From: Gemmatimonadota bacterium
Lineage (GTDB): Bacteria > Gemmatimonadota > Gemmatimonadetes > Gemmatimonadales > GWC2-71-9
Reading direction: 5' to 3'
Length of the DNA: 32,943 bases
NCBI GenBank assembly: GCA_025357945.1
Contig: JANYLJ010000049.1
Span: 1-32,943 of the forward strand
Shown here: positions 1-32,943 of the stretch, in pieces
How the letters are laid out: every line of letters starts with the position of its first letter
How positions within the stretch are numbered: the stretch's first letter is position 1
The notes under the pieces: generated by a model
Told to the model about the DNA's origin: nothing
Databases searched by the model: none
What the model saw: only the letters and a program-made list of their open reading frames with translations
Program-made: the position numbers and the translations under genes

Positions 1-116
1 CGCCGAGACGGGAGCGGCGAGAGAGATGAGGGAGATGAGCGAGAGACGAGAGACGAGAGACGAGAGACGAACAAATGTGTAATTGCAACGATGACATTTT
101 ACCAGGGCTGCCGATC

Positions 117-1841
<1,725 letters not shown>

Positions 1842-2489
1842 CTATTCCGTCAATCGACCCTCTTCCAACACCAGCTTCGTCAGTCCTGCCACCGTGCGTA
1901 TCGCGAGCTTGTCCATGAGCGCCTCGCGATGCGTCTCCACGGTGCGGTGCGAAATCCCCAGCCTGGCAGCCATCTCCTTGTTGGTCTCGCCACGCGCGAT
2001 GCCGAGCAGCACGCCCCGTTCGCGCGGCGTCAGCACGTCCAGTCGCGACGTCGGCGCCGGCGCGTTCTGCGCGGCGGCCAGGAGTGCGGCGATCGCCGGC
2101 GGGAAGTACGTCTCGCCGCGGGATACCGTGCGGACGGCGCGCCGCAGTTCGGCGGGTGGCGAATCCTTCAGCAGGTAGCCGCGCGCACCCGACTTCACAC
2201 TTGCGAGCACATATTCCGGCTGGTCGTACATCGACAGGATCAACACTTTCACGGGAACGTTGAGGCGCCGCAGCTCAGCGGTGACCTGAATGCCCGTGCG
2301 CCCCGGCATCGCCACGTCGATCACCAACACGTCGGGGCGTTCGCGTTCGACCAGGGCGATCGCTTCGTCGCCATTCTTCCCCTCGGCCACGATGGTCACC
2401 CCTGGTTCTCCCTCAAGCACGCGGCGAATACCCTCGCGCACGACCGCGTGATCGTCGACGACTGCGACGCGAATGATGTTGTCACCCAT
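1842..2489 (-). CDS. NarL/FixJ-type response regulator
   Basis: A 215-residue two-component regulator: receiver domain about 7-120 and LuxR-type helix-turn-helix about 148-210. The acidic pair D12/D13, the phospho-acceptor D58 (VIDVAMPG), S86 and K108 (GYLLKD) are all in place. The DNA-binding part contains LTPRERGVLLGIARG and the recognition region ISHRTVETH. The partner is the histidine kinase just upstream, whose last codons overlap this gene. An earlier ATG exists at 2498. I prefer 2489 because an AAGG motif lies 9 nt before it but directly abuts 2498, so the ribosome-binding site decides the start. The regulated genes cannot be read from the sequence. The stop abuts that of the convergent amidohydrolase gene. 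Confidence 0.93.
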   Translation of the reverse strand: MGDNIIRVAVVDDHAVVREGIRRVLEGEPGVTIVAEGKNGDEAIALVERERPDVLVIDVAMPGRTGIQVTAELRRLNVPVKVLILSMYDQPEYVLASVKSGARGYLLKDSPPAELRRAVRTVSRGETYFPPAIAALLAAAQNAPAPTSRLDVLTPRERGVLLGIARGETNKEMAARLGISHRTVETHREALMDKLAIRTVAGLTKLVLEEGRLTE

Positions 2490-3801
2490 TGCTGCCATCC
2501 TTGGTTGGTAGTTCTACGGTCACGACGACTCCGGTCGGTGTTGCGGGCGCGACCGACGTGGTCCCTCCCAATGCGGTGATCCGTTCCCGCATGCCGGCGA
2601 GACCGAGACGCGTCATCGGGTCGACGGACGCACCAGGACCTGGTGGGAAGCCGCGACCATCATCAGCGACAGTTAACCTGAGTGACTGCGCGGCCACGTG
2701 CAGCCGGATCACGACCCGGGCGGCCCCGGCATGACGCACGACGTTGGCCAGCGCCTCCTGTGCCGCCCGGAAGAGTGCCAGTTCGGCCTCCGGCGCGAGT
2801 CTCGGAGCCGAGTCGGGTAGTTCGACCCCGACCGAGAGCCCGCCGCGGTCGCGGACATCGCTCGCCAGCGACCGGATCGCTGGAATCAACCCGAGGTCGT
2901 CGAGCAGCGCTGGCCGCAGGTCGTTCATCACGCGCCGAATGCCGCGGATCCCGTTGTCAACCAGATGGAGCACATGGTCGAGTCGGCCCACCGCACTCGG
3001 ATCGGCGCCTTCGCGCAGCATCCCGATTTCGAGCTTGACCGCGGAGAGCGTCTGCGCCGTTTCGTCGTGCAGGTCGCGTGAGAGCCGGCGGCGTTCCGCT
3101 TCGTGCTGGCGCACCATCGAGGCCGACAGGTGTCCGAGCTCGGCGGTGCGCGCGGCGAGGCGCTCGGCCAGTTCGGAGAGCACCATCACGCCAAAGCCAA
3201 TGCCCACGGCGAGTTCGAAGATGATGTCAAGAAAATATCCCCAGGGCTGCCACGCGCCGCGGGCTCGCAGCATGGTATAGTCGAGATGGTGGAGGCCCCA
3301 GAGCGCGAACGCGATCGCGACGAATCGGGCCCCGGGTGACCCGGTGCGTTGCGCGTAGCGCCAGAAAACCCAGCCGGTCCAGAGCGTCGTACTGGCGATA
3401 AGCGCCACCATTGGCAGCGCCACGAGCACGAACCGGTCGAGGGCATGGATGGCGACCCACGCCCAGAGTAGCGGGAAGAGCGCCAGCACGGCGTACCACG
3501 GTCGCCACGTTGCCCCGCGGGAGAACACCAGCGCGGCCCACAGGATTGTGAGGGCGACCCAGCCCGTGGCGACCTGGTGCCAGAAGAGCCAGACGAGGTC
3601 GTTGGTGAGCAGGAACAGGATGATCGCGCCGAGCCGGAGCACGTAGAGGCCCCACGCCGCGGCCCACCACGCGACCCATCGCTGCGGCAGCCGGCGAAAC
3701 AGCACCAGCGCGAACACGGCGAGGCCTGCGGTGATCACTGCCTGGAAGGCGGCATCAGCGAGCTCGGGCGCGGTGGCCGCGGGTAGCGCGTTCTGCATCA
3801 T
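2482..3801 (-). CDS. Membrane sensor histidine kinase (HisKA_3 / NarX-like)
   Basis: A 439-residue sensor kinase. Residues about 18-210 hold six or seven hydrophobic segments with many Trp residues, with no obvious periplasmic sensor domain, so the signal is probably sensed in or near the membrane. A coiled linker leads to the dimerisation/phospho-acceptor helix of the HisKA_3 type (RRRLSRDLHDETAQ, phospho-acceptor His at about 245). The HATPase_c domain has an N-box-like RAAQEALANVVRHAG, a G1 box VADDGRGF and a G2 box GLAGMRERI. The gene overlaps the downstream response regulator by 8 nt, so the two are translationally coupled and almost certainly form a cognate pair. The start is ATG 3801; a second in-frame ATG follows at once. 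No clear Shine-Dalgarno is visible. Confidence 0.92.
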   Translation of the reverse strand: MMQNALPAATAPELADAAFQAVITAGLAVFALVLFRRLPQRWVAWWAAAWGLYVLRLGAIILFLLTNDLVWLFWHQVATGWVALTILWAALVFSRGATWRPWYAVLALFPLLWAWVAIHALDRFVLVALPMVALIASTTLWTGWVFWRYAQRTGSPGARFVAIAFALWGLHHLDYTMLRARGAWQPWGYFLDIIFELAVGIGFGVMVLSELAERLAARTAELGHLSASMVRQHEAERRRLSRDLHDETAQTLSAVKLEIGMLREGADPSAVGRLDHVLHLVDNGIRGIRRVMNDLRPALLDDLGLIPAIRSLASDVRDRGGLSVGVELPDSAPRLAPEAELALFRAAQEALANVVRHAGAARVVIRLHVAAQSLRLTVADDGRGFPPGPGASVDPMTRLGLAGMRERITALGGTTSVAPATPTGVVVTVELPTKDGSNG

Positions 3802-3949
3802 GCGAAACGTGCTGCTGCCGGTGCGCGCGGGGTAGGGGGGACGGTAGCTTCCAACGTCGTGACACCACCGGGCCTGTCACTCGGGCGCGTCTCGCGGGGC
3901 CGCGACCAACCTGTGGGACCGGCGATGGACGGCGGTGAAGGTGGGGTGA

Positions 3950-3978
3950 TATCTTACGCCCCGTCCGCGTCGAGGAGG
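3950..3978 (+). promoter_or_regulatory. -10 element and strong RBS of the 50-residue protein gene
   Basis: TATCTT at 3950-3955 fits a TANNNT -10 element. It would start transcription near 3962, giving a 21-nt leader that carries GAGGAGG (3972-3978), the strongest Shine-Dalgarno I found in the window. No convincing -35 is visible. The rest of the 3802-3982 gap, between this gene and the divergent kinase gene, holds nothing else I can recognise. Confidence 0.55.
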
Positions 3979-3982
3979 CAGC

Positions 3983-4135
3983 ATGCTCTACTACTTCGGA
4001 ATGATCATGGCCGTCATCGGCGCTTCGGTGCTGATCGGCGCGCTGACCTACGTGACGCTGATGCTCACGGCCGTCATCATGGCGATGTTCGCCTTCGCCG
4101 CCGCACCGATCCTCGACAAGGTCCTCAAGGACTGA
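3983..4135 (+). CDS. Small hydrophobic membrane protein, 50 residues
   Basis: ATG 3983 lies 4 nt after a near-perfect GAGGAGG ribosome-binding site and opens a 50-codon frame ending TGA 4133-4135. The product begins MLYYFGMIMAV, runs almost entirely through hydrophobic residues rich in Ala, Val, Leu, Ile and Met (about 5-42), and ends with a charged tail, LDKVLKD. It should be one long or two short membrane-spanning helices with the Lys/Asp tail probably cytoplasmic. I recognise no family. The strong ribosome-binding site, a -10 element 27 nt upstream and codon use like the neighbours support a real gene. Its 3' end overlaps the convergent gene on the other strand by 11 nt. A toxin-like or regulatory role is possible but nothing here shows it. 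Confidence 0.72.
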   Translation: MLYYFGMIMAVIGASVLIGALTYVTLMLTAVIMAMFAFAAAPILDKVLKD

Positions 4136-4493
4136 CGTCTTCCTCTGCTACGTCCGGCGTCGCTGGAGTGGACGCTTCACGGCAGGCACCCTCGAAGTTG
4201 ATCCTGGCTCCGGCCAGCAGTTCGTGCAGACCGCGGACCTTGGTCTGGTGCCCCCCCGCGCGTCGCAGCATCGTCCCCATGTATCCGAAGTTTTCGGCGA
4301 GCGGCGTGATGCTGACTTGCGACGCCTGCGCCTTGAGTTCGTCGACCAGCCGTTGCAGGCTGCGCACCTGCGACTCGTCCGCATGATGCGTCGAAAGCAG
4401 CTCGATGACCTTCTTTATCCGCTCGAACTTGGGCGGCAGCGTATTGAGCCACGCCTGTTGCGCCAATTGCCGCGGCGAAAGCTTCTGTGCCAT
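4125..4493 (-). CDS. Helical pseudo-Hpt-like protein, 122 residues
   Basis: The protein begins MAQKLSPRQLAQQAW and is predicted all-helical from about 1 to 100, with a charged Pro/Ala/Glu tail. The segment LQRLVDELKAQASQV followed by GYMGTMLRRAGG resembles the helix pair of histidine-phosphotransfer (Hpt) domains. The position of the usual HxLKG histidine is taken by Asp/Glu, so any such domain cannot pass phosphate. This is a weak, shape-based resemblance, and 'unknown helical protein' is the safe name. I chose ATG 4493 instead of the 79-residue longer frame because TATCTT (4500-4505) lies 6 nt before it, the leaderless arrangement seen elsewhere in this window. The start of the divergent peptidase gene is only about 12 nt away. 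Confidence 0.75.
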   Translation of the reverse strand: MAQKLSPRQLAQQAWLNTLPPKFERIKKVIELLSTHHADESQVRSLQRLVDELKAQASQVSITPLAENFGYMGTMLRRAGGHQTKVRGLHELLAGARINFEGACREASTPATPDVAEEDVSP

Positions 4494-4499
4494 GTCTTC

Positions 4500-4505
4500 A
4501 AGATA
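4500..4505 (-). promoter_or_regulatory. Leaderless-type -10 (TATCTT) before 4493
   Basis: The minus strand reads TATCTT, 6 nt, ATG 4493. It directly abuts the GTG (4506) of the divergent peptidase gene, so that gene's promoter must lie inside the coding region of the 122-residue protein. Confidence 0.55.
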
Positions 4506-6377
4506 GTGACCGTGGCACTGTTGGCCGTGACACCGCCCGCCGACGGTCAGGCGATGGGCGCGCGCTGGGAATTGACGATCGCTGGCCCCGACATGGTCGA
4601 AGTCGGCGATCTTCGCCTCGAGGGATCCTCGGGTCGCGTTCTCCTGCAGCACGCCGACAGCGCGTTTCAGCAGTTGCAAGACCTGCGGTTCGGTGGTGGC
4701 CGGATCTCGTTTTCGCTCTCCCGAAGTCACCGGCGCTTCGAGGGGATCGTCACCGCTACCCGACTGTCAGGGACGCTGCGCGATTCGACGGGCGGCGTCT
4801 CGACCTGGAGTGCCGTCCCGTTGAGCCCGGCGAGCACCCGGTGGCCGGTGCCGCCGCGCGTCGTGGTGCGACAGCTCGCCATGGGGAGTTCCGCCACATC
4901 GGAACGCATGCTGGTTGCGTGGCTTGCTGCCGGGCCCGACTCCGGCACGCTGGAGCGCGAGTATCGCCAGCTTGCGAACATTGCGGTGGTGCCGCCGATG
5001 ACGGCCGCCAATCGTGCGGCGCGGGCAAGCCTGCTATCGCTCGGGCTCGACGACAGCGGTCGCGCCGCCGCCGTCGCGGTGCTGGCGCACATCAAGCAGG
5101 GCCCGGCGGCCGATCCGAACTTTCGCGCGATCTTCGCCCGCGGCAACCGGTGGACGCTCGACATCCACGACGCGGTGCTCTGGGAAGCACCGCACTATCT
5201 CTACGGTTTCCAGCTCGCGCGCGCCGCAGACGGTTTGGCCGGGCTCCACGAACTCGATGCTGCGGCCACGGACTCTGCGGTGATCCGCCAGAGCGCATGG
5301 CGGCTCTGGTCGAACGTCGCGATGGACAGCGTGGCTGTCTACGCCCGACTCGACACGCTCGCCCGGCATGACGAGGCATCGGCCAACGCCGTGCGCGCAT
5401 TGCTCGCCGGCTTCAACGACGCGACGACATGGTGGCGACGGGCCGTGTCGTGGTTGCTCACGCACCCCTGGCTTGACACGCCTGACGGACCGCGTTCGCC
5501 GGCGCAGCTGATGGCGGCATTCTGGGGCGTGGACTCGCTCCCCCTTCCGGAGATCCGCGACGAGCGGTTCGGCGACGTTGCCGCGATGCCGCTGCTATCG
5601 ATCCAACACATCGCGCCCTTCCTGATGAAGCCGGCGAATGCGATCGCGGCGGAATGGTTGCCGCACGGAGGGGCGCAAGACGCCTTCGCGGTCTGGCGTC
5701 CGTTACGGTGGGGTGAGTCGCCACCGCTCACCCTGGTGCTCGGCGGTCGCTCGGTGACGGTGGCGTCGCCGGCGTCGCAAGCCATCGTCCATCCGGCCGC
5801 GTTCTTTGGCGAACGCGACGCGATCCGGATCGAACCGGGGATCATGCCGCTCGCCGCCGTGGCGGCGTTCCTCCATGAATGGAATCATCTGATCGCGGCG
5901 GAGCGTCGCCTGTCTGGTTCGCACCCCGTTGCGCTGGTCCAGTCGTCGTGGCAGTTGCAACTGCGTGAGGAAGATCCCTGGCTGGCCGAGGGCTTCGCCG
6001 AGTGGGCCACGGAGGAGGTGCTCCGGCCGGCAGGGGAGTCCGCTGGCTTCCTGCGCTTCACCCAATCGGAAAAGCGACTCGGCATCGCCGATGCCGACCC
6101 GAACGACCCCCACGTCCTGGGACTTCGCCTCGTGCGAGGCGTCGCGCGCACCCATCGCGCGCCAGTGCTCCGCGACCTGCTGGTGCTGCACCTCCACGAC
6201 CTCGCGGGGTTTGCCCGCGCGCTGACACTTCCCGGGAACCGCGAGGGGCGGGCGATTGTGCTGCAACGTCCGCCCACCGCAGCGGTGATTCCGGAGGTTA
6301 CTTTCACGTGGGACGAAGGCACTGCGTTCGACTTGTCGCGCCGACTCGTCATTCCCAACACTCGCTCGGAGCACTGA
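4506..6377 (+). CDS. Exported putative zinc metallopeptidase (HExxH, gluzincin-like)
   Basis: About 623 residues from GTG 4506. The signal peptide is hydrophobic (TVALLAVT) and ends near ADGQA. The C-terminal third has HEWNH (about 457-461), an HExxH zinc site, and 38 residues after its first His comes EGFAEW, which supplies the third, glutamate ligand as in M1-like gluzincins. The middle is rich in helices and fits the repeat region of such peptidases; no substrate can be read. The start is uncertain. TTG 4467 would give a classical signal peptide beginning MPRRKLLC, but it would overlap the divergent gene by 27 nt. The downstream M14 peptidase gene begins on the last base of this stop (TGATG), so the two are coupled and probably work on the same exported material. 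Confidence 0.8.
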   Translation: MTVALLAVTPPADGQAMGARWELTIAGPDMVEVGDLRLEGSSGRVLLQHADSAFQQLQDLRFGGGRISFSLSRSHRRFEGIVTATRLSGTLRDSTGGVSTWSAVPLSPASTRWPVPPRVVVRQLAMGSSATSERMLVAWLAAGPDSGTLEREYRQLANIAVVPPMTAANRAARASLLSLGLDDSGRAAAVAVLAHIKQGPAADPNFRAIFARGNRWTLDIHDAVLWEAPHYLYGFQLARAADGLAGLHELDAAATDSAVIRQSAWRLWSNVAMDSVAVYARLDTLARHDEASANAVRALLAGFNDATTWWRRAVSWLLTHPWLDTPDGPRSPAQLMAAFWGVDSLPLPEIRDERFGDVAAMPLLSIQHIAPFLMKPANAIAAEWLPHGGAQDAFAVWRPLRWGESPPLTLVLGGRSVTVASPASQAIVHPAAFFGERDAIRIEPGIMPLAAVAAFLHEWNHLIAAERRLSGSHPVALVQSSWQLQLREEDPWLAEGFAEWATEEVLRPAGESAGFLRFTQSEKRLGIADADPNDPHVLGLRLVRGVARTHRAPVLRDLLVLHLHDLAGFARALTLPGNREGRAIVLQRPPTAAVIPEVTFTWDEGTAFDLSRRLVIPNTRSEH

Positions 6378-8116
6378 TGTCGCGTATCGGCCGTTTCCTC
6401 GGGCTCGTGACCATCGCCCTGCCGCTCGTCGTCGCCACGCTGCCCGCGCAGCTCACGGTGCCCGAACGGACCCAAGGCGAACGCACGTCAAGTCACGCCG
6501 AGGTGCTCGCCTTCATCGACTCGCTGCAGCGCCACGGTGCCGGGATGCTCGTCGGCACGCTGGGCGAATCGCCGCAGGGCAGGCGGTTGCCGTACGTGAT
6601 TCTCTCGCGCCCGCAGGTGACCACGCCGGCGCAGGCGCACGCGTCGGCCAAGCCGATCCTCTACATCCAAGGCAACATTCACGCTGGTGAAGTGGAGGGG
6701 AAGGAGGCCGTGCAAATGTTGATGCGCGACCTGACCGTCGGCAAGCTCAAGCCGCTGCTCGACAGCGTGATCATCCTCTTCGTGCCGATCTACAACGCCG
6801 ATGGCAACGACGCATTCGGGCCGCAAGACATCAACCGCGGTGAACAGGCCGGACCGGCGATGATCGGGTTGCGCGCCAACGGCCAGGGATACGACCTCAA
6901 CCGCGACTACGTCAAGCAGGAAGCGCCCGAGACGCGTGCGTCGCTTGCGTTGGTGGCGAAGTGGGATCCCGACGTGTTCATGGACCTCCATACCACCGAC
7001 GGCAGTTACCACGGCTATGCGCTGACGTGGTCACCCGGGCTGAACTCCAATCGCACGCCGACGAACAGCTGGGTGCAGGACACCGTGCTCGAGCAGGTGC
7101 GCAAGCGCGTGCGTGAACGCGAGCACTTCGAGACGTACCTGTATGGGAACTTCCGCGGCAGTTCCACCGCACCGACCGGCTGGGACAGCTACGAAGGGTT
7201 GCCGCGCTACGGGACCAACCTCGCCGGGATGACCCGGCTCTCGATCCTGAGCGAGGCGATGAGCCACGATCCGTTGCCGCGCCGTATCGATGCGACGTAC
7301 GCGTTCGTCCTCGAGGTCGTCCGTTACCTGAACGAGAACAAGGCCGAAATGCGTCGGCACGAGGCGCTCACGGCGAACCTCCGTCCCGACTCGGTGGTGG
7401 TGCGCGGCAACGTGCTCGGCAGTTCGCCGGCGCGAATGGATACGATCCTCGTGGCAGTCACCCGGACGATCACGATGCCGCGTTCGGACTCGGCGACACG
7501 CGCGAACACGCCGCGCACACCACAGCACAGGGACACGGTTGGCATCTGTCCGGCTCCGGCTCCGGCTCCGGCTCCGGGCGCGGGCCGCAACGGCCGCGGG
7601 CGCGGCGGAGCCGGGGCCGGTGGCGGCACCACGCGCGAGGTGCCGGAAGCGACCGGCCAAGTGCGTGCGACGTATATGGAAGTGCACGATCGTTTCGCCC
7701 CGGTGCGCAAGGAAGCGATTCCCGCCGCCTATGTGTTCGGCTCCGAGTGGTCGAAGGTGGTCGAGTTGATGCGCCGCCAGGGAATCGAAGTCCGCAAAAC
7801 GACCGCAGCATGGGCCGGCAACAGTGGCCATTTCGCGGTCGATACGTTGATTCACGCGGGATACTTCGAAGGACACTGTGGTGTGCTCGTCGCCGGCGAA
7901 TGGGCACCGCCGTCCGCGGACACGCTTCCCGCGGGAAGCTTCATTGTCCCCACCAACCAGCGGATGGGTATGCTCGCGTCGTTCCTGCTCGAGCCGGCGT
8001 CCGAGGATGGCTACACCGCCTGGAACTTCTTCGACCGCGGGTTGGTACCGGGCGGCACGTCCCCGGTGCGACGTCTGCTCGCGATGCCAGCCTTGACTAC
8101 GGTCAGGGTGCCGTGA
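6377..8116 (+). CDS. Exported M14-family zinc carboxypeptidase
   Basis: 579 residues. A signal peptide (about 1-24, VATLPAQ) leads into an M14 peptidase domain. Visible zinc ligands are H102 and E105 (GNIHAGEVEG) and H205 (FMDLHTTDG). The substrate-binding NR pair lies at 175-176 (DLNRDY) and the likely general base is E293 (SILSEAMSHD). All catalytic residues are present, so it should release residues from peptide carboxyl ends in the periplasm. About residues 390-416 form a low-complexity Ala-Pro then Gly-Arg/Ala-Gly linker encoded by a CTCCGG hexanucleotide run. After it comes a C-terminal domain of about 160 residues of unknown fold that may help bind substrate. The ATG shares a base with the stop of the peptidase gene before it, preceded by GGAG. 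Confidence 0.92.
   Translation: MSRIGRFLGLVTIALPLVVATLPAQLTVPERTQGERTSSHAEVLAFIDSLQRHGAGMLVGTLGESPQGRRLPYVILSRPQVTTPAQAHASAKPILYIQGNIHAGEVEGKEAVQMLMRDLTVGKLKPLLDSVIILFVPIYNADGNDAFGPQDINRGEQAGPAMIGLRANGQGYDLNRDYVKQEAPETRASLALVAKWDPDVFMDLHTTDGSYHGYALTWSPGLNSNRTPTNSWVQDTVLEQVRKRVREREHFETYLYGNFRGSSTAPTGWDSYEGLPRYGTNLAGMTRLSILSEAMSHDPLPRRIDATYAFVLEVVRYLNENKAEMRRHEALTANLRPDSVVVRGNVLGSSPARMDTILVAVTRTITMPRSDSATRANTPRTPQHRDTVGICPAPAPAPAPGAGRNGRGRGGAGAGGGTTREVPEATGQVRATYMEVHDRFAPVRKEAIPAAYVFGSEWSKVVELMRRQGIEVRKTTAAWAGNSGHFAVDTLIHAGYFEGHCGVLVAGEWAPPSADTLPAGSFIVPTNQRMGMLASFLLEPASEDGYTAWNFFDRGLVPGGTSPVRRLLAMPALTTVRVP
7551..7577 (+). repeat. CTCCGG hexanucleotide run coding (Ala-Pro)n
   Basis: Four to five near-perfect copies of CTCCGG encode Ala-Pro dipeptides inside the M14 peptidase linker. 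Because the unit is 6 nt, length changes keep the frame and would only lengthen or shorten the linker. Confidence 0.8.
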
Positions 8117-8131
8117 GCCGGGAGGCTTGTG

Positions 8132-8587
8132 ATGCTTACGCCCGGTGATCCCGCGCCAGCGTTCACGCTCCCCGCGGACGACGGGTCCGTGGTATCGCTT
8201 GCGAGCCTGCGGGGCAGGACCGTGGTGGTCTACTTCTATCCCAAGGACGACACCTCGGGCTGTACCACCGAAGCCTGCGAAATCCGGGATGCCTGGACCG
8301 ATGTCCAGGCGACCGGAGCCGTCGTCCTCGGCGTTTCGCCCGATGGCGTCGCGTCACACGGGAAGTTCAAGCGCAAGTACTCGCTGCCGTTCCCGCTCCT
8401 CGCCGACACCGATCACCGGGTCGCCGAGGCCTATGGCGCGTGGGGCGAGAAGTCGATGTACGGCCGAAAGTACTTCGGCATCCTGCGGAGCACGTTCGTC
8501 ATTGCTCCCGACGGAACGATCCGGCAGGTGTTCGAGAAGGTCCAGCCAAAGGGACACGCGGCCCAGATCCTGGCGGCGCTGCGCTAG
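8132..8587 (+). CDS. bcp: Thiol peroxiredoxin, Bcp/PrxQ type
   Basis: 151 residues, the usual size for Bcp. It reduces hydrogen peroxide and organic hydroperoxides in the cytoplasm using thioredoxin or a similar donor. The peroxidatic Cys C44 lies in PKDDTSGCTTEACEIRD and the resolving Cys C49 is five residues on, the PrxQ pattern that forms an intramolecular disulfide in helix 2. LLADTDHRVAEAYG and the Arg of the GILRSTFVI segment are also typical. I chose ATG 8132 because GGAGG (8121-8125) lies 6 nt upstream; the GTG one codon earlier is less well placed. No regulator site is visible. It sits between exported-protein genes with no obvious functional tie. Confidence 0.96.
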   Translation: MLTPGDPAPAFTLPADDGSVVSLASLRGRTVVVYFYPKDDTSGCTTEACEIRDAWTDVQATGAVVLGVSPDGVASHGKFKRKYSLPFPLLADTDHRVAEAYGAWGEKSMYGRKYFGILRSTFVIAPDGTIRQVFEKVQPKGHAAQILAALR

Positions 8588-8598
8588 CAACGTCTTGT

Positions 8599-8633
8599 CC
8601 GCCCGGGCCGAACCCGGGATCGCAGTCGGGCGG
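8599..8633 (+). terminator. Hairpin after bcp, possible terminator
   Basis: CCGCCCG (8599-8605) pairs with CGGGCGG (8627-8633). Two CCCGGG blocks inside offer an alternative fold. There is no T tract, so intrinsic termination is uncertain. The 83-nt gap from bcp to the next gene shows nothing else. Confidence 0.35.
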
Positions 8634-8670
8634 CCAAGCTGGCGAGTGTAGCGAGGTCTCCAGTTCCGCG

Positions 8671-9804
8671 ATGCTCCGAATACTTACGGATGCTCCCCCT
8701 CGCCACGGTCACCCAGATTCCCCGTCCCACTCTTTCCGCGAGGCCCCCATTCGTACGGCGATTTTCGTTTGCACTGGTGCAGCCCTTCTTGCGGGCGCAG
8801 CGCGCCGACCGGATCCTGGCGTCTACTGGCCCGCGGAACCCGGCGAGACACACCTCCGCCACATCCGCCAGATCACCTTCGGCGGCAACAACGCGGAGTC
8901 ATACTTTTCGGCGGATGGCAAGCGGCTGATCTTCCAGCACAAGGACAGCGTCGCCAAGACCAAGGGATGTGACCAGGAGTTCGTTATGCACATCGACGGC
9001 TCCGACGTGCATCGCGTCTCCAACGGGCTTGGCCGGACCACCTGTGGCTATTTCATCGAGCAGGACAAGCGGGTCGTCTACAGCTCGACGTTTGCCCATG
9101 ACACCGCGTGTCCGCCGGTGCCCGACGCATCGCTCGGCTACGTCTGGCCGGTCGGTCACTTTGAAATCTATTCCGCGAAACCCGATGGGTCCGATCTCCG
9201 TCAGCTGACGAATAACGGTAGGTACAACGCCGAGACGACGGCCTCCGCGGACGGCAAGCGGCTGATCTTCACGTCGACCCGTGACGGGGACATCGACGTG
9301 TACACCATGAACAGCGATGGCACCGACGTAAAGCGGATCACCAACCGCCTCGGCTACGATGGCGGCGGCGTATTTTCGCCGGACGGCACGCGGATTGCTT
9401 GGCGCGCGGCGTACCCGCGCACCGCCAGCGATACGTCCGAGTACAAGCGACTCCTGGCGCTGCACCTCGTCCGGCCCGCAGCGCTCGAGCTCTGGGTGGC
9501 CAACGCCGACGGGTCTGGTGCCCATGAGGTGACCCACCTCGGCGGCGCGAACTGGGCGCCATCCTTCTTTCGCGATGGCAAACGGATCATCTTCGCGTCG
9601 AACTATCAGGATCCGCACGGCGGCAATTTCGACCTCTACCGGGTCAACGCCGACGGCACCGGATTGGCGAAGATCACCACGTCCACCGAGTTCGACGGTT
9701 TCCCGATGTTCTCACCCGACGGTCGCAAGCTGGTGTGGGCGTCGAGTCGGCACAGCAAGGTTCCCGGCGAGATCAACCTGTTCATCGCGGACTGGAAGGA
9801 CTAG
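8671..9804 (+). CDS. Exported TolB-like WD40/PD40 beta-propeller protein
   Basis: 377 residues from ATG 8671. The body has repeated PD40 blades with the signatures ADGKRLIF, SPDGTRIAW and SPDGRKLVW, and repeated NSDGTDVKRIT / NADGTGLAKIT motifs, as in TolB-type propellers. A hydrophobic stretch, FVCTGAALLAGA, looks like a signal peptide but starts about 31 residues into this frame. That suggests the true start is later: ATT 8749 has GAGG (8740-8743) 5 nt upstream and would give a well-formed signal peptide and 351 residues. I keep the conventional ATG for the record. The protein probably acts in the periplasm as a binding scaffold; no enzyme motif is seen. The stop directly abuts the TTG start of lepB, so the two are coupled. 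Confidence 0.85.
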   Translation: MLRILTDAPPRHGHPDSPSHSFREAPIRTAIFVCTGAALLAGAARRPDPGVYWPAEPGETHLRHIRQITFGGNNAESYFSADGKRLIFQHKDSVAKTKGCDQEFVMHIDGSDVHRVSNGLGRTTCGYFIEQDKRVVYSSTFAHDTACPPVPDASLGYVWPVGHFEIYSAKPDGSDLRQLTNNGRYNAETTASADGKRLIFTSTRDGDIDVYTMNSDGTDVKRITNRLGYDGGGVFSPDGTRIAWRAAYPRTASDTSEYKRLLALHLVRPAALELWVANADGSGAHEVTHLGGANWAPSFFRDGKRIIFASNYQDPHGGNFDLYRVNADGTGLAKITTSTEFDGFPMFSPDGRKLVWASSRHSKVPGEINLFIADWKD

Positions 9805-10518
9805 TTGAAGTCATCCAGGCGCGGGGCGTCGATCGGGCGGTGGTTCCTCGACTGGTTCAAGTCCATCGCGCTCGCATTCGTCGTCTGGATGTTCCTGCGC
9901 GTCTTCGTGATCGAAGCCTTCACGATCCCGTCCGGCAGCATGAAGAACACGTTATTGGTCGGCGATTTTCTCTTCGTCAACAAGTTTCTCTACGGTGCCG
10001 AAGTTCCCCTCATTCACAAACGCCTGCCGATGGTACGCGAGCCGAGGCACGGCGACATCCTCGTGTTCGACTCCGTGGAAGAGGACATGAAGATCGTCAA
10101 GCGGCTGATCGGCGTGCCTGGCGACACCATCGCGATGCGTCATGGCGTGGTGTATCGCAACGGCGTTCCGCTGACGGAACCATATGCCGTCAACAGTGAT
10201 CCGCTCAATGGCATGGACGTCATCGCGCGGATGCGGATGCGCGAGTGGCAGGTCAAGCATTTCGCGGGGCGGGTGCCGGCGCGCTACATGCCCGACCTGC
10301 ACGAATGGGGACCGGTGGTTGTCCCGCCCGACTCGTTGTTCGTGATGGGTGACAATCGTGACGACTCCTACGACGGCCGCTACTGGGGATTCCTGCCGCG
10401 CCGGAATGTGCGTGGCACGCCCCTGCTCGTCTATTTCAGCTACGACGCGGAGAGTTTTCGCAGGATGGCCTTCTTTACCGAGGTGCGCTGGCATCGACTC
10501 TTCTCGGTGCCGCGGTAG
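9805..10518 (+). CDS. lepB: Signal peptidase I
   Basis: 237 residues. It cleaves signal peptides from secreted proteins at the outer face of the inner membrane. An N-terminal basic stretch and a single membrane segment (about 17-38, IALAFVVWMFLRVFVI) precede box B, IPSGSM, with nucleophile S45. The catalytic Lys is K99 in VKRLIGVPGD. Box E, MGDNRDDSYDGRYWG, is complete. An insertion of about 40 residues between boxes D and E fits Gram-negative forms. TTG 9805 follows the previous stop with no gap, and GGAAGGA (9794-9800) gives a good ribosome-binding site, so translation is coupled to the propeller gene. Many neighbours are exported proteins, but lepB serves the whole cell. Confidence 0.95.
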   Translation: MKSSRRGASIGRWFLDWFKSIALAFVVWMFLRVFVIEAFTIPSGSMKNTLLVGDFLFVNKFLYGAEVPLIHKRLPMVREPRHGDILVFDSVEEDMKIVKRLIGVPGDTIAMRHGVVYRNGVPLTEPYAVNSDPLNGMDVIARMRMREWQVKHFAGRVPARYMPDLHEWGPVVVPPDSLFVMGDNRDDSYDGRYWGFLPRRNVRGTPLLVYFSYDAESFRRMAFFTEVRWHRLFSVPR

Positions 10519-10527
10519 TGGCACCCC

Positions 10528-10764
10528 CTACCGCGCTGTGGGCGTCGCGGTACCCCGGTCGATATACGTCACCACCCGACTGCACGCCGCGCAGGTGAGC
10601 GTCACCGGGCCGGCCACGAGGTGGCCATCCTCGGGGCGGTTTGGGCGCCGCCCCATGGTCGCGGCGCCGCAGCTCGGGCAGGGTACGACCTTGCCATCGC
10701 GGTCGGCGCTGATCAGGCCGAGCGCTTCATCGGGACGGAATTCCTTGACGTGGCGACGGCCCAT
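10528..10764 (-). CDS. Small zinc-ribbon protein, 78 residues
   Basis: A single zinc ribbon made by CPSCG and CAACS knuckles about 30 residues apart, preceded by a basic N-terminus (MGRRHVKEFRPDEALG). Four Cys ligands are present, so it should bind one zinc ion; nucleic-acid or protein binding is likely for such ribbons but unproved. AAGGA lies 6 nt before ATG 10764. Its own promoter is clear: CGTCAA/TTGACG -35 and TACCTA -10, 17 nt apart on the minus strand. It converges on lepB with 9 nt between stops. I cannot name a family. Confidence 0.82.
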   Translation of the reverse strand: MGRRHVKEFRPDEALGLISADRDGKVVPCPSCGAATMGRRPNRPEDGHLVAGPVTLTCAACSRVVTYIDRGTATPTAR

Positions 10765-10820
10765 CGCCGGTCCTTTCCACGCAGCAGATCCAGGGGTTGC
10801 GAATCGGTCTGCGTCCTTCT

Positions 10821-10849
10821 TAGGTACGGTCGTCTGGCTGGCCCGTCAA
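10821..10849 (-). promoter_or_regulatory. Sigma70-like promoter of the zinc-ribbon gene
   Basis: On the minus strand, TTGACG (complement of 10844-10849), a 17-nt spacer and TACCTA (complement of 10821-10826). It lies about 57 nt upstream of ATG 10764 and points towards it. Confidence 0.6.
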
Positions 10850-10869
10850 GGGTCTGGCGGCCGTTTCTC

Positions 10870-10899
10870 TTGACGTGACCCCTGTTGGGGGTCTACGTT
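10870..10899 (+). promoter_or_regulatory. Promoter with spacer dyad before the H1-like gene
   Basis: TTGACG (10870-10875), an 18-nt spacer and TACGTT (10894-10899) would start transcription near 10906, 15 nt before the ATG at 10921. The spacer carries a dyad: GACCCC (10877-10882), loop TGTTG, GGGGTC (10888-10893), flanked by ACGT on both sides (10873-10876 and 10895-10898, with one extra base). A dyad placed between -35 and -10 looks like an operator. Confidence 0.5.
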
Positions 10900-10920
10900 C
10901 GCCGTTTTCCGAGGGTCCAC

Positions 10921-11490
10921 ATGACCGAACTGGCCGCACCACAGATTTCGTCCCTGATGGAAGCCCTGCCTGGCATTGCGGCGGTCCTGCGCAGCCCGGT
11001 CGCCAACGCCATGGTGGCCATTTCACGGGCTGCCGCTGGCCTTGAGGAGTTCCAGTTGGTGCATGGCGAGGAGTTGCTCAAGTTCGGGGTCCGCCGCAAC
11101 CTGCTGACGCCCGAGGAGGTCGACAAGGTCCTCGACGAGCTGCGCGAGGTGGTGTCGAAGCGCCCGGCGAAGCCCGTCCCGCCCGTCCTCAAGAAGGCCG
11201 CCGCACTCGCACCGAAGCCTGATCTGCCCAAGGTGCCGCATCGCCCCAAGGGGATCCAGCTGAAGCCTGTGCCCAAGCGGCCACCACCACCGCCGCCGCC
11301 GCCGCCCCCGAAGGCCAAAGCCCCCGCGCCGGTCAAGAAGCCAGTCGCGAAAAAGGCGGCGCCCCCGAAGGTCGCCGCCCACAAGCCTGCTGCCCACAAG
11401 TCTGCTACCCACAAGCCAGCCGCCCACAAACCGGCCGCCCACAAGCCGGCGCCCAAGCTTGCCAAGAAGGCCGGCCACAAGAAGCGCTAG
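10921..11490 (+). CDS. Histone H1-like protein with AHKP repeats
   Basis: 189 residues in two parts. Residues 1 to about 75 form a compact helical region ([18 protein letters not shown] through [16 protein letters not shown]) that I cannot assign to a family. The rest is Lys-, Pro- and Ala-rich: a run of ten or so prolines, then tandem AAHKP pentads and a basic end, KKAGHKKR. The tail is like the C-terminal domain of histone H1 and bacterial HctB/AlgP-type proteins, so it probably binds DNA or another polyanion. GAGGG lies 5 nt before ATG 10921, which makes this start better than the ATG at 10885. Transcription likely starts from the dyad-bearing promoter just upstream. Its stop overlaps that of the convergent chemoreceptor gene in the shared tetranucleotide CTAG. 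Confidence 0.85.
11380..11454 (+). repeat. 15-bp tandem repeats coding Ala-Ala-His-Lys-Pro
   Basis: About five degenerate 15-nt units (GCCCACAAGCC-type) encode the AAHKP pentads of the H1-like protein. Third-base differences between units show they are not a recent expansion. Confidence 0.8.
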
Positions 11491-13145
11491 ACCCGGAATC
11501 CCTTGACCAGGCGGGTCAGTCGATCGGCGGTGCCCACCACGGTGGTCGCCGCCGTTGCGATTTCCTGGGTCGCCGTGGATTGCTCTTCGGCCGAGTCGGT
11601 GACGGCCTGTGCCGCGTAGGCGTTACCCTGAGCCGCGCGCGCAACGTCGGCAGCGGTCGCCGCGAGACGGTCCGCCAGTTCTCGGTGCGCCGCCGCTTCG
11701 CGCGCGACGGTACCAGCGGCCTGACTGACCTCTTCCACCGCCTTGACGATCTCGGCCAGCGCCCGGGTCACCCCGTCGGCAACGTCCTCAACACCGGCGA
11801 CCCGCTCCTTGCCGGCTGCGACAGTGTCGGCGACGAGGTGCACCTGTTGCTGCAGTGTGGCGACCGTCTTGGCGATCCGGCGGGCAGCCTCGGCGCTCGT
11901 TTCAGCGAGCTGACGGATCTCGCCCGCTACCACCGCGAATCCGTCGCCCGCCTCGCCGGCGCGCGCCGCCTCGATCGCCGCATTGAGTGCGAGCAGTTCG
12001 GTCTGCGCGGCGAGTTGCCCGGTCAGCGACACGAATTCCTGTACGGCCGCCGCCGCACCGGTGAGACGCTCGACCGAACTCGTGGTCCGTTCAACGACCT
12101 GATGCAACTCCAGCAGTGTGGCGGACGCGGCACCGAGATGACCCTGGTGCGTCGCGGCGGTGCGCCGGATCGCGTCGGCGACGCCGACCACGCGCTGCCC
12201 GGCGCCGGCGCTCCGCGTTGCCGCGGCGCGCAGGTCGCCGAGGAGCGCATCGCTCTCCCGCATCGCCTCGGCTTGGCGTTCGGCGCTCGCCGAGACTTCA
12301 CCGATGGCGTGCGACACCTGCCGGGCACTATCCGACAGTTGGGTCGATCGCGACGACAGCTGCGACGCGTTGTCCGCCAGACTCGCCGACACGTCGGCGA
12401 CGCTCCCGACGATGCCGCGTAATCCTTCGCTCATCTTCTGCACCGCGGCGGCGAGAAGGCTGAGCTCCTGCGGCATCTGGCCGACGTCGATCGGGCGGAG
12501 GTCCCCCGCGCCGACCCGCTCGGTCGCGCGGACCAACCGCTGGAGCGGCTGCACCACCGCCCGCACGGTCGCCACTGCGGACGCGACGCCCAGCACCAGC
12601 GCGCCGGTGAACAACACCCAGATGATCTTGCGCCGCTGCGCGTTCGCCTGCTGGATCCGGTCATCGCGGTCGATCGCGCTGGACTGCTGTACCGCGAGCA
12701 GCGCGCGCACTTCGTCCAGCAGCGAGTCGGCCACCACGTTGCGCCGGGTCTCGCCCGGTTCGGCACCGCCCGAGGACCGGCGCTCGAGTTCCTTGGCGAA
12801 CGCAGTCATCCGATCCGCGACGTGAGCTTCCGTGACGGACAACTGGAATTGGCTGTACACCCGGGTCGCTGAGGCGAGCCGCACGAACGACGAATCAAGA
12901 CGCATCTGATTGACGGAATCAGCGTGGAGCGCCAGGACATCACCGGCGCGAATCGCCGAGACGGCCTCGTGGGTAATGTTCTGGGCCAGGACATTCCGCT
13001 CACGAAGGGTCACCAACTCGCTGCGCACCGCGTCGCTGAGGGAATTCATCGCCGACACGCCGAGCAGTGTCATGGCGAACACGAGTACCAGCAGGAGGGT
13101 CGTTCCAACGGTGACCCTTCTGCGGAGCGACGGGAGGTCAGTCAT
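11487..13145 (-). CDS. Methyl-accepting chemotaxis protein
   Basis: 552 residues. Membrane segments at about 13-33 and 174-196 bracket a mainly helical periplasmic domain of about 140 residues that fits a four-helix-bundle sensor. A HAMP segment ([19 protein letters not shown]) follows, then the long coiled-coil signalling domain. Its conserved hairpin tip includes [18 protein letters not shown] and [14 protein letters not shown], the region that binds CheA and CheW. No CheR-tethering pentapeptide is seen at the C-terminus. The ligand is unknown. No other chemotaxis gene lies in the window, so it is an orphan receptor here. The stop overlaps the H1-like gene's stop. The region before ATG 13145 has a near-miss -10 (CATCGT, 6 nt upstream). 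Confidence 0.95.
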
Positions 13146-13294
13146 GCCGGAACGATGCGACTGGCGGGCGCGTGGGGCAAGCGCGGGTCATCGGGCAGTT
13201 CGGCCGCGAATACGGCGCCGCAGTTGCGCTGGGCGGGCTGACCTGCCCCACGACGGTCGGCCGGTGTACCCTACCCCGGCGCCCCTGCCCGGTC

Positions 13295-13300
13295 TATCAT
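13295..13300 (+). promoter_or_regulatory. Leaderless-type -10 (TATCAT) before 13308
   Basis: TATCAT lies 7 nt before ATG 13308, and there is no Shine-Dalgarno. Transcription would begin at or next to the start codon. Confidence 0.55.
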
Positions 13301-13307
13301 CCCGACC

Positions 13308-13922
13308 ATGACTGTCCCGACCGCCCTCGCCATCCGGACCTTCGCCGATCACGCCGAGGCGCTCGCGCATTGCGTCCTCCGCGCCGGCGACGCACCGCGG
13401 ATCCTGGCCTACGACGACACGGTCGGTTGCCCGGTCGAGCAATCGCTCGCGGCGCTGGAATGGACCCGGGTGGTCGGGTTGCTCCCCGATGACGACCTCC
13501 TTCACGCGGGTCGCCTGACCAGCGAGACGGCGGCGGCTGTGGTGGAGCGGAAAACGGCCGAGGGTCGCCGGTGGGTGTTCCTCGGACCGCGCCTGGACGC
13601 TGCGCCGGTCGACCCGTTCGACGGCGAGCTGGTGCTGGATGAGCCAGGAGTAGTGGGCATCGCGTTCGGCGATCGGGCCAATGCGTTGGCGCATTTTCTC
13701 CGCGCGACCGGCGGTGGTGGCGCGTTGTTGGCGCAGCTGGGACGGCGGGCGCCGGAGCTGCGCCACATGCGCCGCTGGCTAGCACCGATTGTCCAGGAAC
13801 TGGACGGCCCGCGGCGACTTATTGCCGGGTGGTTCGCGGCAACATCTGGCGGCGCACTTTTCATCGGCGACGAGGCCGGCGAGACGACGCACCGCTACAT
13901 CGAAGTGGGAATCGATTCGTGA
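13308..13922 (+). CDS. Conserved-looking cytoplasmic protein of unknown function
   Basis: 204 residues with no signal peptide, no membrane segment and no motif I recognise. The pattern of alternating hydrophobic strands (RWVFLGPRL, GVVGIAFGD, ALFIGDE) and helices (HAEALAHCVL, RANALAHFLR) suggests an alpha/beta fold. The ATG has a -10-like TATCAT 7 nt upstream and no Shine-Dalgarno, which predicts a leaderless message. The 162-nt gap back to the divergent chemoreceptor gene holds no other recognisable feature. The last codons overlap the GTG of the next gene by 4 nt, so the pair is co-translated. No function is offered. Confidence 0.78.
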   Translation: MTVPTALAIRTFADHAEALAHCVLRAGDAPRILAYDDTVGCPVEQSLAALEWTRVVGLLPDDDLLHAGRLTSETAAAVVERKTAEGRRWVFLGPRLDAAPVDPFDGELVLDEPGVVGIAFGDRANALAHFLRATGGGGALLAQLGRRAPELRHMRRWLAPIVQELDGPRRLIAGWFAATSGGALFIGDEAGETTHRYIEVGIDS

Positions 13923-14518
13923 ATCGAAACGTTCGGTCATTCAGTCTGGGCCTGGTCATCGCGGCATCCCTCGTGTCGCGGAGTGATGCGCAAGGGCGGG
14001 CGCAGTCGCCGTCGCCCGCGGCGCTGCGCGACGTCATCATCGAGGATTCGCTGACACCCGCGAAGGCGCAACTTCGCGACTTTGTTGCCGAGTTGCGCGA
14101 CACGCTGAACACGGTACAGGCCCTCCACGCCAGTATCACCCGCAACCTCGCAACAGGCGTGACCTCCGTCGTGCTCTCCAATGGGCGTGAACTCGGCAAG
14201 CGCTGCCGCGTCAGCGGGGCGATGGCGGAACTGACGACAAAACGCGTCGCGGCGATGTACACGAGCGACCCACGCGGCGATCAGGCGATGAACGCATATC
14301 GCGCCGGCGTGGCCGCACTGATGGAAGACCTCAGGACCTGCCAGCGCGACGACAGCCTCACCATGGCGGCGGCGGCCCCGGACCAGAAGCGCATCGAACA
14401 GGTAGCCGCCGCTGCCCGCGACGCCGTGACGCGGTACGACGCCGTTCGCGACGGACTCATGAAGCTGCTGAACATCGATCTGCCGATCAAAGGCACCATC
14501 AATCCGCGGCGGAACTAG
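13919..14518 (+). CDS. Exported alpha-helical protein of unknown function
   Basis: 199 residues from GTG 13919, whose GTGA overlaps the stop of the gene before. The start was chosen because it places a classical signal peptide at the N-terminus (NRNVRSFSLGLVIAASLVSRSDAQ, cleavage near DAQ); the longer frame would bury it. The mature part is helical, with two Cys (KRCRV and RTCQRD) that could form a disulfide in the periplasm, and ends in a basic tail, NPRRN. I recognise no family. Coupling to the cytoplasmic protein upstream suggests a shared task, but the sequence does not say which. Confidence 0.75.
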   Translation: MNRNVRSFSLGLVIAASLVSRSDAQGRAQSPSPAALRDVIIEDSLTPAKAQLRDFVAELRDTLNTVQALHASITRNLATGVTSVVLSNGRELGKRCRVSGAMAELTTKRVAAMYTSDPRGDQAMNAYRAGVAALMEDLRTCQRDDSLTMAAAAPDQKRIEQVAAAARDAVTRYDAVRDGLMKLLNIDLPIKGTINPRRN

Positions 14519-14836
14519 CGCGGGGCCCGTGTGGAATTGTGGATCAACATCTCCACATCGCGTGGGAAAGGTCGGCAACCCCTTCTGGCAGCATGATTTC
14601 GAAGCCACATCGAAGCCACATTGAGATGAGCTAACCCGAATAAAATCAGGCACTTGCGCCGTTTTGCGCCAACGGTAACTTGCACCCAGTACCGATGGGG
14701 CGTTTCGCGCGTCTCATCCTCTCCGATTCAGCGCCTCGGAGAGCCGTGCGAGCGAGTGGTCCGCGAGCCGCTCTGTCCCGCAGCGCTCATGTCGCCGCAG
14801 CGCCCCGAGCGCGGCGCCGATATGCGAAGCGGTCGA
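14519..14836. other. 318-nt convergent intergenic region, no gene seen
   Basis: This is the only roomy convergent gap in the window. It holds a small stem (TGTGGA 14538-14543 with TCCACA 14552-14557) without a T tract, and an 11-bp tandem duplication, TCGAAGCCACA, at 14599-14620. A stem GATCAG/CTGATC (14835-14851) spans its right boundary and the stop of the nuclease gene. I see no tRNA, no convincing open frame and no clear RNA gene. Confidence 0.6.
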
Positions 14837-15880
14837 TCAGCCAGCCTGATCGGCCGTTTCCTTTTTCACGCGTCTCTCGTCTCTCGTCTCTCGGCTCTCG
14901 TCTCGCCCAAAATCCATCTTCGCCTTGTACATCCACCTGCCATCCAGTTGCCAGATTTTCTTCGCCGAGATGCCTTCGCCTTCGGGGAAGTTTTCCTTCA
15001 AGGCATAGGCTTCGATGATCGACGCCGTCTTCGCGCTCGCGTCATCGGCAAAGTGGAGGATTTCCGCCTCCAGTGTCAGCGGCTTGACCGGTGCGCCGAA
15101 TTCCAGTTTGCCGTGGTGCGAGAGGATGAAATGTTCGAGGATCAGCTGCTCCTGGGGCGTGCATGGTGGGCTCGCCGCCCGCTCGATCGCGTGCTGCAAC
15201 ATGATCACGCCCTGCACAACGTGGCCGACCAGGCGACCGCGTTCCGTGGTGTCGAACGCTCCGGATTTCCAGCTATAGCAGTCGAGCTTGCCGATGTCGT
15301 GCAGCAGCACCCCTGCCACCACCAGTTCGATGTCGGCTTTGGCGACCCGCGCGATCTGCCGTCCGATCACCAGGACTTCGTAGGTGTGCTGCAGCAAGCC
15401 ACCGAGCATCGCATGGTGGCCGGTACCTGGCGCACCGGGGCACTGCTCGTAGCGTTCGCGAAATGCCTCGTCACGGTAAAAGAGGTCGAGCACCGCCCGC
15501 AGGCGTGCTGCGGTGAGTTTCTCGCGCGTCTCGTCGATGAACTGCCAGTACTTGTCCACCGGCCCCACGCTGGGCACCAGGTCGGCGAGCGGGACGCTCC
15601 CCTTGGGAAGTACCCGGACCGAGACCGCCTCGAGCTGATTGCTGTCGCGGTAGCTGGTGACCTTGCCGACCACCTGGACCAGCATCCCCTTGGCAATACC
15701 GCGGATCTGGTCGTCCCGCCCGGCCCAGAACGGCGCCGATACGATGTGCCCGGTCCGGTTGCCGAACGTCAGGGTGGTGCGCGGGTGCTCACCAGCCTTG
15801 GCGTCGACGTCGATCACCATGAGCGGGTGATGCACGTCGTTGCCTGGGGCGAGGGAGGGAATATCGAGGAGCTGGGTCAT
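14837..15880 (-). CDS. YhaM-like 3'-5' exoribonuclease (OB-fold + HD)
   Basis: 347 residues. The N-terminal part contains an OB-fold (GMLVQVVGKVTSYRDSNQ) and the C-terminal part an HD phosphohydrolase domain with HHAMLGGLLQHT (about 155-166), LLHDIGK (H194/D195) and SHHGKLEFG, as in Bacillus YhaM and relatives that degrade RNA or DNA from the 3' end. ATG 15880 was chosen because it matches the family N-terminus and has TATCTT 8 nt upstream, a leaderless arrangement. The last 20 or so residues are odd: ESRETRDERR is encoded by a heptanucleotide repeat tract (14871-14905), so the normal tail has been replaced or extended by repeat DNA. It is divergent from the Fis-type gene, 69 nt away. Confidence 0.87.
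   Translation of the reverse strand: MTQLLDIPSLAPGNDVHHPLMVIDVDAKAGEHPRTTLTFGNRTGHIVSAPFWAGRDDQIRGIAKGMLVQVVGKVTSYRDSNQLEAVSVRVLPKGSVPLADLVPSVGPVDKYWQFIDETREKLTAARLRAVLDLFYRDEAFRERYEQCPGAPGTGHHAMLGGLLQHTYEVLVIGRQIARVAKADIELVVAGVLLHDIGKLDCYSWKSGAFDTTERGRLVGHVVQGVIMLQHAIERAASPPCTPQEQLILEHFILSHHGKLEFGAPVKPLTLEAEILHFADDASAKTASIIEAYALKENFPEGEGISAKKIWQLDGRWMYKAKMDFGRDESRETRDERRVKKETADQAG
14871..14905 (+). repeat. Single heptanucleotide tract (TCTCGTC)n
   Basis: Copies at 14875-14881 and 14882-14888, a variant with GGC at 14889-14895, and a copy at 14896-14902, with partial units at each side. No inverted partner is found within 350 nt. On the minus strand it encodes the charged C-terminal tail of the YhaM-like protein. 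Confidence 0.9.
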
Positions 15881-15888
15881 GGGGGCGC

Positions 15889-15894
15889 AAGATA
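15889..15894 (-). promoter_or_regulatory. Leaderless-type -10 (TATCTT) before 15880
   Basis: The minus strand reads TATCTT, 8 nt, ATG. No Shine-Dalgarno is present. Confidence 0.55.
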
Positions 15895-15937
15895 CGCGCA
15901 TGTCCCGCGCCCCTCGACCCCTGGCCCCCGCCCACGA

Positions 15938-15943
15938 TACCTT
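15938..15943 (+). promoter_or_regulatory. Leaderless-type -10 (TACCTT) before 15950
   Basis: TACCTT, 6 nt, ATG 15950. It lies 43 nt from the opposing -10 element, so the two divergent promoters share one short region. Confidence 0.55.
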
Positions 15944-15949
15944 GGGCGC

Positions 15950-16270
15950 ATGCGTCCGCTGCACATCCAGCTGCTCGTGACCGATCCGCAACGCGAGGAC
16001 GTCGCCGCCCTGCGGCAGGCGCTTCGGGGGGCGGGTCACGTCGTGGTCGACGGCGAGGTGCAGCAGTTGCCCGACGGGATTTCGACCGGCGCCGACTTCG
16101 TGGTCACCGAAGCGGCTGCGGTGCCCACCCCCGAGTCGCTCGACGCGGCGGAGGCACGCCACCTCCGGGCCATGTTGCGGTTCACGAACGGCAACAAGCG
16201 ACAGGCGGCATTGCTGCTTGGTATCGCCCGGTCGACGTTACTGGCGAAGATCCGGAAGTACGGGCTCTAA
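15950..16270 (+). CDS. Stand-alone Fis-type HTH protein
   Basis: 106 residues, close in size to Fis (98). The C-terminal part, NGNKRQAALLLGIARSTL followed by KIRKYGL, is the HTH_8 DNA-binding motif otherwise found at the end of NtrC-family activators. The N-terminal 50 or so residues (PLHIQLLVTDPQREDVAALR) look like the start of a receiver-like alpha/beta domain but are too short for one, and no AAA+ domain is present. It may be a nucleoid-type regulator like Fis or a small local regulator, perhaps of the divergent YhaM-like gene. TACCTT lies 6 nt before the ATG. The stop TAA overlaps the stop of the convergent pseudopilin gene. Confidence 0.85.
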   Translation: MRPLHIQLLVTDPQREDVAALRQALRGAGHVVVDGEVQQLPDGISTGADFVVTEAAAVPTPESLDAAEARHLRAMLRFTNGNKRQAALLLGIARSTLLAKIRKYGL

Positions 16271-16692
16271 TAGGTCAGCCGGCCGTACTTCGACATCACC
16301 ACTCGTCGCAGCGCGTTCCCCTTCGCGAGAGTAAACGTCCGGTTCGCCACTCCCATTGCCAGCCCGTCCGGCCCGTACGGGATCGGTCGGCCGCTGCCGC
16401 CGAGTGTCACGCCGCGGTACCTGGGTCCTGGTTGTTGCCAGGCGGTCACCGTGTCGGTGCCCACGACCGCGGTGACGCGGTAGGTCGTGTCGGTGAGGGC
16501 AAGCGCCGCGACGACGCCGAGGCGAACCGACGCGCCCCGTGCCGCGTCGAGTACCGCCACCACGCGCAGCGCTTCATCGCGAACCGCGGCCGCATCGGCG
16601 ATCGAGACCAGGCGCGGAGCCGCAATCGCGGCGACGAGCCCGGCCAGGACCACGGCGAGGAGCAGCTCGAAAAGGACGAGACCGGAACGCAT
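16267..16692 (-). CDS. Type IV pilin-like / GspH-type pseudopilin
   Basis: 141 residues. The N-terminus SGLVLFELLLAVVLAGLVAAI is a class III (prepilin) signal: a very short leader ending in Gly, then hydrophobic residues with Glu at mature position 5, as needed for assembly and methylation by prepilin peptidase. The rest is a small beta-rich head with no Cys. It is probably a minor pseudopilin of a type II secretion or type IV pilus machine, but no other pilus gene lies in the window. It sits 62 nt downstream of the HD-GYP regulator on the same strand. No Shine-Dalgarno is visible before ATG 16692. The stop overlaps that of the Fis-type gene by 3 nt within CTAA. Confidence 0.82.
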   Translation of the reverse strand: MRSGLVLFELLLAVVLAGLVAAIAAPRLVSIADAAAVRDEALRVVAVLDAARGASVRLGVVAALALTDTTYRVTAVVGTDTVTAWQQPGPRYRGVTLGGSGRPIPYGPDGLAMGVANRTFTLAKGNALRRVVMSKYGRLTY

Positions 16693-16754
16693 GGAGACAA
16701 CGTGGTGACGATCGGGCCGGTGCCGCGGCCACGACCACGCGGACGGGCGCGCTT

Positions 16755-17828
16755 TTACGCGCCGTCATCGAGGAAAACGAGCGCCCCTCGCTGCGCGACC
16801 ACCGTGACGAGCGCGCGATGGACGTCGGCCGTGATCACGGTGCCAGTCAGGTCGCGCATTCGCGCCACTGCTTCTTCAGGTGTCATCTTTTCCTGGTACG
16901 GTCGCGCGGTGGTCAGGGCGTCGTACACCTCAGCGGCGCAGAGAATGCGGCCGCCAATGGGGATGGCGTCGTTGGCGAGGCCGTCGGGGTAGCCGGTGCC
17001 ATCGGCGCGTTCATGATGGGAGCGCACGAACCCGATCACTTCGCGCAGGTGGGTCAGCGGCGCGAGGATTTGCGCGCCGATGACGACGTGCGTCTTGACG
17101 TGTTCGAACTCCTCGGCGGTGAGCGGACCGCGCTTTGCCAGGACTGATTCACGAATCCCGATCTTGCCGATGTCGTGCAGCCGCCCGGCCACTCGCACCA
17201 GCTCGATCTGTTCATCGGACAAGCGGAGTTCGGCCGCGATCATCGCGGAGAGATCGGCGACGCGAGCCGAGTGGCCGCGAAGGTAGGCGTCCTTTGCTTC
17301 GAGGGCGTTAACCAGCGCCTCGAGGGTAGCGACAGTAATCCGCTCGAGATTGCCGCGCTCGCGCTGCAATTCAGCGCCGCGCTGCACGATTTCGCGCTGC
17401 AACCACGCCTGGGTGTCGGCCTGTTCGATCAGGTCTCGCCGGCGCGCCAGTGCCCGCGCGATGGCACGTTCCAGTGCCTGGAGATCCACCGGTTTGACGA
17501 GGTAGTCCATGGCACCGCGCTGCAGGCAGAGCGTGGCGGCCTGGGCGTCGCTGACGTCCGTCAGCATGATGATCGCGACGTGTGGCTCTCGTTCGAGCAG
17601 CGTCGAGACAAGGTCGATCCCCGAACCGTCCGGCAAGCGGACATCGAGCAGGATACAGGAGAACTTGCGTCGGGACATTTCGGTGCGGGCGTTCGCGGCG
17701 TCGGGGACCGTCGTGACTTCGTGTCCAACGCTGGTGAGGAATCGTTGCAGCGTGCTGCGGGCGTCGTCATTGTCACCGACGACAAGCGTCGCGCGAAGCG
17801 ACGTCGCGGGGTACAGATTCGTGTCCAT
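16755..17828 (-). CDS. Response regulator with HD-GYP domain
   Basis: 357 residues: receiver domain about 12-125 (phospho-acceptor D62 in CILLDVRLPDGSG, Lys in DYLVKPVD), a coiled linker about 130-165, and an HD-GYP domain about 170-345 with HDIGK (H218/D219), HHERADGTGYPDG and GRILCAAEVYDAL. HD-GYP domains hydrolyse cyclic di-GMP, so phosphorylation here should change local cyclic di-GMP and with it motility or surface behaviour. The kinase is not adjacent. ATG 17828 has GGAG 5-6 nt upstream; longer frames lack support. It lies 80 nt after mqnD, with a small GCCGG/CCGGC stem between them, and upstream of a pseudopilin gene, a pairing that makes surface structures a reasonable guess. Confidence 0.93.
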   Translation of the reverse strand: MDTNLYPATSLRATLVVGDNDDARSTLQRFLTSVGHEVTTVPDAANARTEMSRRKFSCILLDVRLPDGSGIDLVSTLLEREPHVAIIMLTDVSDAQAATLCLQRGAMDYLVKPVDLQALERAIARALARRRDLIEQADTQAWLQREIVQRGAELQRERGNLERITVATLEALVNALEAKDAYLRGHSARVADLSAMIAAELRLSDEQIELVRVAGRLHDIGKIGIRESVLAKRGPLTAEEFEHVKTHVVIGAQILAPLTHLREVIGFVRSHHERADGTGYPDGLANDAIPIGGRILCAAEVYDALTTARPYQEKMTPEEAVARMRDLTGTVITADVHRALVTVVAQRGALVFLDDGA

Positions 17829-17908
17829 AACGTCTCCAGGGGACCCCCAGGCGTCGGGGGCAGGCGTACCAGCAACATAACTGCCGGTGCGCGCCGGCGT
17901 CCTCGCTC

Positions 17909-18751
17909 CTATCCGACAAAGTCGACGACAACTTTCTTCGGTATGATCCCCGCCTCCGCCGCGCGATCGAGGAGTAGTTGTACGGCCTTCCTGCCGCGCT
18001 CGCCGTAATCCACCGTCCAGTTGTTGACATACATGCCGACGAACGTGTCGGTGCGCTCGTCGGAAATGCCGCGATTGTACTGGCGTGCGTGATCGAGCGC
18101 GGACCGGCGGTGCTCGAGGGCGTAGACGATGCTGGCGCGCAAGTCGCGGGCGACCTGGGCCGTGACGGCGGGTCCGAGGTCGCGGCGCACCACGTTGCCG
18201 CCGAGGGGGAGGGGAAGGCCCGTGTCGGCCAGCCACCACTCGCCCATGTCGGCCCAGAGCGTGAATCCGTCGTCGGCATAGGTGAGTTGGCCTTCGTGGA
18301 TCAGCAGGCCCAAGTCCACATCGCCGCGCTGCACGGCGCCTTCGATCTGGTCGAATGGCATCACGACGGGCGTGAAGTCCGCTTGCCAGAGCTTGAGCGC
18401 GAGGTATGCGGTGGTGAGCAGTCCGGGGATCGCGATCCGCTTCCCGTTGGCCGCGGCCCTGGGATCGGCGGGCTTCTCGCTTTTCGACACCAGTCGCGGC
18501 CCGTAGCCGTCGCCCATCGACGAGCCGCTCGCGAGCAGGGCGTAGTCGTGGGCGATATACGCATACGCGTGAATCGACACGGCGGAAACGTCGAGCTCCT
18601 TCCGGCGTGCGCGCTGGTTCAGCGACTCGATATCGGACAGTTCGTGTTGGTACCGCAAGTCGCCGGTGTCGATCTTCCCTTCCGCGAGCGCGTAGAACAT
18701 GAAGGCATCGTCGGAATCCGGGCTGTGCGCCACGCGGATCGTCGTCGGCAT
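17909..18751 (-). CDS. mqnD: 1,4-dihydroxy-6-naphthoate synthase
   Basis: 280 residues. This enzyme of the futalosine pathway converts cyclic de-hypoxanthinyl futalosine to 1,4-dihydroxy-6-naphthoate on the way to menaquinone. The substrate-binding-protein-like fold shows the family signatures AHSPDSDDAFMFYAL near the N-terminus, DVSAVSIHAYAYI, and DLGLLIHEGQLTY with its conserved His. Length is normal for MqnD. ATG 18751 shares a base with the stop of the zinc-ribbon gene upstream (TGATG), so translation is coupled. mqnA, mqnB, mqnC and mqnE are not in the window. The gene implies menaquinone-based respiration. Confidence 0.94.
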   Translation of the reverse strand: MPTTIRVAHSPDSDDAFMFYALAEGKIDTGDLRYQHELSDIESLNQRARRKELDVSAVSIHAYAYIAHDYALLASGSSMGDGYGPRLVSKSEKPADPRAAANGKRIAIPGLLTTAYLALKLWQADFTPVVMPFDQIEGAVQRGDVDLGLLIHEGQLTYADDGFTLWADMGEWWLADTGLPLPLGGNVVRRDLGPAVTAQVARDLRASIVYALEHRRSALDHARQYNRGISDERTDTFVGMYVNNWTVDYGERGRKAVQLLLDRAAEAGIIPKKVVVDFVG

Positions 18752-19635
18752 CACTTGGCTCCGTCGCCGGTGCGATACTGCTCGAGGAAGGGGCGATGTT
18801 CGGCGTACTCGGGGCGGTTCTTCTTCATCTCCGCGTCGTAGTGCGCCCGGAACTCCGCCCATGCCGCCTTGGCCTTGAGAGAATCTCCGGCGAATTCGGC
18901 CGTGGCGGCGCGGATGTAGTACCCGAAGAGGTTATCGGGTGCCTCGATCATGATCGTATCCGCCAGCGCCCGGGCGTTGTCGAACATGCCGACCTGGGCC
19001 TCCAGCATCGCCACGTGATAGCGCGCGTCAATGTCGCGATCCGTGGCGGGAAGGTTCGCATAGGCGCCGAGCGCCATCGGCGTGAAGCTGATCACGCACG
19101 CGGTGTCGCCCTTTTCGAGCGCCGTGTTGATCCGCGCTTGCAGCCGCACGAACCGCTCCTTGGGCGTCAGGCTCGAAATATCGGGCGCGCGACCGGTCGG
19201 GGCACAACCGGCGCCCGGATCGTCGGCGATGCCGGTGACCGAATTACCCGCGTTACCCGCGTTGGCCATCTTGGCGACTTCAGGCGTTGACTGCCGGTTG
19301 GCGGAATAGAAAACGCCGGCGATGATCAGGATGACGAGGACGCCGGCGATGAGCCAGGGGGTGCGGTCGGTGGTGTGCGAGGCCTGCCGCGGCGGGGCAC
19401 CAGGTGGACGGGCGGGTGGCATTTCGTCGTTCGCACGGCCCCTCGCCGCTTCGCGGCCCGGGGTGGCACCGCTGGTCGCGATGCCACACTTGTGGCAGAA
19501 CGTAGCACCGGCGGCGAGGGCCGTGCCGCAGCCGAGGCAGGTGGCCCCGCCGAGAGGGGCGCCGCAGGCGGCGCAGAAGTTCCCGCTGACGGTGGTACCG
19601 CAACGGGGACATGGTACTGGTGAACTTGCCGTCAC
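18751..19635 (-). CDS. Double zinc-ribbon, single-pass membrane protein
   Basis: 294 residues from GTG 19635, with CGGAG about 6 nt upstream. The N-terminus carries two zinc ribbons: C9/C12/C21/C24 and C33/C36/C47/C50. A Pro/Ala-rich linker leads to one membrane helix (about 93-110, WLIAGVLVILIIAGVFY), then a domain of about 180 residues. That domain contains tetratricopeptide-like helices (ARYHVAMLEAQVGMFDNARA, followed by YYIRAATAEFAGDSLKAKAAW) and two Cys that could pair. The ribbons should be cytoplasmic and the repeat domain periplasmic. Function is unknown; the coupling to mqnD is tight and may only reflect co-transcription. A minus-strand -10-like TATATT (complement of 19683-19688) and a GCCGGC stem lie upstream. 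Confidence 0.82.
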   Translation of the reverse strand: MTASSPVPCPRCGTTVSGNFCAACGAPLGGATCLGCGTALAAGATFCHKCGIATSGATPGREAARGRANDEMPPARPPGAPPRQASHTTDRTPWLIAGVLVILIIAGVFYSANRQSTPEVAKMANAGNAGNSVTGIADDPGAGCAPTGRAPDISSLTPKERFVRLQARINTALEKGDTACVISFTPMALGAYANLPATDRDIDARYHVAMLEAQVGMFDNARALADTIMIEAPDNLFGYYIRAATAEFAGDSLKAKAAWAEFRAHYDAEMKKNRPEYAEHRPFLEQYRTGDGAK

Positions 19636-19752
19636 ACCGGCTCCGAGTTGAACCGCCGGCGAGCGCCGGCATGAGGACGCCCAATATAGCGTTGCCTGCT
19701 GGCGCCGGTCGTCGCGTCTGGCTACCCTTTGACCAACCCTATTGGTAGCCTG

Positions 19753-20016
19753 ATGACCTCTCCGTCTCCCGATACGATCGACCTTTCCAGTGCCGACCAC
19801 ATGGGCGACCTCGCCCGTGGCGGCACCAACTGGTCGGTCCATCTCGAAACCCGACAGGACGGCCCGGTGACGGCTGGCCGCGTCCATTTTGTCGCTGGCG
19901 ACGTGCGCCGCTCGTCGGCGTGGATCTTTCGCGAGTGGACGGTGCCGGACGTGAAGGCGCGTTTCGCGGAGTTCTCGCCACTGGAGCTGTGGAGATTGCT
20001 GGAGAGCCTGAGCTGA
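19753..20016 (+). CDS. Small acidic protein of unknown function, 87 residues
   Basis: An 87-residue frame from ATG 19753: MTSPSPDTIDLSSADHMGDL, then a beta-like stretch (GGTNWSVHLETR, GRVHFVAGDVRRSSAWIFREW) and a helix (PLELWRLLESLS). The pattern fits a small single-domain protein but I cannot name it. A TTG at 19729 gives an eight-residue longer option. TATTGG lies 7 nt before the ATG, a poor match to the -10 elements seen in front of leaderless genes here. The 3' end lies 9 nt before the first arm of inverted repeat IR2. It is in the same direction as the Omp85-like gene and might be co-transcribed with it. Confidence 0.6.
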   Translation: MTSPSPDTIDLSSADHMGDLARGGTNWSVHLETRQDGPVTAGRVHFVAGDVRRSSAWIFREWTVPDVKARFAEFSPLELWRLLESLS

Positions 20017-20024
20017 GCCTGAAG

Positions 20025-20132
20025 CAGGAGAGACGAGAGACGAGAGACGAGAGACGAGAAAATCGGGGCCCGGGGGCCGACCCTCCGATGGCTCGCTCCT
20101 CGTCTCTCGTCGCTCGTCTCTCGTCTCTCCTG
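20025..20132. repeat. Inverted repeat IR2 spanning the start of the Omp85-like gene
   Basis: Arms 20025-20058 and 20099-20132 are 34 nt long and match with a single mismatch (GAGAGAC in one arm, GAGCGAC in the other). The left arm contains four exact GACGAGA copies at 20032-20059. The 40-nt loop (20059-20098) contains the ATG at 20088 and further self-complementary GC blocks, ATCGG/CCGAT around GGCC pairs. The right arm encodes residues 5-15 of the signal peptide of the downstream protein. Confidence 0.92.
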
Positions 20133-21719
20133 TGCGTCTTCTCGCTGCTGGTCCCCGGCGTTTCGGCGGCCCAGGTCGCGCTGCGCGATTCGCTGCCGCA
20201 CATCTCCAGCATCATCATCAGGCGCAACAGCATTTTCGACTCCGGTGATTCCAGCTGGTTCGCGCGCACGATCAATTCCCTGCATGTCACGACGCGTGAG
20301 CCGCTGATCCGCCGCGAGCTGCTCTTTCATCCCCACGAGCGCTACGACTCCGCCCGGATCGCCGAATCCGAACGGATCCTGCGGTCGCTGCGGGTCTTCC
20401 GCGCGGTGGAAATCGACTCGACATCCAGCGATTCAGGTGTTGCGCTACGCGTCACCACGCACGACGGCTGGACCACGCGTCCGGACTTCCGGTTCCGCTC
20501 CACCGGCGGCTCAGTGGTGTACACCCTGGCGTTGATCGAAGACAACCTGCTCGGCACGCTCACCCAAACCGCGCTGCTCTATCAGAAGGACCCCGATCGC
20601 AGCACGACCGTACTGCGGCTCTCGCGTGGCCGGTTGATCGGAGGCAAGGTGGCCGGCACGCTCTTCTACGCCAATCGCTCCGACGGCAACCTCGGGTTCG
20701 CGCAACTGGCTCTCCCGTATTTCGAGACGGCGTCGCCCCTGGGCGCCGCGCTCACCTTCGACGACCGACGCGACCGGATCTTCCGGTATCGTGACGGCGT
20801 GCCGATCGCACACGACACGCTGCAGAACCGCTACGTGCTGGTTCGGGGCGACTTCAGTCACGCACTTCACGCATCGTCGTTTGGATACCTGCGCGCCGGC
20901 ATCACCGCGCAGGTGCGCCGCGACGACTACATCGGCGATCGCGACTATCAGTCGGCCGGCTTCGCCGCCGCCAGCGTGACCGGTGCCGTCGGTGCATTCG
21001 TGGAAGTATCGCACGTGAAGAAGCCCAAAATCGTCGGATTCCAGACGCTGGGCCATCAAGAGGACATCGATCTGAGTTCGGTGGTGCGCGTCTCGCTGTT
21101 CGCCGCTCCCGCGGCCCTGGGATACCCCGACGGCCACACCGGGCTCGTCCCAACCATCGGACTCCACACCGGCGTGCAGTTCCACGGTGGATTCGCCTAC
21201 GCTGATTTTTTCGCTGGCGGGCTGTACACCGCGACCGGACTCGACTCCGGGCAGGTCGTTCTGAGCGGCACCGTCGCGTTGCTCCCCTCGACGCGACACC
21301 AGCTGACCCTGCACGGCGAAGTCGGTGCGCTCCGAACCCCGCTTCCAGGCACCGAATTCGACCTCGGGCTCGGCGCCGGGCCGCGCGCGTTCAGCCAGCA
21401 TTCATTCACCGGTGATCGGGAATTTTTCGGCACCGCGGAATACCGATACACCGTCAGCCCGGAGTTGTTCAAGGTTGTCGGTGTGGGCCTCGCCGCGTTC
21501 GTCGATCATGGCGGCGCCTGGTGGTCCGGCGAGAAACGCCGTTCCGGCTGGGACTTCGGCGTCGGACTTCGGCTGGCGGCGTCCCGCGCGCCCGACCTGG
21601 AAACCAATCGTATCGACCTGGCGTGGCGTGCCGCGCAACCAGGAATGCCCGGCGGCTGGGTCGTCGCCGTCGGCAAGGGGTTCGTGTTCGCCACTGGTCC
21701 GAGAGGAACATCACGATGA
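20088..21719 (+). CDS. Omp85/BamA-like outer-membrane barrel protein
   Basis: 543 residues. Signal peptide about 1-27 (MARSSSLVARLSSLLCVFSL, cleavage near VSA), then a POTRA-like region about 35-125 (IRRNSIFDSGDSSW through VTTHDGWTTRPD) and a long beta-rich part with alternating aromatic and polar residues. It ends in a C-terminal strand region, VVAVGKGFVFATG, as in surface-antigen/Omp85 barrels. It has only one or two POTRA-like units, fewer than BamA, and is nearer in size to TamA/FhaC relatives, so the exact partner is unknown. The start codon lies in the loop of inverted repeat IR2 and the signal peptide is partly encoded by its right arm. ATGA joins it to the next gene. Confidence 0.82.
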   Translation: MARSSSLVARLSSLLCVFSLLVPGVSAAQVALRDSLPHISSIIIRRNSIFDSGDSSWFARTINSLHVTTREPLIRRELLFHPHERYDSARIAESERILRSLRVFRAVEIDSTSSDSGVALRVTTHDGWTTRPDFRFRSTGGSVVYTLALIEDNLLGTLTQTALLYQKDPDRSTTVLRLSRGRLIGGKVAGTLFYANRSDGNLGFAQLALPYFETASPLGAALTFDDRRDRIFRYRDGVPIAHDTLQNRYVLVRGDFSHALHASSFGYLRAGITAQVRRDDYIGDRDYQSAGFAAASVTGAVGAFVEVSHVKKPKIVGFQTLGHQEDIDLSSVVRVSLFAAPAALGYPDGHTGLVPTIGLHTGVQFHGGFAYADFFAGGLYTATGLDSGQVVLSGTVALLPSTRHQLTLHGEVGALRTPLPGTEFDLGLGAGPRAFSQHSFTGDREFFGTAEYRYTVSPELFKVVGVGLAAFVDHGGAWWSGEKRRSGWDFGVGLRLAASRAPDLETNRIDLAWRAAQPGMPGGWVVAVGKGFVFATGPRGTSR

Positions 21720-22141
21720 ACGATCATGCCGAAGTGCACAGCGATCCGACCGGGTCCGCCGCGCCCCGTATCGTGGTCCGCCACCGCCTGCCATGGGTCA
21801 TCGCCGCCGTGATCGGCGTGCCGCTCCTGGTGATCACCCTATACGCGGGATTGGTGCTGCACTGGTCGTACTCGCAGGGTGCCCGCGCCGGTGTGTTGCA
21901 GAAGTTTTCCAGGAAGGGCTGGATCTGCAAGACGTGGGAAGGCGAACTCGCGATGACGACGGTGCCCGGGGTGGCGCCCACCCTGTGGACGTTTTCCGTC
22001 CGGGACGCGCACACGGCGGAACAGGTTGGCGCCACGCTGGGTCGCCGCGTGATGCTGCACTATTCGGAACATCGTGGCGTGCCCACGAGCTGCTTCGGAG
22101 AGACGTCGTATTTTGTGGACTCGGTCGCGGTGGTGCCGTGA
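21716..22141 (+). CDS. Membrane-anchored periplasmic protein, 141 residues
   Basis: A short N-terminus (MNDHAEVHSDPTGS) and a basic stretch precede one membrane helix (about 26-48, WVIAAVIGVPLLVITLYAGL). A beta-rich domain follows with LHWSYSQGARAGVLQKFSRK, WICKTWEGELAM and VPTSCFGETSYFVD; two Cys may form a disulfide. I recall relatives with the same WSYS...RAG...FSKKGW.CKTWEGELA pattern carrying the implausible database label '6-phosphogluconate dehydrogenase'; nothing here supports that activity. ATGA overlaps the end of the Omp85-like gene and its own stop overlaps the GTG of the Sco gene, so the three are translated together. It may belong to envelope or copper handling, by neighbourhood only. 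Confidence 0.82.
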   Translation: MNDHAEVHSDPTGSAAPRIVVRHRLPWVIAAVIGVPLLVITLYAGLVLHWSYSQGARAGVLQKFSRKGWICKTWEGELAMTTVPGVAPTLWTFSVRDAHTAEQVGATLGRRVMLHYSEHRGVPTSCFGETSYFVDSVAVVP

Positions 22142-22758
22142 GCGTGGTGCAGCGCTCGGCGGCGATCCTGTTTGCCGCCGGCACGCTCGCGTGCCACGGT
22201 AACCCGGATGCATTGCTGTCGGCGCACGGGTTCATCGGCGCGGAGCTAGCCTCGCCGCTGCCGAAGCCGAGTGTTTTATTCACCGACTCTCGCGGCCATC
22301 CGTTTCAGCTCGACTCCGCCACCGCCGGCATGGTGACGCTCCTCCTTTTCGGCTACACCAGCTGTCCGGACGTCTGCCCGGTCCACCTCGCCAACCTGGC
22401 GGCGGTGCTCGACAAGATGCCGGACGACGTCCAGCGCGCGGTCACGGTGGTGTTCGTCACGACCGATCCAGCGCGCGATACACCGGCGGTGCTCGATGCC
22501 TGGGTGAAAGGGTTCGACCCACACTTTATCGGGCTCACCGGTTCCGACTCGATTATCGCAACGGCGCAGCGTATGGTTCACTTGCAGCAGGCCGTGAAGG
22601 GAAAGCCCGACGCGACGGGGGCCTACCCGGTGGGCCACGCGGCCGGCGTGATCGCCTTCACCCGCGACGGGCTCGGTCGCGTGGAATACCCCCCGGGTAC
22701 GCGCCAGCGGGATTGGGCGCATGACTTGCCGATTCTTGCCGGATACGGAGCGAAGTAG
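22138..22758 (+). CDS. Sco1/SenC/PrrC-type copper chaperone
   Basis: 206 residues. Sco proteins bind copper and help load the CuA or CuB centre of cytochrome oxidase. The thioredoxin-like fold shows the copper site YTSCPDVCP (C76, C80) and the distal His ligand H167 (YPVGHAAG). The N-terminus is a signal with a Cys at position 19 (GTLAC), possibly a lipoprotein although the lipobox is imperfect, so it sits outside the inner membrane. GTG 22138 overlaps the previous stop (GTGA). The CtaG gene begins 115 nt downstream, on the other side of inverted repeat IR3, which fits a copper-oxidase assembly pair. No oxidase subunit gene lies in the window. Confidence 0.92.
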   Translation: MSVVQRSAAILFAAGTLACHGNPDALLSAHGFIGAELASPLPKPSVLFTDSRGHPFQLDSATAGMVTLLLFGYTSCPDVCPVHLANLAAVLDKMPDDVQRAVTVVFVTTDPARDTPAVLDAWVKGFDPHFIGLTGSDSIIATAQRMVHLQQAVKGKPDATGAYPVGHAAGVIAFTRDGLGRVEYPPGTRQRDWAHDLPILAGYGAK

Positions 22759-22860
22759 GAGAGACGGGAGACGAGAGACGAGAGAGACCGGCCAGTCAGG
22801 GAAGATCCTCACCCAGCCGGCGGCCTTTGCTCGTCTCTCGTCTCTCGTTTCCCGTCGCTC
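22759..22860. repeat. Inverted repeat IR3 between sco and ctaG
   Basis: The left arm starts one base after the Sco stop (22759-22788) and the right arm is 22829-22860. Reverse complementing the right arm gives a match with about two mismatches over 26-28 nt, followed by a small slip. Both contain the GACGAGA heptad and a shared variant, GACGGGA. The 40-nt loop has a CGGCC/GGCCG pair. The right arm ends at 22860, directly before TAGTTT (22862-22867), the -10-like element of the leaderless ctaG gene. The arm therefore lies across that promoter's -35 region. Confidence 0.88.
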
Positions 22861-22861
22861 T

Positions 22862-22867
22862 TAGTTT
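22862..22867 (+). promoter_or_regulatory. Leaderless-type -10 (TAGTTT) before ctaG
   Basis: TAGTTT, 6 nt, ATG 22874. There is no Shine-Dalgarno. It starts 2 nt after the end of inverted repeat IR3. Confidence 0.55.
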
Positions 22868-22873
22868 GCTTCT

Positions 22874-23668
22874 ATGCAATGGTGGTGCTCCGCAACCGGA
22901 TTCCCGTGGACCTGGGCCTGGCAATGGTATCCCGGCGTACACCTGCTCCTCGTCCTCTTTGCGATCGGCTGGTGGCAGCTTGGCCGCCGGCAGCGCTGGT
23001 CAGCGCGGCCGTGGCGCTGGTTCGCTCTCGCCTGGATCACGCTGCTCATCACTCTCGACTGGCCGATCGGCAAGCTCGGTGCCGGATACCTCGCCAGTGT
23101 GCACACCGGCCAGTTCCTCTTGCTCACGCTCGCCGTTGGACCCTCCCTCATCAAGTGCATCCCGCCTGGCGGCTGGCTCGCGCTCGCGCCGGTTGGCACG
23201 CGACGATGGCGCCTGTTGCGCACCTTGGCGCGGCCACTTCCCGGCCTGCTCTGTTACACCGGTCTCGTCATCACGACACACTTTCCGGCCGTGGTCGATG
23301 GCGCAATGACGTCGCAGCTCGGATCGCTGAGCATCGACCTGACGTGGCTCGCGGCGGGGTTCTTCCTCTGGTGGCCGATCGCGGCACCGCGGGCGTTCGC
23401 GGCACTCGGGGTCTGGGGCACGATCGGCTACATCTTCGCGGCGACCGTGGGGCCGACCATTCCCGCGATGATGATGGTCTTCTCCGATTGGCCGATCTAC
23501 CAGCTGTATGAACTGGCGCCGCGGGTCTGGCTGCACTTCACGGCCAATCAGGACTTGAAGCTGGCCGGCCTCACCATGAAGCTGATCGGCGACGTGCCGC
23601 TCTGGATCACGGCGATGGTGGTCTTCTTTCGTGGCACCAACGCACAGGGCGAGATGGTCAACGCCTGA
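22874..23668 (+). CDS. ctaG: Cytochrome c oxidase assembly factor CtaG (caa3 type)
   Basis: 264 residues with about seven membrane helices, from YPGVHLLLVLFAIGWW to PLWITAMVVFF. Family signs are Trp-rich N-terminal motifs, SVHTGQFLLLTLAVGP in the second or third helix (an MxQH-like segment), TTHFPAV, and the late YELAPRVWLHFTANQDL region. Members of this family (CtaG_caa3, distinct from the CtaG/Cox11 copper chaperone) help assemble the aa3/caa3 oxidase. It acts in the inner membrane, presumably with the Sco protein encoded just upstream. The ATG is preceded by TAGTTT at 6 nt and has no ribosome-binding site. A reading frame from TTG 22827 in another phase is an accident of the repeat. Confidence 0.88.
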   Translation: MQWWCSATGFPWTWAWQWYPGVHLLLVLFAIGWWQLGRRQRWSARPWRWFALAWITLLITLDWPIGKLGAGYLASVHTGQFLLLTLAVGPSLIKCIPPGGWLALAPVGTRRWRLLRTLARPLPGLLCYTGLVITTHFPAVVDGAMTSQLGSLSIDLTWLAAGFFLWWPIAAPRAFAALGVWGTIGYIFAATVGPTIPAMMMVFSDWPIYQLYELAPRVWLHFTANQDLKLAGLTMKLIGDVPLWITAMVVFFRGTNAQGEMVNA

Positions 23669-23755
23669 CCGCGGTGACGGTCGCCGCGACTGAAACGTCC
23701 TAAGCGATGTGCCGGTGGTATCCGCATCGGTCACCTTGTCCACCGGGGTTTGTGC

Positions 23756-24853
23756 ATGACAGACACGACCAGATCGACGGCGCCCCGAACCCTCCGTGAG
23801 CGAACGTTGGCTCATCCGGAGAACTGGTTCACCGCCGGCACATTCCTGATCCTGCTGGTGGCGGCGCTCAAGCTCGCCAGCGCGTTCTTCCTGCCGGTGA
23901 TCGCCGCCGCCCTCATCGCGCTGTTGCTCGCGCCACCGGTGCGCTGGTTGAGCCGCCACCGGGTGCCGGCGGGGCTGGCCGCCGCGATGGTGCTCGCCGG
24001 CGTGGTGGTCGTCGTCAGCGCATCGATCACGACGCTGGCGCGACCGGCGGCCGCATGGCTCAACGACGCACCGGCGACCCTTGCTGTGGCGCAGCAGAAG
24101 ATCCAGCGACTTGCCGCGCCACTCTACAACCTTCAGCGAACTGCGGCAAAGGTGCAAGCCGCGACCGCCAGCCCGACGCCGGACGGGACCAGGAAACCGA
24201 CCAAGGTGGAAGTCGCAACCGACGGGCTGTTGTCGAAGGTTCCGGGGACGACAGTCGGTGTGTTCGGTGCAGTGTCGACCGTGCTGTTCCTCACGTATTT
24301 CCTGCTCGCGGCGGGCGAGCGATTCCGGGCGAAGCTCGGTGACATCATGCCGGAGCGGTATCGGCGCCAGATGATCGACGGGCTGCGAGACATGCAGGCC
24401 CAGATGTCGCGCTACCTCGCCACCAGCGCCCTGATTCGCGCCAGCCTCGGCGTGGCAGTCTGGGGGTCGCTCAAGCTCATCGGCCTGCCGAATCCCGCGC
24501 TCTGGGGCGTGGTGGCCGCGGTGCTGAACTTCATCCCGTACCTCGGATCGTTTGCCGCGTTGCTCGTCATCGGTGTGGCCGCGCTGGTGTTCTTCCCGAC
24601 CACCGACCGGGTGTTGTACTGCGTCGGTGCCGTGTTCGTCATCGGCATCATCGAAGGCAACGTCGTGACGCCGATGCTGCTCGGGCAGCGGTTGCCGCTC
24701 AACGTTGTCGCCATCTTCATCGGATTGTTGTTCTGGGGCTGGATCTGGGGCATAACGGGAGCGGTGCTCGCGGTGCCGCTCACCGTGCTCATCAAGGTGA
24801 TCTGCGATCGCGTGAAACCGTTGGAACCGTTCGGCGTGCTACTGGGGAGCTGA
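23756..24853 (+). CDS. AI-2E family transporter / permease
   Basis: 365 residues with about eight membrane helices in the AI-2E family layout: two helices near the N-terminus (LILLVAALKLASAFFLPVIA, LAAAMVLAGVVVVVS), a soluble helical segment (about 100-165), then the conserved C-terminal membrane region with NFIPYLGSFAALL, IEGNVVTPMLLGQRLPLN and WGWIWGITGAVLAVPL. Family members export autoinducer-2 or other small solutes, or act as Na+/H+ exchangers; the substrate cannot be inferred. ATG 23756 follows TTG 23750 in frame; neither has a good ribosome-binding site. The 87-nt gap upstream shows no clear promoter. A stem CTCCG/CGGAG (24856-24873) just after the stop may end transcription. Confidence 0.93.
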   Translation: MTDTTRSTAPRTLRERTLAHPENWFTAGTFLILLVAALKLASAFFLPVIAAALIALLLAPPVRWLSRHRVPAGLAAAMVLAGVVVVVSASITTLARPAAAWLNDAPATLAVAQQKIQRLAAPLYNLQRTAAKVQAATASPTPDGTRKPTKVEVATDGLLSKVPGTTVGVFGAVSTVLFLTYFLLAAGERFRAKLGDIMPERYRRQMIDGLRDMQAQMSRYLATSALIRASLGVAVWGSLKLIGLPNPALWGVVAAVLNFIPYLGSFAALLVIGVAALVFFPTTDRVLYCVGAVFVIGIIEGNVVTPMLLGQRLPLNVVAIFIGLLFWGWIWGITGAVLAVPLTVLIKVICDRVKPLEPFGVLLGS

Positions 24854-24956
24854 GGCTCCGGGGTATTACGGAGTTGCGGGGCGGCGGCCGACCACATTAA
24901 GTCTTCGGGTGTTCGATTCACGCCTCCCCACACGTCTCGCAGGCAGGACGGTCCCG

Positions 24957-25397
24957 ATGATGTCACGATTGGGTTGGTACGAAACGACTGCGGTGGTGAT
25001 CGCGGTTAGCATGGTATCGGCGTGCGGTGGTTCGTCCACCGATTCCGGGTCGCCGGGCGCCGGCACGAAAGTCCAGGCCCTGGCGAGCCTCGCGTTCTCG
25101 CCGTCAGCCGTCGCGGTGGCGGTCGGCGCGAATGTGACGTGGGTCTTCGGCAGCGTCGGCCACACCGTGACCTTCGACGCCGTCGCTGGCGCACCGGCAG
25201 ACATCGCGGGTACCAGTTCGAACGTTTCGATTGCTCGCACGTTTACGACGGCGGGCCTGTACACCTATCACTGCAGCATTCATCCCAGCATGACGGGCAG
25301 CGTGACCGTCGGCACCGGCAGTGTGCTGCCGCCACCGCCGCCACCACCACCACCGCCGCCATACGGAAGTCCGCCGGGATCCCTCAAGACGCCCTGA
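24957..25397 (+). CDS. Cupredoxin-type lipoprotein
   Basis: 146 residues. A signal with lipobox VSAC (C23) anchors it as a lipoprotein. The domain about 40-118 is a plastocyanin/amicyanin-like cupredoxin with all four type-1 copper ligands visible: H69 (VGHTV), C106 and H109 (YHCSIHP) and M112. It should carry electrons at the outer membrane or in the periplasm. The end is unusual: after VGTGSV comes a run of about eleven prolines and a short PYGSPPG tail, perhaps a spacer. ATGATG at 24957 with AGGA about 9 nt upstream sets the start. It lies three genes from sco and ctaG and may feed a copper oxidase. Its stop abuts that of the DUF2127 gene. Confidence 0.9.
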   Translation: MMSRLGWYETTAVVIAVSMVSACGGSSTDSGSPGAGTKVQALASLAFSPSAVAVAVGANVTWVFGSVGHTVTFDAVAGAPADIAGTSSNVSIARTFTTAGLYTYHCSIHPSMTGSVTVGTGSVLPPPPPPPPPPPYGSPPGSLKTP

Positions 25398-25931
25398 CTA
25401 CTGCTGTTCTTCTCGTTCCACGAGTCGCGCGATTTGCCAGTTCGTCGGATGCCGCAGCCGATAGATGAGGTAGAGCACCACCAGCACGTTCATCGTGAAT
25501 GCGGCGACCCGCGGCAGCGTGAGCCGCCTGGTGATCTCGAAGATCTCGAACGGGACGAACGATGACGTCGCCACCACCGTGAGGTACTCGGCCCACCGCT
25601 TCTGGCGCCACAGTCCCACACCTTCCGTAATGAACAGCGCGGCGTAGAGGAACGCGCCCGCACCGACGAGCCGCAGCGAGCGGGGTGCGAGGGCGCCAAT
25701 CTGGCGCAACAGCTTGAGCACGGGGACCACGTCGACGCTCTGGCCGAGCGCCTCGAACATCGCATTGGCCTGGTCCCGGATGTCGGAGCGGATTAACTGC
25801 AAGGCGCCGAGGCCGAGGGCGATCAGCGTCACCGCCTTCACGAACTTGAAGAGCGCGATCAGCGTCAGGACGCGATCGCGTTCTCGGCCGTGCGGCTCGC
25901 TGTGCGAGTTGTCGTGCAAGGGTTCATTCAT
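25398..25931 (-). CDS. DUF2127 membrane protein
   Basis: 177 residues with about four membrane helices: LTLIALFKFVKAVTLIALGL, LVGAGAFLYAALFITEGVGL, YLTVVATSSFVPFEIFEI and AAFTMNVLVVLYLIYRL. The charged His-rich N-terminus (NEPLHDNSHSEPHGRERDR), the ALFKFVKA start of helix one and the FVPFEIFEITR segment are those of the DUF2127 family, whose function is unknown. ATG 25931 was chosen because TAAACT lies 8 nt upstream without a Shine-Dalgarno. The stop abuts the cupredoxin stop (TGA then CTA), and the divergent glycosyltransferase gene may start as little as 22 nt away. Confidence 0.88.
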   Translation of the reverse strand: MNEPLHDNSHSEPHGRERDRVLTLIALFKFVKAVTLIALGLGALQLIRSDIRDQANAMFEALGQSVDVVPVLKLLRQIGALAPRSLRLVGAGAFLYAALFITEGVGLWRQKRWAEYLTVVATSSFVPFEIFEITRRLTLPRVAAFTMNVLVVLYLIYRLRHPTNWQIARLVEREEQQ

Positions 25932-25939
25932 CGCGGGGA

Positions 25940-25945
25940 AGTTTA
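25940..25945 (-). promoter_or_regulatory. Leaderless-type -10 (TAAACT) before 25931
   Basis: The minus strand reads TAAACT, 8 nt, ATG. TAGTAT on the plus strand (25944-25949) overlaps it and may serve the divergent gene. Confidence 0.5.
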
Positions 25946-25953
25946 GTATTGAG

Positions 25954-27681
25954 GTGGCCGGATTGCTCCCGGTGTTTGGCCCAACGGAGGACCGGTCCCT
26001 GACCCAGCGTGACGACGATGCAGGTCGTGGCCAGCGTTCGCTCCCAGCCCTGGTGTGGGTCGCACTCGGCGCAGTCGTCGGCCTGATCGACTTCTGGGGG
26101 AGTCGGTACAATCTCAATCCCGACGGCATCAGCTATGTGGAGATGGCCAGTCATGCCGTCGTCCGCGGACCCGCGGGATTGATCAACGGCTACTGGAGCC
26201 CCGGCTATCCCGCCCTTATCGCGCCGGTCCTCTGGCTGGTGCCGCGCGGGTGGGTCACGGTGATCCCGGCCCTCCACGTAGTGAATCTGCTCATTCTTTT
26301 CCTCGCAATGGTGATGTTCGTCGGACTGCTCCGCGTGCGCTCGCGAACGCCCGACGCGAACTCGACGCCACCGGGGGCGGGTCTCAGCCGGTACACCCTG
26401 GCCTTCGGCATCGCCGCGTTCGCCGTCATTGCGGTGCAGTGCATCGGACTCGCATTGCTCACACCCGATCTCGGCGTCATGCTCGTCGTGCTGGTCACCG
26501 TCCGGCTTTGCCTGCAGCTCGAGCGGTCAACCGGCTCGTGGCGCACGGCGGTCGGGCTGGGTCTGGTGCTCGGACTCGGTTACTGGATGAAGGCGATCCT
26601 GCTGCCGTTGAACGTCCTCCTGGTGCTCGGCCTGTTCGTCCTGCCGCCACGCACCGATCGCGCCCGCGCGAAGGTCATCGTCGCGGCAATCGTGTTCGTG
26701 CTGGCGGCCCTCCCGCTGATCACGCTGGTGAGTGCCAAGGTCGGCCACATGAGCATGGGCGAGGTCGGTCGGCTGAACTACGCCTGGGAAGTCGACGGCG
26801 TGACACCGTTCGTGGGATGGGTGGGTGACTCCGCCAACGCGTTCGGGACGCCGGTGCACCCGCCGCGCGTGCTGCAAGCAGCGCCACAGACGTTGGAGTT
26901 CGCAATGCCCATTCGGGCGACCTATCCGCTCTGGTTCGACCCGTCGTACTGGTATGCCGGGCTCCGGCCGCGCATCGAGTTTGCCGGACAGTGGCGAGTG
27001 CTGAAGCGAGGGTTGCACGATTTGGCGTCACTGCTGCAGGTCGAATGGGCGGTGGTGGCCGGACTGCTCGCGCTGTGGCTCGCCAGCGCGCGCCGACCCG
27101 GCGCCACCGACCGATCGAATGTGCCCGTAGTGATTGCGCTCTGGTCGATCGCTGCCGCGCTCGTCTACGCACTCGTGCATGTCGAGCCACGGTATCTCGC
27201 GGGCTTCGTCGCGGCTGGCGTCGTCGCCGCGTGGTCGGGGCTCGCGCGGCGGACACCACGACGGGCGATGCGGGTGGTTCTGCCGGCGGTGATGGTGGCC
27301 TTGCTAGTCTCGTTGGTTCGCGATCTTCAGCAGAACACCGGCGGATTCCAGCCCACATATCGGCCGGATTACCTGGTCGAGGCGGAGCAGCTTCACCGCA
27401 TTGGAGTGGCCCGCGGCGATCACGTGGCAATGGTCGGCGATGCCTTCGAGGCATATGCAGCGTTTGGCGCCGAGACGCCGATCACGGCACAGGTGATGGA
27501 TTCAACCGGGTTCTGGCAACTCACTCCTGTCGCGCGATCCGAGTTGCAGAGGAAACTGGCCGCGACGGGAGTGAGGGCGCTGCTCGCGAACAACGTCACG
27601 TCGGAGATGGGCGCCGAGGGATGGCGGATCTTCAGCCGGTCGGATTCGTCGAATCTGGGGGTGCTGATACTGCGGCCATGA
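25954..27681 (+). CDS. Glycosyltransferase family 39-like membrane protein
   Basis: About 575 residues with ten or so membrane helices and the layout of lipid-linked-sugar transferases (ArnT/PMT type). The first periplasmic loop has NPDGISYVEMA, where the acidic residues match the catalytic DxD/DE position, then the GYWSPGYPALIAP loop. Later helices alternate with Arg-rich cytoplasmic turns (RTDRARAK, RRTPRRAMR). The C-terminal soluble part (GDHVAMVGDAFEAYAAFGAE) is typical. It probably moves a sugar from a polyprenyl carrier to a lipid or protein in the periplasm; donor and acceptor are unknown. The start is unsure: GTG 25954, TTG 25963 and GTG 25972 are all possible and none has a good ribosome-binding site. 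Longer frames run into the divergent DUF2127 gene. Confidence 0.8.
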   Translation: MAGLLPVFGPTEDRSLTQRDDDAGRGQRSLPALVWVALGAVVGLIDFWGSRYNLNPDGISYVEMASHAVVRGPAGLINGYWSPGYPALIAPVLWLVPRGWVTVIPALHVVNLLILFLAMVMFVGLLRVRSRTPDANSTPPGAGLSRYTLAFGIAAFAVIAVQCIGLALLTPDLGVMLVVLVTVRLCLQLERSTGSWRTAVGLGLVLGLGYWMKAILLPLNVLLVLGLFVLPPRTDRARAKVIVAAIVFVLAALPLITLVSAKVGHMSMGEVGRLNYAWEVDGVTPFVGWVGDSANAFGTPVHPPRVLQAAPQTLEFAMPIRATYPLWFDPSYWYAGLRPRIEFAGQWRVLKRGLHDLASLLQVEWAVVAGLLALWLASARRPGATDRSNVPVVIALWSIAAALVYALVHVEPRYLAGFVAAGVVAAWSGLARRTPRRAMRVVLPAVMVALLVSLVRDLQQNTGGFQPTYRPDYLVEAEQLHRIGVARGDHVAMVGDAFEAYAAFGAETPITAQVMDSTGFWQLTPVARSELQRKLAATGVRALLANNVTSEMGAEGWRIFSRSDSSNLGVLILRP

Positions 27682-27762
27682 ATCCGGGGTGGGCCGACAC
27701 AGCGGCCGCGCCGTTCGGTATGCCGACCGACGCGGCCACCGTGTCGACGCGGCGGTCGAACG

Positions 27763-27791
27763 TTGCACAAGTTGTTGTCGGGGAATAGGTT
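27763..27791 (+). promoter_or_regulatory. Promoter of tRNA-Cys
   Basis: TTGCAC (27763-27768), a 17-nt spacer, then TAGGTT (27786-27791). Transcription would start around 27798, a few bases before the mature tRNA end at 27803. Confidence 0.5.
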
Positions 27792-27802
27792 CTGGGTCGT
27801 TC

Positions 27803-27873
27803 GGCGCCGTAGCCAAGTGGTAAGGCAGAGGACTGCAAATCCTCCATCACCGGTTCGACTCCGGTCGGCGCCT
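27803..27873 (+). tRNA. tRNA-Cys (GCA)
   Basis: A 71-nt cloverleaf. The acceptor stem GGCGCCG (27803-27809) pairs perfectly with CGGCGCC (27866-27872), and the discriminator is T at 27873, the base cysteinyl-tRNA synthetase expects. The anticodon stem GAGGA/TCCTC encloses loop CTGCAAA with anticodon GCA at 27835-27837. The T arm holds GGTTCGACTCC. The 3' CCA is not encoded. No terminator stem is seen directly after it. Confidence 0.97.
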
Positions 27874-27951
27874 TGGGGGCGGGTGGTATGAAGAAGAGCG
27901 GTCAGGCTGTATTCGCCATCGGTTCGTTCTGCTGCTGTAATGCGGGCGACG

Positions 27952-27957
27952 TATCTT
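27952..27957 (+). promoter_or_regulatory. Leaderless-type -10 (TATCTT) before 27964
   Basis: TATCTT, 6 nt, ATG 27964. It supports this start over the in-frame ATG at 27940. Confidence 0.55.
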
Positions 27958-27963
27958 CTCCCC

Positions 27964-29034
27964 ATGCGCCACGCTCACTTGTTCATCCTCCTGCTGGCCG
28001 TTGCGGCCTGTTCGCCGCCCAAGCGGGCCCCCGTGGTTGTCGTTGCCGCAACCGCCGACACGCTGGTCGTCCCTGCCGTTGAGGTCACTGCGGTCGCGTC
28101 GCGAAGCGACGGCACGTGGGTCCTCCTCGGGCTCCTCGAAGATCAGCTGTTTCTGGCAGACTTTGCCGGCAAGAGTGTCAAGCCGTTCCCGGGAATCACC
28201 CAAACCGACGTGCCGCACCCAGTCACGCTGATCGGTGTGGGTGACAGCATCGTCGTTGGCGACTGGGGACTGAGCCGATTCACCGAGTGGTCGCCCGCGG
28301 GACAGCGCCTGGCCGCCTGGCCCGCGCCGGACGCGCTGCACCGCGTGTTGCCGCGTGCGCGTGATGCAGCAGGGCAATGGTATTTCCAGAGCTCGCCGGA
28401 TGCAAAGGCCGATGGCAGCGGATTGCTCGACAGTGCCGCGGTCGTGCGGGCGGACGCGCAACTCACCCATTTCGATACGCTGGCCAAGCTATCACCGTCT
28501 GAATTGGTCAAGGTCGCCGGCGTGAACGGGATGCACTACCAGCGGCGTACGATGGGCGGCGACGACGCCTGGGGCGTACGCCCCGATGGCACCCTCTGGG
28601 TGGCGCGCGTGTTCCAGAATCAGATCGAGTGGCATCACCCCGGTGCCAGGAAGGTCGAGCGTTCACCGCGGCTGCCCGATCCGGTGCTCACGGTGAGCGA
28701 CATGGACCGCGAGATCTACGTGCACCGCTTTCCGGAGGAGCAACGCCAGACGGCGCGCGACCTGCCGAATGCGCCCGTCAAGCCGCCGTTCGAGCACGTG
28801 TTCAGCACACCAGATGGAAGGATATGGCTCGCCAAGAGCGATACGGCGCTCGCACCGGTTCGTCATTTTCACGTGGTGGACAAGACCGGTGTGCTGTTCG
28901 ACGTGGCGGTTCCGAGTCGCGGATTCGCGCTCAGCGTGGATGACCACTCCATCCTGATGGGCGAGGAGTTTCCGGGCGGGATCCGGCTATTGCGATATCC
29001 GGTGCCGGCGGAGACAAAGGGCGCGAGACCGTAG
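27964..29034 (+). CDS. Beta-propeller-like lipoprotein
   Basis: 356 residues. MRHAHLFILLLAVAAC is a lipoprotein signal with lipobox VAAC (C16). The mature protein has repeated short strands with Asp/Gly turns (RSDGTWVLLGL, WGVRPDGTLWVARV, STPDGRIWLAKS, HFHVVDKTGVLFDVAV) that fit a six-bladed propeller of the NHL/6-bladed group. There is no catalytic motif. It probably sits on the outer or inner membrane facing the periplasm as a binding protein. ATG 27964 gives the cleaner signal and has TATCTT 6 nt upstream; the alternative ATG 27940 has neither a ribosome-binding site nor a -10 element. Its stop is one base away from that of the convergent channel gene. Confidence 0.83.
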   Translation: MRHAHLFILLLAVAACSPPKRAPVVVVAATADTLVVPAVEVTAVASRSDGTWVLLGLLEDQLFLADFAGKSVKPFPGITQTDVPHPVTLIGVGDSIVVGDWGLSRFTEWSPAGQRLAAWPAPDALHRVLPRARDAAGQWYFQSSPDAKADGSGLLDSAAVVRADAQLTHFDTLAKLSPSELVKVAGVNGMHYQRRTMGGDDAWGVRPDGTLWVARVFQNQIEWHHPGARKVERSPRLPDPVLTVSDMDREIYVHRFPEEQRQTARDLPNAPVKPPFEHVFSTPDGRIWLAKSDTALAPVRHFHVVDKTGVLFDVAVPSRGFALSVDDHSILMGEEFPGGIRLLRYPVPAETKGARP

Positions 29035-29035
29035 G

Positions 29036-29740
29036 TTACTCCGCCGCGTCGGCCACCCGACGCGCTTCTGCCGCCTTCTCCTTGCGCGTGCGGTACGCCT
29101 GATACCATCGTCGCGTCATTTCGCCGGCGAGCGTCGTATTGCCGAGGCCGAACGCCAATCCCACGGCGAGCGCCACTGCGCCGAGCACCACGGTGAGTGC
29201 CGCGGTGATCAATTCCTCGGCGACGCCGAGTTGCTGCAGCGCCATGAACACCGCGATGATGACAACCGAACCCTTGGCGACGTTCGCGAGAATCGGCACC
29301 CCTTCCACCGTGCCGGCGGATGCCAGGATCAGCCCGCGCACGAACTCGCCGACCACGATCCCCAGGATCACGATCACGATCGCCGCAATGAGCGTCGGGA
29401 TGAAGCCGAGCATGATGGCGAACATGCGGTTGATGCTGTCGAGACCCAGGGCGGCCGATGCGAGCAGGATCACGATCAGCATCAACAACCAGAAGAGCAA
29501 CTTGCCCACGGCGTGCACCGGGTCGAGTCCACCGCCGGTGCGATCGACCGCTTCCCGCAGGCCACCGGCTTCGGCGACCTTGTTGAAGTCGAGACGCTTG
29601 AGGGTGCGGTCCACCCACCGCTCGATCTGCTTGGCAACGAAATAACCGACGAGCAGGATGAGTGTCGCCGCGAGCAACGCGGGGAGGACGGCCCAGAGTT
29701 GCTGCACACCGGCGCGCAGACGATCGACGAGTTCGTTCAC
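29036..29740 (-). CDS. Mechanosensitive-channel-like TM-helix protein
   Basis: 234 residues with about five membrane helices (VLPALLAATLILLVGYFVAK, LLFWLLMLIVILLASAALGL, MLGFIPTLIAAIVIVILGIV, VVIIAVFMALQQL, LTVVLGAVALAVGLAFGLGN). The helix plus RWVDRTLKRLDF start and the GFIPTLIAAIVIVI and LGAVALAVGLAFGLGN segments are those of the conserved TM-helix (PF05552) group of small-conductance mechanosensitive channels. The large cytoplasmic MscS cage is missing, so this is the short, pore-helix-only type. The C-terminus is a charged helix, RTRKEKAAEARRVADAAE. GTG 29740 overlaps the stop of the dehydrogenase gene (GTGA), so the pair is coupled. Confidence 0.87.
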   Translation of the reverse strand: MNELVDRLRAGVQQLWAVLPALLAATLILLVGYFVAKQIERWVDRTLKRLDFNKVAEAGGLREAVDRTGGGLDPVHAVGKLLFWLLMLIVILLASAALGLDSINRMFAIMLGFIPTLIAAIVIVILGIVVGEFVRGLILASAGTVEGVPILANVAKGSVVIIAVFMALQQLGVAEELITAALTVVLGAVALAVGLAFGLGNTTLAGEMTRRWYQAYRTRKEKAAEARRVADAAE

Positions 29741-30777
29741 GTGGTGACCTCGAGCACGAGTTTCCCGAATTGTTCCCCGCCGGCGAGGCGGCGATAGGCA
29801 CGGGCTGCTTCTGCGAGCGGGTAGACGCTGTCCACTGGTGGCCGGAGCAGGCCGGCGTTGCCAAGTACCACGACCTCGGCGAATTCTCGCGACGTCCCCA
29901 TGGTCGAGCCGAGCAACGACCACTGAAACCAGAACAGCCGGCGGATATCGAGCTCGACGAACGGCCCGCCGGTGGCACCGCAGGTCACGAGACGTCCGCC
30001 CGGTCGCAGCGCCTTGAGCGACCGGGGCCACGTCGGCGCGCCGACCGAATCGACGATCACATGGACGCCGGACCCGAAATGGCGCTTGACCGAGCCGGGT
30101 ACGTCGTCGGTGCCGCGGTGATTGACACCGAATTCGGCCCCGAGCGCACGGGCGCGATCGAGCTTCGCATCGGCGGATGACGTGACCGCCACGCGGGCGC
30201 CCAGGTGACGCGCAACCTGCAGGGCGGCCACGGCGGCGCCGCCGCCAATCCCCCAGATCAGCACCTGCTCGCCGGCCACCAGGCGGGCGCGGGTGGTGAG
30301 CATCCGCCAGGCGGTGAGCGTCGAAAGCGGGAAGGCGGCCGCCTCTGGCCACGACCACTCCCCGGTCATCGGCAGGACGTTGCGCCCCGGGAGCACCAGC
30401 TCTTCCACGGCGGTCCCTGGCCGGTGTTCTCCCAGGACGCCAAACTGACGGCAGAAGACCTCATCCCCGGTGCGGCAGGGTTCGCACCCTCCGCACGAGA
30501 CACCGGGGTTGATCACGACCCGATCGCCAGGTCGGACATGGGTGACGGCCGATCCGGTTTCGAGCACCACGCCGGCGCCGTCGGTACCGACGACATGCGG
30601 AAAAGCGGGCACCGCCACGCCGGGAGCGCCGTCGGCAACCCACAGGTCGAGATGGTTCAGGGCCGCGGCACGGACGCCGATCCGGACGTCGGTCGGCGCC
30701 CGAAGCACTGGCGGCGCGACATCCATCACGGCCAGGTGGTCAGGTCCGCCGGCGGCGGTCAGGCAGAGCGCGCGCAT
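29737..30777 (-). CDS. Zinc-binding MDR alcohol dehydrogenase / quinone oxidoreductase-like
   Basis: 346 residues of the medium-chain dehydrogenase superfamily. A GroES-like domain is followed by a Rossmann fold (VLIWGIGGGAAVAALQVARHLGARV). The four Cys of the structural zinc lobe are present (C95, C98, C101, C109 in CGGCEPCRTGDEVFC). The usual catalytic-zinc Cys is replaced in ALNHLDLWV, a pattern I recall from a subgroup of NAD(P)-dependent oxidoreductases whose substrates are unclear. ATG 30777 gives the normal family N-terminus; ATG 30822 adds 15 residues and lies on top of a TATTAT -10 element (complement of 30823-30828). It is coupled to the channel gene downstream, an odd partner. Confidence 0.9.
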   Translation of the reverse strand: MRALCLTAAGGPDHLAVMDVAPPVLRAPTDVRIGVRAAALNHLDLWVADGAPGVAVPAFPHVVGTDGAGVVLETGSAVTHVRPGDRVVINPGVSCGGCEPCRTGDEVFCRQFGVLGEHRPGTAVEELVLPGRNVLPMTGEWSWPEAAAFPLSTLTAWRMLTTRARLVAGEQVLIWGIGGGAAVAALQVARHLGARVAVTSSADAKLDRARALGAEFGVNHRGTDDVPGSVKRHFGSGVHVIVDSVGAPTWPRSLKALRPGGRLVTCGATGGPFVELDIRRLFWFQWSLLGSTMGTSREFAEVVVLGNAGLLRPPVDSVYPLAEAARAYRRLAGGEQFGKLVLEVTT

Positions 30778-30821
30778 TCGAGTGAGCAGACACCTTGCAG
30801 AAGCGAGAGAGTGACGCGACA

Positions 30822-30828
30822 TATAATA
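30822..30828. promoter_or_regulatory. Bidirectional -10 (TATAAT / TATTAT)
   Basis: TATAAT at 30822-30827 on the plus strand faces the H1-like gene. Its overlapping complement, TATTAT (30828-30823), faces the dehydrogenase gene. TTGCAG (30795-30800) is a possible plus -35, but its spacer is long at 21 nt. Confidence 0.45.
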
Positions 30829-30910
30829 GCGATTCGCACCACGCGACACCGCGTTGTTCGGCGAAGGTCACTGCCAACCCTATTTACCGCTCCGGCGCAG
30901 GAGAGCACAG

Positions 30911-31327
30911 ATGGTGATGAGCGAAGGATCGTTCGATTTCCAGTACGGGTCGCTCGAGGCAGGTGCGTCTGCCCCGACCCTCGCGCCGCGTTACGAAGTC
31001 CCCGAGCCCGCCCCGGGTGCGGTGATCTCCAAGCCGCGCAAGAAGAAGGCAGCTGCCCCGAAGCCCGCCGCCAAGGCGGTCCCGGCCAGGAAGGCCGCAC
31101 CCGCCAGGAAGGCCGCACCGGCGAAGAAGGCGGCGCCGAAGAAGAAGGCGGCCAAAAAGGTCGCCAAGAAGCCGGCCAAGAAGGTCGCCAAGAAGTCGGC
31201 CAAGAAGTCGGCCAAGAAGGCCGCCAAGAAGGGGAAGCGGTCCACCCCGAAGAAGGCCGCGAAGAAGGGCGCCAAGAAGGCGGCGCCCAAGAAGAAGCCG
31301 GCCAAGAAGGGAAAGAAACGCCGGTGA
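30911..31327 (+). CDS. Histone H1-like Lys/Ala-rich protein
   Basis: 138 residues. About 35 N-terminal residues are acidic to neutral (MVMSEGSFDFQYGSLEAG). The rest is almost wholly Lys, Ala and Pro in AAKKxA/KKVAKK repeats, ending KKPAKKGKKRR, like the C-terminal domain of eukaryotic H1 and bacterial Hc1/Hc2- or AlgP-type proteins. It should be disordered and bind DNA along its length, compacting it or adjusting transcription. AGGAG (30899-30903) lies 7 nt before ATG 30911. A perfect TATAAT lies about 85 nt upstream, so it may be well expressed. Its stop overlaps the GTG of the amidohydrolase gene, and a strong hairpin follows 22 nt later. It is the second H1-like gene in the window. Confidence 0.9.
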   Translation: MVMSEGSFDFQYGSLEAGASAPTLAPRYEVPEPAPGAVISKPRKKKAAAPKPAAKAVPARKAAPARKAAPAKKAAPKKKAAKKVAKKPAKKVAKKSAKKSAKKAAKKGKRSTPKKAAKKGAKKAAPKKKPAKKGKKRR

Positions 31328-32688
31328 TCGAGCGGCGTCGCCGCAGGACGACGCGCCCCGGTCTTGCCGGGGCGCGTCGCTTTGTGGGTGTCGCCGGCGT
31401 GCTGCTGGCGGCGTGCGGTCCGGCGCCTGGTGAAGGAATGGCGGCGCTCACCGGTGCCACGGTGATCGATGTGGTGTCCGGGCGATCGCAGTTGGACGCA
31501 GTCGTCCTGGTGCGCGATGGCCACGTGGTGGCGGTTGGGAGCGCCGACGAGGTCGTGGTCCCGCGCGGAGCTGACGTGACCGACCTCGGGGGACGGTGGA
31601 TCGTGCCGGGGTTGATCGACACGCACGCGCACCTGCAGCCTTGGGGCCTCGCGTTGGCGCTGCGGTACGGCGTCACGTCCGTTCGCGACCTGCACGACGG
31701 TGTTGCCCTCGCCGACACGCTCCGTGCCGTGGCCATGCGCCAGCCGTCACCTCGCCTCTTTCTCGCGGTGGCGATGCTCGACGCGCCCCCGTCCACCTAC
31801 CCGGACGCATTCTTGCTCGACTCGCCGGATTCCGCCGAGGTCGCGGTCGGGCGACTGGTGGAGCACCGTGCCGCCTGGGTAAAGGTGTACACGCGCATTA
31901 CGCCCGACATTCTCGCCGCGGTGATCGGCGCTGCCCGCATGCATCATCTCCCGGTGGCCGCGCACCTCGGCCTGACCGATGCGATCACTGCAACACACCT
32001 CGGTGTGACGTCGATCGAGCACCTGTCCGGCATTCCGGAAGCCGCCGGAGACTCTGTCGCGTTGTTCGCTGCGCACGCCAAGGGATTCTTTGCCGGCTGG
32101 ACCGCCTTTGAAAAGAGCTGGAGTTCGCTCGATCCTGCCGCATTGGCAATGGTGGCGCGTGAACTCGCAGCACAGCGCGTCTTTCTGGTGCCGACGCTCG
32201 TGCTGCACGAGACCTTTTCGCGGCTCGACGATTCAACCGTGTTGCGCTCGCCCGGCCTGGCGGCCGTTCCCGATTCGGCCCGCCGCAACTGGAACGTCGC
32301 GGCAATGATCAAGCGCGCCGGGTGGCGGAGCGCCGACTATCCGGCCTTCCGCGCCGCGCGGCCGGTGCAGGACCGTTTCGTCCGCGACTTCGTTGCCAGT
32401 GGCGGCAGGGTGGCGGCGGGAACCGATGCGTCCAATCAACTGCTCGTTCCCGGTGCCACGGTCCACACCGAGATGGAGCTGTTGGAACACGCCGGGCTCA
32501 CGCCGCTCGACGCACTCCGCTCGGCAACGTACTGGGCAGCCGACATGATGCGCACCGACTCGCTCGGGCGCTTACGGCCGGGTGCCGCCGCCGACCTGAT
32601 CGTGCTCCGCGCCGATCCGCTCGTGGACATTCGGAATACGCGGCGGATCGAGCGGGTCATGCTCGGGGGGAAGTGGGTGCAGCGCTGA
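31324..32688 (+). CDS. Amidohydrolase lipoprotein (imidazolonepropionase-like)
   Basis: 454 residues from GTG 31324 (GTGA overlap with the H1-like stop). A very basic n-region (VIERRRRRTTRPG) and FVGVAGVLLAAC form a lipoprotein signal with C31. The amidohydrolase fold shows HxH (H101/H103, DTHAHLQ), a likely carbamylated Lys (WVKVYTR), His ligands in PVAAHLG and SIEHLSG, and the Asp of AAGTDAS. The closest group is the imidazolonepropionase/prolidase-like lipoproteins; the substrate is unknown. The first 20 codons run through a perfect 13-bp hairpin, so translation must open a terminator-like structure or the true start is later. It has the same fold class as the amidohydrolase at 117 but is a separate subfamily. 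Confidence 0.87.
   Translation: MIERRRRRTTRPGLAGARRFVGVAGVLLAACGPAPGEGMAALTGATVIDVVSGRSQLDAVVLVRDGHVVAVGSADEVVVPRGADVTDLGGRWIVPGLIDTHAHLQPWGLALALRYGVTSVRDLHDGVALADTLRAVAMRQPSPRLFLAVAMLDAPPSTYPDAFLLDSPDSAEVAVGRLVEHRAAWVKVYTRITPDILAAVIGAARMHHLPVAAHLGLTDAITATHLGVTSIEHLSGIPEAAGDSVALFAAHAKGFFAGWTAFEKSWSSLDPAALAMVARELAAQRVFLVPTLVLHETFSRLDDSTVLRSPGLAAVPDSARRNWNVAAMIKRAGWRSADYPAFRAARPVQDRFVRDFVASGGRVAAGTDASNQLLVPGATVHTEMELLEHAGLTPLDALRSATYWAADMMRTDSLGRLRPGAAADLIVLRADPLVDIRNTRRIERVMLGGKWVQR
31349..31379 (+). terminator. Strong hairpin after the H1-like gene, inside the next gene
   Basis: CGACGCGCCCCGG (31349-31361), loop TCTTG, CCGGGGCGCGTCG (31367-31379): 13 perfect base pairs, followed by CTTTG. 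It sits 22 nt after the H1-like stop, where an intrinsic terminator would be, yet lies in the amidohydrolase signal-peptide codons. Confidence 0.55.
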
Positions 32689-32803
32689 TGCGTGCCGGCA
32701 GGGCGGCGGGAGATCGCGTCTCCTCGGAGCAGACGTCGCTTTAGCGACATCAGCCGAGCCGCGGCTTTGGCCGCGAGCTCCGACGGGAGCTTACTTTCCC
32801 TCA
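32689..32803 (+). other. Intergenic region with nested and competing hairpins
   Basis: Stem A: GGAGA/TCTCC (32709-32723). Stem B: CTCGG/CCGAG (32723-32758), enclosing GTCGCT-TT-AGCGAC (32735-32748). Stem C: GAGC+CGCGGC / GCCGCG+GCTC (32756-32780, one bulge). Stem D: AGCTCC/GGAGCT (32776-32791), which shares bases with C, so C and D cannot form together. There is no long T tract. The stretch may be a terminator for the amidohydrolase, an attenuator or a small RNA. Confidence 0.5.
32792..32797 (+). promoter_or_regulatory. Leaderless-type -10 (TACTTT) before 32804
   Basis: TACTTT, 6 nt, ATG 32804. There is no Shine-Dalgarno. Confidence 0.5.
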
Positions 32804-32943
32804 ATGGGCACGTTTCGCTGGACGCCGGAGCGGATGGAGCAACTCGAGCACGCCGTGCAGAACCGCAAGCGGGTGACGTTGCGGCGGCGGGGCAACGAGT
32901 ACGTCGTGGTCGCGGCCGGCCTCACGCAGTCGCGTGGACGCGA
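32804..32943 (+). CDS. Partial small protein, cut by the window end
   Basis: 46 codons are visible from ATG 32804, with no stop before the window ends. The product begins MGTFRWTPERMEQLEHAVQN, a helix that is followed by a basic strand-like stretch (RKRVTLRRRGNEYVVVAAG). This looks like a small cytoplasmic protein with a helix and a beta hairpin, but I recognise no family and the missing part may change that. TACTTT lies 6 nt before the ATG, the leaderless arrangement seen at other genes here. The hairpin-rich region directly upstream may affect its expression. Confidence 0.6.
   Translation, partial: MGTFRWTPERMEQLEHAVQNRKRVTLRRRGNEYVVVAAGLTQSRGR

Follow-up and report, generated by a model that had tools for sequence, protein, structure and literature searches.

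An inverted repeat at 20025-20132 places the start codon of an Omp85-like gene in its loop and part of the signal peptide in its right arm, which raises the question of whether such a hairpin is a device for the control of translation or export, as the original prediction proposed, or a repeat that a gene has come to accommodate. The window (the whole stretch of DNA analysed) is one entire contig of 32,943 nucleotides from a Gemmatimonadota bacterium of soil, whose draft genome of 3.01 Mb is referred to below as G000; other G numbers denote congeners. The features of the window are collected in Table 1.

Table 1. Coordinates of the hairpins, arrays and neighbouring genes in the window.
Feature	Coordinates	Strand	Remarks
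Probable assembly fold-back	1..39	+	exact reverse complement of 174-212
Heptad hairpin of the amidohydrolase gene	40..172	+	arms 40-70 and 143-172; ATG 117 in loop; signal peptide in right arm
Single CT-type array	14871..14904	-	3' end of ORF 14837-16162 (-); translated as C-terminal RDESRETRDERR tail
Conserved small upstream gene	19753..20016	+	ATG 19753 by reading; gene caller picked 19801
Left arm	20025..20058	+	GAGAGAC heptads (about 4.5 units) and CAG
Loop, 40 nt	20059..20098	+	inner GC hairpin possible
ATG of the Omp85-like gene, in loop	20088..20090	+	only ATG, GTG or TTG here yielding a usable signal peptide
Omp85-superfamily-like outer membrane protein gene	20088..21719	+	Pfam PF01103 and orthologues
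Right arm	20099..20132	+	CTCGTCT heptads; in-frame reading SLVARLSSLL, signal peptide part
Second complete heptad hairpin	22759..22860	.	left arm immediately past TAG 22756-22758; right arm stops short of CtaG-like gene

A long hairpin at the start of an Omp85-like gene

The 34-nt arms, the single mismatch, the 40-nt loop with the ATG and the signal peptide in the right arm were all borne out by our analysis, with 33 of the 34 positions paired (97% complementary). Shuffled sequence gave zero inverted repeats as strong, and the repeat is far beyond chance. The predicted N-terminus of the Omp85-like protein, MARSSSLVARLSSLLCVFSLLVPGVSAAQ, is a signal peptide, of which the right arm encodes roughly residues 5-15. 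The Pfam match of the ORF is weak (E 7e-5, slightly under the curated cut-off), and orthologues were found in 10 of 10 genomes of the genus. The small upstream gene, with 93-96% identity in G009, G006 and G003, ends with TGA at 20014-20016, 8 nt ahead of the left arm, and the locus looks like a short operon junction.

The predicted RNA fold of the hairpin is very stable (-91.2 kcal/mol, z = -7 versus shuffles), which agrees with a start codon carried on a long stem; the AUG, however, is not in an open loop, as in the minimum-energy fold a small inner GC hairpin partly fills the loop and the A and U of the AUG lie in a bulge. The view of the arms as true inverted copies needed amending: no more than CAG/CTG (3 nt) falls outside the heptads, and the lengths of partner arms in the heptad family described below are uncorrelated (r = -0.01). 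Mirrored sharing of variants between the arms of the family was likewise not significant (permutation p = 0.12), and perfect fold-back copying between arms is thereby out as an origin. No T run (U-tract) follows the right arm after 20132, where an intrinsic terminator would carry one. Rfam returned no curated-family match for the hairpin, its sole match in the window being a tRNA (27803-27873), and no known structured RNA family could be assigned.

A family of heptad hairpins built from one unit

From the search of G000 for GAGAGAC arrays, we obtained 150 exact 21-nt matches, with 0 matches to a reversed-pattern control. The site list was compiled from pattern searches and the stretches around the matches, and its numbers are lower bounds (at least 60 sites); it holds 66 heptad sites, one of them duplicated across two contigs, of which 49 are inverted pairs and 17 are single arrays. 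In all 49 paired sites the GA array comes first, with 0 sites in the CT-first order. Loop sizes peak at 37-45 nt and again at 72-86 nt. Loop sequences show a weak relatedness that exceeds that of shuffled ones, yet they differ from site to site and from species to species, with no likeness at orthologous sites, so the loop was rejected as a conserved core; some loops hold terminator-like GC hairpins with T runs. None of the six frames of a GAGAGAC repeat contains a stop codon, and whichever frame is taken, the CT strand encodes SRLSSLV, a Leu/Ser/Val-rich heptapeptide. Gene calls were made with a simple codon-based caller, and several contig ends of the draft coincide with these hairpins (C1, C6, C7, C33, C45).

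A few further observations concern repeats in and around these sites. The loops of L017, L028, L031, L023 and L038 contain a further palindromic repeat, of the GTCATCCCGAGCGNAGCGAGGGATCGG type, which is also free in G009 and at one site (site 41) replaces the G000 heptads in G009. L011 and L016, near contig ends, have an almost identical loop and right flank, which suggests a duplicated segment or an assembly overlap. At L019 (3436-3474) a heptad array falls inside a long minus-strand gene prediction of 845 aa and is translated as SRFSSLVARLSSL; it may be an internal insertion, or the ORF may have been joined wrongly. The window also contains Lys/Ala/Pro-rich coding repeats of AAGAAGNCGGCC units at 31040-31309 and 11300-11450, with a histone-H1-like tail resemblance by repeat search only.

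Heptad hairpins lie at gene ends

Arms mostly stand 0-11 nt behind stop codons, the bulk of the distances falling between -6 and 11 nt, whereas those between arms and start codons are scattered around 40 nt. At same-strand paired sites, the stop side is nearer than the start side in 19 of 23 (sign test p = 0.0013). Convergent junctions account for 24 of 60 heptad sites versus 45 of 327 background junctions from the same loci, and in about half of the convergent paired sites both stops are within 6 nt of the arms. In eight genes the array is translated as a C-terminal tail of the type ETRDERR. Together, the closeness of arms and stops, the stop-side bias, the convergent excess and the C-terminal tails indicate that the gene end is the common position of heptad hairpins, to which 20025-20132 conforms with its left arm opening just past the stop of the small gene. 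Within 50 bp downstream of stop codons, the heptad sites of G000 have their purine-rich strand as sense, and at nearly all sites other than those with a start in the loop the hairpin lies behind stop codons with no start codon within. TAG and TAA are over-represented among the stops adjoining sites (TAG 33, TAA 19, TGA 19) relative to all predicted genes (TGA 196, TAG 97, TAA 49).

Congeners carry other words in the same architecture

We then compared repeat-blind stretches of G009 (400 kb), G003 (240 kb) and G006 (160 kb), which hold 33, 25 and 0 period-7 arrays, respectively, and 0-1 arrays of periods 5 and 8. Of 22 neighbouring pairs in the unbiased samples, 17 had one unit in both inverted partners. 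Paired units in the same orientation are GGTGAGA, CTGGGGG, AGAGCCC and ACGTGAG in G009 and GAGACTA, GATGACA, ATGATGG and AAGGGGG in G003. By whole-genome counts, GATGACA has 97 matches in G003 and 0 elsewhere in the genus, GAGACTA has 81 in G003 and 9 in G005, GGAGAAC is present in G005, G002 and G004, and GAGAGAC occurs in G000 (138 matches), G002, G008 and G009 with a trace in G003. The related loci beyond the genome of the window are in Gemmatimonadetes MAGs, and 51 genomes of other genera in the same family and order gave 0 GAGAGAC arrays. The presence of one word at dozens of loci per genome, with other words in sister genomes, argues for dispersal by copying and not by local slippage alone.

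Presence and absence also vary at orthologous junctions. At the site of the 22759 hairpin, G009 and G006 are without a hairpin and have spacers of 37-43 nt instead. At the Omp85 junction, no hairpin is present in G001, G003, G005 or G006, and a direct array of GGAGMAC is all that G004 has. G008 keeps a heptad hairpin, and in G009 two perfectly matched arms of 23 nt, differing in sequence, flank an assembly gap, which takes the place of the loop. Several other G009 hairpins are broken by NN, e.g., at G009:C8 ~799600 and 867893 (L064, L068), their loops missing from the assembly.

Among candidate spreaders, a Y1 transposase gene (PF01797) is present in G000 and absent from the heptad-bearing G009, G002 and G008 (G002 and G008 being 80-86% complete), and a RAYT/IS200-type transposase was rejected for lack of correlation with the repeats. 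A reverse transcriptase was rejected as well, its single match being in G001 and not tracking the repeats.

Start codons in loops and signal peptides in arms

The start-in-loop geometry recurs at three sites in G000, two of them common to relatives. All three belong to genes of exported proteins whose start codon falls in the loop and whose signal peptide lies in the CT arm: the amidohydrolase (ATG 117), the Omp85-like protein (ATG 20088) and, starting with GTG, an M23 peptidase that has a PcsB-like coiled coil (L010). The layout of the amidohydrolase gene is kept in G009. At the Omp85 junction, the start codon lies within the hairpin in G000, the loop of G008 is without an in-frame ATG, GTG or TTG, and the loop of G009 falls in the assembly gap.

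The amidohydrolase hairpin stands at the left end of the window, where the original prediction had seen an independent repeat of the same design at 1-212. The heptad hairpin with its start codon and signal peptide is upheld, but the mirror match of 1-39 with 174-212, at the very start of the contig, is a likely fold-back. The end of contig C33 (L022) has 122 nt in common with window 40-161, with an identical loop and a different left side, in which eleven heptads stand directly behind a stop codon. The orthologue of the last gene of C33 in G009 (151/198 residues identical) is directly upstream of the amidohydrolase orthologue (455/575). Because of these shared bases and the synteny in G009, C33 can be taken as the true neighbour, and 1-39 is most likely an assembly fold-back at a contig end. 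The real hairpin at the start of the window is composed of the C33 heptads and window 40-172, its true left part being on C33; the long non-heptad mirror match that suggested exact inverted copying is an artefact, while the heptad hairpin is real. The two sites are also not independent, as both belong to one repeat family.

Few regions of a protein other than a signal peptide could absorb such a repeat, since the arrays are open in six frames and the CT strand reads as SRLSSLV. The recurrence of the layout reflects one repeat family that can be absorbed into signal peptides and not an independent design, and we read the start-in-loop layout as accommodation. That relatives have kept it still allows for a secondary regulatory effect.

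Interpretation

The explanation that we favor, with a probability of roughly 0.6, is that 20025-20132 is a copy of a dispersed, lineage-specific gene-end hairpin element which has been accommodated in an operon junction, its 3'-end function and its origin by dispersal being the inferred parts. The element consists of two tandem arrays of one 7-nt unit in opposite orientations, led by the purine-rich array, on either side of a core that mostly measures 37-45 nt. Because the element is palindromic and sits between gene ends, a transcript crossing from either side would form the same long hairpin just past its stop codon, where it may help to terminate, process or protect the mRNA as a structured 3' end; RNase III could also cut a stem longer than 30 bp. 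The copies would have spread by a copying process, and their arms may have been lengthened or shortened separately by slippage. The start of the Omp85 gene and its signal peptide have come to lie inside the element because it offers no stop codon in six frames and a Leu/Ser/Val-rich CT strand, and any effect on Omp85 translation would be a by-product or, at most, a later adaptation. Against a gene-end role, the right arm of 20025-20132 is not followed by a U-tract, and the Omp85 site is within an apparent operon, in which termination would come at a cost. That two congeners keep a hairpin with changed arms at this site could reflect selection on pairing. The element is not essential, as G006 is without any in 160 kb.

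A serious rival, to which we give a smaller but real chance, is a dispersing repeat that is neutral or selfish and without a function at the RNA level. Slippage and copying would generate the hairpins and purifying selection would leave them in the least harmful places, i.e., short spacers behind stops, away from promoters, and sometimes tolerant coding ends. The free variation of presence and absence among congeners (down to the empty G006 stretch), the independent arm lengths, the eight genes with heptad-encoded C-terminal tails and the unconserved loops at orthologous sites are consistent with this explanation, whereas the strict GA-first orientation, the modal loop of 37-45 nt and the frequent sharing of one unit by inverted partners would be unexpected of random leftovers.

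More speculatively, a dedicated putative copying activity might place a 7-nt word peculiar to each species behind genes as inverted pairs, so that the word changes between species and the architecture is kept. The hairpins would then form a general system for 3' ends, open to recruitment as ready-made signal peptides as well, a reading that we regard as unlikely. Slightly less likely still is the translation switch of the original prediction, in which the hairpin hides the Omp85 start and couples translation to upstream termination or to export. The stable predicted fold, the start in the loop at three genes (ATG at two, GTG at the third) all with signal peptides, and the retention of the layout in G009 at the amidohydrolase gene and of the Omp85 arms in G009 and G008 speak for a switch. 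As the purpose of the hairpin, it is opposed by the rarity of the layout among about 60 sites, the others lying behind stops, by the four congeners without a hairpin at the Omp85 junction and the G008 loop without a standard start codon, by the weak fold of the G009 amidohydrolase hairpin (z = -1.9), and by the one repeat family that accounts for the recurrence. Least probable is an element acting at the DNA level, such as a cruciform or replication-fork hairpin (e.g., a supercoil or protein-binding site) whose RNA form is irrelevant: dyad symmetry makes both strands equivalent and the contig ends at hairpins fit sequencing or replication trouble, but the tight relation to stop codons and the shortage at divergent promoters point to transcripts.

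Close relatives with, without and with other words provide a test set for both function and spread. The Omp85 and amidohydrolase genes show a route by which a repeat becomes part of a signal peptide, and the left end of the window is a warning that such hairpins produce fold-back errors at contig ends.

Comparison with known systems

REP/BIME elements with RAYT transposases are intergenic palindromes at gene ends. The hairpins described here are also gene-end palindromes, and some Gemmatimonadota loops hold a GTCATCCTGAGCG-type palindrome; unlike in the REP/RAYT system, the arms are tandem heptads, and the Y1 transposase is missing from the hairpin-bearing G009. Rickettsia palindromic elements are palindromic repeats accommodated in reading frames, from which the heptads are set apart by description, their coding use being almost always at gene ends. 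Like intrinsic (Rho-independent) terminators, the hairpins stand just past stops and a few loops have a GC hairpin with a T run, but the arms of 25-40 nt, the loop of ~40 nt and the bare 3' flank of 20025-20132 differ. A survey of 118,019 genomes found inverted repeats enriched at +50 to +80 behind bacterial stop codons (PMC13155455).

None of the papers searched dealt with such repeats in Gemmatimonadota, and the nearest parallels are heptanucleotide repeats of other bacteria. The TAACTGA direct repeats of marine Beggiatoaceae lie upstream of start codons and are inverted in one of 170 sets (MacGregor, 2015; PMC4679880). They are likewise abundant intergenic tandem repeats with one unit per genome, and differ in being ahead of starts and almost never inverted. 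The GGGAATC heptamers of Xanthomonas are dispersed, mostly intergenic repeats of 2 to many copies, with 70-75 convergent inverted pairs; their purine-rich strand is sense where a stop codon is within 50 bp, they are seldom seen at divergent junctions, no mobile element could be associated with them, and their function was left open (Rehm et al., 2015; PMC4692102). The same study describes Nostoc heptameric repeats with the unit GGGGA(C/T)T and tentatively attributes the Xanthomonas repeats to G-quadruplexes (PMC4692102). The Gemmatimonadota repeats are of this type in the enrichment of a 7-nt unit over other periods, the inverted pairs of fixed orientation and the proximity to stop codons. They differ in that GAGAGAC has no GG or GGG tract, which excludes a G-quadruplex role for this unit (some congener units, AAGGGGG and CTGGGGG, do have G-tracts), in that the unit varies between species of one genus, and in that arms are read as signal peptides or C-terminal tails. 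Paired arrays behind stops were already known from Xanthomonas. In essence, since the architecture is Xanthomonas-like while the unit is unable to form quadruplexes and changes among sister species, the hairpin and the 7-nt period appear to be what the systems share.

Follow-up and report, generated by a model that had tools for sequence, protein, structure and literature searches.

In a genome of the Gemmatimonadota (GenBank assembly GCA_025357945.1), the 115-nt gap between the stop codon of sco and the ATG of ctaG is filled by inverted arrays of a seven-base repeat, GAGAGAC on the left and GTCTCTC on the right. This arrangement raises the question of whether the element ends the sco transcript, bears on the start of ctaG, does both, or is a by-product of mutation. 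The window analyzed is a stretch of 32,943 nt from contig JANYLJ010000049.1. A first-pass annotation had placed the left array from the first base after the sco stop, the end of the right arm 1 nt before TAGTTT, and the off-repeat variant GACGGGA in both arms, all of which was borne out by the coordinates and the sequence (Table 1). It had also correctly counted the element as the third heptad pair in the window, the other two lying at 1-70/145-212 and 20025-20058/20099-20132.

Table 1. Features of the sco-ctaG gap and its flanking genes (window coordinates)
Feature	Position	Strand	Basis or remark
sco (SCO1/SenC)	22138..22758	+	Upstream of hairpin; Pfam PF02630, E 6.6e-28
Left purine-rich arm, 3.9 GAGAGAC heptads	22759..22785	+	Repeat and pairing searches
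Off-repeat variant GACGGGA in left arm	22763..22769	+	Sequence
Loop with GC-rich inner stem, between arms	22786..22829		Sequence and fold
Right pyrimidine-rich arm, inverted heptads	22830..22860	-	Repeat and pairing searches
GACGGGA in right arm (TCCCGTC on + strand)	22850..22856	-	In-register pairing with 22763-22769
TAGTTT, TANNNT-type -10 candidate, -12 from ctaG ATG	22862..22867	+	Sequence; genus-wide signal
ctaG, ATG at 22874	22874..23668	+	Pfam PF09678; start kept in relatives (alignment)

The best inverted pairing joins 22749-22785 with 22834-22870 in 37-nt arms that are 86% complementary, and the stem covers the sco stop codon on the left and TAGTTT on the right, exceeding the extent annotated at first pass. 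The predicted RNA fold of the gap hairpin has a free energy of -75.4 kcal/mol, which was reached by none of 200 dinucleotide shuffles (mean -44.9, SD 3.7; z = -8.3). Since the ctaG start is kept in relatives, the end of the hairpin lies 3 to 13 nt upstream of the true start of this gene. The tail 3' of the hairpin is T-rich yet broken (TTAGTTTGCTTCT), and a scan of the gap for intrinsic terminators, defined as a stable short-loop stem followed by at least five T in eight bases, returned no site, its loop limit of 8 nt excluding a long-loop design. A scan of the gap for TTGACA/TATAAT promoters likewise returned no site. A search of Rfam gave 11 matches at E values up to 1, all below the gathering score and 10 of them to microRNA hairpin models, and assignment of the hairpin to a known structured RNA family was dropped.

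Coding potential of the heptad arms

The frame running from TTG 22827 through the right arm had been taken as a hint of an older signal-peptide context, an idea that was rejected. This frame passes through ctaG out of frame, and the pyrimidine heptad encodes L, S, R or V in whichever frame it is read, so that the signal-like peptide is an effect of composition. Relatives lend it no support, as 7 of the 10 genus members lack a repeat in the sco-ctaG gap and 2 carry a different heptad. The idea is reasonable for the other two pairs in the window, since their right arms encode hydrophobic gene starts. In the pair at 1-70/145-212, the right arm specifies the first, hydrophobic residues (LVSRLSSLVSLISLISLAAPVSA) of an amidohydrolase (gene 75-1841, + strand), with the left arm just upstream of this stretch, and complementarity extends over approximately 68 nt, well past the heptads. 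In the pair at 20025-20058/20099-20132, the right arm codes for a signal-like N-terminal stretch (MARSSSLVARLSSLLCVFSLLV) of an Omp85-like protein (gene 20088-21719, + strand); here, heptad arms seem to serve as coding sequence for a signal peptide. The window also holds a lone pyrimidine heptad array without a partner at 14869-14904, close to where a minus-strand gene (14837-16162) ends.

Abundance of heptad pairs in the genome and the genus

The genome carrying the window (G000) measures 3.01 Mb in 75 contigs and was compared with nine further members of its genus (G035, G055, G067, G074, G081, G086, G090, G094 and G098). It groups with Gemmatimonadota genomes from metagenomes, its CtaG having as closest named relatives two records labeled "Gemmatimonadetes bacterium", with 78 and 77% identity. 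The 19-mer GAGACGAGAGACGAGAGAC is present in 159 copies in G000, where its reversed control has none, and in 10 of 395 genomes of the phylum: five belong to the genus (159, 63, 58, 22 and 3 copies), and the other five are scattered through another family of the order.

Inverted heptad pairs were sought in 433 kb of G000, including the window, together with targeted loci, in 400 kb of G035, in 200 kb each of G055 and G067, and in smaller pieces of G094, G081, G090, G074, G086 and G098. The contigs sampled from G000 (C18, C27 and C36) were long contigs among the matches listed for GAGACGAGAGACGAGAGAC, and the targeted loci, chosen for their array hits, were left out of the gene-context test. Sixty heptad-periodic inverted pairs were found in G000 and the genus samples, none of them in the 200 kb of G055. 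The counts by heptad omit a further 37 pairs whose seven-base periodicity was below 0.6, as well as a pair located within a gene. Exact tandem runs with periods 4 to 12 numbered 0, 0, 2, 21, 0, 5, 0, 0 and 2 in G000 and 0, 0, 3, 35, 0, 1, 1, 0 and 0 in G035, so that only period 7 is prominent.

GAGAGAC is the main unit of G000 and also occurs in G035 and G094, while the main units elsewhere are of the GTGAGAC and GTAAGAG types (G035), GATGACA and GAGACTA (G067), GATAGGA (G094), and GGTGAAA and GGTGAAC (G090). The use of heptads with stop triplets as a read-through stop cassette was considered and dropped, as GAGAGAC contains no stop in any frame. The loops of 11 pairs, set side by side for comparison with MITEs, whose copies share an internal sequence and a target-site duplication, differ between copies. 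Four contigs of G000 (C1, C6, C33 and C45) end in or near heptad arrays, and array lengths and pair numbers are therefore probably underestimated. Long intergenic inverted repeats of a second kind (GTCATCCTGAGCG...GTCGAAGGACC), which form a family not based on heptads, were also seen in G000 (C27, 53858-53991; C36, 71643-71780), in G035 (C8, 200402-200541) and at locus L174.

Gene context and polarity of the pairs

The 60 pairs comprised 27 between convergent genes, 23 between tandem genes, 4 between divergent genes, 5 at the edge of a contig or stretch, and 1 inside a gene. Gap counts and distances are approximate because genes were called with our own codon-usage caller, and the pairs are no strict subset of the gaps because hairpins sometimes touch called gene ends. 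With this reservation, 16 pairs per 62 convergent gaps, 16 per 243 tandem gaps and 3 per 97 divergent gaps were counted on the contigs sampled from G000, G035 and G067, with one edge pair omitted. Convergent gaps differed from both divergent (Fisher, 2.4e-5) and tandem ones (6.5e-5), and tandem and divergent gaps on the same contigs did not differ significantly (P = 0.30). Twenty of the 23 tandem pairs lie closer to the upstream stop than to the next start, and several convergent pairs occupy the whole stop-to-stop space (for example, C27 75307-75398 and C36 82955-83062).

The left arm is the purine-rich one in 58 of 59 pairs, and in 18 of 19 classes when pairs are classed by their most frequent heptad. 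As an inverted repeat is identical when read from either strand, a transcript of either strand would present the purine arm first and the pyrimidine arm second. Such polarity is expected of an element read as RNA, and a DNA cruciform gives no reason for it. Downstream of the hairpins, T made up 0.31 of the first 10 nt (77 tandem and convergent ends) and 0.33 of the first 8 nt at the 23 tandem ends, versus 0.19 in tandem gaps. Mismatches between arms were also tallied: on the sense strand of tandem pairs G-U outnumbered A-C by 20 to 7 (P = 0.019; cells not independent), and on the + strand of convergent pairs, where no bias is expected, the counts were 12 and 21. This asymmetry was dropped, as one pair supplied 7 of the 20 G-U mismatches and, among the eight tandem pairs in which the two counts differ, G-U exceeded A-C in six, which is not significant.

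The same gene ends in related genomes

Comparison of the sco-ctaG spacer among relatives, suggested at first pass, showed heptad hairpins in 3 of the 10 genus members, each built from a different heptad: GAGAGAC in G000, GATAGGA in G094 and a GGTGAAC-like unit in G081. The gap is 21 nt in G035 and 33 nt in G055, both without a repeat, and only 2 to 4 nt in G074 and G098; a spacer of approximately 440 nt in G067, G086 and G090 was read by eye as another gene. In the family at large, sco and ctaG are mostly found with a 4-nt overlap, a few nucleotides apart, or separated by approximately 430 to 500 nt.

The comparison was extended to five further gene 3' ends (sites A to E) at which G000 has a GAGAGAC-type hairpin; relatives lacking coverage of the orthologous end (many at site D, some at sites A and E) were excluded, and G094 was assessable at four sites. 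A GAGAGAC hairpin was present at these sites in none of the relatives assessed. At A, G094 has a hairpin not built of heptads and G035 has none. At B and D, G094 carries a hairpin of a different heptad, and the D hairpin of G035 is not heptad-based. At C, nothing was seen in G094, the hairpin of G090 is of the GGTGAAA type, and G035 shows a weak heptad pair. The G094 hairpin at A, where G000 has a heptad hairpin, is related to the GTCATCCTGAGCG...GTCGAAGGACC family. Unpaired arrays were found at A in G035 (GAGCGAC/GAGAGAC) and G081 (GGTGATT) and at C in G067 (GGGAGAA). At B, the heptad arms of both G000 and G094 enclose the terminator-like core GGGGCTCC. The letters of the heptad appear to be unimportant and are replaced in evolution, with the architecture retained.

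The ctaG start and the TANNNT signal

TANNNT is the -10 motif of leaderless promoters in other phyla. In the genus, it stands at -15 to -11 in 25 of 214 genes that face a divergent neighbor, compared with 11 of 441 operon-internal genes, an enrichment taken as a sign of leaderless promoters. After tandem hairpins, the motif is present at -15 to -11 in 6 of 23 genes (P = 6.5e-5 against the same 11 of 441) and at -60 to -11 in 12 of 23, compared with 44 of 441 operon-internal genes. It is not significantly more common after hairpins than after hairpin-free tandem gaps of 20 to 49 nt (P = 0.08), nor does its frequency after hairpins differ significantly from that before divergent genes (P = 0.09), so the signal marks a region of transcription start and is not an effect of the hairpin.

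The first-pass annotation had proposed a leaderless promoter for ctaG at the edge of the right arm, and the evidence for it is indirect: besides the genus-wide signal, TAGTTT at -12 in G000 and TATCTT at -11 in G094 precede ctaG starts that lack a Shine-Dalgarno-like motif. These are the only two genomes in which the hairpin abuts ctaG and the only two with TANNNT at -12 or -11 of this gene; the motif is absent from -15 to -11 of ctaG in the other eight genus members, the starts of G090 and G098 having been projected from the alignment.

Similarity between the arms of a pair

Sharing of GACGGGA by the two arms had been taken as an argument for copying of one arm from the other. This variant is found in 6 of the 52 arms of G000, namely, in both arms of two pairs and in one arm of two others, and its presence on both sides of the sco-ctaG element thus hints only faintly at copying; a variant common to both arms would be retained by selection for pairing as well. 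In an arm-swap test, arms of G000 matched their own partner with a score of 53.8 versus 48.9 for other partners, and with an outlier pair removed the values were 51.1 and 48.6 (29 of 5,000 permutations), a significant but small effect. The contrast in G035 (50.1 versus 24.7) is inflated because different pairs use different heptads, and G090 gave none (n = 4; 993 of 5,000 permutations). Among off-consensus columns in ungapped pairs of G000, 34 are common to both arms and 40 are not, and most of the shared ones lie outside the arrays. Arms need not share a heptad at all, as a pair in G035 (C8, 347449-347654) has mostly GTGAGAC on the left and GAGAGAC on the right. Arm copying as a general rule was dropped in view of the slight contrast in G000, its absence in G090 and the pairs with mixed heptads. 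The best single case for copying is site D of G094, with 42 matching positions out of 43 between the arms, irregular heptads included.

Proposed role of the hairpin and rival explanations

We lean toward reading the heptad-built hairpin as a terminator-like 3'-end element of sco, with ctaG restarting from a leaderless promoter of its own. The purine-first inverted repeat would act as RNA, forming a hairpin at the 3' end of sco at which RNA polymerase would stop, most likely ending the sco transcript. Hybrids of pyrimidine RNA with purine DNA are weak, and the stop could arise when the nascent purine arm pairs with the pyrimidine arm held in such a hybrid, an arrangement that would work on both strands alike. 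The ctaG mRNA would then begin at its ATG, from the promoter at the edge of the right arm. That the sco transcript ends at the hairpin had been proposed at first pass, and the position of such hairpins across the genus, their polarity and the T-richness downstream lend it indirect support. Counting against a terminator are the 4 of 54 placed pairs between divergent genes, the 1 of 60 within a gene and the lack of a canonical U-tract at sco-ctaG. Rho was found in 10 of 10 genus genomes (8 above the curated cutoff), so these genomes need not rely on the hairpins, which are not the sole possible terminators. A broader form of this reading, which we think rather unlikely, is that a sizeable share of 3' ends in the genus bear hairpin terminators written in the heptad of each lineage, both arms being rewritten together at many orthologous ends in a concerted turnover that conserves polarity and pairing alone.

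The main rival, possible if doubtful, is that heptad slippage and template switching generate the pairs as a mutational by-product that is tolerated just after stop codons and has no function at sco-ctaG. Template switching has been described as a source of hairpins (PMC8794818), and complementarity running into non-repeat flanks, as in the pair at 1-70/145-212 and in the G094 hairpin at site D (42 of 43 nt), fits such an origin. So do the prominence of period 7 alone, the unpaired arrays at orthologous ends (G035 and G081 at A, G067 at C), the change of heptad between relatives at the same site, and the absence of the element from sco-ctaG in 7 of 10 genus members and of heptad pairs from 200 kb of G055. 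What a by-product does not predict is the purine-first order in 58 of 59 pairs, the T-rich downstream sequence and the promoter-like signals that follow the hairpins.

In a third reading, the hairpin shields the sco mRNA from 3' exonucleases without stopping the polymerase, leaving sco and ctaG on one transcript. It would then be a 3' stabilizer resembling REP/BIME elements. The very stable predicted stem at the 3' end agrees with it, and such roles have been proposed for extragenic palindromes (PMC3733652, PMC2817692). Read-through, however, would put the ctaG start 3 nt past a stem of -75 kcal/mol with no Shine-Dalgarno-like motif, a poor place to begin translation, and ctaG has a TANNNT of its own; we therefore regard a pure stabilizer as quite improbable. 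An element acting as DNA, whether a cruciform, a supercoil sink or a barrier against collisions between converging genes, would account for the strong preference for convergent gaps, but a cruciform offers no reason for purines coming first in 58 of 59 pairs and sco-ctaG is a tandem joint, which leaves this reading highly improbable.

Comparison with known systems

Like intrinsic (Rho-independent) terminators, the elements are predicted to form an RNA hairpin right after a stop codon, purine-rich upstream and T-rich downstream, and at site B of G000 and G094 the heptad arms contain a core of the GGGGCTCC type; unlike them, they have no clean U-tract, a long stem, a long loop and heptad repetition. 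With REP/BIME they share dispersal as extragenic palindromes and proposed roles in termination or mRNA stability (PMC3733652, PMC2817692), but the heptad hairpins have no fixed unit sequence. The RAYT-type domain Y1_Tnp (PF01797) was found in 5 of 10 genus genomes and was absent from G035 (98% complete, with 18 heptad pairs in 400 kb) and G094 (80% complete); as its presence does not track the hairpins, a RAYT-driven REP was rejected.

Intergenic heptads have been described in Xanthomonas (GGGAATC) and Nostoc/Anabaena [GGGGA(C/T)T], with 186 and 183 arrays and 70 and 75 inverted pairs in two Xanthomonas genomes (PMC4692102). In the parts of that study concerned with Xanthomonas, downstream arrays lie 0 to 50 bp from the stop and have their purine-rich (G-rich) unit in the coding strand, heptads are underrepresented between divergent genes, and their length and sequence vary among related species. 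They also occur in transcripts of both strands, by which termination is not demonstrated. The account centers on the G-quadruplexes that the G-rich units of Xanthomonas and Nostoc form in vitro, leaving the functional role to be elucidated (PMC4692102). The hairpins described here resemble those of Xanthomonas in having tandem units of exactly seven bases, two closely spaced arrays in convergent orientation with the purine unit first, a location near stops and rarity between divergent genes. They differ in that several heptads coexist in the genus, with the heptad at the same gene end differing among relatives, and in that GAGAGAC, GATAGGA and GTGAAAG have no GGG tract, which places GAGAGAC and the other main units without GGG outside the G-quadruplex subset of intergenic heptads.

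The P6b stem of the group I intron in Nostoc trnL (tRNALeu UAA) is built of heptads of two classes that have repeatedly been replaced with a similar fold kept (PMC4476775). The Gemmatimonadota hairpins are likewise predicted RNA stems of heptads replaced at the same place, but are dispersed at gene 3' ends where P6b is a single intron locus. The TAACTGA heptads of marine Beggiatoaceae, abundant and intergenic as here, are direct repeats upstream of starts, with one inverted case (PMC4679880), as opposed to inverted pairs. No account of inverted heptads in Gemmatimonadota was found among the open-license titles and abstracts searched. Already known are dispersed inverted heptads near stops, from Xanthomonas, and heptad replacement in a kept stem, from one Nostoc intron; new are the host group, the absence of G-tracts from the units, and the exchange of one heptad for another at several orthologous gene ends. 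For the role of bacterial intergenic heptads, sco-ctaG is a clean test object, as one gene joint carries GAGAGAC, GATAGGA, a GGTGAAC-like unit or no hairpin within a single genus. That heptads free of G-tracts share the polarity and the gene-end location of the Xanthomonas arrays suggests that what unites these systems is the inverted hairpin rather than the quadruplex.
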